Source of the DNA: Armatimonadota bacterium
GTDB taxonomy: Bacteria; Sysuimicrobiota; Sysuimicrobiia; Sysuimicrobiales; Humicultoraceae
DNA length: 64,000 nt
Assembly: GCA_031459855.1 (NCBI GenBank)
Contig: JAVKHP010000001.1
Span: 1,701,808 to 1,765,807 of the forward strand
Reading direction: 5' to 3'
A program made the position numbers and the translations under genes. The first letter of the stretch is position 1; each line of letters begins with the position of its first letter. This document shows positions 1-64,000 of this stretch, piece after piece. A model generated the notes under the pieces. The model had not been told where the DNA came from. It saw only the letters and a list, made by a program, of their open reading frames with translations, and did not search any database.

Positions 1-1
1 C

Positions 2-640
2 GCCTTCCCGTACCAAACGGCGATCGAGCAGGTCTTCCGCGGCGACGCCCGCCGGCTGAACGGGCCGGTGCCCACCGGCGTCGCGCTGGCGCGCAAAGTC
101 GCGGCGTACTCCACCGACCTCAATAAGGCGAAGGGGCTGCTCACGGAGGCCGGCGTGCCGGGCGGCACCGAGATCGCGCTGACATTGGACGCCAAGTTCC
201 AGACCCACGAGGACCTGGCCGTGCTGTACAAGGCCAACCTGGAGCAGCTCGGCCTGAGGGTGAACATCCAGAAGATGCCATCGGCGCAGTTCAACACCGA
301 GACCCGGGCGAAGCGGATCGCGTTCTTCTTCTACGAGGCCCTGTGGTGGGTGCCCGACCCGCTCTACATCCTCAGCCTAAGCTTCGAGAGCAAGGCCCAC
401 ACCAACGTCAGCAACTACCAGAACGCCCAGGTGGACGACATGCTGGCGAAGGCGCTGGAGACCGCTGACGAGAAGCAGCGGCTGCGGCTTCTGGAGCAGG
501 TGCAGAACTTTGTAATCGACGACGTGGGCTGGGTGACCGTGGCCCAGCCGAACTTCAACCTGGCGGTGCGCGCGAACATCGATCGCTACGTGCATCAGAA
601 CACCGAGCTGCACCACCTCTGGCTCGTCCAGAAGAAGTGA
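2..640 (+). CDS. Peptide/opine ABC transporter substrate-binding protein, C-terminal part
   Basis: The frame is open from base 2 to the TGA at 638-640, so the N-terminus and signal peptide lie before the window. The 212 visible codons match the C-terminal lobe of family 5 (DppA/OppA-type) extracellular binding proteins: a segment reading PVPTGVA, then a lysine-rich AKGLLTEAG helix, a sheet with LGLRVNIQKMP, and a late section with DDMLAKALETAD and RLRLLEQVQNFV. Such proteins capture a peptide or amino-acid-derived ligand outside the membrane and hand it to the permease pair. The genes that follow supply two ATPases and two permeases in the same direction, so this is the binding component of that transporter. 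The ligand cannot be read from the sequence. Family call is firm; substrate unknown. Confidence 0.9.
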   Translation, partial: AFPYQTAIEQVFRGDARRLNGPVPTGVALARKVAAYSTDLNKAKGLLTEAGVPGGTEIALTLDAKFQTHEDLAVLYKANLEQLGLRVNIQKMPSAQFNTETRAKRIAFFFYEALWWVPDPLYILSLSFESKAHTNVSNYQNAQVDDMLAKALETADEKQRLRLLEQVQNFVIDDVGWVTVAQPNFNLAVRANIDRYVHQNTELHHLWLVQKK

Positions 641-642
641 GG

Positions 643-677
643 GCGCGGGGGCCGGGCGGTTCGCCCGGCCCCCGCGC
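643..677 (+). promoter_or_regulatory. Perfect 15-bp GC hairpin after binding-protein gene
   Basis: Bases 643-657 pair perfectly with 663-677 around the 5-base loop ggttc. No T-run follows, so it is not a standard intrinsic terminator. It sits between the binding-protein stop and the ATPase gene, where such hairpins commonly protect the upstream message or cause partial termination so that binding protein is made in excess. That role is inferred. Confidence 0.6.
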
Positions 678-695
678 CGGTCCGGTAATGCGGCG

Positions 696-1706
696 ATGGG
701 CGTGATCGCGGTACACTTGGAGGTGCCGGACCTGGCCGTCCCCGAGGCGCCGATCCTGCGGGTGGAGGACCTCCGCAAGACCTTCGTGGTGAAGGGCGCT
801 GGATGGCGGCGGTGGCGCCTCCACGCCCTCAGCGGCGTGACGTTCGACGTCCGGCGGGGCGAGACGCTCGGCCTAGTGGGCGAGAGCGGCTGCGGGAAGT
901 CCACCACCGCCCGCTGCTTGGTCCGGCTGCTCCGGCCGGACGGCGGGCGGATCGTCTTCGACGGCCAGGACATCACGCGCCTGACCGACCGGCAGTTCTG
1001 GCCGCTGCGCCGGCGCATCCAGATGGTCTTCCAGGACCCGACCGACTCGCTCAACCCCCGCATGACCGTGGAGGAGATGGTCGGCGAGCCCCTCGACCTG
1101 CACTTCAGGCTGACGCCGCGGGAGCGGATGGAGCGGATCGTGGCGGTCCTGACCCTGGTGGGGCTGAAGGACGAGCACCTCGACCGCTACCCCCACCAGT
1201 TGAGCATCGGACAGCAGCAGCGCGTGGGCATCGCGCGGGCCGTGGCCACCGGCGCGGACCTGCTGGTGTTGGACGAGCCCACCTCGGCCCTCGACGTGTC
1301 CGTGCGGGGGATGGTGCTCCGTCTGCTGGAGGAGCTGCGCGAGCGGCTGCACATGACCTACGTCTTCATCTCGCACGACCTTAGCGTGGTGAAGCACATC
1401 TGCCACCGGGTGGCGGTCATGTACCTGGGGATGGTCGTCGAGGTGGGCTCCACCGAAGAGATCTTCCGCCGGCCTCGCCACCCCTACACGGAGGCGCTGC
1501 TGCAGGCGGTGCCCATCCCCGACCCGCGCGCCCGCCGCGAGCGCCTGATCCTGCCCGGCGAGGTGCCGAGCCCCCTCAGCCTGCCGGCCGGGTGCTTCTT
1601 CTACTCGCGGTGTTCCATCCGGCGCGAGGAGTGCGCGACGACGCCGCAGTGGCTGCGGCCCGCCGGGGCCGGGCACTACGTGGCGTGTCACGTGCGGGTG
1701 CCCTAG
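696..1706 (+). CDS. Oligopeptide/dipeptide-type ABC transporter ATPase (DppF-like)
   Basis: This 336-residue ATP-binding subunit powers uptake by the adjacent permease pair at the inner face of the membrane. Visible motifs are Walker A GESGCGKST at residues 62-70, a Q-loop near 113 (VFQDP), the signature LSIGQQQR near 169 (the usual LSGGQ has Ile for Gly), Walker B LLVLDEP at 189-195 and the H-loop histidine near 227 (FISHD). The C-terminal tail with CFFYSRC and EEC cysteines is the oligo_HPY extension typical of peptide-transporter ATPases. ATG 696 is used; GTG 702 or GTG 723 are possible alternatives because no strong ribosome site marks any of them. It ends 9 bases before the first permease gene. 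Confidence 0.93.
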   Translation: MGVIAVHLEVPDLAVPEAPILRVEDLRKTFVVKGAGWRRWRLHALSGVTFDVRRGETLGLVGESGCGKSTTARCLVRLLRPDGGRIVFDGQDITRLTDRQFWPLRRRIQMVFQDPTDSLNPRMTVEEMVGEPLDLHFRLTPRERMERIVAVLTLVGLKDEHLDRYPHQLSIGQQQRVGIARAVATGADLLVLDEPTSALDVSVRGMVLRLLEELRERLHMTYVFISHDLSVVKHICHRVAVMYLGMVVEVGSTEEIFRRPRHPYTEALLQAVPIPDPRARRERLILPGEVPSPLSLPAGCFFYSRCSIRREECATTPQWLRPAGAGHYVACHVRVP

Positions 1707-1715
1707 GGATCGCCT

Positions 1716-2726
1716 ATGCGCCTCCTCAAGTACACGGTCAAACGCCTGCTCTTCCTCGCGCCGGTGATGCTCGGGGTCCTGGTGGTGACATTCATCGTCG
1801 CCCGCATCCTGCCAGCCGATCCGATCTACCTGCTCGTCCCGGCCGACGCCGACAAGATCACGGTCGACGCGGTGCGCAGGGAGCTCGGGCTGGACAAGCC
1901 GGTCTACGCTCAGTTCATCGGGTACCTCAAGGGCGTGGTCCGCGGGGACCTGGGCACATCGATCCACACCGGGAACCCGGTGACGGCGGACATCCGGCAC
2001 CGGTTTCCCGCGACCCTCGAGCTGACACTGCTGGGGCTGGCCCTCTGCGTCTTCGTGTCCATCCCGCTGGGCGTGTTCGCCGCGGTGCGGCGCGACGGGC
2101 TGGTCGACCACGTCGCCCGGATCGTCTCCCTGGTGGGCGTGTCGCTACCCTCCTTCTGGCTCGCCCTGCTGCTGGTCTACTTGCTCTTCTTCAAGCTCGG
2201 ATGGGCGCCGCCGCCGCTGGGCCGGGGCCCGGTGGGCTTCTCGCCGCCCACCATCACCGGCATGTACTCGGTAGACACGCTGCTGGCCGGCGACTGGCAA
2301 GGCTTTCTCGTCGTGCTGCGCTACCTGGCCCTGCCGGTGATCAGCCTGGCCCTAATCAACATGGCGCCGCTGACCCGCCTGACCCGCTCGAGCATGATCG
2401 AGGCCCTGGGGTCGGAGTACGTGCGCTTCGCGCTTGCCGCGGGGATCCCGAAGCGCACCATCTACTTCCGGCTGGCGCTGAAGAACGCGCTGCTGCCGCC
2501 CATCACGCTGCTGGGGATCATCGTCGGGTTCCTGCTGGGCGGGGCGGTGATTATCGAGACGATCTTCGCCTGGCCCGGGCTGGGGCTGTGGGCCGTCAAT
2601 GCCGCCATGCAGAGCGACTACGCGCCGGTCCAGGCCTTCGCGCTGCTGGCCGCGGGGGTGAAGGTCATCGTCTACCTGCTCACCGACCTGGTCTACTTCG
2701 CCATCGACCCGCGGATCAGGTACTGA
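1716..2726 (+). CDS. Peptide-type ABC transporter permease (DppB-like)
   Basis: This is a 336-residue inner-membrane permease with six predicted membrane helices. The N-terminal LLKYTVKRLLFLAPVMLGV helix, a periplasmic section starting near residue 40, and the coupling-helix (EAA) region SEYVRFALAAGIPKRTIYF followed by NALLPPITLLG are all characteristic of the DppB/OppB branch, as is the ending IDPRIRY. It is slightly longer than many relatives because of a periplasmic insert around residues 165-200 (GPVGFSPPTITGMYS). It pairs with the next gene to form the translocation channel. Spacing of 9 bases on each side supports one transcript with the neighbouring ATPase and permease. Confidence 0.93.
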   Translation: MRLLKYTVKRLLFLAPVMLGVLVVTFIVARILPADPIYLLVPADADKITVDAVRRELGLDKPVYAQFIGYLKGVVRGDLGTSIHTGNPVTADIRHRFPATLELTLLGLALCVFVSIPLGVFAAVRRDGLVDHVARIVSLVGVSLPSFWLALLLVYLLFFKLGWAPPPLGRGPVGFSPPTITGMYSVDTLLAGDWQGFLVVLRYLALPVISLALINMAPLTRLTRSSMIEALGSEYVRFALAAGIPKRTIYFRLALKNALLPPITLLGIIVGFLLGGAVIIETIFAWPGLGLWAVNAAMQSDYAPVQAFALLAAGVKVIVYLLTDLVYFAIDPRIRY

Positions 2727-2735
2727 GGCGCGCCC

Positions 2736-3632
2736 ATGGTCACCGTCGAGACCACCGCCATCGCCAGCGCCGCCCGCCGGTGGACGCGCCTCAAGAGCCG
2801 CTGGAGCCACATGGCCTACCTGTTCCGCCGCAACCCCCTCTCGATGGTGGGGCTGGGGATCGTGTTGTTCTTCCTGGCCCTGGCGGTCCTGGCGCCGGCC
2901 ATCGTTACTCACGATCCGCTGGCGCCAGATCCCGTCAACCAGGCGCAGCCCCCGGGCCGGACGCACCTCTTTGGGACGGATGGGCTGGGGATGGACGTGT
3001 TCAGCCGCGTCATCGCTGCGGCGCGGGTCGACATGTACGTGGCCATCGCCTCGGTGACCCTGGCCATCCTGGTAGGACTACCCCTCGGTGCCGTGGCCGG
3101 CTACTTCGGCGGCGTGGTGGACGACATCGTCATGCGCGCGCTGGACAGCCAGCAGGCGTTCCCCAGCTACATCCTGGCGCTGGCCATCGTCACCGCCACG
3201 GGACAGTCGCTGACGAACATCATCCTGGTCATCGCCTTCGTGAACTATCCCATCTATGCGCGGCTGGTCCGGGCCCAGATGCTCTCTGTCAAGGAGAGCC
3301 AGTACGCCGACGCCGCGCGCGTGCTCGGCAACCCGCGCTGGCGCATCATCTTCCGGCACCTGGTGCCCAACTGCCTGGGGCCGGTGTACGTGCAGGGGTC
3401 CCTTAACGCCGGGTGGGCGCTGCTGCTGGCCGCCAGTCTCTCGTTCATCGGCCTGGGCGTGCGGCTACCGACGCCCGAGTGGGGGCTGATGGTCTCGCAG
3501 GGCTCCCGGCACCTCGTCTTCGGCGAGTGGTGGATGTCGTTCTTCCCGGGGCTGGCCCTCTTCCTGGCCGTTCTGGGCTTCAACCTGCTCGGCGACGGTC
3601 TGCAGGACATGTTCGATCCGAAGCGGCGGTGA
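2736..3632 (+). CDS. Peptide-type ABC transporter permease (DppC-like)
   Basis: This 298-residue second permease subunit has a cytoplasmic N-terminal tail followed by the typical RRNPLSMVGLGIVLFF first helix. The DppC-family block HLFGTDGLGMDVFSRVIAAAR follows near residue 76. The coupling region is SQYADAARVLGNPRWRIIF with HLVPNCLGPVYV, and the end is LGDGLQDMFDPKRR, as usual for the family. Its stop codon TGA at 3630-3632 overlaps a possible GTG start of the next ATPase gene (GTGA at 3629). Function as the partner of the upstream permease is secure; the transported ligand is not known. Confidence 0.93.
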   Translation: MVTVETTAIASAARRWTRLKSRWSHMAYLFRRNPLSMVGLGIVLFFLALAVLAPAIVTHDPLAPDPVNQAQPPGRTHLFGTDGLGMDVFSRVIAAARVDMYVAIASVTLAILVGLPLGAVAGYFGGVVDDIVMRALDSQQAFPSYILALAIVTATGQSLTNIILVIAFVNYPIYARLVRAQMLSVKESQYADAARVLGNPRWRIIFRHLVPNCLGPVYVQGSLNAGWALLLAASLSFIGLGVRLPTPEWGLMVSQGSRHLVFGEWWMSFFPGLALFLAVLGFNLLGDGLQDMFDPKRR

Positions 3633-3640
3633 GCCCGCAG

Positions 3641-4669
3641 ATGATGCCCCTGCTGACCATCCGCGGCCTACGGGTGCACTTCGAGACGTTCAGGGGGACG
3701 GTGCACGCGCTGAACGGCGTGGACCTTTCGGTCCGGCCGGGCGAGATCCTCGGGCTGGTCGGCGAGACCGGGTCCGGGAAGTCAGTGACCGCGTACGCCA
3801 GCCTCAACCTGGTCCGGCCGCCGGGCCGGATCGTCGCCGGCGAGGTGTGGTTCCGCGAGCAGGACCTGCTCGCCCTCCCCGAGCAGGAGCTGGAGCGCAT
3901 CCGCGGTCGCGACATCGCCATGATCCCGCAGTCACCGCGCGCGGCGCTGAACCCGCTCTTCAGCATCGGGGATCAACTCGTGACCTACATCCGGGTGCAC
4001 CAGCAGGCCGCGCCGGCCGCCGCCCGCCGGGCCGCCCTCGAGATGCTGGAGAAAGTGCGCATCGCCGATCCCGCCCGGGTCCTGCGCGCGTTCCCCCACG
4101 AGCTGTCCACCGGCATGTGCCAGCGGGTGCTTATCGCCATGGCGCTGTCCTGCGGGCCGGCCCTCCTGATCGCCGACGAGCCGACGACCGGGATCGACGT
4201 CACGCTACAGGCCCAGATCCTGCGGCTGATCACGGATCTGGTGCGGGACGAGCACACGGCGACGGTGTTGATCACCCACGACCTGGGCGTCGTCGCTGAG
4301 ACGTGCGACCGGGTGGCCGTCATGTATGCGGGCCGCGTCGTGGAGGAGGGCCCGGTCGAGGCCCTGTTCTCCGACCCGCGCCACCCGTACACGCAGGGGC
4401 TCATCGCTTCCACGCTGCGGGTCGATCAGGACCGTCCGATCCACGTCATCCCGGGCACCGTGCCCAACATGCTGGAGCCGCCGCAGGCGTGCATGTTCCG
4501 CTTCCGGTGCCCGATGGCCGAGGCGGTCTGCGCCCAGATCGACCCGCCGGTGACGGCGGTGCAGCTGGGACAGGCGGCGCGGTGCCACTTCGCAGACCGC
4601 ACGGCTGGGTTTCTCGCGGCTCAGCGGCAGCGGGCGGCGCAGTTGAACGCGCAGGATGTCGCCGTCTAG
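3641..4669 (+). CDS. Oligopeptide/dipeptide-type ABC transporter ATPase (DppD-like)
   Basis: This is the second ATPase subunit (342 residues from ATG 3641). Walker A GETGSGKS lies at 41-48, the Q-loop MIPQSP near 97, the signature HELSTGMCQRV near 153-163 (LSTGM in place of the common LSGGM), Walker B LLIADEPTTGID near 176-186, and an ITHD H-loop follows. The C-terminal oligo_HPY extension carries CMFRFRC and AVC cysteines. ATG 3641 is chosen because GGTGAG at 3628-3633 gives a ribosome site at good distance; GTG 3629 is an in-frame alternative overlapping the permease stop. With the DppF-like gene it forms the only ATPase pair of this transporter type in the window. Confidence 0.92.
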   Translation: MMPLLTIRGLRVHFETFRGTVHALNGVDLSVRPGEILGLVGETGSGKSVTAYASLNLVRPPGRIVAGEVWFREQDLLALPEQELERIRGRDIAMIPQSPRAALNPLFSIGDQLVTYIRVHQQAAPAAARRAALEMLEKVRIADPARVLRAFPHELSTGMCQRVLIAMALSCGPALLIADEPTTGIDVTLQAQILRLITDLVRDEHTATVLITHDLGVVAETCDRVAVMYAGRVVEEGPVEALFSDPRHPYTQGLIASTLRVDQDRPIHVIPGTVPNMLEPPQACMFRFRCPMAEAVCAQIDPPVTAVQLGQAARCHFADRTAGFLAAQRQRAAQLNAQDVAV

Positions 4670-4705
4670 GAATCGGAATACGACACCTCGGGAGGAGGAG
4701 ATCGC

Positions 4706-5623
4706 ATGGACCGGCACAGCGTCACCTGGGAGGGGAACTTCAACGCCGTGGTCACGCCCTTTGCGGCGGACGGCAGCGTCGATGCAGAGAAGTTCGTGCG
4801 CAACTTGACCCTGCTCATCGACGAGGGCATCGACGGCTTGGTCGTCACAGGCTGCACGGGCGAGTTCTGGGCGCTTGACCGGCGGGAGCGCATCGAGCTC
4901 TACCGGCTGGCCGTCGCGACGGCCGCGGGCCGGGTGCCCGTGATCTGCGGGACCTCGGCGATCCGCACCTCGGAGGTCATTGAGCTGTCGCGCGCGGCGG
5001 AGACGGCCGGCGCCCAGGGCGTCATGATTACGCCCCCGTTCTACGCGCTGCCCTCGCCGCGGGAGATCGCCGCGCACTACCAGACGATCAGCGACCAGAT
5101 CGGCCTTCCCATCTTGGTGTACAACATCCCCAAGCGGCAGGCGGTGGGGATCGGGCCCGAGCTGCTGCAACGGCTGGCCGATGTGGACAAGGTCGTGGCC
5201 ATCAAGCAGAGCGCGCCGTCGTTCGACGACGTGACCCAGGCCGTCGCGCTGGTGGGCGACCGGATCCGCATCTTCGCCGGCCACTCGGTCACGCGCGGCT
5301 TCCCGGCGATCGCCATGGGCTGCGACGGGTACGTCAGCAGCGTCGAGCCCCAGGTGATGGGCCGGGAGGCGATCGAGCTCTTCCGCCTCTCGCGCCGCGG
5401 CGACGTCGCGGCCGCGCGGGCCCTGCAATACCGGTGCATCGCCCTCGACGAGGCGATCCATGGCGTGGGCACCTTCCCAGCGTCACTGAAGGCCGCGATG
5501 AACCTGGTCGGCCGGCCGGGCGGCTATCCCCGCGAGCCCCTGCTCCCGCTGACCGCAGAGGAGCAGCAGCGCCTGGAGCGCGTCCTGACGGCGCTCGGGC
5601 TGCTGGCTGCGGTGCCCTCGTAG
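4706..5623 (+). CDS. Dihydrodipicolinate synthase family lyase/deaminase (first copy)
   Basis: This 305-residue TIM-barrel protein belongs to the DapA/NanA class I aldolase superfamily. The Schiff-base lysine is K167 in VVAIKQSAP, the catalytic tyrosine Y139 in ILVYNIP, and the substrate-carboxylate loop TGCTGE sits at 48-53 (TGTTGE in classic DapA). A strong GGAGGAGGAG ribosome site precedes ATG 4706. Family members act as aldolases, dehydratases or deaminases on 2-oxo acids, for example the pyrroline-hydroxycarboxylate deaminase of hydroxyproline degradation. The next genes are flavin oxidases and a transaminase rather than lysine biosynthesis genes, so a catabolic role is more likely than DapA. 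The exact reaction is not determinable. A paralogue lies at 18656. Confidence 0.88.
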   Translation: MDRHSVTWEGNFNAVVTPFAADGSVDAEKFVRNLTLLIDEGIDGLVVTGCTGEFWALDRRERIELYRLAVATAAGRVPVICGTSAIRTSEVIELSRAAETAGAQGVMITPPFYALPSPREIAAHYQTISDQIGLPILVYNIPKRQAVGIGPELLQRLADVDKVVAIKQSAPSFDDVTQAVALVGDRIRIFAGHSVTRGFPAIAMGCDGYVSSVEPQVMGREAIELFRLSRRGDVAAARALQYRCIALDEAIHGVGTFPASLKAAMNLVGRPGGYPREPLLPLTAEEQQRLERVLTALGLLAAVPS

Positions 5624-5632
5624 GAGGCTGCG

Positions 5633-6760
5633 GTGGACGAGGTCGAGGTCCTGATCGTCGGGGCCGGCGTTGTCGGCGTCTGTACGGCCCTGGAGATGCT
5701 CCGCGAGGGCCGGGGGGTCCTGGTGGTCGAGCGCCGGGAGATCGGCGCCGGCGCGTCGGGCAACAACGCCGGATCGTGCGCGGTGCAGAACAAACTCCCG
5801 CCTTTCGTTGCGATTGCGCGGGAGGCCGTGGCGATCTGGCAGGCGCTGCAGCAGGAACTCGAGCACGACGGCCTCGACCTCGGATACGTGCGCACGGGCG
5901 GCCTCCGGCTGGCAGAGACGCCGGAGGAAGTGAAGGAGCTCAGACAGTCGTACCGGGTGCAGCGGGCCCTGGGCGCTCCGGTCACCTTCATGTCCGGGGA
6001 CGAGGCCAGGGCGGTGGCCCCGTACCTGGGGCCCGGCATCGTGGCGGCCAACTGGTGCCCGGAGGACGGGTTCTGCGACGTCCTCCAAGCGATGCGCGTG
6101 CTCGCCACGACGGTGCGCCGGCGCGGCGGCACGATCTGGACCCACACCGAGGTTTCGGCGATCACCCGCGACCGCACGGGTTTCCGCGTGCAGACCTCGC
6201 GCGGGCCGGTGCGCGCCGGCCGGGTGGTGGTCGCCGCCGGCCTGTGGGCGCGCGACTTGGCCACCACGCTGGGCGCTCCGGTCCCGCTGCGGCCGAAGAT
6301 CAACATCCTGTCGGTCACGCCGCGGGTAGCCCCGGTGATGCATCACATGATCACGCACGCCTCCCACAGGCTCACAATGAAGCAGCTCCAGGTCGGCACG
6401 GTGGTGATCGGCGGCGGCTGGCAGGGCGAGGGCGACTACCGATCCTACCGCGTCTGGCCGACCTTCCCGCACCTGATGGGGAACTGGCAGCTGGCGGTCC
6501 GCGCGGTGCCGGCGCTGGCGGACCTGAACATCCTGCGGGCGTGGGCCGGGATCGACGGCCGGTCGCCGGACAACCTGCCGCTCGTCGGGCCGGTACCCGG
6601 GCTGCCCGGGGCCTATCTGATGGCGTGCTGCCCTGGCGGATGGACGATGGGGCCGTTCATGGCCCGCATGCTCGCGGAGATGATCCGCACGAGGCGCACC
6701 CCGCGCGCGGTCGAGCCGTTCGGCCTGCACCGCTTCGTCGAGACCGGGAGGGGCGCGTGA
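5633..6760 (+). CDS. FAD-dependent amino/imino acid oxidoreductase (DAO family)
   Basis: This 375-residue flavoprotein opens with the dinucleotide-binding fold VLIVGAGVVGVCTALEML and GAGASGNNAGSC, typical of the D-amino-acid oxidase/sarcosine oxidase family. A C-terminal FAD-contacting block GIDGRSPDNLPLVGPVPG and CCPGGWTMGPFMARML closes the fold. It would oxidise a secondary or primary amine of an amino or imino acid at the cytoplasmic side. The GTG start at 5633 is preceded by a TAGGAGG ribosome site that overlaps the stop of the lyase gene. Its stop overlaps the GTG start of the following dehydrogenase by 4 bases, so translation is coupled. Substrate is not known. Confidence 0.88.
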   Translation: MDEVEVLIVGAGVVGVCTALEMLREGRGVLVVERREIGAGASGNNAGSCAVQNKLPPFVAIAREAVAIWQALQQELEHDGLDLGYVRTGGLRLAETPEEVKELRQSYRVQRALGAPVTFMSGDEARAVAPYLGPGIVAANWCPEDGFCDVLQAMRVLATTVRRRGGTIWTHTEVSAITRDRTGFRVQTSRGPVRAGRVVVAAGLWARDLATTLGAPVPLRPKINILSVTPRVAPVMHHMITHASHRLTMKQLQVGTVVIGGGWQGEGDYRSYRVWPTFPHLMGNWQLAVRAVPALADLNILRAWAGIDGRSPDNLPLVGPVPGLPGAYLMACCPGGWTMGPFMARMLAEMIRTRRTPRAVEPFGLHRFVETGRGA

Positions 6761-7689
6761 TCCAGACCGCGCTCATCTACCAGCCCAGGTTCGGCCCGCT
6801 CCTGGCCGAGGAGCTGCGGCGCCGGGAGCCCGGCCTGGAGGTGCGCCTGGCGGTGCAGCCCGAGCAGGTCGCGGGCCTCATCGGGGAGGCCGACGCGCTG
6901 CTGACCACGTCGCGGTTCCCGATGGAGGCGCTCGCACAGGCGCGGCGGCTGCGCTGGATTCAGGTCACGGCCGCCGGCGTCGATCACTTCGTCGGGTCGC
7001 CGCACCTGCGCTGCGGCGTCAGGCTGACGCGTCTGGTCGGCACCTTCGGCCCGCGGATGGCGGAGTACGCCTTCGCTTACGCGCTGGCGATCAGCCAGGA
7101 TGTCGTCCGTGTGTTGCGCCAGCAGCAGGCGCGGCGTTGGGAGTCGTTCGATCAATGGTGGCTGCTGGGCAGAACGCTGCTGCTCGTCGGGGTGGGAACG
7201 ATCGGCCGCGCGGTGGGGAAGGTCGGCCGGGCCTTCGGGATGCGCGTGATCGGCGTGGGCCGGCGCGCCCGGCCAGGGCAGGCGGGCGGGATCAAGGCGG
7301 TCTACCCGCGCGAGCGCCTCAACGACGCGCTGGCGGCCGCACACCTCATCGTCGTCACCGTGCCGCTGACCGCCCAGACCCGGGGGATGTTCGGCCCCGT
7401 CGAGTTCGCGACCATGCGCGACGACGCGGTCTTCATCAACATGGGCCGGGGCGCCGTCGTGCAGCAAGACGCGCTGGTCGCGGCGCTGCAGCAGGGCCGG
7501 CCCGCGTGGGCCGTGCTCGACGTGTTCGAGCAGGAGCCGCTGCCCGCCAGGCACCCGCTCTGGGGCCTGCCCAACGCGATCGTCACCCCGCACCTGGCCG
7601 GGCACACACAGCCCCACGAGACGCTGGAGGCGTTCTTCGAGAACCTGCGCCGGCTGCGCGCGCGGGGCGGCAGCTACGCCACGCCGTGA
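6757..7689 (+). CDS. D-2-hydroxyacid dehydrogenase (NAD-dependent)
   Basis: This 310-residue protein of the D-isomer 2-hydroxyacid dehydrogenase family interconverts 2-oxo acids and D-2-hydroxy acids. The NAD-binding motif GVGTIG is at 145-150. The catalytic triad is visible as R231 (NMGRG), E258 (DVFEQEP) and H279 (TPHLAGHT). The GTG start at 6757 overlaps the preceding flavoprotein stop (GTGA), with GGGAGGGGC as ribosome site. The C-terminus is short. In this cluster it could reduce the oxo acid produced by the oxidases or the lyase. The biological substrate is an inference from context only. Confidence 0.88.
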   Translation: MIQTALIYQPRFGPLLAEELRRREPGLEVRLAVQPEQVAGLIGEADALLTTSRFPMEALAQARRLRWIQVTAAGVDHFVGSPHLRCGVRLTRLVGTFGPRMAEYAFAYALAISQDVVRVLRQQQARRWESFDQWWLLGRTLLLVGVGTIGRAVGKVGRAFGMRVIGVGRRARPGQAGGIKAVYPRERLNDALAAAHLIVVTVPLTAQTRGMFGPVEFATMRDDAVFINMGRGAVVQQDALVAALQQGRPAWAVLDVFEQEPLPARHPLWGLPNAIVTPHLAGHTQPHETLEAFFENLRRLRARGGSYATP

Positions 7690-7717
7690 CGCTGTCGAGA
7701 GGGTACTAGACGAAGCG

Positions 7718-9040
7718 ATGGCAATCGAGACCGGACTCCTGGTGGCAGGCGGAGGACCCGCCGGGCTGGCGGCCGCAACCGAGGCTGCAGAGGCGGGCGT
7801 CGAGGTTCTGGTGGCCGACGAGCACCGCACCGCCGGCGGCGTGCTGGCGTGCCTGGGCCAGATGCCGGTGGCGACCGACGCCGGGCCGGCGCCGGCCGCA
7901 GACCTGCGGCGCGCGCTGGCCGACGCCGCCCGCGCGGCCGGCGCCACGATCCTGACCGAGACGCTGGTGTGGGCCGCCTTCGAGGACCTCAGCGCCGGCG
8001 TGCTCACGCCCGGGGAGAACCTGGAGGTCCGCGCGCAGGCGATCGTCGTTGCCGCCGGCGCCGCGGACAGGCCGCTGCCGTTCCCGGGGTGGGAGACGCC
8101 GAACGTGCTCAACGCCCAGGAGGCGCTGCGGCTCGTCTCGTTCCATGACGCGCTGCGCGACCGCATCGCCGTGGTGGCCGGCGCAGGCGGCGCCGGCGTG
8201 CCCGTGGCCCTAGCACTGCGCGCCGGCGGCCTGACGGTCGCCGCCCTCGCGGAGGCAGCGTCGCTGGCCGACGACGAGCGGGCGGCGCTGGCCGGCGCGG
8301 GCATCCCAGCCGTCGAGGGTGCGCGCGTCGCGGCCGCAGAAGGGCAGGAGTACCTCAGAGCGGTCATCCTGCAGCGCAACGGTGAGCGGCGCCGGATCGA
8401 TGCCGATGTCCTGGTGCTGGCCACAGGCCGGATGCCGCTCATCGAGCTCCTCGGGGTGGCCGGATGCGCCACGGAGTGGCGGCCGGACCTGGGCGGGTAC
8501 ATCCCGGTGCGGTCGGCGCGCCTGGAGACCTCGGTCGCCGGCCTGTTCGCCGCCGGCGCGTGCGGCGCTGTCTGCGGGCCGCTCACCGCGGTGGCCGAGG
8601 GTCGCCTGGCCGGCGCCGCGGCGGCACTGCGCCTGGGCCGCGGCAGCGGGGCGCGGGTCGAGGCGCTGGAGCAGGCGCTGGTTCGGGCCAGATCGCAAGA
8701 AGCCGCGCAGGTCGCGCGCGAGATGACCGTGCTGGCGGAACTCGAAGCCGACGCGGTGGCGGCGGCGCTGCGCGATCCCGATCAGATCTTCTGCCGGTGC
8801 GAGAAGGTCCCGGTGGCGAAGGTGCAGGCGGCCATCGAGTGGGGCGCACGCACGGCCGGCGAGGTGAAGCGGCTCACGCGGGTGGGCATGGGCGAGTGCC
8901 AGGGCCGGGCCTGCCGGCCGCTGCTCTCGCGGGCCGTCGCGCAGATCCTGGGTGAGGACATCATCCGCGTCCAGCCCATCACCTACCGGCCGCCGGTGCG
9001 TCCCATCCCGCTGGCGGCCCTGCTGCGGGGGACGGAATGA
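7718..9040 (+). CDS. FAD/NAD oxidoreductase with BFD-type 2Fe-2S site (HcnB/SoxA-like)
   Basis: This 440-residue two-part flavoprotein begins with a Rossmann motif LLVAGGGPAGLAAATEAAEAG, carries a second nucleotide-binding stretch AVVAGAGGAGVPVALAL near 150, and ends in a bacterioferritin-associated-ferredoxin-like domain with four cysteines: CRC near 359-361 and CQGRAC near 394-399. This arrangement is seen in HcnB, opine oxidase subunit A, sarcosine oxidase alpha and D-hydroxyproline dehydrogenase subunits. Those complexes usually add a small plant-type ferredoxin subunit, which is absent here (only 28 bases precede the start). Its stop overlaps the start of the DAO-type partner at 9037. 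It is probably the electron-transfer half of a heteromeric amine dehydrogenase. Confidence 0.87.
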   Translation: MAIETGLLVAGGGPAGLAAATEAAEAGVEVLVADEHRTAGGVLACLGQMPVATDAGPAPAADLRRALADAARAAGATILTETLVWAAFEDLSAGVLTPGENLEVRAQAIVVAAGAADRPLPFPGWETPNVLNAQEALRLVSFHDALRDRIAVVAGAGGAGVPVALALRAGGLTVAALAEAASLADDERAALAGAGIPAVEGARVAAAEGQEYLRAVILQRNGERRRIDADVLVLATGRMPLIELLGVAGCATEWRPDLGGYIPVRSARLETSVAGLFAAGACGAVCGPLTAVAEGRLAGAAAALRLGRGSGARVEALEQALVRARSQEAAQVAREMTVLAELEADAVAAALRDPDQIFCRCEKVPVAKVQAAIEWGARTAGEVKRLTRVGMGECQGRACRPLLSRAVAQILGEDIIRVQPITYRPPVRPIPLAALLRGTE

Positions 9041-10065
9041 GCCGGCCCACGGCCTACGGGGTCATCGTCGGCTCCGGCATCCGGGGCGCTGGCGCGGCGT
9101 ACTTCATGGCGCGCAGGGGATGGCGCGTGCACGTGGTCGAGGTCGGTGAGGTCGGGGGCGGCACGAGCACCGCCACCAACGCCAACTTGGCGCCGCACAA
9201 CCGCGACCCGCTCTCGCCCGAGTTCGGCCTGGCGATGGCGACCGCGGCCATGTACGCGTCGCCGGAAGCCGACTTCAGCGCCGATCTGGAGTTCCGGCGG
9301 TGCGGCAGGGTGATGCTGGCGGAGGACGTAAACCCGCTGCTCGCCGTCGGCGCGTACCTGCGGGCGGTGCGCCGGATGGGCGGTCAGGTGTGGACGCAGA
9401 CGCCGGCGACCCGCGTCCGCGTCGAGCGCGGCCGCGTCGTCGAGGTCCAGACGCCGCACGACCCCATCGCCACCGGGCTCGTCATCGACGCCGCCCGCGC
9501 GTCGGCGGGCGCGGTGGCGTGTATGGCCGGCATGCCGTTCGACATCACTCTGGTGTGGGGACAGCTCGTGGTGACCGAGCCGGTGCCGTCGCGCGGCGTC
9601 GGGACGTGGAACGAGGCAGCGGTCGTCCTCCACCACCACGACCGCACCGGGTATGCAGTCCGGTTCCTGGCGACCAGGGTGGCGAGCGGGAACCTGCTGA
9701 TCGGGCGGTGCGAGCTGGCCGGCGAGGCGCAACGCCGCGTCATCCTCGAAGCGGTGGCGCCGGTCCTGCGCCGCGGCGTGCGCTTCATCCCGGCCATCCG
9801 TGACCTGCGGGTGATCCGCATCTTCGCCGGCATCCGGCCCTACAGCCCCGACGAGCGGGCGGCGATCGGCCTGGTGCCCTCCCCGTTGGGGTTCGCGCTG
9901 CTGGCGGGGTTCGGCGACAAGGGCATCGGGCTCAGCGCCGGGACGCGGCTGCTGACGCAGGCGCTCTGCGGCGAGCGGCCCGATCTGCCGCTGGAGCCCT
10001 TCGATCCAGCGCGCTTCTCCGCCCGCGAGCCCCACATCCCCGCGCTCAAAGGAGGCCCGGCGTGA
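9037..10065 (+). CDS. DAO-type FAD oxidoreductase, catalytic partner (HcnC/SoxB-like)
   Basis: This 342-residue flavoprotein opens with VIVGSGIRGAGAAYFMARRG and a GGGTSTATNAN block that replaces the usual GASGRNAG motif. The C-terminal GIRPYSPDERAAIGLVP and GFGDKGIGLSAGTRLL segment closes the FAD site. It starts at an ATGA overlap with the HcnB-like gene, so the two are probably made in equal amounts and form one dehydrogenase for an amino acid, imino acid or opine. Its own stop overlaps the aminotransferase start by 4 bases (GTGA at 10062). The substrate is not readable from sequence. Confidence 0.87.
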   Translation: MSRPTAYGVIVGSGIRGAGAAYFMARRGWRVHVVEVGEVGGGTSTATNANLAPHNRDPLSPEFGLAMATAAMYASPEADFSADLEFRRCGRVMLAEDVNPLLAVGAYLRAVRRMGGQVWTQTPATRVRVERGRVVEVQTPHDPIATGLVIDAARASAGAVACMAGMPFDITLVWGQLVVTEPVPSRGVGTWNEAAVVLHHHDRTGYAVRFLATRVASGNLLIGRCELAGEAQRRVILEAVAPVLRRGVRFIPAIRDLRVIRIFAGIRPYSPDERAAIGLVPSPLGFALLAGFGDKGIGLSAGTRLLTQALCGERPDLPLEPFDPARFSAREPHIPALKGGPA

Positions 10066-11405
10066 GCCACATCTTCTGGCGGGACCTGCGCGCGACATAC
10101 CCGACCATCGTGCGCGGCGAAGGCGTCTACCTGTACGACAACACCGGGCGGCGGTACCTGGACGGGTGCTCCGGCGCGCTCGTCACCAACATCGGCCATG
10201 GGGTCGCCGAGATCGCCGATGCGATGGCCGCGCAGGCGCGCCGGGTGGCCTTCGCGCATATCTCGAACTTCGTTACCGAGCCGGCGCTGCATCTGGCGGC
10301 GCTGCTGGCCGAGCGCGCACCCCAGGGGTTGCGCTCGGTGTACTACGCTTCTGGCGGCTCCGAGGCCGTGGAGACCGCGCTCAAGCTCGCGCGCGCGTAC
10401 TTCCTCGAGCGCGACGGCGCCGGGACGCCCAAGCACCTGATCATCGGCCGCTGGCACGGGTACCACGGCAACACGCTGGGCGCCCTGTCCGCGTCGGGGC
10501 ATTGGCCCCGGCGCCGGCCGTACGAGCCGCTGCTGCTGCCCTTCCTGCACATCGAGCCGTGCAACGCCTACCGCCAGCCCTACGGCCCGGACTGCGCCGA
10601 CTGGGACGTCCGGGCGGCCCGGGCCCTGGAAGCCGCCATCGTCGAGGCGGGGCCGCAGCGCGTGGCCGCCTTCATCGCCGAGCCCGTGGTCGGCGCGGCG
10701 GCCGGCGCGGTCGCGGGCACGCGGGCGTACTTCGAGGAGATCCGCCGCATCTGCGACCGCCACGACGTGCTCTTCATCGCCGACGAGGTGATGACCGGGT
10801 TCGGGCGCACCGGCCGGCAGTTCGCCATCGAGCACTTCGGCGTGACGCCCGACATGCTGGTGATGGGCAAGGGCATGGCCGCCGGCTACGCGCCGCTGGC
10901 CGGCGTGCTGGTGCACGACCGGATCCGCGAGGTCTTCGCGCGCGGCTCCGGCCGGTTCGTGCACGGCCACACCTACAGCGCGCACCCGGTGGCGTGCGCG
11001 GCCGGGTGCGCGGTGCAGGAGTACATGGACCGGCACCGGCTCGTGTCGCGCGCCGCAGCCCTCGGCCCCGGGGTCTGCCAACGCCTCCAGGTGCTGCGGC
11101 GGTGGAGGATCGTCGGCGACGTGCGCGGGATGGGCATGATGTGGGGGGTCGAGTTCGTCCGCGACCGGGCGACGAAGGAGCCGTTCCCGCGGGCGCTGCG
11201 CCTGGTCGAGCAGGTCGTCGCGGAGACGATGCGGCGCGGGGTCATGGTCTATCCCGGCACCGGTGGCGTCGACGGGGTCAATGGCGATCATCTGCTGGTG
11301 GGCCCGCCCCTCACGATCTCTGAGGCCGAGCTGGACGAGCTCGTCGGAGCACTCGACGAGGCCGTGGGGGCCGTAACTCGGGCCGTCCTGGCGGGGCAGT
11401 CGTAG
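10062..11405 (+). CDS. Class III aminotransferase (PLP-dependent), first copy
   Basis: This 447-residue enzyme is a fold-type I, class III aminotransferase (the ornithine/GABA/beta-alanine/diamine branch). Visible features are YYASGGSEAVETALKLARAY (phosphate-binding turn), WHGYHGNTLGALS, the cofactor aspartate in FIADEVMTGFGRTG and the Schiff-base lysine near residue 270 in MGKGMAAGYAPLAG. The GTG start at 10062 overlaps the upstream stop and follows a clear AAAGGAGG ribosome site. It would move an amino group from an omega-amino compound to a 2-oxo acid. A second class III aminotransferase lies at 17156 but the two differ in length and loop sequence. Confidence 0.92.
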   Translation: MSHIFWRDLRATYPTIVRGEGVYLYDNTGRRYLDGCSGALVTNIGHGVAEIADAMAAQARRVAFAHISNFVTEPALHLAALLAERAPQGLRSVYYASGGSEAVETALKLARAYFLERDGAGTPKHLIIGRWHGYHGNTLGALSASGHWPRRRPYEPLLLPFLHIEPCNAYRQPYGPDCADWDVRAARALEAAIVEAGPQRVAAFIAEPVVGAAAGAVAGTRAYFEEIRRICDRHDVLFIADEVMTGFGRTGRQFAIEHFGVTPDMLVMGKGMAAGYAPLAGVLVHDRIREVFARGSGRFVHGHTYSAHPVACAAGCAVQEYMDRHRLVSRAAALGPGVCQRLQVLRRWRIVGDVRGMGMMWGVEFVRDRATKEPFPRALRLVEQVVAETMRRGVMVYPGTGGVDGVNGDHLLVGPPLTISEAELDELVGALDEAVGAVTRAVLAGQS

Positions 11406-11449
11406 AGCGCGCGAAGGGCGGGGAGCTGAGGATGAGCGGAGGAGCCAAC

Positions 11450-11962
11450 ATGCAGCAGACAGGGGCCGCGACAGCGTTTCAGACGGGCACGCGCTGGGCC
11501 TCGGGGCGACTGGGCCGGCTCGTGGTCGTCCGGCTCGCGCCTCGGGAAGACGTGAAGCGGGCGATCGAGGCGATCGCCGAGGCCGAAGGCCTGGCGGGCG
11601 CACTGATCCTCGGCGGCGCGGCCAGCCTGCGCCGCGTCACGCTGCGCAACGTCCGGGTGGCGCCGGAGCGGTGGCCGATCACCGACTCCAACCGCATCTG
11701 GACCACGCTTGAGGGCCCGCTCGAGCTGGTGTCGATCATGGGCAACATCTCGCGGTGGCCCGACGGCCGGCCGTTCGTGCACGCGCACGTCGTGGTCTCG
11801 ACGGGCCGGCCCGACGGCGTGGCCTACGGCGGCCACCTGGTGGACGGCGCGGAGGTCCTGACCGCTGGGGAGCTGGCGCTCGCCGAGGTCCTGGAGGTGA
11901 GGATGAGGCGTGACCGCGACCCGGGTACCCTCGGCGAGGAGCTCTTTCCCGACACGACATGA
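11450..11962 (+). CDS. PPC/DUF296 domain protein
   Basis: This small protein of about 170 residues has the PPC (plant and prokaryote conserved, DUF296) fold. It contains a strand region reading GRLGRLVVVRLAPREDV, the glycine-rich ALILGGAASLRRVTL, ending in metal-binding-type histidines FVHAHVVVS and YGGHLVDGA. ATG 11450 has the best ribosome site (GGAGGA, 6 bases upstream); ATG 11432 is an in-frame alternative. PPC proteins are trimeric; their molecular role in bacteria is not established. Its place between a transaminase and an RpiR regulator, on the same strand, suggests it serves the same pathway, perhaps as a sensor or small-molecule binder. That is a guess. Confidence 0.82.
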   Translation: MQQTGAATAFQTGTRWASGRLGRLVVVRLAPREDVKRAIEAIAEAEGLAGALILGGAASLRRVTLRNVRVAPERWPITDSNRIWTTLEGPLELVSIMGNISRWPDGRPFVHAHVVVSTGRPDGVAYGGHLVDGAEVLTAGELALAEVLEVRMRRDRDPGTLGEELFPDTT

Positions 11963-11981
11963 CCACGAGGAAGGGATCGCG

Positions 11982-12893
11982 ATGATGAGAGAGAGCGCAA
12001 CGAAGGCGGCCGCGACGTGGGAGCCGGCCCGCCCGGCCTACGATGACCTGATCCAGCGCATCCGGGACCGGCTCGACCAGATGAGCAACGGGTACCGGCA
12101 GGTTGCCGACTACATCCTTGAGCACTACGATCGCGCGGCGTTCCTGACCGCGGCGAAACTCGGCCGGACGGTCGGGGTCAGCGAGTCCACTGTGGTGCGG
12201 TTTGCCACGGCGCTGGGATACGGCGGCTATCCCGAGCTGCAGGGCGTCCTCCAGGAGATTGTCAAGAGTCGACTCACCACCGTCGACCGGGTCATCGGCT
12301 CGGCGGACACCCTCGGCTCCGAAGAAGACATCCTGACGGCCGTGATGCAGGGCGACATCGAGAACCTCAGGCTCACCCTGCGCGATCTGGACCGGAAGGC
12401 GTTCCATGCAGCGGTCTCGATGCTGCGGGGCGCCCGGCGCATCTTGGTCGTCGGGCTCCGCAGCTCCGCGGCCCTGGCGCTGTTCCTAGGCTTCAACCTC
12501 GACTGGATCCTGGGCAACGTGAAGGTCGCCGGCTTCGTGGCACAGGACGTCTGGGAGCACCTGGTGCACCTGGGCCGGGAGGACGTCGTCGTTGGCATCA
12601 GCTTCCCCCGTTACACGAAGGCCACCGTGCAGGCGCTGGCCGCGGCGCGGGAGCGCAGGTGCAAGATCATCGCGCTGACCGACAGCGTCGTCTCGCCCCT
12701 CAGCAAGTACGCCGATGTGGTGCTCGCGGCGCGCGACACTGTGCCCGCCTACACCGACTCGTTCGTGGCGCCGCTGTCGATCATCAACGCCCTGCTGGCC
12801 GCCACGAGCATGGCCGACCGGGCGCGCACCACGCGCAATCTGCGCCGGCTCGAGGAGCTCTGGAAGGAGTACGGGGTGTATCACCAGCCGTGA
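11982..12893 (+). CDS. RpiR-family transcriptional regulator (HTH plus SIS domain)
   Basis: This 303-residue DNA-binding regulator has an N-terminal RpiR-type helix-turn-helix (AAKLGRTVGVSESTVVRFA around residues 55-75) and a C-terminal sugar-isomerase (SIS) domain containing RILVVGLRSSAALALF and VVVGISFPRYTKATVQALAA, which binds a phosphorylated or carboxylated ligand. ATG 11982 is used because AGGAAGGG lies 7 bases upstream; the frame stays open further upstream into the DUF296 gene but without a suitable start. Members usually repress or activate the catabolic operon they sit in, so it is the likely ligand-responsive regulator of this island. Confidence 0.92.
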   Translation: MMRESATKAAATWEPARPAYDDLIQRIRDRLDQMSNGYRQVADYILEHYDRAAFLTAAKLGRTVGVSESTVVRFATALGYGGYPELQGVLQEIVKSRLTTVDRVIGSADTLGSEEDILTAVMQGDIENLRLTLRDLDRKAFHAAVSMLRGARRILVVGLRSSAALALFLGFNLDWILGNVKVAGFVAQDVWEHLVHLGREDVVVGISFPRYTKATVQALAAARERRCKIIALTDSVVSPLSKYADVVLAARDTVPAYTDSFVAPLSIINALLAATSMADRARTTRNLRRLEELWKEYGVYHQP

Positions 12894-13693
12894 ACGCCGG
12901 GGTCGACTACGGCCTGACCGGGAAGGTGGCCCTGGTCACGGGCGGGAGCCGGGGCCTGGGACGCGCCATCGCCGCGGCGCTGCTGCGCGCCGGCTGCCGC
13001 GTGGCGATCGTGTCCCGGAACGCCGAGAGCCTGGAGGCCGGCCGCCGGGCGCTGGCGCCGTTGGGCGACGTCGTCGTCGTCCAGGCTGACGTGACCGTGC
13101 GGCGGCAGGTTGACGAAGCCGTGCGCGCGGTGGAGTGCCGGGCCGGGCCGGTGGACATCCTGGTCAACAACGCCGGCGTCACCAGCCGGCGGTCGCTCGC
13201 CGAACTGACTGACGATCACTGGGACGAGGTCATGACCACCAACGTGAAGGCGCTGCTCTTCACCTGCCAGGCGGTCACCCCCTGGATGATGCGGAAGCGG
13301 TGGGGCCGCATCATCAACGCGTCCTCGTACGCTGCCTGGCACCCGCGCCTCAACCGCGGCGTGTACGCGGCCAGCAAGGCGGCGGTCGAGGCGCTGACCC
13401 GGGCGTGGGCGGGCGAGCTGGCGCCTTATGGCATCACGGTGAATGCCTATGCGCCCGGCGACATCGCCACGGACATGATGGCCGACATGCTGGCCGCGGG
13501 TGCCGGCGAACTCACCCGGCACATCGCGTTGGGACGGATCGGCACGCCCGAGGACGTCGCCGACGCCGTGGCGTTCCTGGCCTCCGAGCGGGCGGCGTAC
13601 ATCACGGGCACGGTGATGGCCATTTCCGGAGGCAAATACATCGTTCAGAATCCCTGGGATGCCTGGCCGCAGGCGCCCGGCGCCGGACCGTAG
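12890..13693 (+). CDS. Short-chain dehydrogenase/reductase (SDR)
   Basis: This 267-residue classical SDR has the cofactor motif TGGSRGLG at 17-24, the NNAG motif (VNNAGVTSRR) near 90, and the catalytic Ser/Tyr/Lys set in NASSYAAWHP and VYAASK (Tyr near 158). The GTG start at 12890 overlaps the RpiR stop (GTGA), so the two are translationally coupled. It would oxidise a hydroxyl or reduce a carbonyl with NAD(P)H; an FabG-like role is possible but position in a catabolic operon favours a degradation step. Substrate not known. Confidence 0.9.
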   Translation: MNAGVDYGLTGKVALVTGGSRGLGRAIAAALLRAGCRVAIVSRNAESLEAGRRALAPLGDVVVVQADVTVRRQVDEAVRAVECRAGPVDILVNNAGVTSRRSLAELTDDHWDEVMTTNVKALLFTCQAVTPWMMRKRWGRIINASSYAAWHPRLNRGVYAASKAAVEALTRAWAGELAPYGITVNAYAPGDIATDMMADMLAAGAGELTRHIALGRIGTPEDVADAVAFLASERAAYITGTVMAISGGKYIVQNPWDAWPQAPGAGP

Positions 13694-13760
13694 AGACCGC
13701 GCGACCGTCCCCCGAACGGGGAGACACCGGACGGGGAGATACAGGAGGGGGTGAGGAAGA

Positions 13761-15275
13761 ATGCCGCGCAGGCTGGTGACTGTGACGCTGATCGCGCTGC
13801 TCGCCGCCACGCTGTTGCTCGCCAGGGTCAACGCCGCTCCGCCCACCCAGATCACCATCGCCGTGCCCAGCGACATCGTGTCCATGGACCCGCATGCCAC
13901 CAGCGACTTTGTGACCAACCAGGTCATGACGGGCACCGTCTACGAGACGCTGGTCAAGGTGGGCACGAAGGGCGAGTACGAACCGGCCCTGGCCGTCTCG
14001 TGGAAGATCCTGGACAACCAAACCTGGGAGTTCAGGCTCCGGCCCAACGTGAAGTTCCACAACGGCGAGCCGCTGACCGCCGACGCCGTGAAGTTCAGCC
14101 TTGACCGCTGCCTGAACCCGGCCAACCGGTGCCCGCGCCGCGGGCAGCTCTCGGTCGCCCAGAGCGTCGAGGTCGTCGACCCCATGACCGTGCGCATCAA
14201 GACCGAGGGCGCGTTCGCGGCGCTGCCGAGCGCGCTGATGTTCGGCTTCATCGTCGCCCCCCGCGCCGTGCAGACCGATCCCCAGGCCCTCCAGAAGCAG
14301 GCTATCGGCACCGGAGCCATGCGCCTGGTGGAGTGGCAGCGGGGCCAGCGGCTGGTCTTCGAGCGCTTCAACGACTACTGGGGGAAGAAGCCGCAATTCG
14401 AGCGCGTGATCTACCGGCCCATCCCGGACGAGATCGCGCGGGTCGCGGCCCTGCAGGCTGGCGAGGTACACCTGGTTACGGCCATGCCGCCCGAGATGGT
14501 GCCCGTGCTGACCCGCAACCCCAAGACCGCGGTCGCCCGCCGCGGCCAGCGGCAGATCTACATCGGCATGGACGCCACGGGCACGAACCTCAAGCCCCTG
14601 GCCGACGTGCGGGTGCGGCAGGCGATGAACTACGCTGTGAACAAGGACGTCCTGGTGAGCCGCATCCTGGAAGGGAACGCCGTGCCCAACGTCGGCGGGA
14701 TGTTCCCCCAGGCGCCGGGTTTCGACACCCGGCTCAGGCCCTATCCCCACGATCCCGGGAGGGCGAAGCGGCTCCTGGCCGAAGCCGGCTATGCCGACGG
14801 GTTCGAGGTCACCTTAAACTTCGTCCCCGGCCTGGAGGGATCGCTCAAGACCAAAGAGGTCGTCGAGTCCGTCGCCAGCGACCTGGGCAACGTGGGGATT
14901 CGTGTCAGACTAGTCCAGATGGAGGCGGCCGCCTTCTGGGACGGGTACTTCGGAAAGAAGTACCAGATGTACCTGCTCACCTGGGGGACAAGCCCGGAGG
15001 CCGGGCTGTACTACCGGACGCTGCTCCACTCCAGGACGCGCGGGCTCTACTACCGGAACTCGAAGACGGACGAGTTGATCGACGCTTGGTTCGCCGCGCT
15101 GGAGCCCAGGCAGCGCGTCGAGACCGGCCGGGTGCTGCACCGGCATGTCTACGAGCAGGCGCCCTTCATCTTCCTCTTCAACCAGTTCTCGCTGTTCGGT
15201 ATGAGCGCCAGCCTGACGTGGGTCGAGCGGCCCATCGAGGTCATCTGGGCCTACGACCTGGGCTGGCAGGAGTGA
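13761..15275 (+). CDS. Peptide/opine ABC transporter substrate-binding protein (family 5)
   Basis: This 504-residue secreted binding protein has a Sec signal peptide (MPRRLVTVTLIALLAATLLL, then cleavage near RVNA-APP). The mature part shows the family 5 hallmarks TIAVPSDIVSMDPHATSD, FRLRPNVKFHNGEPLTADAVKFSL and AIGTGAMRLVEWQRG. A very strong AGGAGGGGGTGAGG ribosome site precedes ATG 13761. It is followed by a permease pair (15314, 16231) but no ATPases, so it must borrow ATPases from elsewhere, most simply the pair at 696 and 3641. Ligand unknown. Confidence 0.94.
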   Translation: MPRRLVTVTLIALLAATLLLARVNAAPPTQITIAVPSDIVSMDPHATSDFVTNQVMTGTVYETLVKVGTKGEYEPALAVSWKILDNQTWEFRLRPNVKFHNGEPLTADAVKFSLDRCLNPANRCPRRGQLSVAQSVEVVDPMTVRIKTEGAFAALPSALMFGFIVAPRAVQTDPQALQKQAIGTGAMRLVEWQRGQRLVFERFNDYWGKKPQFERVIYRPIPDEIARVAALQAGEVHLVTAMPPEMVPVLTRNPKTAVARRGQRQIYIGMDATGTNLKPLADVRVRQAMNYAVNKDVLVSRILEGNAVPNVGGMFPQAPGFDTRLRPYPHDPGRAKRLLAEAGYADGFEVTLNFVPGLEGSLKTKEVVESVASDLGNVGIRVRLVQMEAAAFWDGYFGKKYQMYLLTWGTSPEAGLYYRTLLHSRTRGLYYRNSKTDELIDAWFAALEPRQRVETGRVLHRHVYEQAPFIFLFNQFSLFGMSASLTWVERPIEVIWAYDLGWQE

Positions 15276-15313
15276 GGGTCGAGGGGTGAGCCCCTGAGGT
15301 AGGGCGGACGGCG

Positions 15314-16231
15314 ATGCGGCGTCTGCTGACGCTCCGCCTGGCCGAGGCGGCGGTGGTGCTGGTGGGGGTGCTCACCATCACGTTCTTCATCGCCCGCCTT
15401 AGCGGCGACCCCGTGCACCTGCTCGCCGGGTCGGAGGCGACCGCGGCCGACATCGAGAGCCTGCGGAAGGCGTATGGCTTCGACCAGCCGCTACTGGTGC
15501 AGTACGCGCGGTTCCTGGCTGATGTGGTTCAGGGCCGGCTCGGCGAGTCGCTTCGCTACCGCCAGCCGGCTCTCGACCTGGTGATCGAGCGCCTCCCCGC
15601 CACGGTGCAGCTCGCCGCGGCGGCCCTGGCCGTCTCTGTGGCCAGCGGCATCCCGCTGGGCGTCTTCGCGGCCACACGGCCCCACTCGCTGTGGGATCAC
15701 GGGAGCATGGTGCTCGCCCTCATCGGGCAGACCGTGCCCGCCTTCTGGCTGGGCATCATGCTTATCCTGCTCTTTCCGCTGCGCCTGGGGTGGTTCTACA
15801 CCTCGGGCTATGGGACGCTCGGGCACCTGGTGCTGCCGGCGATCACCCTCGGCGTCTTCCACACCGCGCGCCTGGCCCGGCTCACGCGCGGCGCCATGCT
15901 CGACGTGCTCACCCGCGACTACGTCCGCACCGCGAAAGCCAAAGGGCTGACTTATTGGACCGTTGTGCGCCACCACGCGCTGCGCAACAGCCTGCTGCCG
16001 CTGCTCTCGATCCTGGGGATCGAGGTCGGGACGCTCATGGGCGGTTCGGTCGTCACCGAGACCATCTTCGCCTGGCCGGGGATCGGCCGGCTGGCCGTCG
16101 AGTCCGTGTACGCGCGCGACTATCCGGTCGTGCAGGCCGTCGTGCTGGCGGCCGCGGTGACCTTCATCCTCAGCCATCTGGCTGTGGACGTGCTCTACGG
16201 CGTCGTGGATCCCAGGATCCGGTACGACTGA
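15314..16231 (+). CDS. Peptide-type ABC transporter permease (DppB-like)
   Basis: This 305-residue membrane permease has the DppB signature order: an N-terminal helix (RRLLTLRLAEAAVVLVGVLT), a periplasmic segment with LRKAYGFDQPLLVQYARFL, the coupling region RDYVRTAKAKGLTYWTVV and NSLLPLLSILG, and the ending VDPRIRYD. A short hairpin (AGGGG/CCCCT, 15284-15298) lies between the binding-protein stop and this start. Its stop TGA and the next gene's ATG share one base (TGATG at 16229-16233). It forms the channel with the following DppC-like protein. Confidence 0.93.
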   Translation: MRRLLTLRLAEAAVVLVGVLTITFFIARLSGDPVHLLAGSEATAADIESLRKAYGFDQPLLVQYARFLADVVQGRLGESLRYRQPALDLVIERLPATVQLAAAALAVSVASGIPLGVFAATRPHSLWDHGSMVLALIGQTVPAFWLGIMLILLFPLRLGWFYTSGYGTLGHLVLPAITLGVFHTARLARLTRGAMLDVLTRDYVRTAKAKGLTYWTVVRHHALRNSLLPLLSILGIEVGTLMGGSVVTETIFAWPGIGRLAVESVYARDYPVVQAVVLAAAVTFILSHLAVDVLYGVVDPRIRYD

Positions 16232-17133
16232 TGAGCAGGTCTGTCGTCGTCATCACCGCGCCCGCGGGTGCCGGCATCCGACGGCCCCGGCCGGTGGCCC
16301 GTCACCTCCGGCGCCACTTGAAGGGGATCGTCGGCCTAGTCATCTTCGCGGCCGCCGTCGTCGGCGCGCTCGGCGCGCCCTGGATCTCCACCTACAACCC
16401 GCGCGTCGCCGACCCCACCAACCGCCTCCTGCCTCCGGCGTGGGCCGGGGGCCAGCCCGGGTATGTGCTCGGGACCGATCAGCTCGGCCGCGATCTCTTC
16501 ACGCGGCTGCTCTACGGCGCCCGGATCTCGCTGGCCGTGGGGATGCTCTCCGTGGCCATCTCTGCACCGCTCGGCGTGCTGGCCGGGCTGGTGGGGGGAT
16601 TCCGGGGCGGGCTCACTGACGAGGTCGTGATGCGGATCGTGGACAGCCAGCTCTCGATCCCGTTCCTGCTGCTGGCCATCGCCATCATCGCGGTGGTCGG
16701 CGTCAGCACGGTCAACACCATCGTGGTGCTCGGCATCGGCGGCTGGCCCACCTACGCGCGCATGGTGCGGGGCGAGGTGCTGTCGCTGCGGGCGCAGGAG
16801 TTCGTGGAGGCAGCGCGGGCGATCGGCGCCTCAGACGTGCGCATCGTGTTCCGGCACATCCTCCCCCACGTGATGACCACGACGACGGTCATCGCGTCGT
16901 TCGCGGTGGCGCACATGATCCTGCTAGAGTCCACGCTGTCGTTCCTCGGGCTCGGCGTGCAGCCGCCGACGCCGTCGTGGGGGCAGATGCTCGCCGACGG
17001 TAAGAGCTACGTCAGCCTGGCCCCGTGGCTGGCCATCTTCCCCGGCCTGGCCATTGCGGTGACGGTGCTGGCGATCAACTTCATCGGCGACTGGGCGCGG
17101 GATGTGCTCAGCCCGCAGACGCGCACCCTGTGA
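16231..17133 (+). CDS. Peptide-type ABC transporter permease (DppC-like)
   Basis: This 300-residue permease partner starts at ATG 16231, overlapping the preceding stop by one base. It has a long basic N-terminal tail, a first helix GIVGLVIFAAAVVGAL, the family block VLGTDQLGRDLFTRLLYGAR, the coupling region QEFVEAARAIGASDVRIVF with HILPHVMTTTTV, and the ending FIGDWARDVLSPQTR. No ATPase gene follows; the next gene is an aminotransferase. It completes the second peptide-type transporter of the island. Confidence 0.93.
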   Translation: MSRSVVVITAPAGAGIRRPRPVARHLRRHLKGIVGLVIFAAAVVGALGAPWISTYNPRVADPTNRLLPPAWAGGQPGYVLGTDQLGRDLFTRLLYGARISLAVGMLSVAISAPLGVLAGLVGGFRGGLTDEVVMRIVDSQLSIPFLLLAIAIIAVVGVSTVNTIVVLGIGGWPTYARMVRGEVLSLRAQEFVEAARAIGASDVRIVFRHILPHVMTTTTVIASFAVAHMILLESTLSFLGLGVQPPTPSWGQMLADGKSYVSLAPWLAIFPGLAIAVTVLAINFIGDWARDVLSPQTRTL

Positions 17134-17155
17134 GGGCATGACGGAGGAGACGACC

Positions 17156-18541
17156 ATGGACGAGCTCGGCACCAGACTCCCTGAGATCCGCGTGACTCCG
17201 CCGGGGCCGCGCAGCCGCGCGCTGCTCGACCGGCTGCGGCCCGTCGAGTCGCCCGCGGCGCTGTGGGCCGAGCCGCCCGAGGTCCCGGTCGTGTGGGCTC
17301 GTGCCCGCGGCGCCAACGTTGAGGACGCCGACGGCAACGTGCTCATCGACTGGACCGCCGGCTTCTCGGTGGCCATCGCCGGGCACGGGAACCCGGCCAT
17401 CGTCGCGGCGGTCAAGGAGCAGGCCGACCGCCTGCTGCACGCCCAGGGCGTGCTCAACGCGTCCGACCGCCGCGTCGAGCTGGTGGAGCGGCTCGCGGCT
17501 CTGGTCCCGAGACCGCTCGAGGTCGTGCACTTGACGACTACCGGCTCGGAGGCCATCGACGTCGCGCTGAAGACCGCGGTGCTCGCCACCGGTCGCACGC
17601 GCTTCCTGGCCTTCCAGGACGGTTACCACGGGAAGGGCCTGGCCGGCACCAGCCTCTCGGCGAACCGCAAGTTTCGCGCGCCGTTCGCGCCCGTGCTCGC
17701 CAACGCCACGCACCTGCCGTTCCCCTACGCGTACCGCAGCGTATTCGGCGGGACACCGCAGGAGTGCACCGACCGGTGCCTGGCGTACATCGCCGACCTG
17801 ATGGACAATCCTGCGAGTGGCCTGGTCGGCATCGCCGCGATGATCGTCGAGCCCGTGCAGGGCAACGGCGGCTGGATCGTCCCGCCGCCGTCGTTCCTGC
17901 GGGGCCTGCGGGCGCTGTGCGACCGCCACGGCATCCTGCTCATCACCGACGAGATCATCACCGGCTTCGGTCGCACCGGCCGGTGGTTCGCCTGCGAGCA
18001 CAGCGACGTGACGCCCGACCTGATGGTGTGCGGCAAGGGCATGGCCAGCGGGCTGCCGATCTCGGCGGTCATCGGCACCCACGAGGTCATGCGCCACTGG
18101 CGGCCGATGTTGCAGACGAGCACCTTCCTGGGCCATCCCCTGGGATGCGCTGCCGCGCTGGCCTCGATCGGCGAGATCGAGCGGCTGGGCCTGGTGCCGC
18201 GCGCGGCGGCGCTGGGCGAGCGGTTCTACGCCGCCCTGCAGCGGCTGGCCGGCCGGCACCCGCTCATCGGCGACGTGCGCGGGCTGGGCATGATGCAGGC
18301 GATCGAGCTCGTCACCGATCGTGAGACGAAGGCGCCGGCGGCGGCCGAGGCCGCGGCCGTCGTGGCCGGCGCCCTGCGGCGGGGGCTGCTCATCAACAAC
18401 CGCGGCGGGCGGCTGGGCAACGTGCTGAAGTTCTCGCCGCCGCTTGTCATCACCGAGGTGCAGCTCGAGACAGGGCTGCAGATCCTGGACGAGGCGATCG
18501 AGGAGGTGGAAGCCCGGATGCCCGGGCGGATGACGGTGTAG
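17156..18541 (+). CDS. Class III aminotransferase (PLP-dependent), second copy
   Basis: This 461-residue fold-type I aminotransferase shows TTGSEAIDVALKTAVLATGR, the aspartate-containing LLITDEIITGFGRTGRWF, and the Schiff-base lysine near residue 294 in MVCGKGMASGLPISAV. ATG 17156 is selected because GGAGGA lies 7 bases upstream; an earlier in-frame ATG at 17138 has no such site. Relatives include ornithine, GABA and 2,2-dialkylglycine transaminases. It follows the transporter permeases by 22 bases and is followed by the second lyase, mirroring the gene set at 4706-11405. Amino donor unknown. Confidence 0.92.
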   Translation: MDELGTRLPEIRVTPPGPRSRALLDRLRPVESPAALWAEPPEVPVVWARARGANVEDADGNVLIDWTAGFSVAIAGHGNPAIVAAVKEQADRLLHAQGVLNASDRRVELVERLAALVPRPLEVVHLTTTGSEAIDVALKTAVLATGRTRFLAFQDGYHGKGLAGTSLSANRKFRAPFAPVLANATHLPFPYAYRSVFGGTPQECTDRCLAYIADLMDNPASGLVGIAAMIVEPVQGNGGWIVPPPSFLRGLRALCDRHGILLITDEIITGFGRTGRWFACEHSDVTPDLMVCGKGMASGLPISAVIGTHEVMRHWRPMLQTSTFLGHPLGCAAALASIGEIERLGLVPRAAALGERFYAALQRLAGRHPLIGDVRGLGMMQAIELVTDRETKAPAAAEAAAVVAGALRRGLLINNRGGRLGNVLKFSPPLVITEVQLETGLQILDEAIEEVEARMPGRMTV

Positions 18542-18655
18542 GGGCACGACGGAGGCCAGTCGCGCGCGGAACCGCGCGCACGCCGACAGGGTCGCACTCG
18601 GTTCAGAATCATGCGCGGGGACGGAGGTCAGGTCGTACACAGGGGAGGGAGTCGA

Positions 18656-19576
18656 ATGGGGAGAGGGCTGCCGTGGGAAGGGGTCTTCGCGGCCATCATC
18701 ACACCGTTTGATGAGGACGGACGGATCGACGAGAAGGGCTTCTCGACCATCGTCGAGCGCTTCACCGAGTGGGGGATCCACGGACTGGTCATCGCCGGCC
18801 ACAACGGCGAGTCGTGGGCGCTGCGGGCCGGCGAGCGGTCGCGCTTGGTGCGGCTCGCCCGCGGGGTCTTCGGCGATCGGTTGCCGGTGGTGGTGGGCAT
18901 CGACGCTGTGGCGCCGGCCGAGATCATCGAGGAGGCCCACCAGGTGCTCGACGCCGGGGCCGACGGCATCATGGTGGAGCCGCCTTTCCTGGTGACGACC
19001 GCAACCCGCGACGAGACGCTGACGCGCTACCGCGCGGTGCTCGACGGCGCCGGGTGCCCGGTCCTCGTCTACAACAACCCGCGCCGCACCCAGATCAACC
19101 TGACCCTGGACATCACGGTCGAGCTAGCTCGCCACGAGCGGGTCGTGGGCGTCAAGGAGAGCGTGCGCGACCTGGCGCACCTGATCATGCTCATCAGGCA
19201 GGTCGGCGACGACGCGACGGTGTTCGTCGGGCCGGCGCCGTTCATACTGCCCGGCCTGATCATGGGCGCGAAGGGCTTCATCAGCTCGGGCCCCCTCGAG
19301 CTGCTCGGGCCCAGGGGCGTCGAACTTTACGAGGCCGCGCGGGCCGGCGACCTGGAGCGCGCGCGGCCGCTAGCGTACACGGCCACCGCGATGTACCCTG
19401 TGCTCTTCGGGATCGGCACCTGGCCGGCATCGCTGAAGGCGGCGATGAAGATGCTCGGCCTGCCCGCGGGCGTGCCGCGGGCGCCGGTGCTGCCGCTCGA
19501 TCGGCAGGCCACCGAGAAGCTGCGCCAGCACATGATCGAGCTGGGAATTCTGCAAGGCGCGGCCGCGCGGGCGTGA
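18656..19576 (+). CDS. Dihydrodipicolinate synthase family lyase/deaminase (second copy)
   Basis: This 306-residue paralogue of the protein at 4706 is collinear with it: Schiff-base lysine K167 (GVKESVRDL) and tyrosine Y139 (VLVYNNP) fall at the same positions. The substrate loop is different, AGHNGES at 47-53, in place of TGCTGE, so the two probably act on different 2-oxo acids. ATG 18656 follows AGGGGAGGG. The frame extends 15 codons further upstream without a better start. The protein lies between an aminotransferase and an MFS transporter and is most likely a catabolic aldolase or dehydratase rather than a lysine biosynthesis enzyme. Confidence 0.88.
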   Translation: MGRGLPWEGVFAAIITPFDEDGRIDEKGFSTIVERFTEWGIHGLVIAGHNGESWALRAGERSRLVRLARGVFGDRLPVVVGIDAVAPAEIIEEAHQVLDAGADGIMVEPPFLVTTATRDETLTRYRAVLDGAGCPVLVYNNPRRTQINLTLDITVELARHERVVGVKESVRDLAHLIMLIRQVGDDATVFVGPAPFILPGLIMGAKGFISSGPLELLGPRGVELYEAARAGDLERARPLAYTATAMYPVLFGIGTWPASLKAAMKMLGLPAGVPRAPVLPLDRQATEKLRQHMIELGILQGAAARA

Positions 19577-19595
19577 TCGCGCGGCCCCGGCGCTG

Positions 19596-20840
19596 ATGCC
19601 GGCCTGGACGCCGGCCCTGCCGATCCGCGCCCGGCCGGGTCGCGAGGGCGAGGCGTGGCGCCTGCTGGTCTTGCTCTTCACCGAGGCGCTCTCGTCGTAC
19701 ATGCTGCGCCCGGTCGTCCCGCTGCTCGCCGTGGCGCTCGGCGCGGGGCCGGCGATCGCCGGGACGCTGCTCGCGACGCAGGAAGCCGTCTCGGCCCTGG
19801 TCCGTATCCCAGCCGGCGCGATGGCGGTCGTCGTGGGACGCCGGTCGGTGCTGCTGGTCTGCTTCGTGGGCGGGATGCTGGCCGCCGCGCTCTTCGTCCT
19901 GGCCCCGTCGATCGGCTGGCTGTTCCTGGCGCAGGTGCTGTGGGGCGCGTCTACGGCGTCGTTCTGGCCGGTGCAGTGGGCCTACCTGACCGACCTGGCG
20001 ATGCCGCAGCAGAACGCCGCGGTCGTCGGGTTCGGGATGGGCGTCAGCGGCCTGGGGCTCCTGGTCGGCCCGCTGGCGGGCGGCGCAGCAGCCGATGCCT
20101 GGGGGATGCGGGCGCCATTTGCCCTGGTGGGGTTCCTGATGGTGGCTTCATTCGCCGTGGTCTGGATGCTGCCGCGCTGGACCGGCCGGACGGCCGCGGG
20201 CGAGCTTCTGCTGTTGGGCGCCGCGCGCGCGGGCCGGCGGGCCCTGGCGATGCTGCGCCACAGGCCCGTGGCCGCTTCATGCGCCGGCAGCTTCATCAAC
20301 CAGACCGTCGACGGCGCGTCCACGGTCTTCATCCCGCTGCAGCTCCACGCGGCGGGGTTGCCCATCGCCGCGATCGGTGCCCTGATCACGATGCGCAAGG
20401 CGACGACCGTGCTCATGCGGTTCCTGTTCCCGGCGCTCAACCGGCGCCTGCCCCTCAGCGCAATCGTCGCCGCGGGGTTCGCACTCGACCTGGGCGGGCT
20501 CACGGCATTCGCGCTAGCCGGGCAGTGGTGGTGGCTGGCGCTCGCGGCGCTGGTCTCGGGGACCGGCGGCGGGGTCGGCGAGCCGGCCGCGAAGACCCTG
20601 GTCGCCAACTCGACGCGCGACGAGCAGCGCGACCTGGGGCTGAGCGTTGAGGGCACCGCGCTCGTGATCGGCCGGGCGACAGGGGCGGTGGGACTGGGTG
20701 TGCTCGCCGCCACGGCGGGCGTGACCAGCGCCATGCTGGCGGCCATGCTCATGCTGGCCGGGCTGGCGACCGGCGTGGCGCTCTGGTGGCGTCAGGTCGA
20801 GCGGCCGCGGCCCGCGGCCGCGATGGCGTTCGGCAATTGA
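19596..20840 (+). CDS. Major facilitator superfamily transporter
   Basis: This 414-residue inner-membrane protein has about twelve hydrophobic helices. The N-terminal half contains EALSSYMLRPVVPLLAVALG and the loop GAMAVVVGRRSVLL, a variant of the MFS loop 2-3 motif. A hydrophilic central linker lies around residues 190-215 (RWTGRTAAGELLLLG). It starts 19 bases after the lyase stop and has only a weak ribosome site, consistent with read-through translation in the same operon. Direction and substrate cannot be judged; export or import of a pathway compound is likely from context. Confidence 0.85.
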   Translation: MPAWTPALPIRARPGREGEAWRLLVLLFTEALSSYMLRPVVPLLAVALGAGPAIAGTLLATQEAVSALVRIPAGAMAVVVGRRSVLLVCFVGGMLAAALFVLAPSIGWLFLAQVLWGASTASFWPVQWAYLTDLAMPQQNAAVVGFGMGVSGLGLLVGPLAGGAAADAWGMRAPFALVGFLMVASFAVVWMLPRWTGRTAAGELLLLGAARAGRRALAMLRHRPVAASCAGSFINQTVDGASTVFIPLQLHAAGLPIAAIGALITMRKATTVLMRFLFPALNRRLPLSAIVAAGFALDLGGLTAFALAGQWWWLALAALVSGTGGGVGEPAAKTLVANSTRDEQRDLGLSVEGTALVIGRATGAVGLGVLAATAGVTSAMLAAMLMLAGLATGVALWWRQVERPRPAAAMAFGN

Positions 20841-20897
20841 GCGGGTTCGAGGAGGTTGAATGGCGTTCGGAGACGAGCCAGTCGAGGAGGTCGCGTG

Positions 20898-22601
20898 GTG
20901 GCGACGTGCGCCGAGATCATCACCGATGAGCTGAAGCACCTGGGCGTCCGGCACTTCTTCCTGCTCACCGGAGGCGACCACGCGCTCTGGGTGAGCTTCA
21001 AGCGCGCGGGCATCCACCAGGTGCTGGCCCGCAGCGAGCACGCCGCGGTCTACATGGCCGACGCGTACGCGCGCCTCACGCAGGAGCCGGCCTGCGTCTA
21101 CGGGCAGTACGGCCCGGGTGCCGCCAACGTCGCAGGCAGCCTGGCCGAGCCGTGGTGGTCATCGAGCCCCGTGGTCGCCCTGCTCTCGACCATGCGGCGG
21201 CCCCACCGGTACCGCTTCGAGTACCAGGAGCTCGACCAGCTGCCGCTCTTCGCGCCCGTGACCAAGTGGCAGGCCGAGGCAGCCATCCCCGCGCAGATCC
21301 CGCACCTGATCCGGGCCGGGCTGCTGCGCTCGGTCACCGGGAATCCCGGCCCGGTGTACATCGGGATCCCCAACGACCTCACCGGCGCGCCCTACGACGG
21401 CGAAGATCCCGCCCCCTCCCGCCGCGCCCTGCCGCGGTCGCTGCGGTTCCCGCTGCACCGCCCGAAGGCACCGGCCGAGACCGTAGCCCTGGCGGCGCGG
21501 CTGCTCGCGCGGGCGGCGCGCCCGGTGATCCTGGCCGGCAACGGGGTGCACGCCTCTGGTGCCTATGCCGAGCTGCTCACCCTGATCGAGCGCCTAGGCG
21601 CGCCACTGGTGACCAGCCTGGCCGGCAAGGGCGCGATCCCAGAGGACCACCCGCTCGCCATGGGCACCGTGGGCCGCTACTCGCGCACGTACGCCAACCG
21701 CTGCATGCAGGACGCCGACGTGATCCTTGCGGTCGGCAGCCGGCTTGGCGGCCTGGTGACCGACTCGTACCGGCTGGTCGGACCAGAGTGCACCGTCATC
21801 CACGCCGACATCGACCCCGAAGCCATCGGTCACAACTTCTCCACGGCCATCGGCGCCCAGGCCGACGCGCGGACCTTCCTGGAGGACCTGCTCGCGGCCC
21901 TGGACAGCGCGCGCGAGCTCGACCGCCATCGAGACGACCGCGCGCGCTGGGCCGGACAGGCTCTGGAGGAGAAGGCGGCTTGGCAGCGGAGGTTCGCCGA
22001 GGTGGCCTCGCGCGATGGCATGCCGATGCGGCCCGAGGCGCTGGTCCAGGCGCTGCAGGACGTCATGCCGCCCGAAGGCTTGCTGCTCGCCGACACGGGC
22101 TACGCCGCCGCGTGGGTCGGCGCGCTCTACGAGGTGCGCACCGCCGGCCGCGGGTTCGTGCGGTCAGACGGGTCGCTGGGCTGGGCGTTCCCGGCCAGCC
22201 TCGGCGCGAAGCTGGCCGCCCCATCGCGGCCTATCGTGGCGGTGACCGGCGACGGCGGCTTCGGCTACCACGTCGGCGAGCTCGAGACCGCCGTGCGGCT
22301 GCGGCTGCCGGTAATCGTCATCGTGCTGAACAACAGCTCCCTCGCCTTCGAGTACCACATCCAGAAGCTGCTCTACGGCGACCCCGTGTTCGAGGTGGAC
22401 GACTTTGCGGACGTGGATCACGGCGCCGTGGCGCGCGCGTTCGGGGCTGACGGGGTCCGGGTGCGCACTCCGGCGGAGTTCCGCCAGGCGTTTGGGCGGG
22501 CGCTCGCGGCCGGCCGGCCGGTGGTGATCGACGCGATTATCGACAAGGACGCGATCGCGCCGGTCACACGATATGACGCGATCCGGGAAAGAGAGCTGTA
22601 G
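20898..22601 (+). CDS. Thiamine diphosphate-dependent enzyme (acetolactate synthase-like)
   Basis: This protein of about 567 residues has the three-domain ThDP architecture. The catalytic glutamate is E47 (ARSEHAAVYMADAYAR), a central FAD/nucleotide-like domain contains VILAGNGVHASGAY, and the C-terminal ThDP motif starts with GDGGFGYHVGELETA near residue 451 and ends with LNNSS about 27 residues later. GTG 20898 (or 20895) is chosen because GAGGAGG lies just upstream; an earlier TTG 20856 is less likely. The family includes acetolactate synthase, 2-oxo acid decarboxylases and sulfoacetaldehyde acetyltransferase. No small regulatory IlvN subunit gene follows, so a catabolic decarboxylase or lyase is favoured. 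It ends the island. Confidence 0.88.
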   Translation: MATCAEIITDELKHLGVRHFFLLTGGDHALWVSFKRAGIHQVLARSEHAAVYMADAYARLTQEPACVYGQYGPGAANVAGSLAEPWWSSSPVVALLSTMRRPHRYRFEYQELDQLPLFAPVTKWQAEAAIPAQIPHLIRAGLLRSVTGNPGPVYIGIPNDLTGAPYDGEDPAPSRRALPRSLRFPLHRPKAPAETVALAARLLARAARPVILAGNGVHASGAYAELLTLIERLGAPLVTSLAGKGAIPEDHPLAMGTVGRYSRTYANRCMQDADVILAVGSRLGGLVTDSYRLVGPECTVIHADIDPEAIGHNFSTAIGAQADARTFLEDLLAALDSARELDRHRDDRARWAGQALEEKAAWQRRFAEVASRDGMPMRPEALVQALQDVMPPEGLLLADTGYAAAWVGALYEVRTAGRGFVRSDGSLGWAFPASLGAKLAAPSRPIVAVTGDGGFGYHVGELETAVRLRLPVIVIVLNNSSLAFEYHIQKLLYGDPVFEVDDFADVDHGAVARAFGADGVRVRTPAEFRQAFGRALAAGRPVVIDAIIDKDAIAPVTRYDAIREREL

Positions 22602-22660
22602 GCCATAGGGCCCCTGGTCGCGTCGGTCGCGCCCGTCGCGTCCGGTCGCGTCGCCTGGCG

Positions 22661-22722
22661 TGCCCAGGTTCAGATAGATCCGAAACACCCTGACTGACTG
22701 AGGATGTTGAAGCTCAAGCGCC
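22661..22722 (+). mobile_element. Solo end of the IS481-type element (remnant)
   Basis: These 62 bases repeat, in inverted orientation, the end of the complete element at 25003-25060. They start with the same terminal repeat (tgcccaggttcagatagatc) and run to the shared gctcaagcgcc. The only difference is four extra bases, a second copy of gact. The similarity stops abruptly at 22722, where a phage terminase frame begins. Just before it, 22617-22656 holds a short imperfect tandem repeat of a ggtcgcgtc-like unit. Confidence 0.85.
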
Positions 22723-23497
22723 ACCTCAATCTGTTGGGAGGTCCGGCAGGCCGCCCAGCAGGAACCGGACTGGTACTTCTCGACCCGTGAGCACTGCGCA
22801 TCCTGGATCTCCGAGACCTGGCTGGCACAGCAGCGTCGGACGCTCCCCCCCTCACGTATTCGCGCGGCTCCACGAGTCACGGTGGGTCGAGGGTGCCGGG
22901 GCTTTCCTGCTAGCCGCCGAGGTAGACGCGATCTTCGACCACACTCTGCGGCTGGCGGCCCAGCGCACGGCCGACGTCGCCCATGCCATCGGCCTCGACC
23001 TAGGGCTTGTGCGCGATCGCAATGCAGCCTGTGTTGCGCACAGGAATCAACAGACCGGCCATGTTGTCGTAGACGACATCCGCACGTGGACGGGTCGGCC
23101 TGGAGCATCGGTGGATCTGGTGGACGTGGAGGCCGAGGTGGCGGGGCTGGCCCAGATCTTTGGCGCATCAGTCGTCATAGACCCCTATCAGGCTGCACTG
23201 CTCGGACAGCGTCTCCATCGGGCAGCGGTCAGGGTCATGGAGCACCCGTTTACGGCGGAGAGCCGACGGCGCTTGTTTGGTCTCCTGCTCCAGCTCGTCA
23301 AAGACCGTCACCTGCGCTGCTTCCCCCACAATGACCTGCAACGCGAACTGCTCGCTCTGGAGGTCTCGGAGACTGCCAGCGGGTGGCGCGTGGATCACCG
23401 GCTAGGCCGGCACGACGACCACGTGGTGGCGTGGGCGGCCCAGGCGCTGACGGCCACGCGAGAACTGATCTACGGGGTAGACTACGGCATCTGCTGA
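22723..23497 (+). pseudogene. Phage terminase large subunit, truncated and frameshifted
   Basis: Only the C-terminal half remains. A first frame from 22723 reads QEPDWYFSTREH and ends with WLAQQRRTLPP; the protein then continues in the next frame from about 22850 as HVFARLHESRWVEGAGAFL. The break falls in a run of seven C at 22845-22851; six would restore one frame. The rest is the RNase H-like nuclease domain of large terminases with acidic residues in IGLDLGLVRDRN, VVIDPYQA and RHDDHVVAWAAQAL. The N-terminal ATPase part is missing, cut at the solo IS end. Terminases cut and package phage DNA; this relic cannot do so. A start at GTG 22787 would give a 236-residue product, but in a frame that only becomes terminase-like after the C run. 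Confidence 0.8.
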
Positions 23498-23874
23498 CCG
23501 TTGGGTCCCCTGGCGCCGGTCACCTCGTCCGCCTCGGCGGTCAGGCGGCGTAGCCACCAGGTGTAGGCCTGGAGAGTGGCTTCGGCGCAGCCGATGACGC
23601 GCATGGTCGGCAGAGGCGTCCCGCAGGGCCATGGCGCGGCGTACCCGTTGAACGTGCCTCAGGTTCATCCTCGTTCGCCTCTCCCGCTGTCATGCTCGAT
23701 TGGCTGCAGTTTGGCTGCAGTAGAGCCTCTAGAGGGCTTCAAGCTGTGCCTGAGAGCGCCGGCTAGAATGCCCACTGCATGCGCACTTGCGCCATCAGGA
23801 TGCCCAAAACCCTTGGTGTATGGGCCTTTTTGCGAGGATGACGGCTGGAATGCTGATTCTGAACGGTTCTTGGC
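23498..23874. other. Intergenic relic between terminase fragment and tRNA fragment
   Basis: No convincing gene. On the minus strand a 40-codon frame (23482-23604) reads MRVIGCAEATLQAYTWWL at its start and could be the end of a degraded phage-type gene, but I do not recognise it. The direct repeat ggctgcagtttggctgcagt occurs near 23702-23721. The stretch probably belongs to the same decayed integrative element as the terminase. Confidence 0.4.
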
Positions 23875-24878
23875 TGGTGGAGACGAGGGGATTCGAACCC
23901 CCGACCCCCCTGGTTGCAAACCAGGTTGTACTGGCTCAGTAGCTCCGAAACACTTTCCTCCTTTCGCTGCTGGGTTTGCCAGCGGGTGACGTACTCCTGC
24001 GGTGTTTGGTACTGAAGGGCCTGGTGAGGCCGGACGGTGTTGTAGACCTGCTCCCAGGCCTGGAGCAGGGCATTGTGCTCAGCCAGGGAGTCGGGCACCT
24101 CTACCAGGTCGTAGAACTCCTCCTGCACCGTCCGGTGGGCGCGCTCGACATGGCCGTTCAGTTTCGGGCTCCGGGGCGGCAGCACGAACAGCCGACTCCC
24201 CAGGGCCTTGCACGCCTCCTCGAACCGCGCCTTGAACTCACTGCCTCCGTCGATCTGGATCGCCCGCACCGGGAACCCCAACCGGGGCAACGCCTTCCGC
24301 AGCACCCATGCCGCCGCCCGGCTGCTGCCCTGCGCGTGGGCTGCCAGCACCCCCGTGCGGCTGACGACATCGGTGGCCGTGAAGTGAATCCGCCGCAGCC
24401 CCGGCCGGACCTCGATCGGCGTGCTGTCGATCTGCACCAGATCCCCCGGCGCCCGGGGGACGTAGTCCCAGGGCTTCCGCTGCGCCCAGCGCCGCCGCCG
24501 GCTCCGACGCTGGCGTCGAAGCTGCTGCACCCGCACCACCGCCGGTTCCCGGAGCTGTCCCACTGCCCGCAGCCGGCTCAACGTCCGGCCCACCGTCGAC
24601 GCCGAGACCACCCAGCCCTCCCGCTGCAGCAGCCAGGCCAGCTTCGCCTTCCCCCACCGGGGATAGGCCTCCCGTAGCGCTCGGATCCGCCCCACCAGCG
24701 CAGGCGGTGTCTGGGGCTGCCGCACCCGCCGCGGCCGTCGGGTCCGCCGCTCGTCCTCCAGGCTCTCCAGCCGCCGCGGGTGATACCGACGCCACCACCG
24801 GTAGAACGTCGCCGGACTGATCCCAAAGTGCCGACAGGTCAGCCGGGCGTTCCCGCCATGGGCCAGATAGAAGTCCAT
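23763..24878 (-). CDS. IS481-family DDE transposase, running past the element end
   Basis: The frame of 371 residues has an N-terminal helix-turn-helix (CRHFGISPATFYRWWRRY near residue 17) and an rve-type DDE core: QIDSTPIEVRP, IQIDGGSEFKARF and GHVERAHRTVQEEF. The tail reading NTVRPHQALQYQTPQEY is typical for IS481. Translation continues through the terminal repeat and into the neighbouring tRNA fragment (CNQGGRGFESPRLH) before stopping at 23763, so about 50 C-terminal residues are not native. The 5' side is unclear: the frame is open upstream (LSREARQRLRW precedes the first Met) but has no ATG or GTG there, and another frame starting at 25021 overlaps it. The transposase may therefore be damaged or need a frameshift. 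Confidence 0.85.
   Translation of the reverse strand: MDFYLAHGGNARLTCRHFGISPATFYRWWRRYHPRRLESLEDERRTRRPRRVRQPQTPPALVGRIRALREAYPRWGKAKLAWLLQREGWVVSASTVGRTLSRLRAVGQLREPAVVRVQQLRRQRRSRRRRWAQRKPWDYVPRAPGDLVQIDSTPIEVRPGLRRIHFTATDVVSRTGVLAAHAQGSSRAAAWVLRKALPRLGFPVRAIQIDGGSEFKARFEEACKALGSRLFVLPPRSPKLNGHVERAHRTVQEEFYDLVEVPDSLAEHNALLQAWEQVYNTVRPHQALQYQTPQEYVTRWQTQQRKEESVSELLSQYNLVCNQGGRGFESPRLHQPRTVQNQHSSRHPRKKAHTPRVLGILMAQVRMQWAF
23802..23831 (+). terminator. Possible intrinsic terminator
   Basis: GCCCA (23802-23806) pairs with TGGGC (23821-23825), followed directly by CTTTTT. The stem is only 5 bp with a 14-base loop, so termination on the plus strand is possible but weak. It would end transcripts coming through the terminase relic. 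Confidence 0.3.
23875..23925 (-). pseudogene. 3' half of a tRNA-Ala (TGC) gene
   Basis: Read on the minus strand: a 5-bp anticodon stem CCTGG/CCAGG around the loop TTTGCAA (anticodon TGC), a variable region, a T-arm GGGGG-TTCGAAT-CCCCT, the acceptor 3' strand CGTCTCC, discriminator A and an encoded CCA end at 23875. The D-arm and acceptor 5' strand (expected GGAGACG) are missing on both sides of the IS. The fragment therefore cannot make a tRNA. Such a 3' half is what site-specific integration into tRNA genes leaves behind at one att site. Confidence 0.8.
23927..23953 (+). repeat. IS terminal inverted repeat (transposase 3' side)
   Basis: Starts tgtactggctcag and ends tccgaaacac. It aligns with the reverse complement of 25033-25060 with one gap. 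The transposase frame reads through it without a stop. Confidence 0.75.
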
Positions 24879-25032
24879 CCACCGCAGGCGCTGCCGAGCC
24901 TCCCGCGACAGCGAGGGCCCATCCGCACCCTGCGGCCTTCCGGGAGCACGATCTCCTGGACATTCATAGGGCCAGTATAGCCCCGGCGGACCGGCTTGAA
25001 ACGGCGCTTGAGCTTCAACATCCTCAGTCAGG

Positions 25033-25060
25033 GTGTTTCGGATCTATCTGAACCTGGGCA
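25033..25060 (-). repeat. IS terminal inverted repeat (transposase 5' side)
   Basis: On the minus strand it starts tgcccaggttcag and ends tccgaaacac. The identical 28 bases also begin the solo IS end at 22661. Confidence 0.8.
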
Positions 25061-25366
25061 CGGCTCCGGATGTCAGGCGCCTGGAGAACCACCCCCTCTG
25101 CAAGCCAGGGCCAGGACCGGAATGGGTCCTGGCTCCCATTGCGAGACCAGACCGCGACGCTGCTGCCTATGGAGCCGTGAGGTTCACACCGAAGTAGGCC
25201 CCGCTCCAGCGTACGCCACAGTTGGACGCTCCGCCGCACATGATCGTGGGATCGTAATCCCAGTTGATCGCTGCCATGTCTACTGCCAGCGGGGCGCCCC
25301 CTCGTCCTCCCGCGCCCGGCGTTGGAGGCACCTGCCGTTGCGTCGCGCCCCCCGTTCGTCGCCAGG
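25061..25366. other. Intergenic stretch between the IS and the molybdenum hydroxylase
   Basis: No recognised gene. A 36-codon minus-strand frame (25167-25277) reads MAAINWDYDPTIMCGGASNC at its start. It could be the tail of a lost gene but has no assignable family. The position downstream of the hydroxylase large subunit is where its FAD and 2Fe-2S subunits are often encoded; nothing of them is left here. Confidence 0.4.
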
Positions 25367-27622
25367 TTAGGACCCTTTCGCCCCTGCCATCGGAAGCCCA
25401 CGGGCCAGCCGCGCCGGCGCCACCGGCAGCGAGGCGACGCGCACCCCTGTGGCGTCGGCCACCGCGTTCGCAATCGCCGCCGCGCCCGCTACCACCGGCG
25501 GCTCCCCGACCCCCTTGGCCCCGAACGGCCCCTCGTCGGAGGGCACTTCGACGATCACGGTCTCCACCCGGGGCACAGTGGTCGCCCGGGGGAGAGGGTA
25601 GTCGGCAAACGTGGCCGTCACCAGCGCCCCGGCCCCGTCGTAGACCACGCGCTCCAGCAGCCCCCAGCCGATGCCCTGCGCGGCGCCCCCGATCATCTGG
25701 CCCTCGACCGCCGGGGGGTTGAGGGCTCGGCCCACGTCCTGGACGACCACGTGGTCGGTGACCTGTACCTCGCCGGTCTCGCGGTCGACCCGTAGCCGGA
25801 CCAGGTGCCCGGCGAAGCCCGGCGACTGCCGGGTGATCACGGTGTTGCCCACCCCGAAGACTGGCGCGTACTGGGCGCCAAAGCGCATGCTCATGGCGGC
25901 GATCTCGGCCAGGCTGACCGCGGCCGTGGGCGTCCCTTTGACGACCACCTGGCCGTCCCGCAGCTCAAGGTCGTCGACCCGCGCCTCGAGGTGGCTGGCC
26001 GCGATCTGGAGGATCTGGCGCCGCGCGTCTTCGGCTGCCAGGCGGACGGCGGTGCCGACCGTGTAGGTGATCTTGCTGCCACCGGACATGCCCGCGTAGG
26101 GCGCCTGGCTGGTGTCCGCGGTGCGGACGCGGACCCGCTCGGGCGGCAGCCCCAGCACCTCGGCGGCGATCAAGCCCATGGTGGTGAGGGTACCGGTGAT
26201 GTCCACCGCGCCGACCACGACCTCGAACGTGCCGTCGGTGTTGGCGCGCACGCACGCCGAGGCCGACTCGATGCCGCCCAGCCATCCGCCCACCGCGACG
26301 CCGACCCCCTCGTCGGGCGCCTTCGGCCGGTGGCGGAGGGGATGGGCCTCCAGGACCTCGAGCACCTCGCGCAGGCCCATCTTCGCCCACGGCCGGCCGT
26401 TGGGCATCGGGTCGCCGGGCCGCGAGGCGTTCTTGAGGCGCAGCGCCACCGGGTCGATGTCCAGGCGCCGGGCAAGTTCGTCCATGGCCGACTCGATGGC
26501 GAACGTCGCCTGCGGTGCAGCGGGCGCCCGGTAGGCGCCCACCGGCGGCTTGTTGGTGAGCACCTCGAGGCACTCGATCGCCAGGTGCGGCACCCGGTAG
26601 TACCCGCCCAGCAGGATGCCGCCCGTGGCGAGCGGCGCGCCGGGCCTGGCGCCGGCGTCCATCAGCACGCGGCCGCGCAGCGCCACCAGGGTGCCGTCGC
26701 GCCGGGCGCCGAGTTCCAGGTCGATCACGGTGGCCGGGGCGGGGGTGGTGGTCAGGAAGTCCTCCATGCGCGTGAGCACCAGGCGCACGGGTCGGCGCAG
26801 CAGCAGCGCCAGCGCGGCGACCAGCGGCTGGTGCAGCAGGATCTTCCCGCCGAAGCCGCCGCCCACGTGCATGGGCACCACGCGGACCTGCGCCTCGGGG
26901 AGCCCCAGGACCTTCGCGGTCTCGCGCCGCACGTAGAACTGCCCCTGGGTGGCGGTGTAGATCGTCACGTCACCTGTTGCGGGATCGACGGTGGCGACGG
27001 TGGCATGGGGCTCGAGGTACCCCTGGTGGACGCGCGCGGTGGTGTAGGTGCGCCTGACCACGACCTCGGCCTGCGCGAGCCCGGCCGCGACGTCACCCCG
27101 GGTGAAGGTCACGCGGTTGGTCACGTTGCCCGGGGTCTCGGCGTGCTGTTCCTGCACCTCGACGGTGGCGTGGGCCTGCGCGTCGCCCTCCTCGAACTCC
27201 ACGGCCTCCTGCACCAGCGGCGCGCCCGGCGCCAGCGCTTCGTCGATGGTCAGCACCGCGGGCAGCGGTTCGAAGCGTGCCGCCGCCCGCAGCGCCTCCA
27301 CCCCGTCGGCTGCGGCGGCTTCCGAGGCGGCCACCACGACCGCGACGGGCTGGCCGGTGTAGGCGGTGCGGCCGTTGGCCAGCTCGCGCCGGGCCTGGCC
27401 GATGCGCGCCAGGTCGTCGGCGGTGACCACGGCGACGACGCCGGGCACGGCCAGCGCCGCCGCGCGCGGGATCTCGACGATGCGTGCCCGCGGGTGCGGG
27501 CTGGTCAGCAGGCGGGCGTGCAGCATGCCCGGCAGCCGGAGGTCTTCGGTGTACTGCATCGCGCCGGTGACCTTCTCCCGGCCGTCGGTGCGCTTGTGGG
27601 GCTTGCCGATCACCAGGGCCAT
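25367..27622 (-). CDS. Xanthine dehydrogenase-family molybdopterin-binding large subunit
   Basis: This 751-residue molybdenum hydroxylase subunit (XdhA/CoxL/HcrA branch) hydroxylates an N-heterocycle, aldehyde or related substrate with water as oxygen source. The N-terminal a/b hammerhead domain carries REKVTGAMQYTEDLRLPGML. The Moco domain has MHVGGGFGGK, the substrate-region PVGAYRAPAAPQATFAIES and the catalytic glutamate near residue 705 in GAKGVGEPPVVAG. ATG 27622 is chosen because the conserved N-terminus begins there (MALVIGKPHKRTDG); the frame is open far upstream but without family similarity. No 2Fe-2S or FAD subunit gene is adjacent, which is unusual, as electrons must leave through them. 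It may use partners elsewhere or have lost them to the nearby mobile element. Confidence 0.9.
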   Translation of the reverse strand: MALVIGKPHKRTDGREKVTGAMQYTEDLRLPGMLHARLLTSPHPRARIVEIPRAAALAVPGVVAVVTADDLARIGQARRELANGRTAYTGQPVAVVVAASEAAAADGVEALRAAARFEPLPAVLTIDEALAPGAPLVQEAVEFEEGDAQAHATVEVQEQHAETPGNVTNRVTFTRGDVAAGLAQAEVVVRRTYTTARVHQGYLEPHATVATVDPATGDVTIYTATQGQFYVRRETAKVLGLPEAQVRVVPMHVGGGFGGKILLHQPLVAALALLLRRPVRLVLTRMEDFLTTTPAPATVIDLELGARRDGTLVALRGRVLMDAGARPGAPLATGGILLGGYYRVPHLAIECLEVLTNKPPVGAYRAPAAPQATFAIESAMDELARRLDIDPVALRLKNASRPGDPMPNGRPWAKMGLREVLEVLEAHPLRHRPKAPDEGVGVAVGGWLGGIESASACVRANTDGTFEVVVGAVDITGTLTTMGLIAAEVLGLPPERVRVRTADTSQAPYAGMSGGSKITYTVGTAVRLAAEDARRQILQIAASHLEARVDDLELRDGQVVVKGTPTAAVSLAEIAAMSMRFGAQYAPVFGVGNTVITRQSPGFAGHLVRLRVDRETGEVQVTDHVVVQDVGRALNPPAVEGQMIGGAAQGIGWGLLERVVYDGAGALVTATFADYPLPRATTVPRVETVIVEVPSDEGPFGAKGVGEPPVVAGAAAIANAVADATGVRVASLPVAPARLARGLPMAGAKGS

Positions 27623-27696
27623 TGCATCACGCTCCACGGTGGATCTGCAGAGTAGCGGAATCACGGATGGGAACACCGGGGTCCCCACAACAACAT

Positions 27697-27733
27697 GCGC
27701 TGCGCGCCGCTGCGTCCGGTCTGCGCGCAGCGC
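27697..27733. repeat. Perfect 11-bp inverted repeat upstream of the hydroxylase gene
   Basis: gcgctgcgcgc at 27697-27707 is exactly inverted at 27723-27733 with a 15-base spacer. It lies 75 bases upstream of the hydroxylase start in the divergent spacer shared with queF. It could be an RNA hairpin in the hydroxylase leader or an operator; sequence alone does not decide. Confidence 0.5.
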
Positions 27734-27946
27734 TCTCGGACGCAACACTATTCTATGCAAGAACATTCGTCGCGGAGGCGTCCGGAGCCTTGTGCCGCGC
27801 GCCCCAGGGCCGGGGGTGCCACCGCTTGCGGCACACCGGAGCCCGGCAGGGACGGCCATGGGGCGCGTCATCCTGACCCTGCGGGCATCACAGCACGAGG
27901 CAACCCCGGGGGCGACGGAACCGAAGAGATGCGCGCAGCGCCGCGG

Positions 27947-27975
27947 TTGTCGTCGCCCCAGCGGCTGCGTATGAT
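27947..27975 (+). promoter_or_regulatory. Sigma-70-type promoter for queF
   Basis: TTGTCG (27947-27952) and TATGAT (27970-27975) are separated by exactly 17 bases. The -10 element is about 30 bases upstream of the queF start, leaving room for its AGGAGG ribosome site. Confidence 0.6.
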
Positions 27976-28005
27976 GCAGGCGAGACCGCCGAGAGGAGGA
28001 CGGCC

Positions 28006-28443
28006 ATGCACCGGCCCGCAGGTACCTCAGTCGACGCGCCCATGCCCGTCGAGCGGCGCTGGGACGTCGAAGGGTACGACCGCATCGACGCCGCACGCCT
28101 GGAGACGTTCGCCTACGAGTACCCGGGCAGCCCCGCCGTGGTCGAGATCGCGACCGACGAGTTCACGGCGGTCTGCCCCTGGTCCGGGCTGCCCGACTTC
28201 GGCCGGCTGCGGGTGCGCTACCTGCCCCGCGAGCGCGTGCTCGAGCTGAAGTCGTTCAAGTACTACCTGCACTCGTACCGCAACGTCGGCATCTACCAGG
28301 AGCATGCGGCCAACCGCATCCTGCAGGACCTGGTGGCCGCCACCCAGCCGGTCTGGATGGAGCTCCAGCTGGACTACAACGTCCGGGGCGGCCTGCACAC
28401 CACGGTGACCGTGCGCTGGCCGCAGGACGGGCGAGGCCCGTAG
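28006..28443 (+). CDS. queF: PreQ0 reductase (NADPH-dependent 7-cyano-7-deazaguanine reductase)
   Basis: This 145-residue cytoplasmic enzyme reduces preQ0 to preQ1 in the synthesis of the tRNA modification queuosine. The catalytic cysteine is near residue 56 in FTAVCPWSGLPDFG, with the proton-donating aspartate near 63. The T-fold/QueF block ELKSFKYYLHSYRNVGIYQE follows. It is the short, single-domain (Bacillus-type) form. A strong GAGAGGAGG ribosome site precedes ATG 28006, and a promoter is visible at 27947. The next gene encodes a VUT-family transporter, consistent with a queuosine salvage and synthesis pair. queC, queD and queE are not in the window. Confidence 0.95.
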   Translation: MHRPAGTSVDAPMPVERRWDVEGYDRIDAARLETFAYEYPGSPAVVEIATDEFTAVCPWSGLPDFGRLRVRYLPRERVLELKSFKYYLHSYRNVGIYQEHAANRILQDLVAATQPVWMELQLDYNVRGGLHTTVTVRWPQDGRGP

Positions 28444-28479
28444 CCGTGCGCGCGCCGCGGACATGACCACGTGACAGGA
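28441..28479 (+). repeat. First copy of a 39-base direct repeat (queF end)
   Basis: tagccgtgcgcgcgccgcgg and the following acatgaccacgtgacagga recur 73 bases later with four differences. The first three bases are the queF stop codon. This copy contains an ATG followed after two codons by a TGA. Confidence 0.7.
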
Positions 28480-28513
28480 GCTCGGCGGGTGGGGCGGGTT
28501 GGGCCAGGACGAG

Positions 28514-28552
28514 TAGCCGTGGGCGCCCCGCGGACATGACCAGGCGACAGGA
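28514..28552 (+). repeat. Second copy of the 39-base direct repeat (transporter start)
   Basis: tagccgtgggcgccccgcgg followed by acatgaccaggcgacagga. The ATG in this copy is the start codon of the VUT transporter gene. The pair looks like a tandem duplication of the queF/transporter junction. Confidence 0.7.
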
Positions 28553-29078
28553 AGGCTGGGTCTTCGCCGGAGCCTTCGTCGGGTCGATCTGGCTTGCCAA
28601 CTACCTGATCCGCCACGTGGGGACGGCGTGCCCGCCCGACGGCCCGTGCCTGGTCCCGGTCTGGCCGGGGGTGATGGCGCCCTCGGGCGTGCTGGCGATC
28701 GGGCTGTCGTTCACGCTGCGCGACCTGGTGCAGCGACGGCTGGGGCGCGGGGTCGCGGTGGCGGCCATCGTCGCGGGCGCGCTGCTCTCGGCGCTGCTGT
28801 CGGCGCAGCTGGCCCTGGCGTCGGGGACGGCGTTCCTGCTCTCGGAGACGATGGACCTGCTGGTCTACACGCCCCTGCAGGAGCGCAACCTCGTGGTGGC
28901 GACGGTGGCGTCCAACCTCGTGGGCCTGGTGGTCGACTCGGCGGTGTTCCTGTTCCTGGCCTTCGGCTCGTTGCAGTTCATCGGCGGGCAGATCATCGGC
29001 AAGGCGTGGATGACGGCGGTGGCCCTGCCCCTGGTGGCCTACCTCCGGCGGCGCGACGCGCAGGAAGAGACCACCTGA
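28536..29078 (+). CDS. VUT-family (YhhQ-like) queuosine precursor transporter
   Basis: This 180-residue integral membrane protein has about five or six helices. The VUT/COG1738 features are VFAGAFVGSIWLANYLIRHV at the start, PSGVLAIGLSFTLRDLVQRRLG, the helix ASNLVGLVVDSAVFLFLAF and the closing QFIGGQIIGKAWMTAVALPL. YhhQ proteins import preQ0 or preQ1. Adjacency to queF supports that substrate. The gene starts inside the second copy of the 39-base repeat. Confidence 0.85.
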   Translation: MTRRQEGWVFAGAFVGSIWLANYLIRHVGTACPPDGPCLVPVWPGVMAPSGVLAIGLSFTLRDLVQRRLGRGVAVAAIVAGALLSALLSAQLALASGTAFLLSETMDLLVYTPLQERNLVVATVASNLVGLVVDSAVFLFLAFGSLQFIGGQIIGKAWMTAVALPLVAYLRRRDAQEETT

Positions 29079-29100
29079 GCGCCAGCAGCAGGTCGCTGCC

Positions 29101-29868
29101 CTAGAATGGCGTCGTGCCCGCGGCGACGGTCACGAGCGCCCAGGCGACGAGCGCTGCGCCTGCGGGTTTCGCCAGGCGCCTGCCCCAGGGCATCGTACGT
29201 TCCGCCGTCATCAGGGCTCCCAGCCCGAGCATCCACCCCAGGTGCGCGACCCCCACCGCGAACATCACCAGCATCAGCGTCCAGCAGCAGCCGACACAGA
29301 AGAGACCGTGGTGCAACCCCAGGGCCCACGCCTCCCGGCCGGGGGCGCTGCCGCGCCAGCGTCCGGCGACGAAGGCCAGCGGCGAACGGCACACGGCAAG
29401 GCAGCGCTCCTTCAGCCTGGTGAACTGGTACGCGCCCGCTGCCAGCAGGACCGCAGGCGGGAGCAGGGCGTCCAGCCCGGCGACGCGCTCGGCTACCGCG
29501 TGCACGACGGTGTCTCCTGCCAGCGCCGCCGCGCCCACCGCCGCCCACATGGTCAGATAGCCCGCGCCGAGGCGCGCCAGCAGCCCTGCACGCCCGGGCC
29601 GCGCCGCCACCATGCGGCGGAACAGGGTGAGCAGTGGCAGGCTGCCGGGGAGCATCATGGCCACGGTCATGACGAGCCAGCCGACGAGGAACACGGCCGC
29701 CCGGGAGGCCGGGGCTGGAGCCACCGCCCCGGCCTCCCGGTGGCTGAGCCAGATCGCGTGCGGCGATGCACCCCACCACGCCATCACCAGCCATGCCGCG
29801 CCGATCAGCACCACGAGCGCCAGCCGGTACCAGCGGGCGTCGTCGGGGGTGCGGAACGCACCGATCAC
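29101..29868 (-). CDS. DUF2182 integral membrane protein
   Basis: This 255-residue membrane protein has about six helices. The DUF2182 (COG5486) hallmarks are the helix VGWLVMTVAMMLPGSLPLL, the loop YQFTRLKERCLAVCRSPLAF with two cysteines, and GLHHGLFCVGCCWTLMLVMF with three more. The function is not established; the conserved cysteines suggest metal binding. It follows the DUF1326 gene by 18 bases on the same strand, the pairing in which these two families are commonly found. Confidence 0.88.
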   Translation of the reverse strand: MIGAFRTPDDARWYRLALVVLIGAAWLVMAWWGASPHAIWLSHREAGAVAPAPASRAAVFLVGWLVMTVAMMLPGSLPLLTLFRRMVAARPGRAGLLARLGAGYLTMWAAVGAAALAGDTVVHAVAERVAGLDALLPPAVLLAAGAYQFTRLKERCLAVCRSPLAFVAGRWRGSAPGREAWALGLHHGLFCVGCCWTLMLVMFAVGVAHLGWMLGLGALMTAERTMPWGRRLAKPAGAALVAWALVTVAAGTTPF

Positions 29869-29886
29869 CGTCGATCCTGGGACCGG

Positions 29887-30489
29887 TCAGGCAGTGAACC
29901 GAAACGGTCCGAGCACCGCGTTGCGCCCCTGGTACTCCCAGTGGATGCGGTGCTGCGGCACGTCGGCCCGGAACGAGGTCGCTTTGCCGACCGTGGCGGC
30001 AGACCCGGGAATGGTGGAGAACACGCTGTCCACCAGCTTCGTGGGGTGCCCCTGGAGGTCGGTGAGGGGTTCCATCTCGCTGGCCACGGCGTCGCCGATC
30101 CTGATGTGGCCCTTGCCGTCACGGAAGCTGAAGTCGATGGGCGCGTCGTAGACGCCCAACACCTCGCCGACCAGCGGCGCCAGGTCGGCGAGCGGGCCGC
30201 CCAGCCTACCGGTGTGCGCTGCCAGGATGGCCTCCTTCTGCTGCTGGGTCGCCCGGCTGTCGACGAAGACCACCGCCTTCCAGTTGCCCTTGAGGACGTT
30301 CCCGGGAATCTGGACCGCCAGGGCCAGCGTCAGACCGGCCACGTCGACGCCGCCGATCTGCCCGCGGTCGTAATGGTACGCGATGAGGCCCTGGCAGGCC
30401 CCGCCGTCGGGGTCCTGCCCCACCCAGCAGGGGCACACCGCCGCACACGAGCACGCTTCCAGCATCTGCCCTTCCAGTGCGTATCCCAT
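29887..30489 (-). CDS. DUF1326 domain protein
   Basis: This 200-residue protein starts with MGYALEGQMLEACSCAAVCP and a further CW, giving cysteines at 13, 15, 19 and 21, the conserved N-terminal feature of DUF1326. The rest is soluble, with a C-terminal strand FRADVPQHRIHWEYQGRNA. ATG 30489 is used because GGGGGAG lies 5 bases upstream. The family has no assigned activity; it is usually encoded next to DUF2182, as here, so a joint role at the membrane, possibly metal related, is inferred. A 12-bp palindrome lies about 100 bases upstream. Confidence 0.88.
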   Translation of the reverse strand: MGYALEGQMLEACSCAAVCPCWVGQDPDGGACQGLIAYHYDRGQIGGVDVAGLTLALAVQIPGNVLKGNWKAVVFVDSRATQQQKEAILAAHTGRLGGPLADLAPLVGEVLGVYDAPIDFSFRDGKGHIRIGDAVASEMEPLTDLQGHPTKLVDSVFSTIPGSAATVGKATSFRADVPQHRIHWEYQGRNAVLGPFRFTA

Positions 30490-30583
30490 GGCGCTCCCCC
30501 CTATGCGGGGCCCCGGAGATCGTCGCGTTCGCGGGGCCCGCAGCGTATCGTATCGAGCAACGATCGCGGATCGGTCTCCCAAT

Positions 30584-30595
30584 GGCCGATCGGCC
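30584..30595. promoter_or_regulatory. 12-bp perfect palindrome upstream of DUF1326 gene
   Basis: GGCCGATCGGCC reads the same on both strands and lies between the AhpD-like gene and the DUF1326 start. It may be an operator for the DUF1326-DUF2182 pair. GC-rich palindromes also arise by chance in this genome. Confidence 0.3.
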
Positions 30596-30675
30596 GATGG
30601 TGGTCTGCGCCCCTACCCGGTGCCGCACCGTGCACCCCGGGCGGGGCGCTCAGGCGGCGCGCCGTCGGCACGACG

Positions 30676-31260
30676 CTACGCTGGCTGCGTCCCGTCGCCC
30701 AGGACCGCCTCGACCAGGTCGGCCTGCTCCAGGAAGAACGGGTCGGTCTCGACGCCGAGCGCCTCGTAGACCCGGCTGCGCAGCGCGCGCAGCGTGGCCC
30801 ACACCGCCACGTCGATGATGGCGCCGTCGTCGAGGCCGACGGCCCGCAGCCGGTCGACCTGTGCTGCCACGGGGTGCCCGGCGGCCGCCGCCAGGGCGTA
30901 GTCCAGGATGGCCACGGTGCGCGCGTCGAGTCCGGCGGTGCGGTAGTCGTGGAGCACGGCGCGCACGCGATCCAGGCCGCCCAGGTCGCGCTCGACGTCG
31001 ACGGCGTAGACCAGCACGCAGTACGTCGAGCGCAGGCGGTGGGCCACCAGCAGGCTGATCAACCGGCGCTCGTGCGGGGTGAGCGCCGAGACCTGCTTCA
31101 CGGCTGCCGTGAAGGCGTCCAGCGCGGTGGCCAGCTCAGGCCGCAGCGACAGCGCCCGGGTGGCCTCCATGACGAATCCCAGCCGTGCCAGGTCGGCTTC
31201 GTAGGCCTGCCGCAAGGCCCCCGTCACGTCGTTCTCGTCCAGCGTGCGCACCCAGGGCAT
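30676..31260 (-). CDS. AhpD/carboxymuconolactone decarboxylase-like protein with altered CxxC
   Basis: This 194-residue helical protein of the AhpD-like (peroxidase-related) superfamily shows SLRPELATALDAFTAAVKQV, LTPHERRLISLLVAHRL, the active-site helix RSTYCVLVYAVDV near residue 80 and LDYALAAAAGHP. Normal members carry CxxC followed by a histidine three residues on. Here the first cysteine is serine (STYC) and the histidine is tyrosine, so only one redox cysteine remains. A strong GGAGGCTGAGGTGAC leader precedes ATG 31260. It lies 90 bases downstream of the methyltransferase on the same strand. It may have lost classical disulfide chemistry. Confidence 0.8.
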   Translation of the reverse strand: MPWVRTLDENDVTGALRQAYEADLARLGFVMEATRALSLRPELATALDAFTAAVKQVSALTPHERRLISLLVAHRLRSTYCVLVYAVDVERDLGGLDRVRAVLHDYRTAGLDARTVAILDYALAAAAGHPVAAQVDRLRAVGLDDGAIIDVAVWATLRALRSRVYEALGVETDPFFLEQADLVEAVLGDGTQPA

Positions 31261-31350
31261 GTCACCTCAGCCTCCGTTCAGCCCGCGTCGACGACCCACC
31301 GCACCGGCGTCCGCACACGCCGCGTCCGCGGCCCGCCCCAGCAGCGCCGG

Positions 31351-32181
31351 TCACCCCCGCGGCTTGCGCGCCGAGAAGATCACCGAGCGCGCCACGTGCG
31401 GCTGGCGCTCCGGGGGGATGAGGCGGCGCATGAGCGCGATCAGTTCCGGGGTGAACAACGGGTACTGCTCGCACTCGTCCACGCCGAACGGCAGCTCCTC
31501 CCCCCGCGCGATCTCGACGAACCCGATCTTCTGCAGCTTGCTGACGAAGACACGCTCCGCCAGGGCGCCCGAGAGTCAGCCCGCCCACGCGGCGGCGCTG
31601 GTCAGCACCTGCGGGGGCAGGTCCTCGTCCACCACGATGTCCGCCACCGCCATCCGGCCGCCTGGCCGCAGGATGCGGAACACCTCGGCGAAGGCCCGCG
31701 ACTTGCGCGGCGAGAGGTTGATCACGCCGTTGCTGATGGCGACGTCCACGCTCGCGTCGGGCAGGGGGATCGCTTCGATCTCGCCGCGCAGCCACTCCAC
31801 GTTGGTCACACCGGCCGCCTCGGCGTTGCGGGCGGCCACCGCCAGCATCTCCGGCAGCATGTCCAGCCCGATGGCCCTGCCGTCCGGCGCCACCGCGTGC
31901 GCCGCGAGGATCGTGTCGATCCCACCGCCGCAGCCCAGGTCGATGACGACCTCGCCGGGGGCGAGCGCCGCCGCCCGCACGGGGTTCCCCACACCCAGGG
32001 CCTGCGCGATGGCGCCCGGCGGGAGCAGGCGCAGCTGCTCTGCGGTGTAGAGGCGCTCGGCCACGCTGGTCGTGGTGCCGATGACGGCGCGGTAGGCCTG
32101 CCGGACGAGGTCGCGGATCCCCTCCTGGTCCAGCAGATCGTCGGTAGTGCGCACGGCCGGGTGGGGCACGTGGTGGCTCAT
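31351..32181 (-). CDS. ArsM-like SAM methyltransferase with in-frame TGA at a conserved Cys (candidate selenoprotein)
   Basis: Read through one TGA (31576-31578), the frame gives 276 residues. SAM motif I is VIDLGCGGGID at 79-89; NGVINLSPRKSRAFAEVFRI and LRPGGRMAVADIVV are typical of arsenite-methyltransferase-like enzymes. At residue 202 the sequence is AWAG-TGA-LSGAL, where the family has cysteine (GC.xGAL type). After the TGA a normal C-terminal part continues for 74 codons (LQKIGFVEIARGEELPFGV, ending ARSVIFSARKPRG). Selenocysteine insertion is the simplest reading; the alternative is a nonsense mutation, leaving a 201-residue product. ATG 32181 overlaps the anti-sigma stop (ATGA), so it is translationally coupled to that gene. 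Substrate (arsenite or another thiol-binding compound) is inferred from family only. Confidence 0.75.
31543..31578 (-). promoter_or_regulatory. Possible bacterial SECIS element after the in-frame TGA
   Basis: On the minus strand, after TGA and five bases, gggcgc can pair with gcgtgtc (one bulge, G-U pairs allowed), leaving a loop ccuggcgga. The GG in the loop is 15-16 bases after the TGA, in the range seen for bacterial SECIS hairpins. The stem is short and was folded by eye, so this is weak support. Confidence 0.35.
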
Positions 32182-32417
32182 CGCTGCTCTCCCAGGCTCC
32201 TGACGAAGGCCTCGAGCTTGTGGCGGGTCTCCGGCGGGAGCGTCACCGCCGGCCCCTCCTGCCGCAGGCGCGTGCGCAGCTGCTGGGCGAACTCCAGCTC
32301 CCCGCAGCAGTGGCGGCACAGGCCGAGGTGTTCTTCCAGCTCGCGCTCCTCGACGCGACCGAGGTTGCGGTCGAGGTACTCCCACAGGCGTGCCACGGCG
32401 TCCTTACAGCTGATCAC
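32178..32417 (-). CDS. Zinc-binding anti-sigma factor (zf-HC2 type)
   Basis: This 79-residue protein starts with VISCKDAVARLWEYLDRNLG and carries EEHLGLCRHCCGELEF, the H-x3-C-x2-C zinc motif of ZAS-type anti-sigma factors; a cysteine at position 4 may complete the site. It has no membrane segment, so it is cytoplasmic and probably senses a redox or metal signal by releasing its sigma partner. The GTG start at 32417 overlaps the sigma stop (GTGA), and its own stop overlaps the methyltransferase ATG (ATGA). The coupling strongly suggests a stoichiometric sigma/anti-sigma pair. Confidence 0.9.
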   Translation of the reverse strand: MISCKDAVARLWEYLDRNLGRVEERELEEHLGLCRHCCGELEFAQQLRTRLRQEGPAVTLPPETRHKLEAFVRSLGEQR

Positions 32418-33004
32418 GTGGACCCCTCCCGGGGCGGACTCAAGAGCCGGTGGCGCTGCGCGTACTCCCAGAGCTCCCGTTCCAGCTGGCGGCGGCCACG
32501 GTGCAGCCAGGACAGGACGGTGCCCACCGGCCGGCCGGTGATCTCGGCGATCTCGCGTGCCTTGTACCCGTAGATGTAGGCAAGGATGAGGGCCACGCGG
32601 TGCAGCGGCGGGACTTGCTGCAGGACGTCGAGGATGCGGGCGTCGTCGAAGAGCTCGAGGAAGTCGAGGTGCACGCGGTCGGAGTAGGGGAAGGGGTCGT
32701 CCTCGACGATGGTGTCGAAGAGGTCGAAGCGGTCGTCGCCCGACTCCGTGGCGGGCGCGTGCGCGTCGGCATCGACGCGGTCGTAGTACGCGCGGGTGAG
32801 GATGCGCGTGAGCCACACCCGCGGACGGTCACGGTTGCGCAGGCCCGCAAAGCCCCGGAACGCGCGCAGCAGGGCGTCCTGCACGAGGTCCTCGGCGGCG
32901 GTCCGGTTGCCGCACAGCCGCACCGCGACCGCGTACAGGTAGTCCAGGTGCGGCCGGACGACGTCTTCGAAGGTCGTGCGGGGTACGGACGAGAGCTCGG
33001 CCAT
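32414..33004 (-). CDS. ECF-type RNA polymerase sigma factor
   Basis: This 196-residue extracytoplasmic-function sigma factor has region 2 (DYLYAVAVRLCGNRTAAEDL, VQDALLRAFRGF and RVWLTRILTRAYYDR) for -10 recognition and core binding. Region 4 (QVPPLHRVALILAYIYGYKA, REIAEITGRPVGTVLSWLHR) reads the -35 element. A long acidic linker (ESGDDRFDLFDTIVEDDP) separates them. GGGGGGGA precedes ATG 33004. It is the first gene of a coupled sigma/anti-sigma/methyltransferase unit and probably autoregulates it together with the AhpD-like, DUF1326 and DUF2182 genes. Confidence 0.94.
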   Translation of the reverse strand: MAELSSVPRTTFEDVVRPHLDYLYAVAVRLCGNRTAAEDLVQDALLRAFRGFAGLRNRDRPRVWLTRILTRAYYDRVDADAHAPATESGDDRFDLFDTIVEDDPFPYSDRVHLDFLELFDDARILDVLQQVPPLHRVALILAYIYGYKAREIAEITGRPVGTVLSWLHRGRRQLERELWEYAQRHRLLSPPREGST

Positions 33005-33103
33005 GCGTCCCCCCGATTCACCTGCGCCTGCTACCAGAGACGGCGCGCGCGCGCCGGTTTATTGCGCGGGGCGTCTGACGGGCGTCATCCTGGTGGCGGC
33101 CGG

Positions 33104-33562
33104 TCAATCGCCCGCCTCGGGCGGCGCTGCCAGCGTGCTGGCCCACCCGGCGCCGCCTGCAACCAGCCAGCGGGGGAGGACCGCCGGCAGCACCCTCGGT
33201 TCCACCCGCGCGGCGTCCAGACGGTCGACGGGCTGCCAGAGGAACTGCAGCTGCGCTTCCCGCGACCTGGGCGCGATCGTCGGATCGAGCTCGGGCGCCG
33301 CCACCAGGAACAGCAGGTTCAGTTCGTGAGCGTAGCCGGCAGGCGTCTGCCACCCGTGCTCGACGGCGCCCAGGAACCGCTCGACCCGCCCGCTGACGCC
33401 CAGCTCCTCGCGCAGTTCCCGCAGCACGGCGTCGGCGGCCGGCTCGCCTACCTCGATGTGTCCACCCGGGAGGAAGGTATGGGACGCGCCCGGCTTGCGG
33501 GCCAGGAGGATCCTGCCCCCGGCCACGATGACCGCACGCGCGATTAGCTCGACAGCCGCCAT
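33104..33562 (-). CDS. Nudix hydrolase
   Basis: This 152-residue protein has the Nudix box GHIEVGEPAADAVLRELREE followed by LG, with the catalytic RE..EE set intact. Nudix enzymes cleave a nucleoside diphosphate linked to another group; the substrate is not predictable. ATG 33562 is chosen because the conserved strand AAVELIARAVIVAGGRILLA starts there and TATCCT lies 6 bases upstream, consistent with a leaderless transcript. It lies between the sigma factor and gltB without evident functional link. Confidence 0.9.
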   Translation of the reverse strand: MAAVELIARAVIVAGGRILLARKPGASHTFLPGGHIEVGEPAADAVLRELREELGVSGRVERFLGAVEHGWQTPAGYAHELNLLFLVAAPELDPTIAPRSREAQLQFLWQPVDRLDAARVEPRVLPAVLPRWLVAGGAGWASTLAAPPEAGD

Positions 33563-33568
33563 GGGTCC

Positions 33569-33574
33569 AGGATA
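33569..33574 (-). promoter_or_regulatory. -10 element of a likely leaderless Nudix transcript
   Basis: TATCCT on the minus strand is followed by 6 bases and then the ATG, so transcription would begin at the start codon. No Shine-Dalgarno sequence is present. Confidence 0.4.
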
Positions 33575-33707
33575 GCAGGCCCGCAGCGTCATGCGCGGCG
33601 GAATCGCGATCCGGCGCACCGGGAGGTAGGCGTGCCGAGCTACCTCTGGACGCGTTCCCAGCGCCTCCCGGCGCTTGGCAGCCCCATCCCGCGCGGACAG
33701 CGTCGCG

Positions 33708-38258
<4,551 letters not shown>

Positions 38259-38295
38259 GCTGCCTCACCGAGATCGTGGCGTGCCGCACGCGGCT

Positions 38296-38381
38296 GTGCT
38301 GCAGACCCGTGGCTGCCCGCAAGGATCAGCGCAACGCCACGCACGGCCTACACGGTCGCAGGCGGGTGCTGCACACCCGTG
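38296..38381. repeat. 17-base direct repeat in the gltB leader
   Basis: gtgctgcagacccgtgg at 38296-38312 recurs at 38365-38381 with one change (gtgctgcacacccgtgg). Both lie between the riboswitch and the gltB start; a role in the leader fold is possible. Confidence 0.5.
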
Positions 38382-38457
38382 GCGCGACGCCGCGAGCCGT
38401 GGCGTCGTCCGTCCCGGGTGCCGCGATCGTTCCCGCGGGACGCCGGCCCCGGGAATG

Positions 38458-38540
38458 CAGAAACCCGAGGGATGGGCTCCTCCCCATGGGGAACCGGAGG
38501 CGACCCTCCGGGCTCGAGGAACCTACCCCTCGGGCTTCTG
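38458..38540 (-). promoter_or_regulatory. Long hairpin competing with the riboswitch aptamer
   Basis: On the minus strand CAGAAGCCCGAGGGGUAGG (38540 to 38522) pairs with CCCAUCCCUCGGGUUUCUG (38476 to 38458) with 18 of 19 positions paired when G-U is allowed; the inner UCCUC/GAGGA extends it. A 7-bp hairpin CCGGAGG-GUCG-CCUCCGG is in the loop. Read on the plus strand two positions become A-C mismatches, so the minus strand RNA is favoured. The left arm is the 3' conserved strand of the aptamer, so hairpin and aptamer exclude each other. No U-run follows. This is probably the expression platform of the gltB riboswitch. Confidence 0.6.
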
Positions 38541-38630
38541 TCCCGACGGTGTAGCGGCTCGGTCTGCCGCCTGCGCCGCTCGAACCAGACCGGCCCCGTT
38601 CGGGCCGCGGAACCCTAGGCGCACTTCCTC
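38516..38630 (-). promoter_or_regulatory. ykkC-family riboswitch aptamer upstream of gltB
   Basis: The minus-strand RNA contains the ykkC consensus blocks in order: P1 GAGGAA, then CCUAGGGUUCCG, a hairpin CGGCCC/GGGCCG, GUCUGGUUCGAGCGGC, a hairpin GCGGC/GCCGC, UACACCGUCGGGACAGAAGC, CCGAGGGGUAGG, and the closing P1 strand UUCCUC. ykkC RNAs bind guanidine (subtype 1) or ppGpp, PRPP and other nucleotides (subtype 2). Published ppGpp members control amino-acid synthesis genes including glutamate synthase, so subtype 2a is the best guess here. No guanidine exporter or carboxylase gene is adjacent. The subtype call is from context, not from ligand-site analysis. Confidence 0.75.
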
Positions 38631-38750
38631 CGCGTCGCGGGCCCCATGCACGGTCGCGTCGCGGCGACGGCCCGCCGTTAGTGCCGAATGTACAGACGGC
38701 GGCCGGGTACTGTCAAGGGCCACGCGCCGTCGCTCATACGGGCGCGGGCT

Positions 38751-39791
38751 CTACCGTCCCAGCCGCCTGAGGGCCTCCTGCTGGAAGCGGGTCGTCACCA
38801 TCGCGTCCAGGGGCAGCGGGGCCGTGTAGTCGGCGAGCCCGGCCTCGCGAAACGTCTTCTCCATGTCGACGATGGTGCCGGTGACGATGCGCATGTCGGG
38901 GTAGTACACGAGGGGCGGTTCGGCACGCAGCACCTCGTCGCGCACGCCGGTGTACTTCTTGTACGCGGCGACGTTCTCGTCGTCGAAGTACCGCGGGCCC
39001 TGCATGGCGCGCGCTGCCTGCATGAGCGCCATCAGGAACCGCGTGGCCGTCTCGGGGCGCGCGCGCATGAACCCGCCGGAGTAGGCGAAGACCGTGGTGG
39101 CGGTGCCGGGCGCGAAGTTCTCCAGCAGCGGTCGGGCCAGGCCCTGGGCCAGCGCCGCTGCGGCGAAGGGGGAGCCGGTCAGCGAGGCGTCTACCCGCCC
39201 CTGGGCCAGCGCGGCGCCGTGGTTGGGGTTGGGCAGGTTCACCAGCTCGAAGTCACGGGGGCCGATGCCGCCGCGCCGGGCACCCAGTAGGAACAGGTAG
39301 TGGCCGGCCGAGCCCGCCCCGCCGGCAACGGCGACGCGCCGCCCCTTCAGGTCGCGCACGGAGCGCACCTCGCCCGCATCGAACAGGTCGACGCGGGTCA
39401 GGATCTTGGTGCCATGGCGCTGGCCCCACGACGAGGTGGAGGCCACGATGCGCAGGTCCAGCCGGCGGTTGAAGGCGTTGAAGATGGACGCCGCCAGCCC
39501 GATGGCCCCCACGTCGAGGCGGTCCTGGGCCAGGAAGACCAGGGCCTCGGTCCCCGAGGCGACGCGCACCAGCTCGACCTCCAGGCCCTGCTGCGCCATG
39601 AAGCCCCGTTCGAGGGCGACGTAAAGCGTGGCGAAGTTGATCAGCGGCACGTGGGCCACCACGACCTTCTCCGGCGGTGCGGCCGCACGTCCGGGGACCG
39701 CGCCGCCGACCAGCGCAGCCGTCGCGAGCACCGTCGCCACCGTCAGACCGACCCGGCGCACCGTGCGCCCGTGCCATCGCTCGTGTGTCAT
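38751..39791 (-). CDS. ABC transporter substrate-binding protein (NMT1/SsuA/TauA-like)
   Basis: This 346-residue secreted protein has a signal peptide (RRVGLTVATVLATAALVGG, cleavage near GRAAA). The mature protein begins with KVVVAHVPLINFATLYVALE and has the SsuA/TauA fold markers GLEVELVRVASGTEALVFLA and GRRVAVAGGAGSAGHYLF. It captures a small organic solute such as a sulfonate, pyrimidine, or other nitrogen or sulfur compound; the ligand is not specific from sequence. It is third in a minus-strand order ATPase, permease, binding protein, with a 166-base spacer before it. Confidence 0.9.
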   Translation of the reverse strand: MTHERWHGRTVRRVGLTVATVLATAALVGGAVPGRAAAPPEKVVVAHVPLINFATLYVALERGFMAQQGLEVELVRVASGTEALVFLAQDRLDVGAIGLAASIFNAFNRRLDLRIVASTSSWGQRHGTKILTRVDLFDAGEVRSVRDLKGRRVAVAGGAGSAGHYLFLLGARRGGIGPRDFELVNLPNPNHGAALAQGRVDASLTGSPFAAAALAQGLARPLLENFAPGTATTVFAYSGGFMRARPETATRFLMALMQAARAMQGPRYFDDENVAAYKKYTGVRDEVLRAEPPLVYYPDMRIVTGTIVDMEKTFREAGLADYTAPLPLDAMVTTRFQQEALRRLGR

Positions 39792-39957
39792 CGTGTGCGC
39801 TCCTCCCGGTCGGGGCCCGCGCTCCGCTGGAGACTCCCCCTGGAGAGCACGCCCCGCAGGCTATGCCCCGCCGAAGAGTACTGCGCCGGCGGCGGCGTCC
39901 CTGCGGAGGGCGCCTCCCGGAGGCTACGTCCTCTGCGGACGCGTACACGCTGGGGGA

Positions 39958-40745
39958 TCAAGCGCCTTCAGGCCGACCGTCGCGCGCCGGGGCTTCCTCC
40001 TGCCAGGGCATCAGGCGCGCGGCGGCCCGGTGCACGGCCGCGTAGGACAGCATCCCGAGGGCGCCGATCACGATGAAGCCCGCGAACATCGCCTCGGGCC
40101 GCAGCGTGTTCCACGCGAACCAGATGAAGTAGCCGATGCCTTCCTTGGCCGCGACGAACTCCGCGGCGATGACCACGATGAGCGCGGTGCCCAGGGCCAG
40201 GCGCAGGCCGGTGAAGATCGCCGGGAGCGCGCCCGGCAGGACGACGTGGGCGAACAGCCTCGCCCCACGGGCGCCGAACGCGCGGCCGGCCTCCAGGTAG
40301 ATCGGCTCGATGCCGATCACCGCCGCGGTGGTGTTGATCACGACCACGAAGAACGTCGCGATGGCCACGATGGCGACCTTGGCCGCTTCCCCCAGGCCGA
40401 AGATGAGCATCACGAGCGGCAGGATGGCGACCTTGGGGATCACGTAGAGCGCCGAGATCACCGGCTCGAGCGCCACGCGCAGCGGTCGGGCCACGCCCAG
40501 GAGCAGGCCGCTGGCCAGGCCGGCGCCGCCTCCGATGGCGAAGCCCCCCAGCACCCGCACGACGCTCACCAGCGTGTGCTGCACGAGGGTCCCGTCGGCC
40601 ACGAGCCGGCCCAGCGTCACCACCACGAGCGACGGCGGAGGGAAGAACCGCGGGTCGAGCACCCGGGCGGCCACCGCCGCCTCCCACAGCGCGACCAGCG
40701 CGACCGGGGCGCCGGCCGCCAGCAGGCGGTCACGGGCGTCCGGGG

Positions 40746-40749
<4 letters not shown>
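39958..40749 (-). CDS. ABC transporter permease (SsuC/TauC-like)
   Basis: This 263-residue inner-membrane protein of the BPD_transp_1 family has six hydrophobic segments. The coupling helix is in LEAGRAFGARGARLFAHVVL with PGALPAIFTGLRLALG, and the family LIVVIAAEFVAAKEGIGYF block lies near residue 205. ATG 40749 overlaps the ATPase stop by 4 bases (ATGA), so the two are coupled. It forms the homodimeric channel of the transporter completed by the ATPase and the binding protein. Confidence 0.92.
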
Positions 40750-41534
<785 letters not shown>

Positions 41535-41796
41535 GCCACATCGTCGGACGCAAGCGAGATCGGTCCGACCGGCTCTCAGTGTTCCGCGGCATTCCGGTGT
41601 CTTCCTGTCGACGTCATTCCGGCGACGGATGGGCGGGACGCGGTCGGGATGGGGCGGCGAGGGACGCAGCCCTGGCGCCACCCGCGCCACGGGGCGGCGG
41701 GCCGGACACGAGGGGTACGATCGGCCGCAGGTCCTGTCCCGTGGCCGGCGGCGCGGATCGCCCTCGTCGGGGCACTTCCTGTTGCATTTTTATTCT

Positions 41797-41802
41797 TATG
41801 AT
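41797..41802 (+). promoter_or_regulatory. -10 element of a likely leaderless carA transcript
   Basis: TATGAT lies 9 bases before ATG 41812 in a short AT-rich patch (ttgcatttttattcttatga) that stands out from the GC-rich surroundings. No Shine-Dalgarno sequence is visible. TTGCAT at 41782 with TATGTT at 41805 is an alternative, overlapping promoter reading. Confidence 0.45.
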
Positions 41803-41811
41803 GGTATGTTT

Positions 41812-42910
41812 ATGCACATGAGCGCAGACCCCGCACGCCGCGCGCGACTGGTCCTGGACGACGGACAGATGTTCGACGGCGAGGCCCTCGGCGCCCCCGG
41901 GTGGACCGGTGGCGAGGTGGTCTTCACCACCAGCCTGACCGGCTACCAGGAGGTGCTGAGCGACCCGTCCTACTGCGGGCAGATCGTGGTCATGGCCTAC
42001 CCGCTGGTGGGCAACTACGGGTTCACGGACGAGGCGTTGGAGTCGCCCCGTCCCCAGGTGGCCGGCTTCGTGGTCCGCTGGGCGGCGCCGGGCGACGAGG
42101 CCGCCGGCCGCGCGGCCCTCGACGACTACCTGCGCGCGTGGGGCGTGGTGGGCATCGCCGGCGTCGACACGCGGCGCCTGGTCCGCCACCTGCGCACCGG
42201 CGGCGTGCGGCGGGGGGTGATCGCCACCGGCGATGCGTCGCCGGCCGACCTGCTCGCCCGCGCGCGCGGCCTGCCCGACCTCGGCGACCTCGACCTGGTG
42301 GCGCGCGTCTCGACCCGCGAGGTCCTGCGGTATCCGGGCGACGGTCCGCGGATCGCGGTCCTGGACTGCGGGGCCAAGCAGGGCATCGTCCGGCACCTGC
42401 GGGCGCGCGGGTGCGACGTCACGGTGTTCCCGCACGACGCCACGGCGGCGCAGATCCGGGCCTCCGGTGCGCAGGGCCTGGTGGTCAGCAACGGTCCCGG
42501 CGACCCGGCGCGGCTGGGCGCCATCGCCCGAGAAGTCGCCGCCCTGTGGGAGGCGATGCCCGTGCTGGGCATCTGCCTGGGCCATCAGATCCTGGCGCTG
42601 GCCGCAGGCGCGCGCACCTTCAAGCTGCCCTTCGGGCACCGTGGTTCCAACCACCCGGTGCGCGACGAAGAGACAGGGCGGGTGGCCATCACCACCCAGA
42701 ACCACGGCTATGCGGTCGACGAGGCCACACTGGCCGGCACGGGCCTGCAGGTCACCCACCGCAACCTGCACGACGGCACCGTGGAAGGCATGCGCCACCG
42801 CCACCTGCCGGTCTTCGCGGTGCAGTACCACCCCGAAGGCCGTCCGGGGCCCCAGGACTCGGTGGCGGTGTTCGATCGGTTCCTCGCCATGGTGGCGGTG
42901 CCCCGGTCTC

Positions 42911-42918
<8 letters not shown>
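41812..42918 (+). CDS. carA: Carbamoyl-phosphate synthase small subunit (glutaminase)
   Basis: This 368-residue subunit releases ammonia from glutamine for CarB. The N-terminal CarA domain holds LTGYQEVLSDPSYCGQIVVM and the class I amidotransferase domain has the nucleophile C255 in LGICLGHQ with H340 and E342 in QYHPEG. ATG 41812 is chosen from the 9-base distance to a TATGAT -10 element; ATG 41818 and 41806 are alternatives, and no ribosome site distinguishes them. The gene overlaps carB by 8 bases. Pathways served are arginine and pyrimidine synthesis. Confidence 0.97.
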
Positions 42919-46093
<3,175 letters not shown>

Positions 46094-46181
46094 GCGCGCG
46101 GACGCGCGGCCATCGACGCCTGCGTATCGCGCAGGACGTCGGCGGGGCCTGTAACCCCAGCGCAGGGCGCGGGACGGCTGC

Positions 46182-47615
46182 TCAGTGGAGGGCGCCGACG
46201 GGCTCGCGCGGTGGCTCGCGGGACCCGGCGGGGATGGCATGGAGCGCGCGCCAGACCCGGACCACCTCTGGATCGAACTCCCGGCCGGCCGCCTGCACGA
46301 TGTAGGCGTGCGCCTGCTCCGGCCGCCAGGCACCGCGGTACGACCGGTCGGAGGTCAGCGCGTCGTACACGTCGGCCACGGCGAGGATGCGGGCCAGCAG
46401 GGGAATCGCCTCGCCGGCCAGCCCATCGGGATAGCCGGAGCCGTCCCACCGCTCGTGGTGGTGGCGAATCACCTCGAGCTCTTCCCTCATGAACCCCAAC
46501 CGCTTGCACATCTCATGGCCCACCACGGGGTGGCGTCGCACCACCACGTGCTCCTCCGCGGTGAGGGCGCCGCGCTTGTTGAGGATGGCGTCGGGCACGT
46601 CGAGTTTCCCGATGTCGTGGACCATGCCGCCCTGCGCCAGGGCGCGCAGCTGGTCGCCGGAGAGGCCCATCGCCTGCGCCACCTGCAGCGCCGCGACCGT
46701 GACGCGGTGCGCGTGGCCGGCGGTGTACCGGTCCCGGGCCTCGACTGCCGCCACCAGCGCGCGGACGCTGCTGGAGAGGCCCACCGCCACCCGCTCCACG
46801 GGATCCGCCAGGAAGAGGCCCCGGACGGCGGCGACCAGCGTGGTCCCCTGCCCGTACTGCCAGACGATGCCCACGATCAAGGCGGCCGTGGCCGCGACGA
46901 ACAGGAAGTGGTAGAGCCACCAGCTCAGGCGCCACAGCGTGCCGTTCATCATGATCCACTGGGCCACGGCGAGCCACAGGCAGGCATGCACGATGGCCAG
47001 CTGCAGCGGGAACCGGGAGTAGGTGTAGGAGTACCAGTAGCGCGCTGCGGCCACCAGCAGCATCACGATGACCGCGACCGCCATGGGCCAGACCAGGGGT
47101 GGGAGGTTCAGCGGCGCGTGGCCCCACGCGTGGGGGAAGACGAGGCTCGCGGCGCCGATCGCCAGCAAGCAGACTCCCCAGAGCGGGATCAGGAGTCCTT
47201 GCCAGCGGCCAAGCCAGGCTACCCCCCGCAGGTCCGAGGGGCTGCTGGACAGCAACAGCCAGGCCGCCGTGGGGAGGATGCTGAGCTGTGCCATCGCACC
47301 GGGCAACGGCGACGGTGGCAACAAGAACCCTGGCGTGGCCAGTCCGTGGATCGAGAAGAGCAGGCCCAGGGACATGAACGCCATGGCCAGGAAACTCGCT
47401 TCGATGTTCCGCTGGCGGCGAGCCGCCAGGCCCACCGCCCCGGCGATCAGACCGGCGAGGAGCGAGGCCACGCTCACGATGACGAAGTGGTGGCGCGGCA
47501 CACGCAGGATCGGGTCGGCACCCGTGAAGCTCCGGAGGTACTCGAAGAGCGCCAGGGGGACGAGCGCGGCCACGACCGGGCCCCAGCCGATGATCTTGAG
47601 GTTCCGCTTGCGCAC
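46182..47615 (-). CDS. Membrane HD-GYP domain phosphodiesterase
   Basis: This 477-residue protein has an N-terminal membrane part of about eight helices (from IIGWGPVVAALVPLALFEYL through WLYHFLFVAATAALIVGIVW) and a C-terminal HD-GYP domain: HAHRVTVAALQVAQAMGL, the metal-binding HD in GGMVHDIGKLDVP near residue 333, and the GYP loop ERWDGSGYPDGL. HD-GYP enzymes hydrolyse cyclic di-GMP, so the membrane half is probably a sensor. GTG 47615 follows GGGGGG and begins the VRKRNLKIIGWGP segment; the frame is open further upstream with low-complexity sequence. It is convergent to carB. Confidence 0.92.
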   Translation of the reverse strand: MRKRNLKIIGWGPVVAALVPLALFEYLRSFTGADPILRVPRHHFVIVSVASLLAGLIAGAVGLAARRQRNIEASFLAMAFMSLGLLFSIHGLATPGFLLPPSPLPGAMAQLSILPTAAWLLLSSSPSDLRGVAWLGRWQGLLIPLWGVCLLAIGAASLVFPHAWGHAPLNLPPLVWPMAVAVIVMLLVAAARYWYSYTYSRFPLQLAIVHACLWLAVAQWIMMNGTLWRLSWWLYHFLFVAATAALIVGIVWQYGQGTTLVAAVRGLFLADPVERVAVGLSSSVRALVAAVEARDRYTAGHAHRVTVAALQVAQAMGLSGDQLRALAQGGMVHDIGKLDVPDAILNKRGALTAEEHVVVRRHPVVGHEMCKRLGFMREELEVIRHHHERWDGSGYPDGLAGEAIPLLARILAVADVYDALTSDRSYRGAWRPEQAHAYIVQAAGREFDPEVVRVWRALHAIPAGSREPPREPVGALH

Positions 47616-47818
47616 GCCGACGCCCCCCGCGCGGCCCTGCTGATCGACGGCTCTCCTGACCGACCGTGCAGGCCCCTCGCGCTCCCTGGAGTTCCCAGAC
47701 TGCGGGTTGACTAGACCCAACGTTCGGAGTGGACGCGAACCCTCCAGCGCTGGCCGCCGCACGCCCGCGCAGGACGTCCTGGCTGGGTGTGGCTTGCGCC
47801 CGGAAGGAGATGCGGCTG

Positions 47819-49027
47819 CTACCGGCGGCACACCACGCGCGCGGGATAGAGCAGGCGGGGATACGCCGTCGTACCGGTAGTGATCAACTCGGCCAGCATG
47901 CGACCTGCCAGGAAGGCGAAGGCCAGGCCCTGCCCCGAGTAGCCCCCGGCCACGAACAGCCCCGGGCGGTCGGGCACGGGGCCGATGAGCGGCAGCCGGT
48001 CAGGGCTCAGGCCAAGGATGCCGCTCCACCGGTGGGTGACCGGGACCGGCGGTACTCCCAGGTCGCGCAGGTAGCGGTCGAGCGCCTGTTGGATCCGCGG
48101 GTGCAGCCGGTCGTCGGTGCCGACCTCCTCATCGGCCGCCAGGCGGCGCAGGCCGCCCAGCACCACGCGGCCATCGGCCAGCTGCCGCCAGTAGTCGACG
48201 CCGCCGTGGGCGTACCACAGGTGGGTGAACAGGCGCTCTGGCACCGGCGCCGTGGCCAGCATCTGGCCGCGGATGGGCCGGACGAGCCTGTGCCACGTGG
48301 CATCGACCAGGACCGTGTACGCGTTGAGCGCCAGCACCACGGCTTCGGCCCGCACGGTGCCGGCCGGCGTGGTGATCGTCCACGCGGCCCCCTCGGCGGC
48401 GAGGGCCTGGGCGGGCGTGCCCTCGTAGATGCGGGCGCCGCCGCGCTCGGCGACGGCGGCCAGCCCGCGCGTGAGCCGCACCGGGTGGATGCCGAGGTCG
48501 CGCGGGTTCAGCAGTCCTCCCACGAACGCATCGGCCGCCCGCGCGCCGTTGAGCAGCGTGCGCACGGCCGTGCGGTCGAGCCACCGGGACGGGTACCCGT
48601 CCTCTGCCAGGAGCTGCGCGTTGTGCTCGAGCGCGGCCGCCTCTGCAGGCGAGGCGGCCAGCGCGACGCTGCCCCCGCGCTCGAGCCCGCACGCAAGCCC
48701 CTCGCGCGCGCAGACCTCCAGGAGGCGTTCCCGGTTCTCGACGGTGAACGCCCACAGGTCGCGGGCCGCCTGGCGCCCGTAGCGCGCCGCGAGGTCGGCG
48801 AAGTCGGGCGAGGTGCCCTCCAGCAGGAAGCCGCCGTTGCGGCCGGTCGCGCCGGCGCCAACGACCGCCGCCTCGAGGACCACCGCGGCCACGCCCTGCG
48901 CGGCCAGCCAGTAGGCGGTGGCGACGCCGGTCAGCCCCGCGCCGAGAATCGCCACCGGCCCGCGGACGTCGCCGCGCAGCGCCGGACGCGCCGGGGACGG
49001 CTCGTCGAGCCACAGTGACAGCGTCAC
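47819..49027 (-). CDS. DAO-family FAD oxidoreductase (PuuB/glycine oxidase-like)
   Basis: This 402-residue flavoprotein has the FAD motif VAILGAGLTGVATAYWLAAQ near residue 27 and GAGATGRNGGFLLEGT. The C-terminal block RWSGILGLSPDRLPLIGPVP and GGYSGQGLAFAFLAGRML matches gamma-glutamylputrescine oxidase-like and amino-acid oxidase members. The GTG start at 49027 has GGGAG 7 bases upstream. It is 40 bases downstream of the permease gene at 49067 and is the last gene of that transporter operon, so it probably oxidises the imported amine. Confidence 0.88.
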   Translation of the reverse strand: MTLSLWLDEPSPARPALRGDVRGPVAILGAGLTGVATAYWLAAQGVAAVVLEAAVVGAGATGRNGGFLLEGTSPDFADLAARYGRQAARDLWAFTVENRERLLEVCAREGLACGLERGGSVALAASPAEAAALEHNAQLLAEDGYPSRWLDRTAVRTLLNGARAADAFVGGLLNPRDLGIHPVRLTRGLAAVAERGGARIYEGTPAQALAAEGAAWTITTPAGTVRAEAVVLALNAYTVLVDATWHRLVRPIRGQMLATAPVPERLFTHLWYAHGGVDYWRQLADGRVVLGGLRRLAADEEVGTDDRLHPRIQQALDRYLRDLGVPPVPVTHRWSGILGLSPDRLPLIGPVPDRPGLFVAGGYSGQGLAFAFLAGRMLAELITTGTTAYPRLLYPARVVCRR

Positions 49028-49066
49028 GTCGCGCTCCCGGGCGACCGCGCGAGGGTGCAGCCCCTG

Positions 49067-49987
49067 TTAGCCCAACCGTCCCCGGAGCCGCGGGTCGGCC
49101 AGGTCGCGCAGGCCGTCGCCCAGCAGGTTCAGCCCGAGCACCGTCACCAGGATGGCCAGGCCGGGGAAGATCGTGATCCACGCCGCGGTCTGCATGAACA
49201 TGCGCCCGGTGGTGATGATGGTGCCCCACGACGGGATGTAGGGCGGCAGCCCCACCCCCAGGAACGACAGCGCGGCCTCGGCCAGCACCGACTCGGCGAA
49301 GATGAACGTGCTCTGCACGATCACCGGCGCCAGGCAGTTGGGGAGGATGTGGCGGGCCAGGATGCGGGCGTCGGTGGCGCCCAGGGCCTGGGCGGCCTGC
49401 ACGTAGTCGAGCTCGCGCACCACCAAAGTCACGCCGCGCACCACGCGCGCCACCCGCGGGGTGAAGACCACGGCCAGGGCGATGATGACGTTGGACAGGC
49501 GGGCCCCCAGCGCTGCCATCAGCGCGATGGCCAGCAGGGTGGTGGGGAAGGCCATCAGCCCGTCGAGGATGCGCATCAGTACCCGGTCGACGCGGTTGGA
49601 GTACCCCGCGGTCAGGCCCAGGACGATGCCCGCGCCGGCAGCGCACCCCACCACCAGGCTGCCGACCAGCAGCGAGACGCGCGCGCCGTAGATCACCCGG
49701 CTGAGGATGTCGCGCCCGACGTTGTCGGTGCCCATGGGGTGGGCCCGGCTGGGCCCCAGCAGCCGCTGCGGCACGTCGATCTCCAGCGGATCGTAGGGCG
49801 CGAGCACGGGCGCCAGCAGGGCCACCAGCACCATGGCCAGGACGACCGCGCCCCCCACCAGCGTCGACCGGCTCCGTCGCAGGCCGCGGACCACGAGGGT
49901 GGCCAGCGATGCCGGGCGGGGCAGGGCCGGGAGCGCCCGGGCACCCGGGGCGACCGCCGGCTCCGACGACGTCACGCCTTCACGCAT
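49067..49987 (-). CDS. Peptide-type ABC transporter permease (DppC-like)
   Basis: This 306-residue permease has the DppC block PMGTDNVGRDILSRVIYGAR, the coupling region LDYVQAAQALGATDARILA with HILPNCLAPVIV and the ending LLGDGLRDLADPRLRGRLG. ATG 49987 overlaps the DppB-like stop by 8 bases. It forms the channel with that protein; no ATPase gene is in this operon. Confidence 0.93.
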   Translation of the reverse strand: MREGVTSSEPAVAPGARALPALPRPASLATLVVRGLRRSRSTLVGGAVVLAMVLVALLAPVLAPYDPLEIDVPQRLLGPSRAHPMGTDNVGRDILSRVIYGARVSLLVGSLVVGCAAGAGIVLGLTAGYSNRVDRVLMRILDGLMAFPTTLLAIALMAALGARLSNVIIALAVVFTPRVARVVRGVTLVVRELDYVQAAQALGATDARILARHILPNCLAPVIVQSTFIFAESVLAEAALSFLGVGLPPYIPSWGTIITTGRMFMQTAAWITIFPGLAILVTVLGLNLLGDGLRDLADPRLRGRLG

Positions 49988-50924
49988 ACTTCACCCGCGG
50001 GTCGAGGTAGACGTAGAGCACGTCGATCAGGAGGTTGACCAGCACGTAGATCGCCGCGATGAACATCAGCACGCCCTGGATCACGGGGTAGTCGCGCCGC
50101 AGCACCGACGAGATGACCAGCCGGCCCACGCCCGGCAGGGCGAACACGGTCTCGGTCACGATGGCGCCGGCCAGCAGCCCGCCCATGGCCAGCCCGATCA
50201 CCGTGACGGTGGGGATCATGGCGTTGCGCAGCGCGTGGCGGAAGACCACGCGCCGCTCCGCGTTGCCCTTGGCCCGCGCGGTGCGGATGAAGTCCTGGCC
50301 CAGGACCTCGAGCATGCTCGAGCGCGTCATGCGGGCGATCAATGCCGACCCCGAGAAGCCCAGGGTGACCGCCGGGAGCACCAGCGAGCGCAGCGCCCCT
50401 GCCAGGGACTGCTCGACGGGCACGTAGCCGGCCACCGGCAGCAGGCCCAGCCAGACCGAGAAGATCAGGATGAGGTTCAGGCCCAGCCAGAAGTTCGGCA
50501 TCGAGACCCCGAACAGCGCCACGCCCATCGACGCCTGGTCGATCCACGAGTTGCGCCGCACCGCCGCCACCACCCCCGCCGGGATGCCGATGGCGGTGGC
50601 GATGGCCAGCGAGAGGACCGTCAGCAGCAGCGTCGGCTCCAGGCGCTCGACGATGGCCTGCAGCACCGGGCGTTGCAGGAAGATCGAGTAGCCGAGGTCG
50701 CCGCGCAACGTGCGGCTGTACCAGCGCGCCAGCTGGACCAGCAGCGGGCGGTCCAGGCCCATCAGCTGCCGCAGGTTCGCCAGGTCCTCCTGGGTCGCGT
50801 CGGGGCCCAGCATCACGGCTGCCGGATCGCCCGGGGTCAGGTAGATCAGGAAGAACCCGACGGTGGCCACGATGAGCAGCACGGGCACCAGGGCCAGCAA
50901 CCGGCGGACGACGTACCCGAGCAT
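49980..50924 (-). CDS. Peptide-type ABC transporter permease (DppB-like)
   Basis: This 314-residue permease begins LGYVVRRLLALVPVLLIVAT, has LRQLMGLDRPLLVQLARWYS, the coupling region QDFIRTARAKGNAERRVVF and NAMIPTVTVIG, and ends YVYLDPRVKYA, all typical of DppB. It follows the tandem binding-protein genes by a 184-base spacer and is coupled to the DppC-like gene. Third peptide-type permease pair of the window. Confidence 0.93.
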   Translation of the reverse strand: MLGYVVRRLLALVPVLLIVATVGFFLIYLTPGDPAAVMLGPDATQEDLANLRQLMGLDRPLLVQLARWYSRTLRGDLGYSIFLQRPVLQAIVERLEPTLLLTVLSLAIATAIGIPAGVVAAVRRNSWIDQASMGVALFGVSMPNFWLGLNLILIFSVWLGLLPVAGYVPVEQSLAGALRSLVLPAVTLGFSGSALIARMTRSSMLEVLGQDFIRTARAKGNAERRVVFRHALRNAMIPTVTVIGLAMGGLLAGAIVTETVFALPGVGRLVISSVLRRDYPVIQGVLMFIAAIYVLVNLLIDVLYVYLDPRVKYA

Positions 50925-51108
50925 GTACTCAGCGCGCCCGGCCGGCGGCCCACCCGGCGGGGACGGCAGCGGGCAGGTACGGGGGCGTCGTCCGGGTATG
51001 CGCCCCTACGGTCCCCGGCTGGTGGCGCCCGCGCCCCTCCCGGTCCGGAGAGGCGGTGCCCCGGTCGACGATCCTCCCCATGGTCTGCACGACGACCACC
51101 GCGGCAGG

Positions 51109-52662
51109 CTACCGTTCCAGGTAGGCGGTGCCCAGGTCGATGATCGGCGCCCCCACCACGCCCTTGAGCTCGCGGCGGTGCAGGTGCAGCACGAAGAAGT
51201 CGCCGAACTTGATGGCCGCCGCGTCCTCGTAGAACTGCTTCTGCGCGCGCTTCCAGAAGTCGTAACGCACCTTGGGGTCGACGTGTCGGGCCAGCAGCCG
51301 CAGCAGGCCCGCCACCTCACGGCTCTCGTACCACCCCGGCCAGGTGGGCAGGATGGCCAGGATGAGCGTGGGATCCGTCAGCGGCGCCAGCATGCCGGTG
51401 GTGAAGATGTCCCACAGCTCGGGCCGCGTCCGGCGGGTCAGCAGCGTAGCCCAGTCGGTGGTCACGAGCTCGACGCGCAGGCCCACGGCCTCCAGCTGCG
51501 CCCTGGCGATCTGGGTCGCGTCGAAGTAGGTCGGCCGTTCGGGCGACGTCAGCCAGCGGATCGGCTCGCCGCGGTAGCCTGCCTCGGCGATGAGCTGGCG
51601 CGCCCGCTGAGGGTTCTTCTGGTTGTAGTACTCCTTGCCGACATCGGTCCAGAACGCCGTCTCCTTGGGCATCAGGCTGGGGTCGAGCCGCCACAGCGCC
51701 CGCGGGCCGAAGGCACCGGCCATGATCTTCTCGAGGTCCAGCGCCGCCAGCACGGCGTGACGGAGCGTCTTGTTGGTCATGATGCCCTGGCGCTTGTTGA
51801 ACTGGCCGAGCAGCCACGAGGCCGACGGTTCCACGAAGGGGACCACGCGGGGATCCTGCCGCAGGCGCTCGTACTCGTCGGGCGGGACGGCGTGGGCGAA
51901 GTCGTACTCGCCCCGCTGCACGCCGGCGATGCGCACCGCCGGGTCGGGGACGGGCATGATCAGCGCCGCGTCGAAGTTGGCCGGGCGGGCACCGCCCAGC
52001 CCGTCGGCGGGCTCGGCCCGGGGCTGGTAGCGGTCCCAGCGCTCCAGGCGGATGTGGCGGTCGGGGACGTGCTCGGCCAGACGGTAGGGCCCCGTGCCGA
52101 TGAACCTGCGCACCACGTTGGTCCCGTACTCGTCCACGACCTCCTTGGGGTAGATCGCCGCCCACTGGCCCGGGAACGCCAGCGTGGGGAGCACCAGGGC
52201 GTTGGGCTCGGCGAGCCGTAGCTGCACCGTGTACCGGTCGGTCGCGGTCAGGGCCGTCACCTGGCGGAACAGCTCACGGCCCCGGGACGCGACGCGGCCC
52301 CAGCGCTGGAGCGAGGCCACCACGTCGTCGGCGGTCAGCTCGCGGCCGTGGTGAAACTGGACGCCCCGGCGTAGCTCGAAGGTGTACTGCTGCCGGTCGG
52401 GCGAGACCCGCCAGGTCTGCACCAGCATCGGGACCGGCTCGCTCTTGCTGTTCAGGGTGAAGAGGCCCTCGTAGATGAACCGGGTGATGTCGCCCACGAT
52501 GGCGGCGGTGGTCCAGTGGATATCCAGGGTGGGCGGTTCGGCGTAGTGGGCGTAGCGCAGGATACCACCACGGCGCACCTGGGCGGGGGCGGGCAGCGCG
52601 GCGACCAGCAGCGCCGCAGCCAGCGCGATGCACGCCACGGCGACGGTGGGCTTTCCACGCAT
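51109..52662 (-). CDS. Peptide/opine ABC transporter substrate-binding protein (tandem copy 2)
   Basis: This 517-residue family 5 binding protein has a signal peptide (AVACIALAAALLVAALPAPA, cleavage near APA-QV). The mature start RGGILRYAHYAEPPTLDIHW and VQFHHGRELTADDVVASLQR parallel the next protein upstream (52836-54422) along the whole length, so they are tandem paralogues. AGGAGGTGC directly upstream of ATG 52662 is a near-perfect ribosome site. It shares the permeases at 49067-50924; two binding proteins may widen the ligand range. Confidence 0.93.
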   Translation of the reverse strand: MRGKPTVAVACIALAAALLVAALPAPAQVRRGGILRYAHYAEPPTLDIHWTTAAIVGDITRFIYEGLFTLNSKSEPVPMLVQTWRVSPDRQQYTFELRRGVQFHHGRELTADDVVASLQRWGRVASRGRELFRQVTALTATDRYTVQLRLAEPNALVLPTLAFPGQWAAIYPKEVVDEYGTNVVRRFIGTGPYRLAEHVPDRHIRLERWDRYQPRAEPADGLGGARPANFDAALIMPVPDPAVRIAGVQRGEYDFAHAVPPDEYERLRQDPRVVPFVEPSASWLLGQFNKRQGIMTNKTLRHAVLAALDLEKIMAGAFGPRALWRLDPSLMPKETAFWTDVGKEYYNQKNPQRARQLIAEAGYRGEPIRWLTSPERPTYFDATQIARAQLEAVGLRVELVTTDWATLLTRRTRPELWDIFTTGMLAPLTDPTLILAILPTWPGWYESREVAGLLRLLARHVDPKVRYDFWKRAQKQFYEDAAAIKFGDFFVLHLHRRELKGVVGAPIIDLGTAYLER

Positions 52663-52799
52663 CGTCGCACCTCCTGCGGAGTGCTCCTGTATCACCATAC
52701 TACGGAGCAGGATCGGGGTCCGGGAGCCCCTCCCGATCCACACGGCCCGTGCGCCGACGACCGCTGACGGGAGCCCGGGTCCGACGCAGCCAGCCAGGC

Positions 52800-52830
52800 G
52801 GCCCCGCCGGCGCCTATGGGGTGCGGGGCC
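52800..52830 (-). promoter_or_regulatory. 8-bp hairpin between tandem binding-protein genes
   Basis: GGCCCCGC pairs with GCGGGGCC across a 15-base loop just after the stop of the first binding-protein gene. No T-run follows. Probably a message-stabilising or partial termination hairpin. Confidence 0.4.
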
Positions 52831-52835
52831 CGGCG

Positions 52836-54422
52836 CTACCGCTCCAGCCAGGCGTTCCACCAGACGTGGGTCGGCAGGTTCACATAGCCCTTGAGCTCCC
52901 GGCGGTGCAGGTGGAGCAGGAAGTAGTCCCCGAACTTGATGGACCCGGCCTGCTCGTACCAGAGTTTCTGGGCCCGCGCCCAGATCTCTTTGCGCACCTT
53001 GGGGTCCGCGTGACGGCGCAGCAGGGTCATCATCGCGTTCAGGTCCCGGTTGTCGAACCAGCCAGGCCACGTGGGCTGCAGGGCCAGCAAGAAGACCGGG
53101 TCCGGCACGAACGAGAACGCCGTGCTGAAGACGTCCCACAGCTCGGGCCGGGCGCGGCGCTGCACGAGGGTCGCCCAGTCGACGACCTGGAGGTCGACGG
53201 TGAACCCCGCCTGCTCCAGCATCGGCTTGACCACCTGGGCTGCTGTGCCGTAGGCGACGTACTCCATGGTGGTGATCCAGCGCACGGGCTCGCCGCGGTA
53301 GCCGGCTTCCGCCAGGAGCTGTCGGGCGCGGGCCGGGTTCTTCTGGTTGAAGAACTCCTTGCCCGCGTCGGTCCACATGTAGTGTTCCTTGGGCATCAGG
53401 CCCGGGTCGAGCCGCCAGAAGCGTCGGTTGCCGTAGGCCGCGCGCATCACCGCCTCGTGGTCCAGGGCCGCCTGGAACGCCTGCCGGATCTTGGTGTTGG
53501 CCATCAGGCCCTGGCGGTTGTTGAACACGGCGGTCAGCCAGTTGGGGACCTCGGTGACGAACGGCACCAGGTCGCGGTCGGCCCGCAGCCGGTCGTACTC
53601 GTCCGAAGGAATCGTCTCGGCGAAGTGGTACTCGCCGCGCTTGACGCCCGCGATGCGCACGGCGGCATCGGGCACCGGGATGACGTAGATCGAGTCGGCG
53701 TAGGCGGACTTGCGGCCCGTGGCGCCGTCGGGCTCCTCGGTGCGGGCCTGGTAGCCCTCGAACCGGTCGAGCCGGATGTGGCGGTCGGGCAGGTGCTCGA
53801 CGAACCGGTAGGGCCCGGTGCTGATGAAGCGGCGCACCTGGCCCGTTCCCGCTTCGTCGATCACCTCTTTGGGGAAGATCACCGCCGACTGCCCGGGCAG
53901 CGCGAGGTCCACCAGCAGCAGGCCGTAGGGCTCCCGCAGTTTCATGACCACCGTGAGCGGATCGGCTGCGGTCACCGAGACGACGTTGGCGAACAGCGCC
54001 CTGCCCCGGGTGGCGATGCGGCCCCAGCGCTGGAGCGAGGCCACCACGTCGTCAGCGGTCAGGTCCTTGCCGTTGTGGAACTTGATGCCCCGCCGCAGGG
54101 TGAAGGTGTAGGTCAGGCGGTCGCCGCTCGTGGTCCACTTCTCCACCAGCATCGGCTTGGGCTCGAACTTGCTGTTGAGGGCGAACAGTCCCTCGTTGAC
54201 GTGGTGCATGATGTGGCCGGTGATGGCGGCCGTGGTCCAGTGCTGGTCCAGCGTGGGTGGCTCGCCGATGTGCGCGATGCGCAGCACGCCGCCCCGGCGG
54301 GGCGTCGGTTGTTGCGCCGCCACAGGCAGCGTGGTCAGCACCAGCGCCAGCCCGACGAGCAGGGGCCAGAGACGGCCGGTCAGGGGTGGTCGTATCCTGT
54401 CCTTTCTCATCTCGTCTCTCAT
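52836..54422 (-). CDS. Peptide/opine ABC transporter substrate-binding protein (tandem copy 1)
   Basis: This 528-residue secreted binding protein has a signal peptide with GRLWPLLVGLALVLTTLPVA and AQQ. The mature part begins RGGVLRIAHIGEPPTLDQHW and shares IKFHNGKDLTADDVVASLQR and many blocks (PDRHIRLDRFEGYQ, FLLHLHRRELKG) with the next gene. GGAGGG precedes ATG 54422, with a second in-frame ATG four codons on. First gene of the operon binding protein, binding protein, DppB, DppC, oxidase. Confidence 0.93.
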   Translation of the reverse strand: MRDEMRKDRIRPPLTGRLWPLLVGLALVLTTLPVAAQQPTPRRGGVLRIAHIGEPPTLDQHWTTAAITGHIMHHVNEGLFALNSKFEPKPMLVEKWTTSGDRLTYTFTLRRGIKFHNGKDLTADDVVASLQRWGRIATRGRALFANVVSVTAADPLTVVMKLREPYGLLLVDLALPGQSAVIFPKEVIDEAGTGQVRRFISTGPYRFVEHLPDRHIRLDRFEGYQARTEEPDGATGRKSAYADSIYVIPVPDAAVRIAGVKRGEYHFAETIPSDEYDRLRADRDLVPFVTEVPNWLTAVFNNRQGLMANTKIRQAFQAALDHEAVMRAAYGNRRFWRLDPGLMPKEHYMWTDAGKEFFNQKNPARARQLLAEAGYRGEPVRWITTMEYVAYGTAAQVVKPMLEQAGFTVDLQVVDWATLVQRRARPELWDVFSTAFSFVPDPVFLLALQPTWPGWFDNRDLNAMMTLLRRHADPKVRKEIWARAQKLWYEQAGSIKFGDYFLLHLHRRELKGYVNLPTHVWWNAWLER

Positions 54423-54579
54423 CTCGTCCCTCCGCCGCGAAGCGAGTGCACTGCGAAGTCGGCGCGCCCGTGCTCGCTATTTCAGCATGTGGGATGCGTC
54501 TCCCTCTCGCTGTGCACGCCACCTGCCATCGTGCGGGCTCGGCCGTGCCCGCGCCCCACGAGTCCGAGGCGACGCGCGC

Positions 54580-55335
54580 TCACCCCCGCCAGGCCCGGAT
54601 CGTGGCGCCGCCGTCGACGATGAGGGTCTGTCCCGTGATGAAGCCCGCGGCCGGGCTCGCCAGGAACGCTACCGCAGCGGCCACCTCGGCCGCGGTGCCC
54701 ATGCGGCCCAGGGGGATGACCTCGATCAGGCGCCGGCGCTGCTCTTCGGGCAGGGTGGCGACGATCCCGGCGTCGATGGCGCCCGGCGCCACCGTGTTGA
54801 CCGTGATGCCAAAGGGGGCGAGCTCCAGCGCGAGGGCCTCGGTCAGGCCGATCAGCCCGGCTTTGGCCGCGGAGTAGTTGGCCTGCCCCGGGCTGCCCAC
54901 GACGCCGGCGATGGACGCCACGTTGATGATGCGGCCGCCGCCTGCGGCGCGCAGGTGCGGCACCGCGTGCCGGCAGACCCGCACGGCGCCCGAGAGGTTG
55001 ACGTCCAGGACGGCCTGCCAGTCGTCGGGGCTCATGCGCAGGGCCAGGGCGTCGCGGATGATGCCGGCGTTGTTGACGACGATGGTGAGGCGACCCCACC
55101 GCTCCACGGTGGTGCTGACCACCCGGGCGACGTCGGCGTCGACGGCGACGTCACCCTGCAGGGCCACCACCGGCGCCACACCCGCCAGCTCCGCGACGAC
55201 CGCGTCGGCGCCCGCGGCGTTGCTGCGGTAGGTGAAGGCCACGGCCGCCCCGGCGCGTGCCAGCGCGCCGACGATCGCCCGGCCGATCCCCGACGATCCG
55301 CCCGTGACCAGGGCGACGTGTGATGCAAGGTCCAT
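54580..55335 (-). CDS. SDR family oxidoreductase (FabG-like)
   Basis: This 251-residue classical SDR has the cofactor motif TGGSSGIGRA near residue 13, VNNAGIIRDALALRM near 85, catalytic serine in NVASIAGVVGSPGQ and YSAAKAGL (Tyr-x3-Lys), and the ending FITGQTLIVDGGATIR. These features are close to 3-oxoacyl-ACP reductase FabG, including DVNLSG. Without fatty-acid genes nearby, either a FabG paralogue or a catabolic alcohol dehydrogenase is possible. ATG 55335 starts the conserved MDLASHVALVTGG segment; GTG 55365 is a longer alternative. Confidence 0.9.
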   Translation of the reverse strand: MDLASHVALVTGGSSGIGRAIVGALARAGAAVAFTYRSNAAGADAVVAELAGVAPVVALQGDVAVDADVARVVSTTVERWGRLTIVVNNAGIIRDALALRMSPDDWQAVLDVNLSGAVRVCRHAVPHLRAAGGGRIINVASIAGVVGSPGQANYSAAKAGLIGLTEALALELAPFGITVNTVAPGAIDAGIVATLPEEQRRRLIEVIPLGRMGTAAEVAAAVAFLASPAAGFITGQTLIVDGGATIRAWRG

Positions 55336-55569
55336 CGCGGTGGTCGACTCCCGACGTCGTGTCACCCGTCGCGGTGGCTGCCCGCCAGTTCGCCGTCGGC
55401 CCAGCGAGCGGCGTCCGCACCGGGATGCGGGCCGTGTGTCCGGACCGGCGGACGACGACCGTGGTTACCACCAGGGGCGCGAGGGGCGGCAACCGCGTGC
55501 CCCTGGCCGGTGCTGCCGGTCCGGCCCTGGCGGAGATTCCGAGATTCCAAACGAGCCCGGACGAAGATA

Positions 55570-56421
55570 CTAGACGCGCCGGGCGATCGCCTGCAGCCAG
55601 ATGCGTGGGACGGACTGCAGACCCAGCTCGCGGAACGCCTGGCGCACGCCCACCTTCAGCGCCTCGGCTCCGAGGTCCAGCGGGACGCCCGGCAGCGCCC
55701 CCTCGATGAACAGGGAGAACTCGCTGATGTCTTCCCAGGCCTGGCAGGTGAGTCGCTTCTCCTGGAAGGCGATCTCGGTCTCGCCGAACCCGTGGGCCGC
55801 CAGCAGCGCGCGGTACTCGTCGGGTGACAGCCACTGCATCGCCGTCGCCTTCACGCCCCGGGCCACCGTGTGCCCCTGCTCCTTCAGCCACCGCACCGCG
55901 CGCAGCACCCACAGCTTGTAGAAGCGGTAGGTCTCCGCCGGGTAGGCGCCCTCGAAGAACGAGGTGTTGAAGGCGAACACCCCGCCGGGGCGGACGATCT
56001 TGCTCACGGCCCCTACGACCTGCGCTTTGTCCGGCACCAGGTGGATGGCGTTGCAGAAGACCACCGTGTCCACCTGTGGCACCAGGCTGGCGATGCGCTC
56101 GGCCGTCCCCTGGATGAACCTGACGATCGCCGACTGGATGCGCTGGGCGGCCAGCCGTAACGCGGAGGCCGAGGGGTCGACGGCGTACACGCGTCCTGCC
56201 GGCGGGGTGCCCATGTGGCGCAGGATGATCTCGGTGACCGCCCCGGGCCCGCAGCCCAGGTCGACGACGTCGCTGCCCGGGCGGATGCGCGCGCGGGCCA
56301 CCAGCCACTCGTTCACTTCGCGGAAGAACGGATGCGCCGCGAACTTGGCGAAGGAGAAACGGTCGCCCTCGTCGCCGTTGGGCGCGGCGCGGGAGATCTC
56401 GTGGCCGGTCTGGGTCTCCAT
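55570..56421 (-). CDS. Class I SAM-dependent methyltransferase
   Basis: This 283-residue protein has SAM motif I VVDLGCGPGAVTEII near residue 52, a second motif VYAVDPSASALRLA, and VVFCNAIHLVPDKAQVV followed by the post-I IVRPGGVFAFNTSFFEG. The C-terminal 120 residues (EYRALLAAHGFGETEIAFQE and onwards) look like a substrate cap. Small-molecule methylation is likely; substrate not known. TATACT lies 9 bases upstream of ATG 56421 with no ribosome site, suggesting a leaderless message. Confidence 0.88.
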   Translation of the reverse strand: METQTGHEISRAAPNGDEGDRFSFAKFAAHPFFREVNEWLVARARIRPGSDVVDLGCGPGAVTEIILRHMGTPPAGRVYAVDPSASALRLAAQRIQSAIVRFIQGTAERIASLVPQVDTVVFCNAIHLVPDKAQVVGAVSKIVRPGGVFAFNTSFFEGAYPAETYRFYKLWVLRAVRWLKEQGHTVARGVKATAMQWLSPDEYRALLAAHGFGETEIAFQEKRLTCQAWEDISEFSLFIEGALPGVPLDLGAEALKVGVRQAFRELGLQSVPRIWLQAIARRV

Positions 56422-56430
56422 GTGCCCACG

Positions 56431-56436
56431 AGTATA
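56431..56436 (-). promoter_or_regulatory. -10 element of a likely leaderless methyltransferase transcript
   Basis: TATACT on the minus strand, 9 bases before the ATG, the same distance as TATGAT has to carA. No clear -35 element or Shine-Dalgarno sequence is visible. Confidence 0.45.
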
Positions 56437-56527
56437 CACCACCGGGGCGCGTCGCACCTGCCCGGACCAGGGCATCCCCGCCGCCGGGCCGACGCCGTCG
56501 GCGCCCCGTGCCGCCGGCGGCGAAAAA

Positions 56528-56542
56528 CTACCGATACTTGAC
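56528..56542 (-). repeat. Repeat of the 3' end of the following dehydrogenase gene
   Basis: The 15 bases match 56607-56621 at 13 positions. Translated on the minus strand both give VKYR and a stop, and both are followed within 12 bases by a T-run. It looks like a left-over of a duplicated or recombined gene end. Confidence 0.5.
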
Positions 56543-56606
56543 GACGATCCCTGTGAACTCTCGCCCGGCTCCTGCGCTCACGGCGGGCGCTGCCAAAAAC
56601 GAAAGG

Positions 56607-58157
56607 CTATCGGTACTTGACCGACACCACCTTGGGCTGCAGGAAGAACCCGAGGTAGTCGGGGCCGCCCGCCTTGGCGTCAGTGCCGCTCATGTTGAAC
56701 CCGCCGAACGGATGCACGCCCACCAGCGCGCCGGTGCACTTGCGGTTCAGGTAGAGGTTGCCGCAGTGGAACTCGCGCCGGGCGAGCGCCAGGTGCATGG
56801 GGTCGCGCGAGAAGACCGCGCCGGTGAGGCCGTACTCGGTGCCGTTGGCGATCTCCAGCGCATGGGCGAAGTCGCGGGCACGGATCACCGCCACCACCGG
56901 GCCGAAGATCTCCTCCTGGGCGATGCGCGCGTCGGGTGCCACGTCGGCGAAGACCGTGGGCTGGATGAAGAACCCGTCGCCGTCGGCGGGCTCGCCCCCG
57001 GCCGCCAGCTGACCTTCGCGCCGGCCGATCGCGATGTAGTCCAGAATGGTGTGCATCGCGCGCGCGTTGATGACCGGGCCCACTGGGAAGTTGTCGCGCG
57101 CCGGGCCCACGCGCAGGTCGCGGACCCTGGCCACGAAGGCGTCGAGCACGTCGCGGTAGCGGCCGTCGACCACCACCAGGCGGGAGCCGGCCGAGCACTT
57201 CTGGCCCTGGAAGCCGTACCCCGAGACGACCGCCGCCGCCACGGCCTCGTCCAGGTCGGCGCTCTCGTCGACGATCACGGCGTTCTTCCCGCCCATCTCG
57301 GCGATGACCCGCTTGAGCCAGATCTGCCCGGGGACCACCCGCGCCGCCTGCTCGTAGAGCCGGATGCCGACCTCCTTGGAGCCGGTGAACGCGACCATGC
57401 GCACCCGGGGGTGCGCCACCAGCGGGTCGCCCACCGCGCTGCCGGGGCCGGTCACGATGTTGAGCACGCCGGGGGGTAGGCCGGCGGCGTCCAGCACCTC
57501 GTGGAGGACGTAGGCGTTGGCGGGCGAGTCGCTGCTGGGCTTGAGCACCACGGTGTTGCCGGCCGCGATGGCGGCGACGGCCATGCCCGCCGGGATCGCC
57601 AGGGGGAAGTTCCACGGAGGGATGACCGCCACGACGCCGAGCGGCAGGTAGACGTACTCGCTGAACTCCTGCGGGTGTGTGCCCAGGGGCTGGCCGCGGG
57701 CGTAGCGCAGGGCTTCGCGCGCGTAGTACTCCATGAAGTCGATGGCCTCGGCGACGTCGGCGTCGGCCTCCGCCCAGTTCTTCCCCACCTCGAAGACCTG
57801 CCAGGCGGCCGCCCAGAACTTGCGCCGCCGCAGGATCTCCGCGGCCCGCAGCAGGATCGCGGCGCGCTCCTCGGCCGGCACCCGGCCCCACGTCTGGAAG
57901 GCCCGCTCGGCGACCTCCACGGCCGTCTGGACCTCGCTGGCGGTGGCCTGCTGGCAGAGGGCCACCGCCTGGGTCTTGTACGACGGGTTCCACGACGTGA
58001 ACTTGTCGTCGGTGCGCACGCGGCGCTCGCCGATGATCAGCGGGAACTCGCGGCCCAGCTCGCGCTCGACGGCGGCCAGCGCCTCTTCCATCGCGCGCCG
58101 GGACGGCTCCAGGGTGAAGTCAGTGGGGGGCTCGTTGCGGAACTCGGGTAGCGCCAT
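56607..58157 (-). CDS. pruA: L-glutamate gamma-semialdehyde (P5C) dehydrogenase
   Basis: This 516-residue NAD-dependent aldehyde dehydrogenase oxidises glutamate semialdehyde/pyrroline-5-carboxylate to glutamate, the last step of proline and arginine/ornithine breakdown. The oxyanion asparagine is in VIPPWNFPLAIPAGM, the general base glutamate near 287 in VIAEMGGKNAVIVDES and the nucleophile cysteine near 320 in GFQGQKCSAGSR. The C-terminal block HPFGGFNMSGTDAKAGGPDY and LGFFLQPKVVSVKYR is specific to the RocA/PruA branch. ATG 58157 has GAGGTGG upstream and TATAAT 30 bases before. It stands alone, without a proline dehydrogenase gene next to it. Confidence 0.94.
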   Translation of the reverse strand: MALPEFRNEPPTDFTLEPSRRAMEEALAAVERELGREFPLIIGERRVRTDDKFTSWNPSYKTQAVALCQQATASEVQTAVEVAERAFQTWGRVPAEERAAILLRAAEILRRRKFWAAAWQVFEVGKNWAEADADVAEAIDFMEYYAREALRYARGQPLGTHPQEFSEYVYLPLGVVAVIPPWNFPLAIPAGMAVAAIAAGNTVVLKPSSDSPANAYVLHEVLDAAGLPPGVLNIVTGPGSAVGDPLVAHPRVRMVAFTGSKEVGIRLYEQAARVVPGQIWLKRVIAEMGGKNAVIVDESADLDEAVAAAVVSGYGFQGQKCSAGSRLVVVDGRYRDVLDAFVARVRDLRVGPARDNFPVGPVINARAMHTILDYIAIGRREGQLAAGGEPADGDGFFIQPTVFADVAPDARIAQEEIFGPVVAVIRARDFAHALEIANGTEYGLTGAVFSRDPMHLALARREFHCGNLYLNRKCTGALVGVHPFGGFNMSGTDAKAGGPDYLGFFLQPKVVSVKYR

Positions 58158-58186
58158 GGTCCACCTCGCACGGGGAGTCCACGGCC

Positions 58187-58192
58187 ATTATA
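58187..58192 (-). promoter_or_regulatory. -10 element of pruA promoter
   Basis: A perfect TATAAT on the minus strand, 29 bases upstream of the ATG, leaving a leader with a GAGGTGG ribosome site. No good -35 match is seen. The rest of the spacer to 58429 shows no gene. Confidence 0.5.
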
Positions 58193-58429
58193 GCGGGCGC
58201 CACGGCGTCGGGGCTCGCCGAAGTGCGCCAGCGCGCGCCCGTGAGCCACGCCAGTACGGCAGGCGCCAGGCATCGGCGCAGCGCAGCGATGGTGGGAGGG
58301 GCGGGGGCGGTGCGCCGTCCGCCGGCGATCAACGTGCGCCGTGCCACCCGTCAGACGGGCGTTCGAGCACCCCAAACGCCGCCCGGCCTGCTGCTGGCGG
58401 GGTACGCCGCGGAGTAGCCCAGCGAGGGT

Positions 58430-59338
58430 TCAGCGGCGCGTCAGGCGCGGGTCCAGGGCGTCGCGCAGCCAGTCGCCCACCAGGTTGATGCCGACCACCA
58501 GCAGCATGAGCGCCAGGCCGGGGAGGATCGACGGCCACCAGGCCCCGGAGAAGAGGTACTTGTAGCCGCCGTCGATCAGCAGGCCGAGCGACGGCGTTGT
58601 CAGCGGCACGCCGAGGCCGAGGAACGACAGCGTGGCCTCCGTGACGATCACCCGCGGGAGGGCGACCGAGACCAGGACGATGACGGGAGTCAGCACGTTG
58701 GGCAGGATGTGGCGGACCATGATGCGGTGATCGAGGGCGCCCAGCGCCCGTGCCGCCTCGACGAACTCCTTCTCGCGGACGGCCAGCGTGCTCCCCCGCA
58801 CGGTGCGGGCGAACTCCGCCCACCCGATGACGCCCACCACGACGATGAGCTTGCCCAGCCCGCGGCCCCAGATCGCGGCCGCGGCCAGGGCCACCAGCAG
58901 GAAGGGCAGCGAGAGCTGCATGTCGGCGGCACGCATCAGGACGGCGTCGAGACGCCCGCGGTAGTAACCGGCGACCACCCCCGCCGCGACCCCCAGGGCC
59001 ACCGAGATGGCGATGGAGCCCAGGCCGAAGGTCACGGACACGCGCAGGCCGTAGAGGATGTTGCTGAGCAGGTCGCGGCCCACCGCGTCCGTGCCCAGCG
59101 GGTGCGGCCCGACCCACCATGACGGCGGCTGCAGGCGCCGGCTGAGGTCCTGCGCCTGGGGATCCCACGGCGCGAGCAACGGCGCCAGCGCTGCCAGCGC
59201 CGCCATCGCCCCAAGCAGCGCGACGCCGGCCAGGGCCGTGGGGCTGGTGCGCAGCGCCCGCCACGCCCAGTGGGCCCGCCCCGCGACCCGCTGGCCCGCA
59301 ACCGTCTGTGCCGCCTGCTGGCTCAAAAGACGCGCCAT
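58430..59338 (-). CDS. Peptide-type ABC transporter permease (DppC-like)
   Basis: This 302-residue permease starts MARLLSQQAAQTVAGQRVAG, has the family block HPLGTDAVGRDLLSNILYGL, coupling region KEFVEAARALGALDHRIMV with HILPNVLTPVIV and the ending LVGDWLRDALDPRLTRR. ATG 59338 lies 2 bases after the DppB-like stop. Partner of that protein in the fourth peptide-type transporter; no ATPase gene adjacent. Confidence 0.93.
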   Translation of the reverse strand: MARLLSQQAAQTVAGQRVAGRAHWAWRALRTSPTALAGVALLGAMAALAALAPLLAPWDPQAQDLSRRLQPPSWWVGPHPLGTDAVGRDLLSNILYGLRVSVTFGLGSIAISVALGVAAGVVAGYYRGRLDAVLMRAADMQLSLPFLLVALAAAAIWGRGLGKLIVVVGVIGWAEFARTVRGSTLAVREKEFVEAARALGALDHRIMVRHILPNVLTPVIVLVSVALPRVIVTEATLSFLGLGVPLTTPSLGLLIDGGYKYLFSGAWWPSILPGLALMLLVVGINLVGDWLRDALDPRLTRR

Positions 59339-59340
59339 GG

Positions 59341-60258
59341 TCACTCGTACCTGATGCGCGGGTCGATGAGGGCGTAGAGCAGGTCCACGGTCAGGTTGAT
59401 GACGACGAAGAGGGCGGCGGTGACGATGGCGTAGGCGACCACCACCGGGTAGTCGAGGCGCTCGATGGAGATCAGCAGCAGGCGCCCCATGCCGGGCCAG
59501 GCGAAGATACGCTCGGTGACCACCGCGAACGCCACCAGCCCGCCCATCTGGATGCCGCCGATGGTGACGAAGGGGATCAAGGTGTTCTTCAGCGCGTGGC
59601 GGTAGATCACCAGCCGCTCGAAGAGACCCTTGGCCCGCGCGGTCCGGATGTAGTCCTGGCCCAGCACGTCCAGCATGCCCGCCCGGATCAGGCGCACGAA
59701 CAGGGCGACGCGGTAGAACGCCAGGGTCGCCACCGGCAGGACCAGGTGTTCCCAGCCGCCGCGGCCCGACGACGGCAGCCAGCCCAGCGAGACCACGAAG
59801 AGCGCGATGAGCACGATGCCGATCCAGAAGGTCGGCGCCGAGATGCCCACCAGCGAGCCCACCAGGATCACCCGGTCGAGCCACGTCCCGGGACGGGTGG
59901 CGGCCAGCACGCCCAGCGGGATGGCCACGACCGTGGAGATGGCCATGGTCCAGACCACGAGCTCCAGCGAGGCCGGCAACCGCTCCAGGACCAGCCGGAT
60001 GGCCGGCTCCCGGAAGTAGAAGGACTCGCCCAGATCGCCGCGCACCGCGCTGGTCAGGAACTTCACGTACTGGACGTACCACGGCCGGTCGAGGCCGAGC
60101 TGCCGGCGCATCGCCTCGACCTGGGCCAGGTCGGAGGCCGGCGGCAGCAGCAGCTCGATGGGATCGCCGGTGAGGACCAGGAGGAGGAAGACCACCAGGG
60201 AGATGATGAGGAAGACCCCGAGCATCTGCAGGAAGCGATGCGCGAGGTACCGGGTCAT
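59341..60258 (-). CDS. Peptide-type ABC transporter permease (DppB-like)
   Basis: This 305-residue permease starts TRYLAHRFLQMLGVFLIISL, has MRRQLGLDRPWYVQYVKFLT, coupling region QDYIRTARAKGLFERLVIY and NTLIPFVTIGG and ends ALIDPRIRYE. ATG 60258 is preferred; a GTG at 60279 is in frame but lies within a strong hairpin (60279-60310) that would block it. It follows the binding-protein gene by 61 bases. Confidence 0.93.
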   Translation of the reverse strand: MTRYLAHRFLQMLGVFLIISLVVFLLLVLTGDPIELLLPPASDLAQVEAMRRQLGLDRPWYVQYVKFLTSAVRGDLGESFYFREPAIRLVLERLPASLELVVWTMAISTVVAIPLGVLAATRPGTWLDRVILVGSLVGISAPTFWIGIVLIALFVVSLGWLPSSGRGGWEHLVLPVATLAFYRVALFVRLIRAGMLDVLGQDYIRTARAKGLFERLVIYRHALKNTLIPFVTIGGIQMGGLVAFAVVTERIFAWPGMGRLLLISIERLDYPVVVAYAIVTAALFVVINLTVDLLYALIDPRIRYE

Positions 60259-60278
60259 AGGCTGGCTGTGGGGGGCCA

Positions 60279-60310
60279 CCGGGCGGGGGCGGCCTGCCGC
60301 CCCCGCCCGG
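60279..60310 (-). promoter_or_regulatory. Perfect 14-bp GC hairpin after binding-protein gene
   Basis: ccgggcgggggcgg (60279-60292) pairs perfectly with ccgcccccgcccgg (60297-60310) across a 4-base loop. There is no T-run. It stands at the same place (binding protein to next gene) as the 643-677 hairpin and is built of the same runs. Confidence 0.55.
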
Positions 60311-60319
60311 CGTACGGGA

Positions 60320-61900
60320 CTACCGGAACGTGATCTCGTGGGCCAGGATCGACTCGTCGACGCGGACGGGCATCGTGATGTTCTCCTTCACCGCGCGGAT
60401 CAGCTCCTCGAAGTAGAGCGGGATCTTCCCCACGTCCTGTCGGTTCAGCTCGGCCGCCTTGTAGAACGCCTCCAGGCGCTTCTTCTCGTCCATCTCGGTG
60501 CGCATGATGTCGATCAAGCGGTTCAGCTCGGGGTTGCAGTAGCGGCCGTAGTTGGCGCGGCCGTAGCCCGTCTTGGGGTCCACGCACCCCAGCAGCGCTG
60601 CCCAGTTGGTGCTGGAGATCAACGTCAGCCACCCGCTCATCTGGAACGAGGTATCGAAGGCGCGCATCTTGGGGAAGTAGATGGCCCGGGGCATGCCGTT
60701 CAGCTGGGCGTCGATGCCCACGCGCTTGAGCATGCCCACCACCGCCAGCCCTACCTCCCGGTCGTTCACGTAGCGGTCGGTGGTGACGTCCAGGCGCACC
60801 GTGAAGCCGTTGGGGTACCCGGCCTCGGCCAGCAGGCGCTTGGCCCGCGACGGGTCGTAGATGGGCCGGCGCACCTTGGGGTTGTACCCGTACATGAAGG
60901 GCGGCAGGATCTGCTCGGCCGGCGCCGCGGCGCCCTGCATCACCTGCTCGACGATCTCCTTGCTGTTGATGGCGTGGTAGATCGCCTGCCGCACCCGCAC
61001 GTCCTTGAACGGGTTGGGCTGGCCCGCCGGCAGGCCGGGGCTGAACTGCGGATGCGGGCCGCCGCGGTCCCGGTGGGTGTCCATGGCGATGAAGATCAAC
61101 CGCGGCCCCTGTTTGCGCAGCACCTTGAACCCGCGGGTGCGGGCGATGCGCGGGATGTCGGGGATCGGCGGGCTCTCGATGACGTCCACTTCGCCCGCCA
61201 GGAGGGCTGCCACCCGGGTGGCGCCCTCGGGGATGGGCCGGATGGTGACCCGGGTCGCCTGCGGCTTGGGGCCCCAGTACGTGGGGTTGGCCTCGAGCAC
61301 GATGCGGTCGTCCCGGATCCACTCGACGAACCGGTAGGGGCCCGTGCCCACGGGGCGCTTGGCCACGCCGTCGTCGCCCACCTCGCGGGTGTACCGCGGC
61401 GGGTACATGAAGACGTTGTTGGCTAGGTTCGCCACCAGGTCGGGCGACGGTTCCGTGGTGACCAAGCGCAGGGTCAGATTGTCGACGACCCGCACCTCTT
61501 TGATCAGGCTCACGTAGGCCTTGAGCAGCGACTTGGGATGGTCGCGCGCGCGCTCGATGCTGAACTTGGCGGCTTCGGCGTTGAAGGGCTCCCCGTTGTG
61601 GAAGCGGACGTTGGGGCGCAGCTTGAACTCCCAGGTCAGGGCGTCCAGCGCGCGCCACTGGGTGGCCAGCACCGGCACCAGTTTGGCGTCGGGGTCGTTG
61701 TCCACCAGCGGCTCCAGCACGTGGCGCTGGATGCTGAAGGTGGTGCTGATGGCGCTCATGACCGCGTCCATCGTCTCCGCATCGCCCGAGGTGGCGACGA
61801 CCACCGGGCGCCCCTGGGCGTAGTTGACGGGGGTGATGGCGGCCACCAGGGCCAGCGTCACCGCGACGGCGATCGTGGCTGGAGCGGTCAGTGCCTTCAT
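60320..61900 (-). CDS. Peptide/opine ABC transporter substrate-binding protein (family 5)
   Basis: This 526-residue secreted protein has a signal peptide (TAPATIAVAVTLALVAAITP then VNYAQG). The mature part begins RPVVVATSGDAETMDAVMSA and shows FKLRPNVRFHNGEPFNAEAA and RPVGTGPYRFVEWIRDDRI. GAGGAGGG lies 6 bases before ATG 61900. It is first in the operon binding protein, DppB, DppC. Compared with the tandem pair at 51109-54422 it is a distinct subfamily, closer in blocks to the protein at 13761. Confidence 0.94.
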   Translation of the reverse strand: MKALTAPATIAVAVTLALVAAITPVNYAQGRPVVVATSGDAETMDAVMSAISTTFSIQRHVLEPLVDNDPDAKLVPVLATQWRALDALTWEFKLRPNVRFHNGEPFNAEAAKFSIERARDHPKSLLKAYVSLIKEVRVVDNLTLRLVTTEPSPDLVANLANNVFMYPPRYTREVGDDGVAKRPVGTGPYRFVEWIRDDRIVLEANPTYWGPKPQATRVTIRPIPEGATRVAALLAGEVDVIESPPIPDIPRIARTRGFKVLRKQGPRLIFIAMDTHRDRGGPHPQFSPGLPAGQPNPFKDVRVRQAIYHAINSKEIVEQVMQGAAAPAEQILPPFMYGYNPKVRRPIYDPSRAKRLLAEAGYPNGFTVRLDVTTDRYVNDREVGLAVVGMLKRVGIDAQLNGMPRAIYFPKMRAFDTSFQMSGWLTLISSTNWAALLGCVDPKTGYGRANYGRYCNPELNRLIDIMRTEMDEKKRLEAFYKAAELNRQDVGKIPLYFEELIRAVKENITMPVRVDESILAHEITFR

Positions 61901-62188
61901 CTGGATCCCTCCTCGTGGATCACCTCGCGCACCACGTCGGCAGCCCGCACCGCCGGCGCACCCGGCGGCGGCACCAACAGCATACCTCCCCGACCCGTCC
62001 CTTGACCATCGGCTGGCTCCAGGCCAGGGGCCGGGCGGCGCGTCCGGTGCCGGGAGAGATCGCCGCCATGTCGGCGTCGAGCCGGGCAACGCGACGCCCG
62101 CCGCGGCGGCCCGTGCGTGCGATCCTCCCGGGCCGTGGCGCCCTGGAGATTGGCCGGTCGCCCCGGCAGTCCTCCCGCGCCGTCTTGT
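61901..62188. other. Spacer between divergent binding-protein gene and tRNA-Ser
   Basis: No gene is supported. Apart from the ribosome site of the binding-protein gene and GC-rich inverted repeats of the cgccggcgcacccggcggcg kind, I see nothing specific. Confidence 0.5.
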
Positions 62189-62194
62189 TATAAT
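62189..62194 (+). promoter_or_regulatory. -10 element of the tRNA-Ser promoter
   Basis: TATAAT ends 7 bases before the mature 5' end of the tRNA, so transcription would start at or beside the tRNA itself with almost no 5' leader. Confidence 0.55.
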
Positions 62195-62201
62195 GGGCGC
62201 C

Positions 62202-62292
62202 GGAGAGGTGGCTGAGCCCGGTTGAAGGCGGCGGACTTGAAATCCGTTAGGGCCACAAGCCCTCGTGGGTTCGAATCCCACCCTCTCCGCCA
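62202..62292 (+). tRNA. tRNA-Ser (anticodon TGA)
   Basis: A 7-bp acceptor stem GGAGAGG/CCTCTCC, D-arm with GGCTGAGCCCGGTTGAAGGC, anticodon loop CTTGAAA (TGA at 62238-62240) on a GCGGA/TCCGT stem, a long class II variable arm (TAGGGCCACAAGCCCTCG), the T-arm GTGGGTTCGAATCCCAC, discriminator G and an encoded CCA. It decodes UCA serine codons. It is not the selenocysteine tRNA, whose anticodon is TCA. Confidence 0.97.
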
Positions 62293-62319
62293 GTCGCCCG
62301 TGATTGGAGGTCGAAGATC

Positions 62320-62844
62320 GTGGACCGCGTCCGTGCCGGGGTCGACGCCGTCGACCGGGCGCTGACCTCCTGGATGGCCCGCTACGGGATCGTGGCCCTC
62401 CGCCTCAGCCTGGGGACCGTCTTCCTCTGGTTTGGCCTCCTCAAGTTCTTCCCGGGGCTGAGCCCGGCGCAGGAGCTCGCCGGGAAGACCATCCACACGC
62501 TGACCTTCGGCCTGGTGCCGCCGCACCTGGCCGTCCCGATCCTGGCGGTCTGGGAGTCCTGGATCGGCGTGGGCCTGCTGCTGGGGGTCTGGCTGCGGAC
62601 GACGCTGCTGCTGCTCTGGCTCCAGATGCTGGGAACAATCACGCCCCTGGTGCTCTTCCCCGGGGAGACGTTTGTGCGCCTCCCCTACGCGCCCACGCTC
62701 GAGGGGCAGTACATCCTCAAGAACCTGGTGCTGATCGCCGCCGGGCTGGTCATCGGTGCCACCGTGCGGGGCGGGCGGCTGTCGGCGTCGACTCGCGCGG
62801 ACGACACCCGGCGGCCCTGGGTCGGCCTCCTCCCCACGCCTTGA
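62320..62844 (+). CDS. DoxX/YkgB-like integral membrane protein
   Basis: This 174-residue membrane protein has four or so helices: VALRLSLGTVFLWFGLLKFF, VPILAVWESWIGVGLLLGVW, TTLLLLWLQMLGTITPLVLF and KNLVLIAAGLVIGATV. The WFGLLKF motif in helix 1 and ILKNLVLIAAGL in the last helix are seen in DoxX-related and YkgB/DUF417 proteins. The biochemical role is unknown. GTG 62320 follows a GGAGG site 9 bases upstream and lies 27 bases after the tRNA. Confidence 0.75.
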   Translation: MDRVRAGVDAVDRALTSWMARYGIVALRLSLGTVFLWFGLLKFFPGLSPAQELAGKTIHTLTFGLVPPHLAVPILAVWESWIGVGLLLGVWLRTTLLLLWLQMLGTITPLVLFPGETFVRLPYAPTLEGQYILKNLVLIAAGLVIGATVRGGRLSASTRADDTRRPWVGLLPTP

Positions 62845-62884
62845 ACGCGCCCGGAGCGGGCAGAGAAGAGTTCGGGACATCGCC

Positions 62885-64000
62885 GTGGAGACCCTCACCG
62901 TCACCTGCCCGCACTGCGGTGCGGCCAACCCGGCCGACCTGAAGTTCTGCCGGGAGTGCTGGGCGCTGCTGCACGGCCGCCCCTGTCCCGGTTGCGGTCG
63001 GCCAGCCACGCGCGTGGGTGCGCTGACGTGCGAGTACTGTGGCGAGAGCCTCTACGCATTCGGGGCGCGCGGCACCGCCGGGGAACCGCAAGCCGAGTCT
63101 CCAGCCGAGCCCCCCAGCACCCGTGCGGACGTCGGTCGGGAGCCAGCGCAGGACAGCGGCACCGGTATCGCGGAACAGCTCTACGCCCCCAACCAACCGG
63201 CAGAGCTCGCACGCAATTACCAACCGGCAGACGACGTCAGGAAATCGGCCCAAGAGGCCGGGCAGCCCGCAAAGGCTGCAGGTCCTACCGGAGCGTTGGG
63301 TGGGAACGCGGTTTTCGCTGAACCCGCCGGGGGTGCAGGCCGTTCTGACGTGCACGGGAGATCTCGCGTACTGGAGGACGCTGGGTTCGAGGAAGTGGCC
63401 GGGGAGTCGGAGCTGGCTGCGCACCAGGCCGGGCACGCGGTGCTCGGCCGGGACGCCGGGTTCGATGAAGCGGCCGAAAAATCAGAGACCCCCGCGGCTA
63501 CGCCCGCGGACAAACACCATGACAGGGCCCACGGCGACACGGTCCGGCGGCGCGCGTGGGTCTCCTACGTGGTGGTGGCCGGCCTGGTCATCGCCACCGC
63601 CGCCGGACTCTTCGTCGCGCGCGGGGGCCTGCGCGGCGGCGCCGCCGACCGGGTGCTGCCCGCCGCGTCCCCACCGGCAGCGCGCACGCTTGGCGCGGGG
63701 CCGGTCCCTCATGCGCCTGCCGCAGGGCCCATCCCCGGCGTCCTGCCAGCGCCTGCCCCAGCGCCTGTCCCCGCCAGGCCGCCCGCGTCTGCAGCGCCGG
63801 CTACAGCGAGGCTTGCGCCGGGCGCACCGCCTGCCGCCACGCTCAGCATCCACACCGTCCCGACCGGCGCGTGGATCGAGCTCGACGGCAGGCGGGTCGG
63901 CGCCAGCAGCCTGACGCTCGACGGCGTGCCGCCCGGCGTCTACGCGCTCAGGATCACGAAAACGGGCTTCCGGCCCGTGATCCGGCGGATTCGCCTGGGC
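62885..64000 (+). CDS. Double zinc-ribbon membrane protein with PEGA domain, cut at window end
   Basis: The frame is open from GTG 62885 to the last base, 372 codons without stop. The N-terminus has two zinc ribbons (CPHCGAANPADLKFCREC at residues 8-25, then CPGC and CEYC up to about 57). A long disordered Ala/Pro/Glu linker contains two related blocks (DAGFEEVAGESE and DAGFDEAAEKSE). One membrane helix lies near 226-245 (WVSYVVVAGLVIATAAGLFV), then a proline-alanine linker, then a PEGA domain (LSIHTVPTGAWIELDGRRVG, PPGVYALRITKTGFRPV) at the visible end. So the ribbons are cytoplasmic and the PEGA domain outside. The gene continues past the window. Confidence 0.8.
   Translation, partial: METLTVTCPHCGAANPADLKFCRECWALLHGRPCPGCGRPATRVGALTCEYCGESLYAFGARGTAGEPQAESPAEPPSTRADVGREPAQDSGTGIAEQLYAPNQPAELARNYQPADDVRKSAQEAGQPAKAAGPTGALGGNAVFAEPAGGAGRSDVHGRSRVLEDAGFEEVAGESELAAHQAGHAVLGRDAGFDEAAEKSETPAATPADKHHDRAHGDTVRRRAWVSYVVVAGLVIATAAGLFVARGGLRGGAADRVLPAASPPAARTLGAGPVPHAPAAGPIPGVLPAPAPAPVPARPPASAAPATARLAPGAPPAATLSIHTVPTGAWIELDGRRVGASSLTLDGVPPGVYALRITKTGFRPVIRRIRLG

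Follow-up and report, generated by a model that had tools for sequence, protein, structure and literature searches.

A reading frame for an ArsM-like methyltransferase in the 64,000-nucleotide stretch of DNA analyzed here (hereafter, the window) is interrupted by an in-frame TGA codon. The question raised by this locus is whether this TGA is a stop in a broken or shortened gene or a codon for selenocysteine (Sec), and, if the latter, what the enzyme may methylate. An earlier note had proposed Sec; it located the gene correctly but gave no strand, and the gene is encoded on the minus strand (32181..31351). The following features are central to the question:

31351..32181, minus strand: ArsM-like SAM-dependent methyltransferase, 276 aa with Sec202 (matches to NF008823 and Methyltransf_31; predicted model)
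31576..31578, minus strand: UGA codon 202, predicted to be read as Sec (12 other homologs in the phylum also have TGA; four same-subfamily lineages have Cys)
31541..31563, minus strand: SECIS-like hairpin with a 9-bp stem and a CGUGU loop, starting 15 nt after the UGA (comparative support; SelD cross-match)

When TGA is translated as U, the frame yields 276 residues with U at position 202 and a normal TGA stop as codon 277. As the earlier note had described, the TGA at codon 202 (TGA202) is the only one within the frame and lies in the motif AWAG-U-LSGAL, and the same frame continues for 74 codons with no other stop. In profile searches, the best curated family was NF008823 (PRK11873), arsenite methyltransferase, with a score of 240.2 bits that does not reach the cut-off of 263 bits; Methyltransf_31 was also matched. 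The predicted structure (pLDDT 93) contains the ArsM fold and a SAM-binding domain, and its best structural matches were CmArsM and CrArsM, ahead of other methyltransferases (Z 26 over 217 residues with CmArsM).

The genome (3.19 Mb, 98% complete) encodes the machinery for Sec insertion: tRNASec with a TCA (UCA) anticodon, SelB (349 bits), SelA (549 bits) and SelD (388 bits). The genes for SelA, SelB and tRNASec all lie within 6 kb of one another, and selD itself has one in-frame TGA, in the context ACAG-U-ASK. Among 43 genomes of the phylum, SelA above the cut-off was found in 33, tRNASec in 33 and SelD in 35, so that Sec use characterizes the phylum. Bacterium HR32/HRbin32 belongs to it, which agrees with a probable placement in the CSP1-3/Sysuimicrobiota lineage (compare PMC11604079). 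Thirty-five of the 36 SelD copies in the phylum carry a single in-frame TGA. In nearly all of the phylum genomes this TGA is followed by a hairpin (L015, L175-L202), mostly with a UGGCGCA stem and a GGU or CGU loop, and these post-UGA hairpins supply a usable SECIS consensus for the phylum. Genome G029 (L174, G029:C34) carries two sets of selenium genes: besides the usual Sec-type selD, it has another selA and tRNASec next to a SelD that lacks the TGA.

Homologs of the methyltransferase were identified by a search of the phylum, followed by translation and a tblastn read-out of column 202. TGA occupied this column in 13 homologous genes, the window gene included, from 12 genomes of the phylum and down to about 47% identity. 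These genes formed two groups. Group A consists of the window gene, L020, L021, L022, L024, L025, L026 and L028, with roughly 66-87% identity to the window protein across the aligned part; group B, at roughly 48-53%, consists of L027, L029, L030, L031 and L063. The four same-subfamily lineages that lack the TGA all had Cys at this column: L023, which is the same as L094 (HRbin32), L095 (Glycomyces), L096 (Nitriliruptoraceae) and L098 (a Chloroflexi MAG). Cys was also found in every more distant ArsM relative examined; L038 and L119, whose stop lies outside column 202, have Cys there as well. Thus, as alignment and read-out agree, the relatives examined have only Sec or Cys at codon 202, never Trp or another unrelated residue. 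The best 80 loci from the scan of genome collections carry some bias, because one of the two patterns used demanded Cys at column 202; the phylum search was free of this requirement. A scan of viral contigs found no relatives of the methyltransferase. In a phylogenetic tree, the Sec and Cys forms of the subfamily grouped together with support of 100/99.

The sole Cys form within the phylum, L023, is one intact reading frame in genome G037. The same genus (g20) includes G040, which has the TGA form (L028) together with tRNASec and selD, and a recent Sec-to-Cys change in this genus is possible, the hairpin still being largely intact in L023. In G037, selA, tRNASec and selD were not found, a weak absence given that this genome is only 72% complete; the same applies to G011 (also only 72% complete), in which the Sec machinery was not found despite the TGA form. 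The Cys-form genome, at this completeness, gives a weak indication that the choice between Sec and Cys may track the Sec machinery.

Per-site differences at the first, second and third codon positions were 0.136, 0.142 and 0.440 before TGA202, and 0.151, 0.119 and 0.380 after codon 218. The region 3' of the TGA is under the same purifying, protein-coding constraint as the region 5' of it.

The earlier note had also described a short hairpin with GG in the loop at a plausible distance from the TGA. A hairpin does exist 15 nt downstream, but its loop is CGUGU, which contains GU rather than GG. Its best-supported form, shared by group A, is CUGGCGGAG-CGUGU-CUUCGUCAG (31563..31541). The folding energy of this single sequence was not unusual (z = -0.29), and comparative tests were therefore used; no RNA family in Rfam matched this position. 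In group A, 98% of the pair cells of the stem are standard pairs, and the stem is kept in 7/7 sequences; among these seven, changes were one-sided only (G-U to G-C, and others), with no compensatory double changes. Group B (L027, L029-L031 and L063) has a different hairpin, GCGCUUGC-GGA-GCAAGCGC. In group A, synonymous change at codons 206-216 was 0.23 versus 0.40 elsewhere, and in group B it was 0.19 versus 0.47; the corresponding values in two sets of Cys-containing ArsM were 0.40/0.44 and 0.54/0.44. In both Sec groups, the windows of lowest synonymous change in the gene fall at the hairpin region.

The selD gene of the same genome has a post-TGA hairpin, UGGCGUA-CGUGU-UGCGCCA, whose loop is identical to that of the methyltransferase hairpin. 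A covariance model built from the methyltransferase hairpins alone gave the window hairpin, which was part of its own training, a score of 37.9 bits, and nothing else in the 64 kb exceeded 19.6 bits. Applied to ten SelD loci, the same model placed the SelD post-UGA hairpin in seven of its eight top matches, each of them individually weak (E 0.05 to 0.23). On the minus strand of the window, the methyltransferase hairpin is the only one to combine a CGUGU loop with at least 7 stem base pairs. Its conservation, the synonymous suppression and the match to the SelD hairpin agree with the SECIS-like element that the earlier note had suspected.

TGA is an ordinary stop codon in this genome, and the methyltransferase itself ends with one, so that TGA202 might be a real stop, in a pseudogene, through a sequencing or assembly error, or in a shortened methyltransferase of 201 residues. 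This is very improbable. Thirteen genes from 12 genomes that were assembled separately share this TGA, downstream codons are selected as strongly as upstream ones, the Cys form L023 is a single intact frame, and synonymous change is suppressed 3' of the codon. Decay and sequencing error in particular are refuted by the conservation of the TGA across genomes together with the downstream selection. A chance origin of TGA202 is likewise unlikely, because the codon is kept in homologs of about 47-81% identity, selection is equal on both sides and no other hairpin with this loop and a stem of 7 bp or longer occurs on this strand of the window. Reading of UGA202 as another amino acid, e.g., Trp, through a changed code or a suppressor tRNA would account for the open frame and for nothing more; it is rejected as practically negligible, since the aligned residue is always Cys, the gene uses TGA as its terminal stop, and a canonical tRNASec with SelA, SelB and SelD is present. 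The machinery, the Sec/Cys-only column and the conserved hairpin all agree with the Sec reading, and the gene is almost certainly a genuine selenoprotein gene with Sec at codon 202. When the ribosome reaches this UGA in the mRNA, SelB carrying Sec-tRNA(UCA) would presumably bind the hairpin just 3' of the codon and insert Sec.

The identity of this residue bears on what the enzyme may do. In an alignment with 5eg5 and 5evj, U202 corresponds to CmArsM Cys224 (human AS3MT Cys206), and this position is therefore retained if Sec is counted as equivalent. The two other arsenic-binding cysteines of CmArsM are replaced: Cys72 (GCG; AS3MT Cys61) by Val64 (GVG) and Cys174 (SNC; AS3MT Cys156) by Gly152 (SNG). 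Equivalents of Cys72 and Cys174 were absent from all Sec and Cys members of the subfamily examined. The label "ArsM-like" given in the earlier note thus holds for fold and ancestry, but not for the arsenic site, in which two of the three cysteines are missing. In CmArsM and human AS3MT, both Cys174/Cys156 and Cys224/Cys206 are essential, and the C174A mutant of CmArsM is inactive (PMC3877260). In these two enzymes, arsenite is bound through three ligands, methylarsenite through two and dimethylarsenite through one (PMC3877260). Because matches to Cys72 and Cys174 are missing and Cys174 is essential in the characterized enzymes, standard arsenite methylation is unlikely for a single-Sec enzyme.

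The genes around the methyltransferase provide additional information:

32178..32417, minus strand: RsrA-like zinc anti-sigma factor (HxxxCxxC), directly upstream of the methyltransferase and overlapping the sigma gene (zf-HC2; antisig_RsrA E 3.6e-11, below cut-off; synteny)
32414..33004, minus strand: ECF sigma factor, nearest to the SigH/SigR type (Sigma70_r2/r4; SigH_actino E 2e-29, below cut-off; synteny)
30676..31260, minus strand: carboxymuconolactone decarboxylase (CMD)/AhpD-like "peroxidase-related" protein, downstream neighbor (PF02627; TIGR01926 just under cut-off)
29887..30489, minus strand: DUF1326 protein, perhaps part of the same gene run (PF07040; start codon picked by eye)
29101..29868, minus strand: DUF2182/PpoB2 membrane protein (Pfam "copper chaperone"), possibly in the same gene run (PF09948)

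The assignment of the regulatory pair is one of resemblance only, as the sigma factor scored 102.7 bits against a SigH_actino cut-off of 251.55 bits and the anti-sigma factor 43 bits against an antisig_RsrA cut-off of 62.5 bits. The order sigma, anti-sigma, methyltransferase recurs in those group A loci that extend far enough to reveal it, as well as in the Cys-form loci of Glycomyces and Nitriliruptoraceae; the pair was not found in group B loci. OsmC, cupin, AhpD/CMD-like, DUF1326 and DUF2182 proteins recur near methyltransferase loci. The AhpD-like gene adjoins the methyltransferase or lies within 1 kb of it in three other loci (genomes G004, G016 and G017), DUF1326 directly follows it in G002, and DUF2182 follows DUF1326 in G002 and G036. 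The SigR/RsrA-like pair and the OsmC- and AhpD-like neighbors suggest that the gene may be induced by thiol-oxidizing or electrophile/metalloid stress.

A soft, thiol-reactive substrate would probably be held through one selenolate (Sec202) and then given the methyl group of SAM. Our tentative first choice for this substrate would be a trivalent organoarsenical in which one valence is free, or else a species of another metalloid or of a chalcogen. It is unlikely that the protein acts as a canonical ArsM in which Sec merely replaces one arsenic-binding Cys. That view has in its favor the best sequence family (NF008823), the best fold matches (ArsM structures) and the cataloging of Sec-ArsM with UxxG as known (PMC13188914); against it stand the score below the NF008823 cut-off, the subfamily-wide loss of the Cys72 and Cys174 matches, Cys forms included, set beside the inactivity of C174A in CmArsM (PMC3877260), and the presence in the same genome of a separate, Cys-type ArsM homolog (C1:1848350). 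A substrate other than arsenic, such as Se, Te, S or a small electrophilic compound methylated in a SigR/RsrA-like thiol-stress response, is conceivable but doubtful. The conserved upstream sigma/anti-sigma pair in group A, Glycomyces and Nitriliruptoraceae, its nearest relatives RsrA and SigH, the OsmC, cupin and AhpD-like neighbors and the single chalcogen ligand are consistent with it, but none of our tool results points to a thiol-specific or any other particular substrate, and the group B loci lack the sigma pair. A bolder reading, less likely than not, is that these proteins form a distinct ArsM-like branch with one essential chalcogen, usually Sec and otherwise Cys. They would then not be arsenite methyltransferases but would methylate another soft substrate, their gene being what a SigR/RsrA-like redox-stress switch common to Sysuimicrobiota-type bacteria and Actinomycetota turns on.

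Whether Sec-containing ArsM-like proteins had been described was a question left by the earlier note. Such proteins, with the same UxxG motif, are indeed on record: the Global Ocean Sampling survey yielded Sec-containing ArsM (PMC2398784), and two reviews list it as well (PMC9312934, PMC13188914), citing a 2007 paper in Science for Sec/Cys arsenite methyltransferase. The second review assigns the UxxG motif to NF008823 and to three fusion selenoproteins of ArsM or methyltransferase type (PMC13188914). Sec-ArsM (UxxG) is thus already cataloged, and the window protein, with ULSG, adds one more member rather than a new kind. It resembles the Sec arsenite methyltransferase of NF008823/PRK11873 (WP_011987699.1) in its best family match, in having U-x-x-G at the GC-x-GAL stretch and in bacterial UGA recoding, but differs in its score below the cut-off; the subfamily forms a separate, well-supported Sec and Cys clade that lacks the Cys72 and Cys174 matches, and is set beside WP_011987699.1 by family score and motif only. 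The window protein also shares an ArsM-type methyltransferase domain with UxxG with ArsM_AhpD_UU (NF041537), ArsM_DUF2284_UU (NF041536) and MTase_UXPK_star (NF047649). Unlike these, it has no fused second domain and scores far below their cut-offs (180 bits against 510 for NF041537); NF041537 fuses an AhpD domain to the methyltransferase, whereas here the AhpD/CMD-like protein is the next gene. With CmArsM, CrArsM and human AS3MT (4fr0, 6cx6, 5evj, 8xt7), it has in common the fold (Z 26 and 20) and the position of Sec202, but a single chalcogen ligand is left. The locus is also similar to the actinobacterial SigR-RsrA thiol-stress regulon in its overlapping upstream ECF sigma and HxxxCxxC anti-sigma genes, although both proteins fall below the curated cut-offs. 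What appears worth reporting here is that two arsenic ligands are lost and that the gene follows a sigma module.

The methyltransferase would be mis-annotated as truncated or broken, and the Sec reading corrects gene models in a little-studied and mostly uncultured phylum. This gene and selD together provide a clear SECIS consensus within one genome. As a single arsenic-binding residue out of three is left, either Sec or Cys, the subfamily is a natural test of the role of the residue at the Cys224 position in ArsM-type methyl transfer.

Several observations concern the neighboring genes. Redox-active AhpD proteins carry a CxYC motif. The AhpD/CMD-like neighbor (30676-31260, minus strand) has SxYC (STYCVLV) in its place and no Sec, and may therefore lack the usual peroxidase activity. 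The DUF1326 and DUF2182/PpoB2 genes (29101-30489, minus strand) follow in this order and in the same direction downstream of the methyltransferase, and this pair, directly after the methyltransferase in G002, hints at a link to metals. In Glycomyces (L095, 7036-7584) and the Chloroflexi MAG (L098, 1636-2331), a second, more distant ArsM-like methyltransferase with a single Cys lies beside the Cys form, which suggests a tandem methyltransferase pair at these Cys-form loci.
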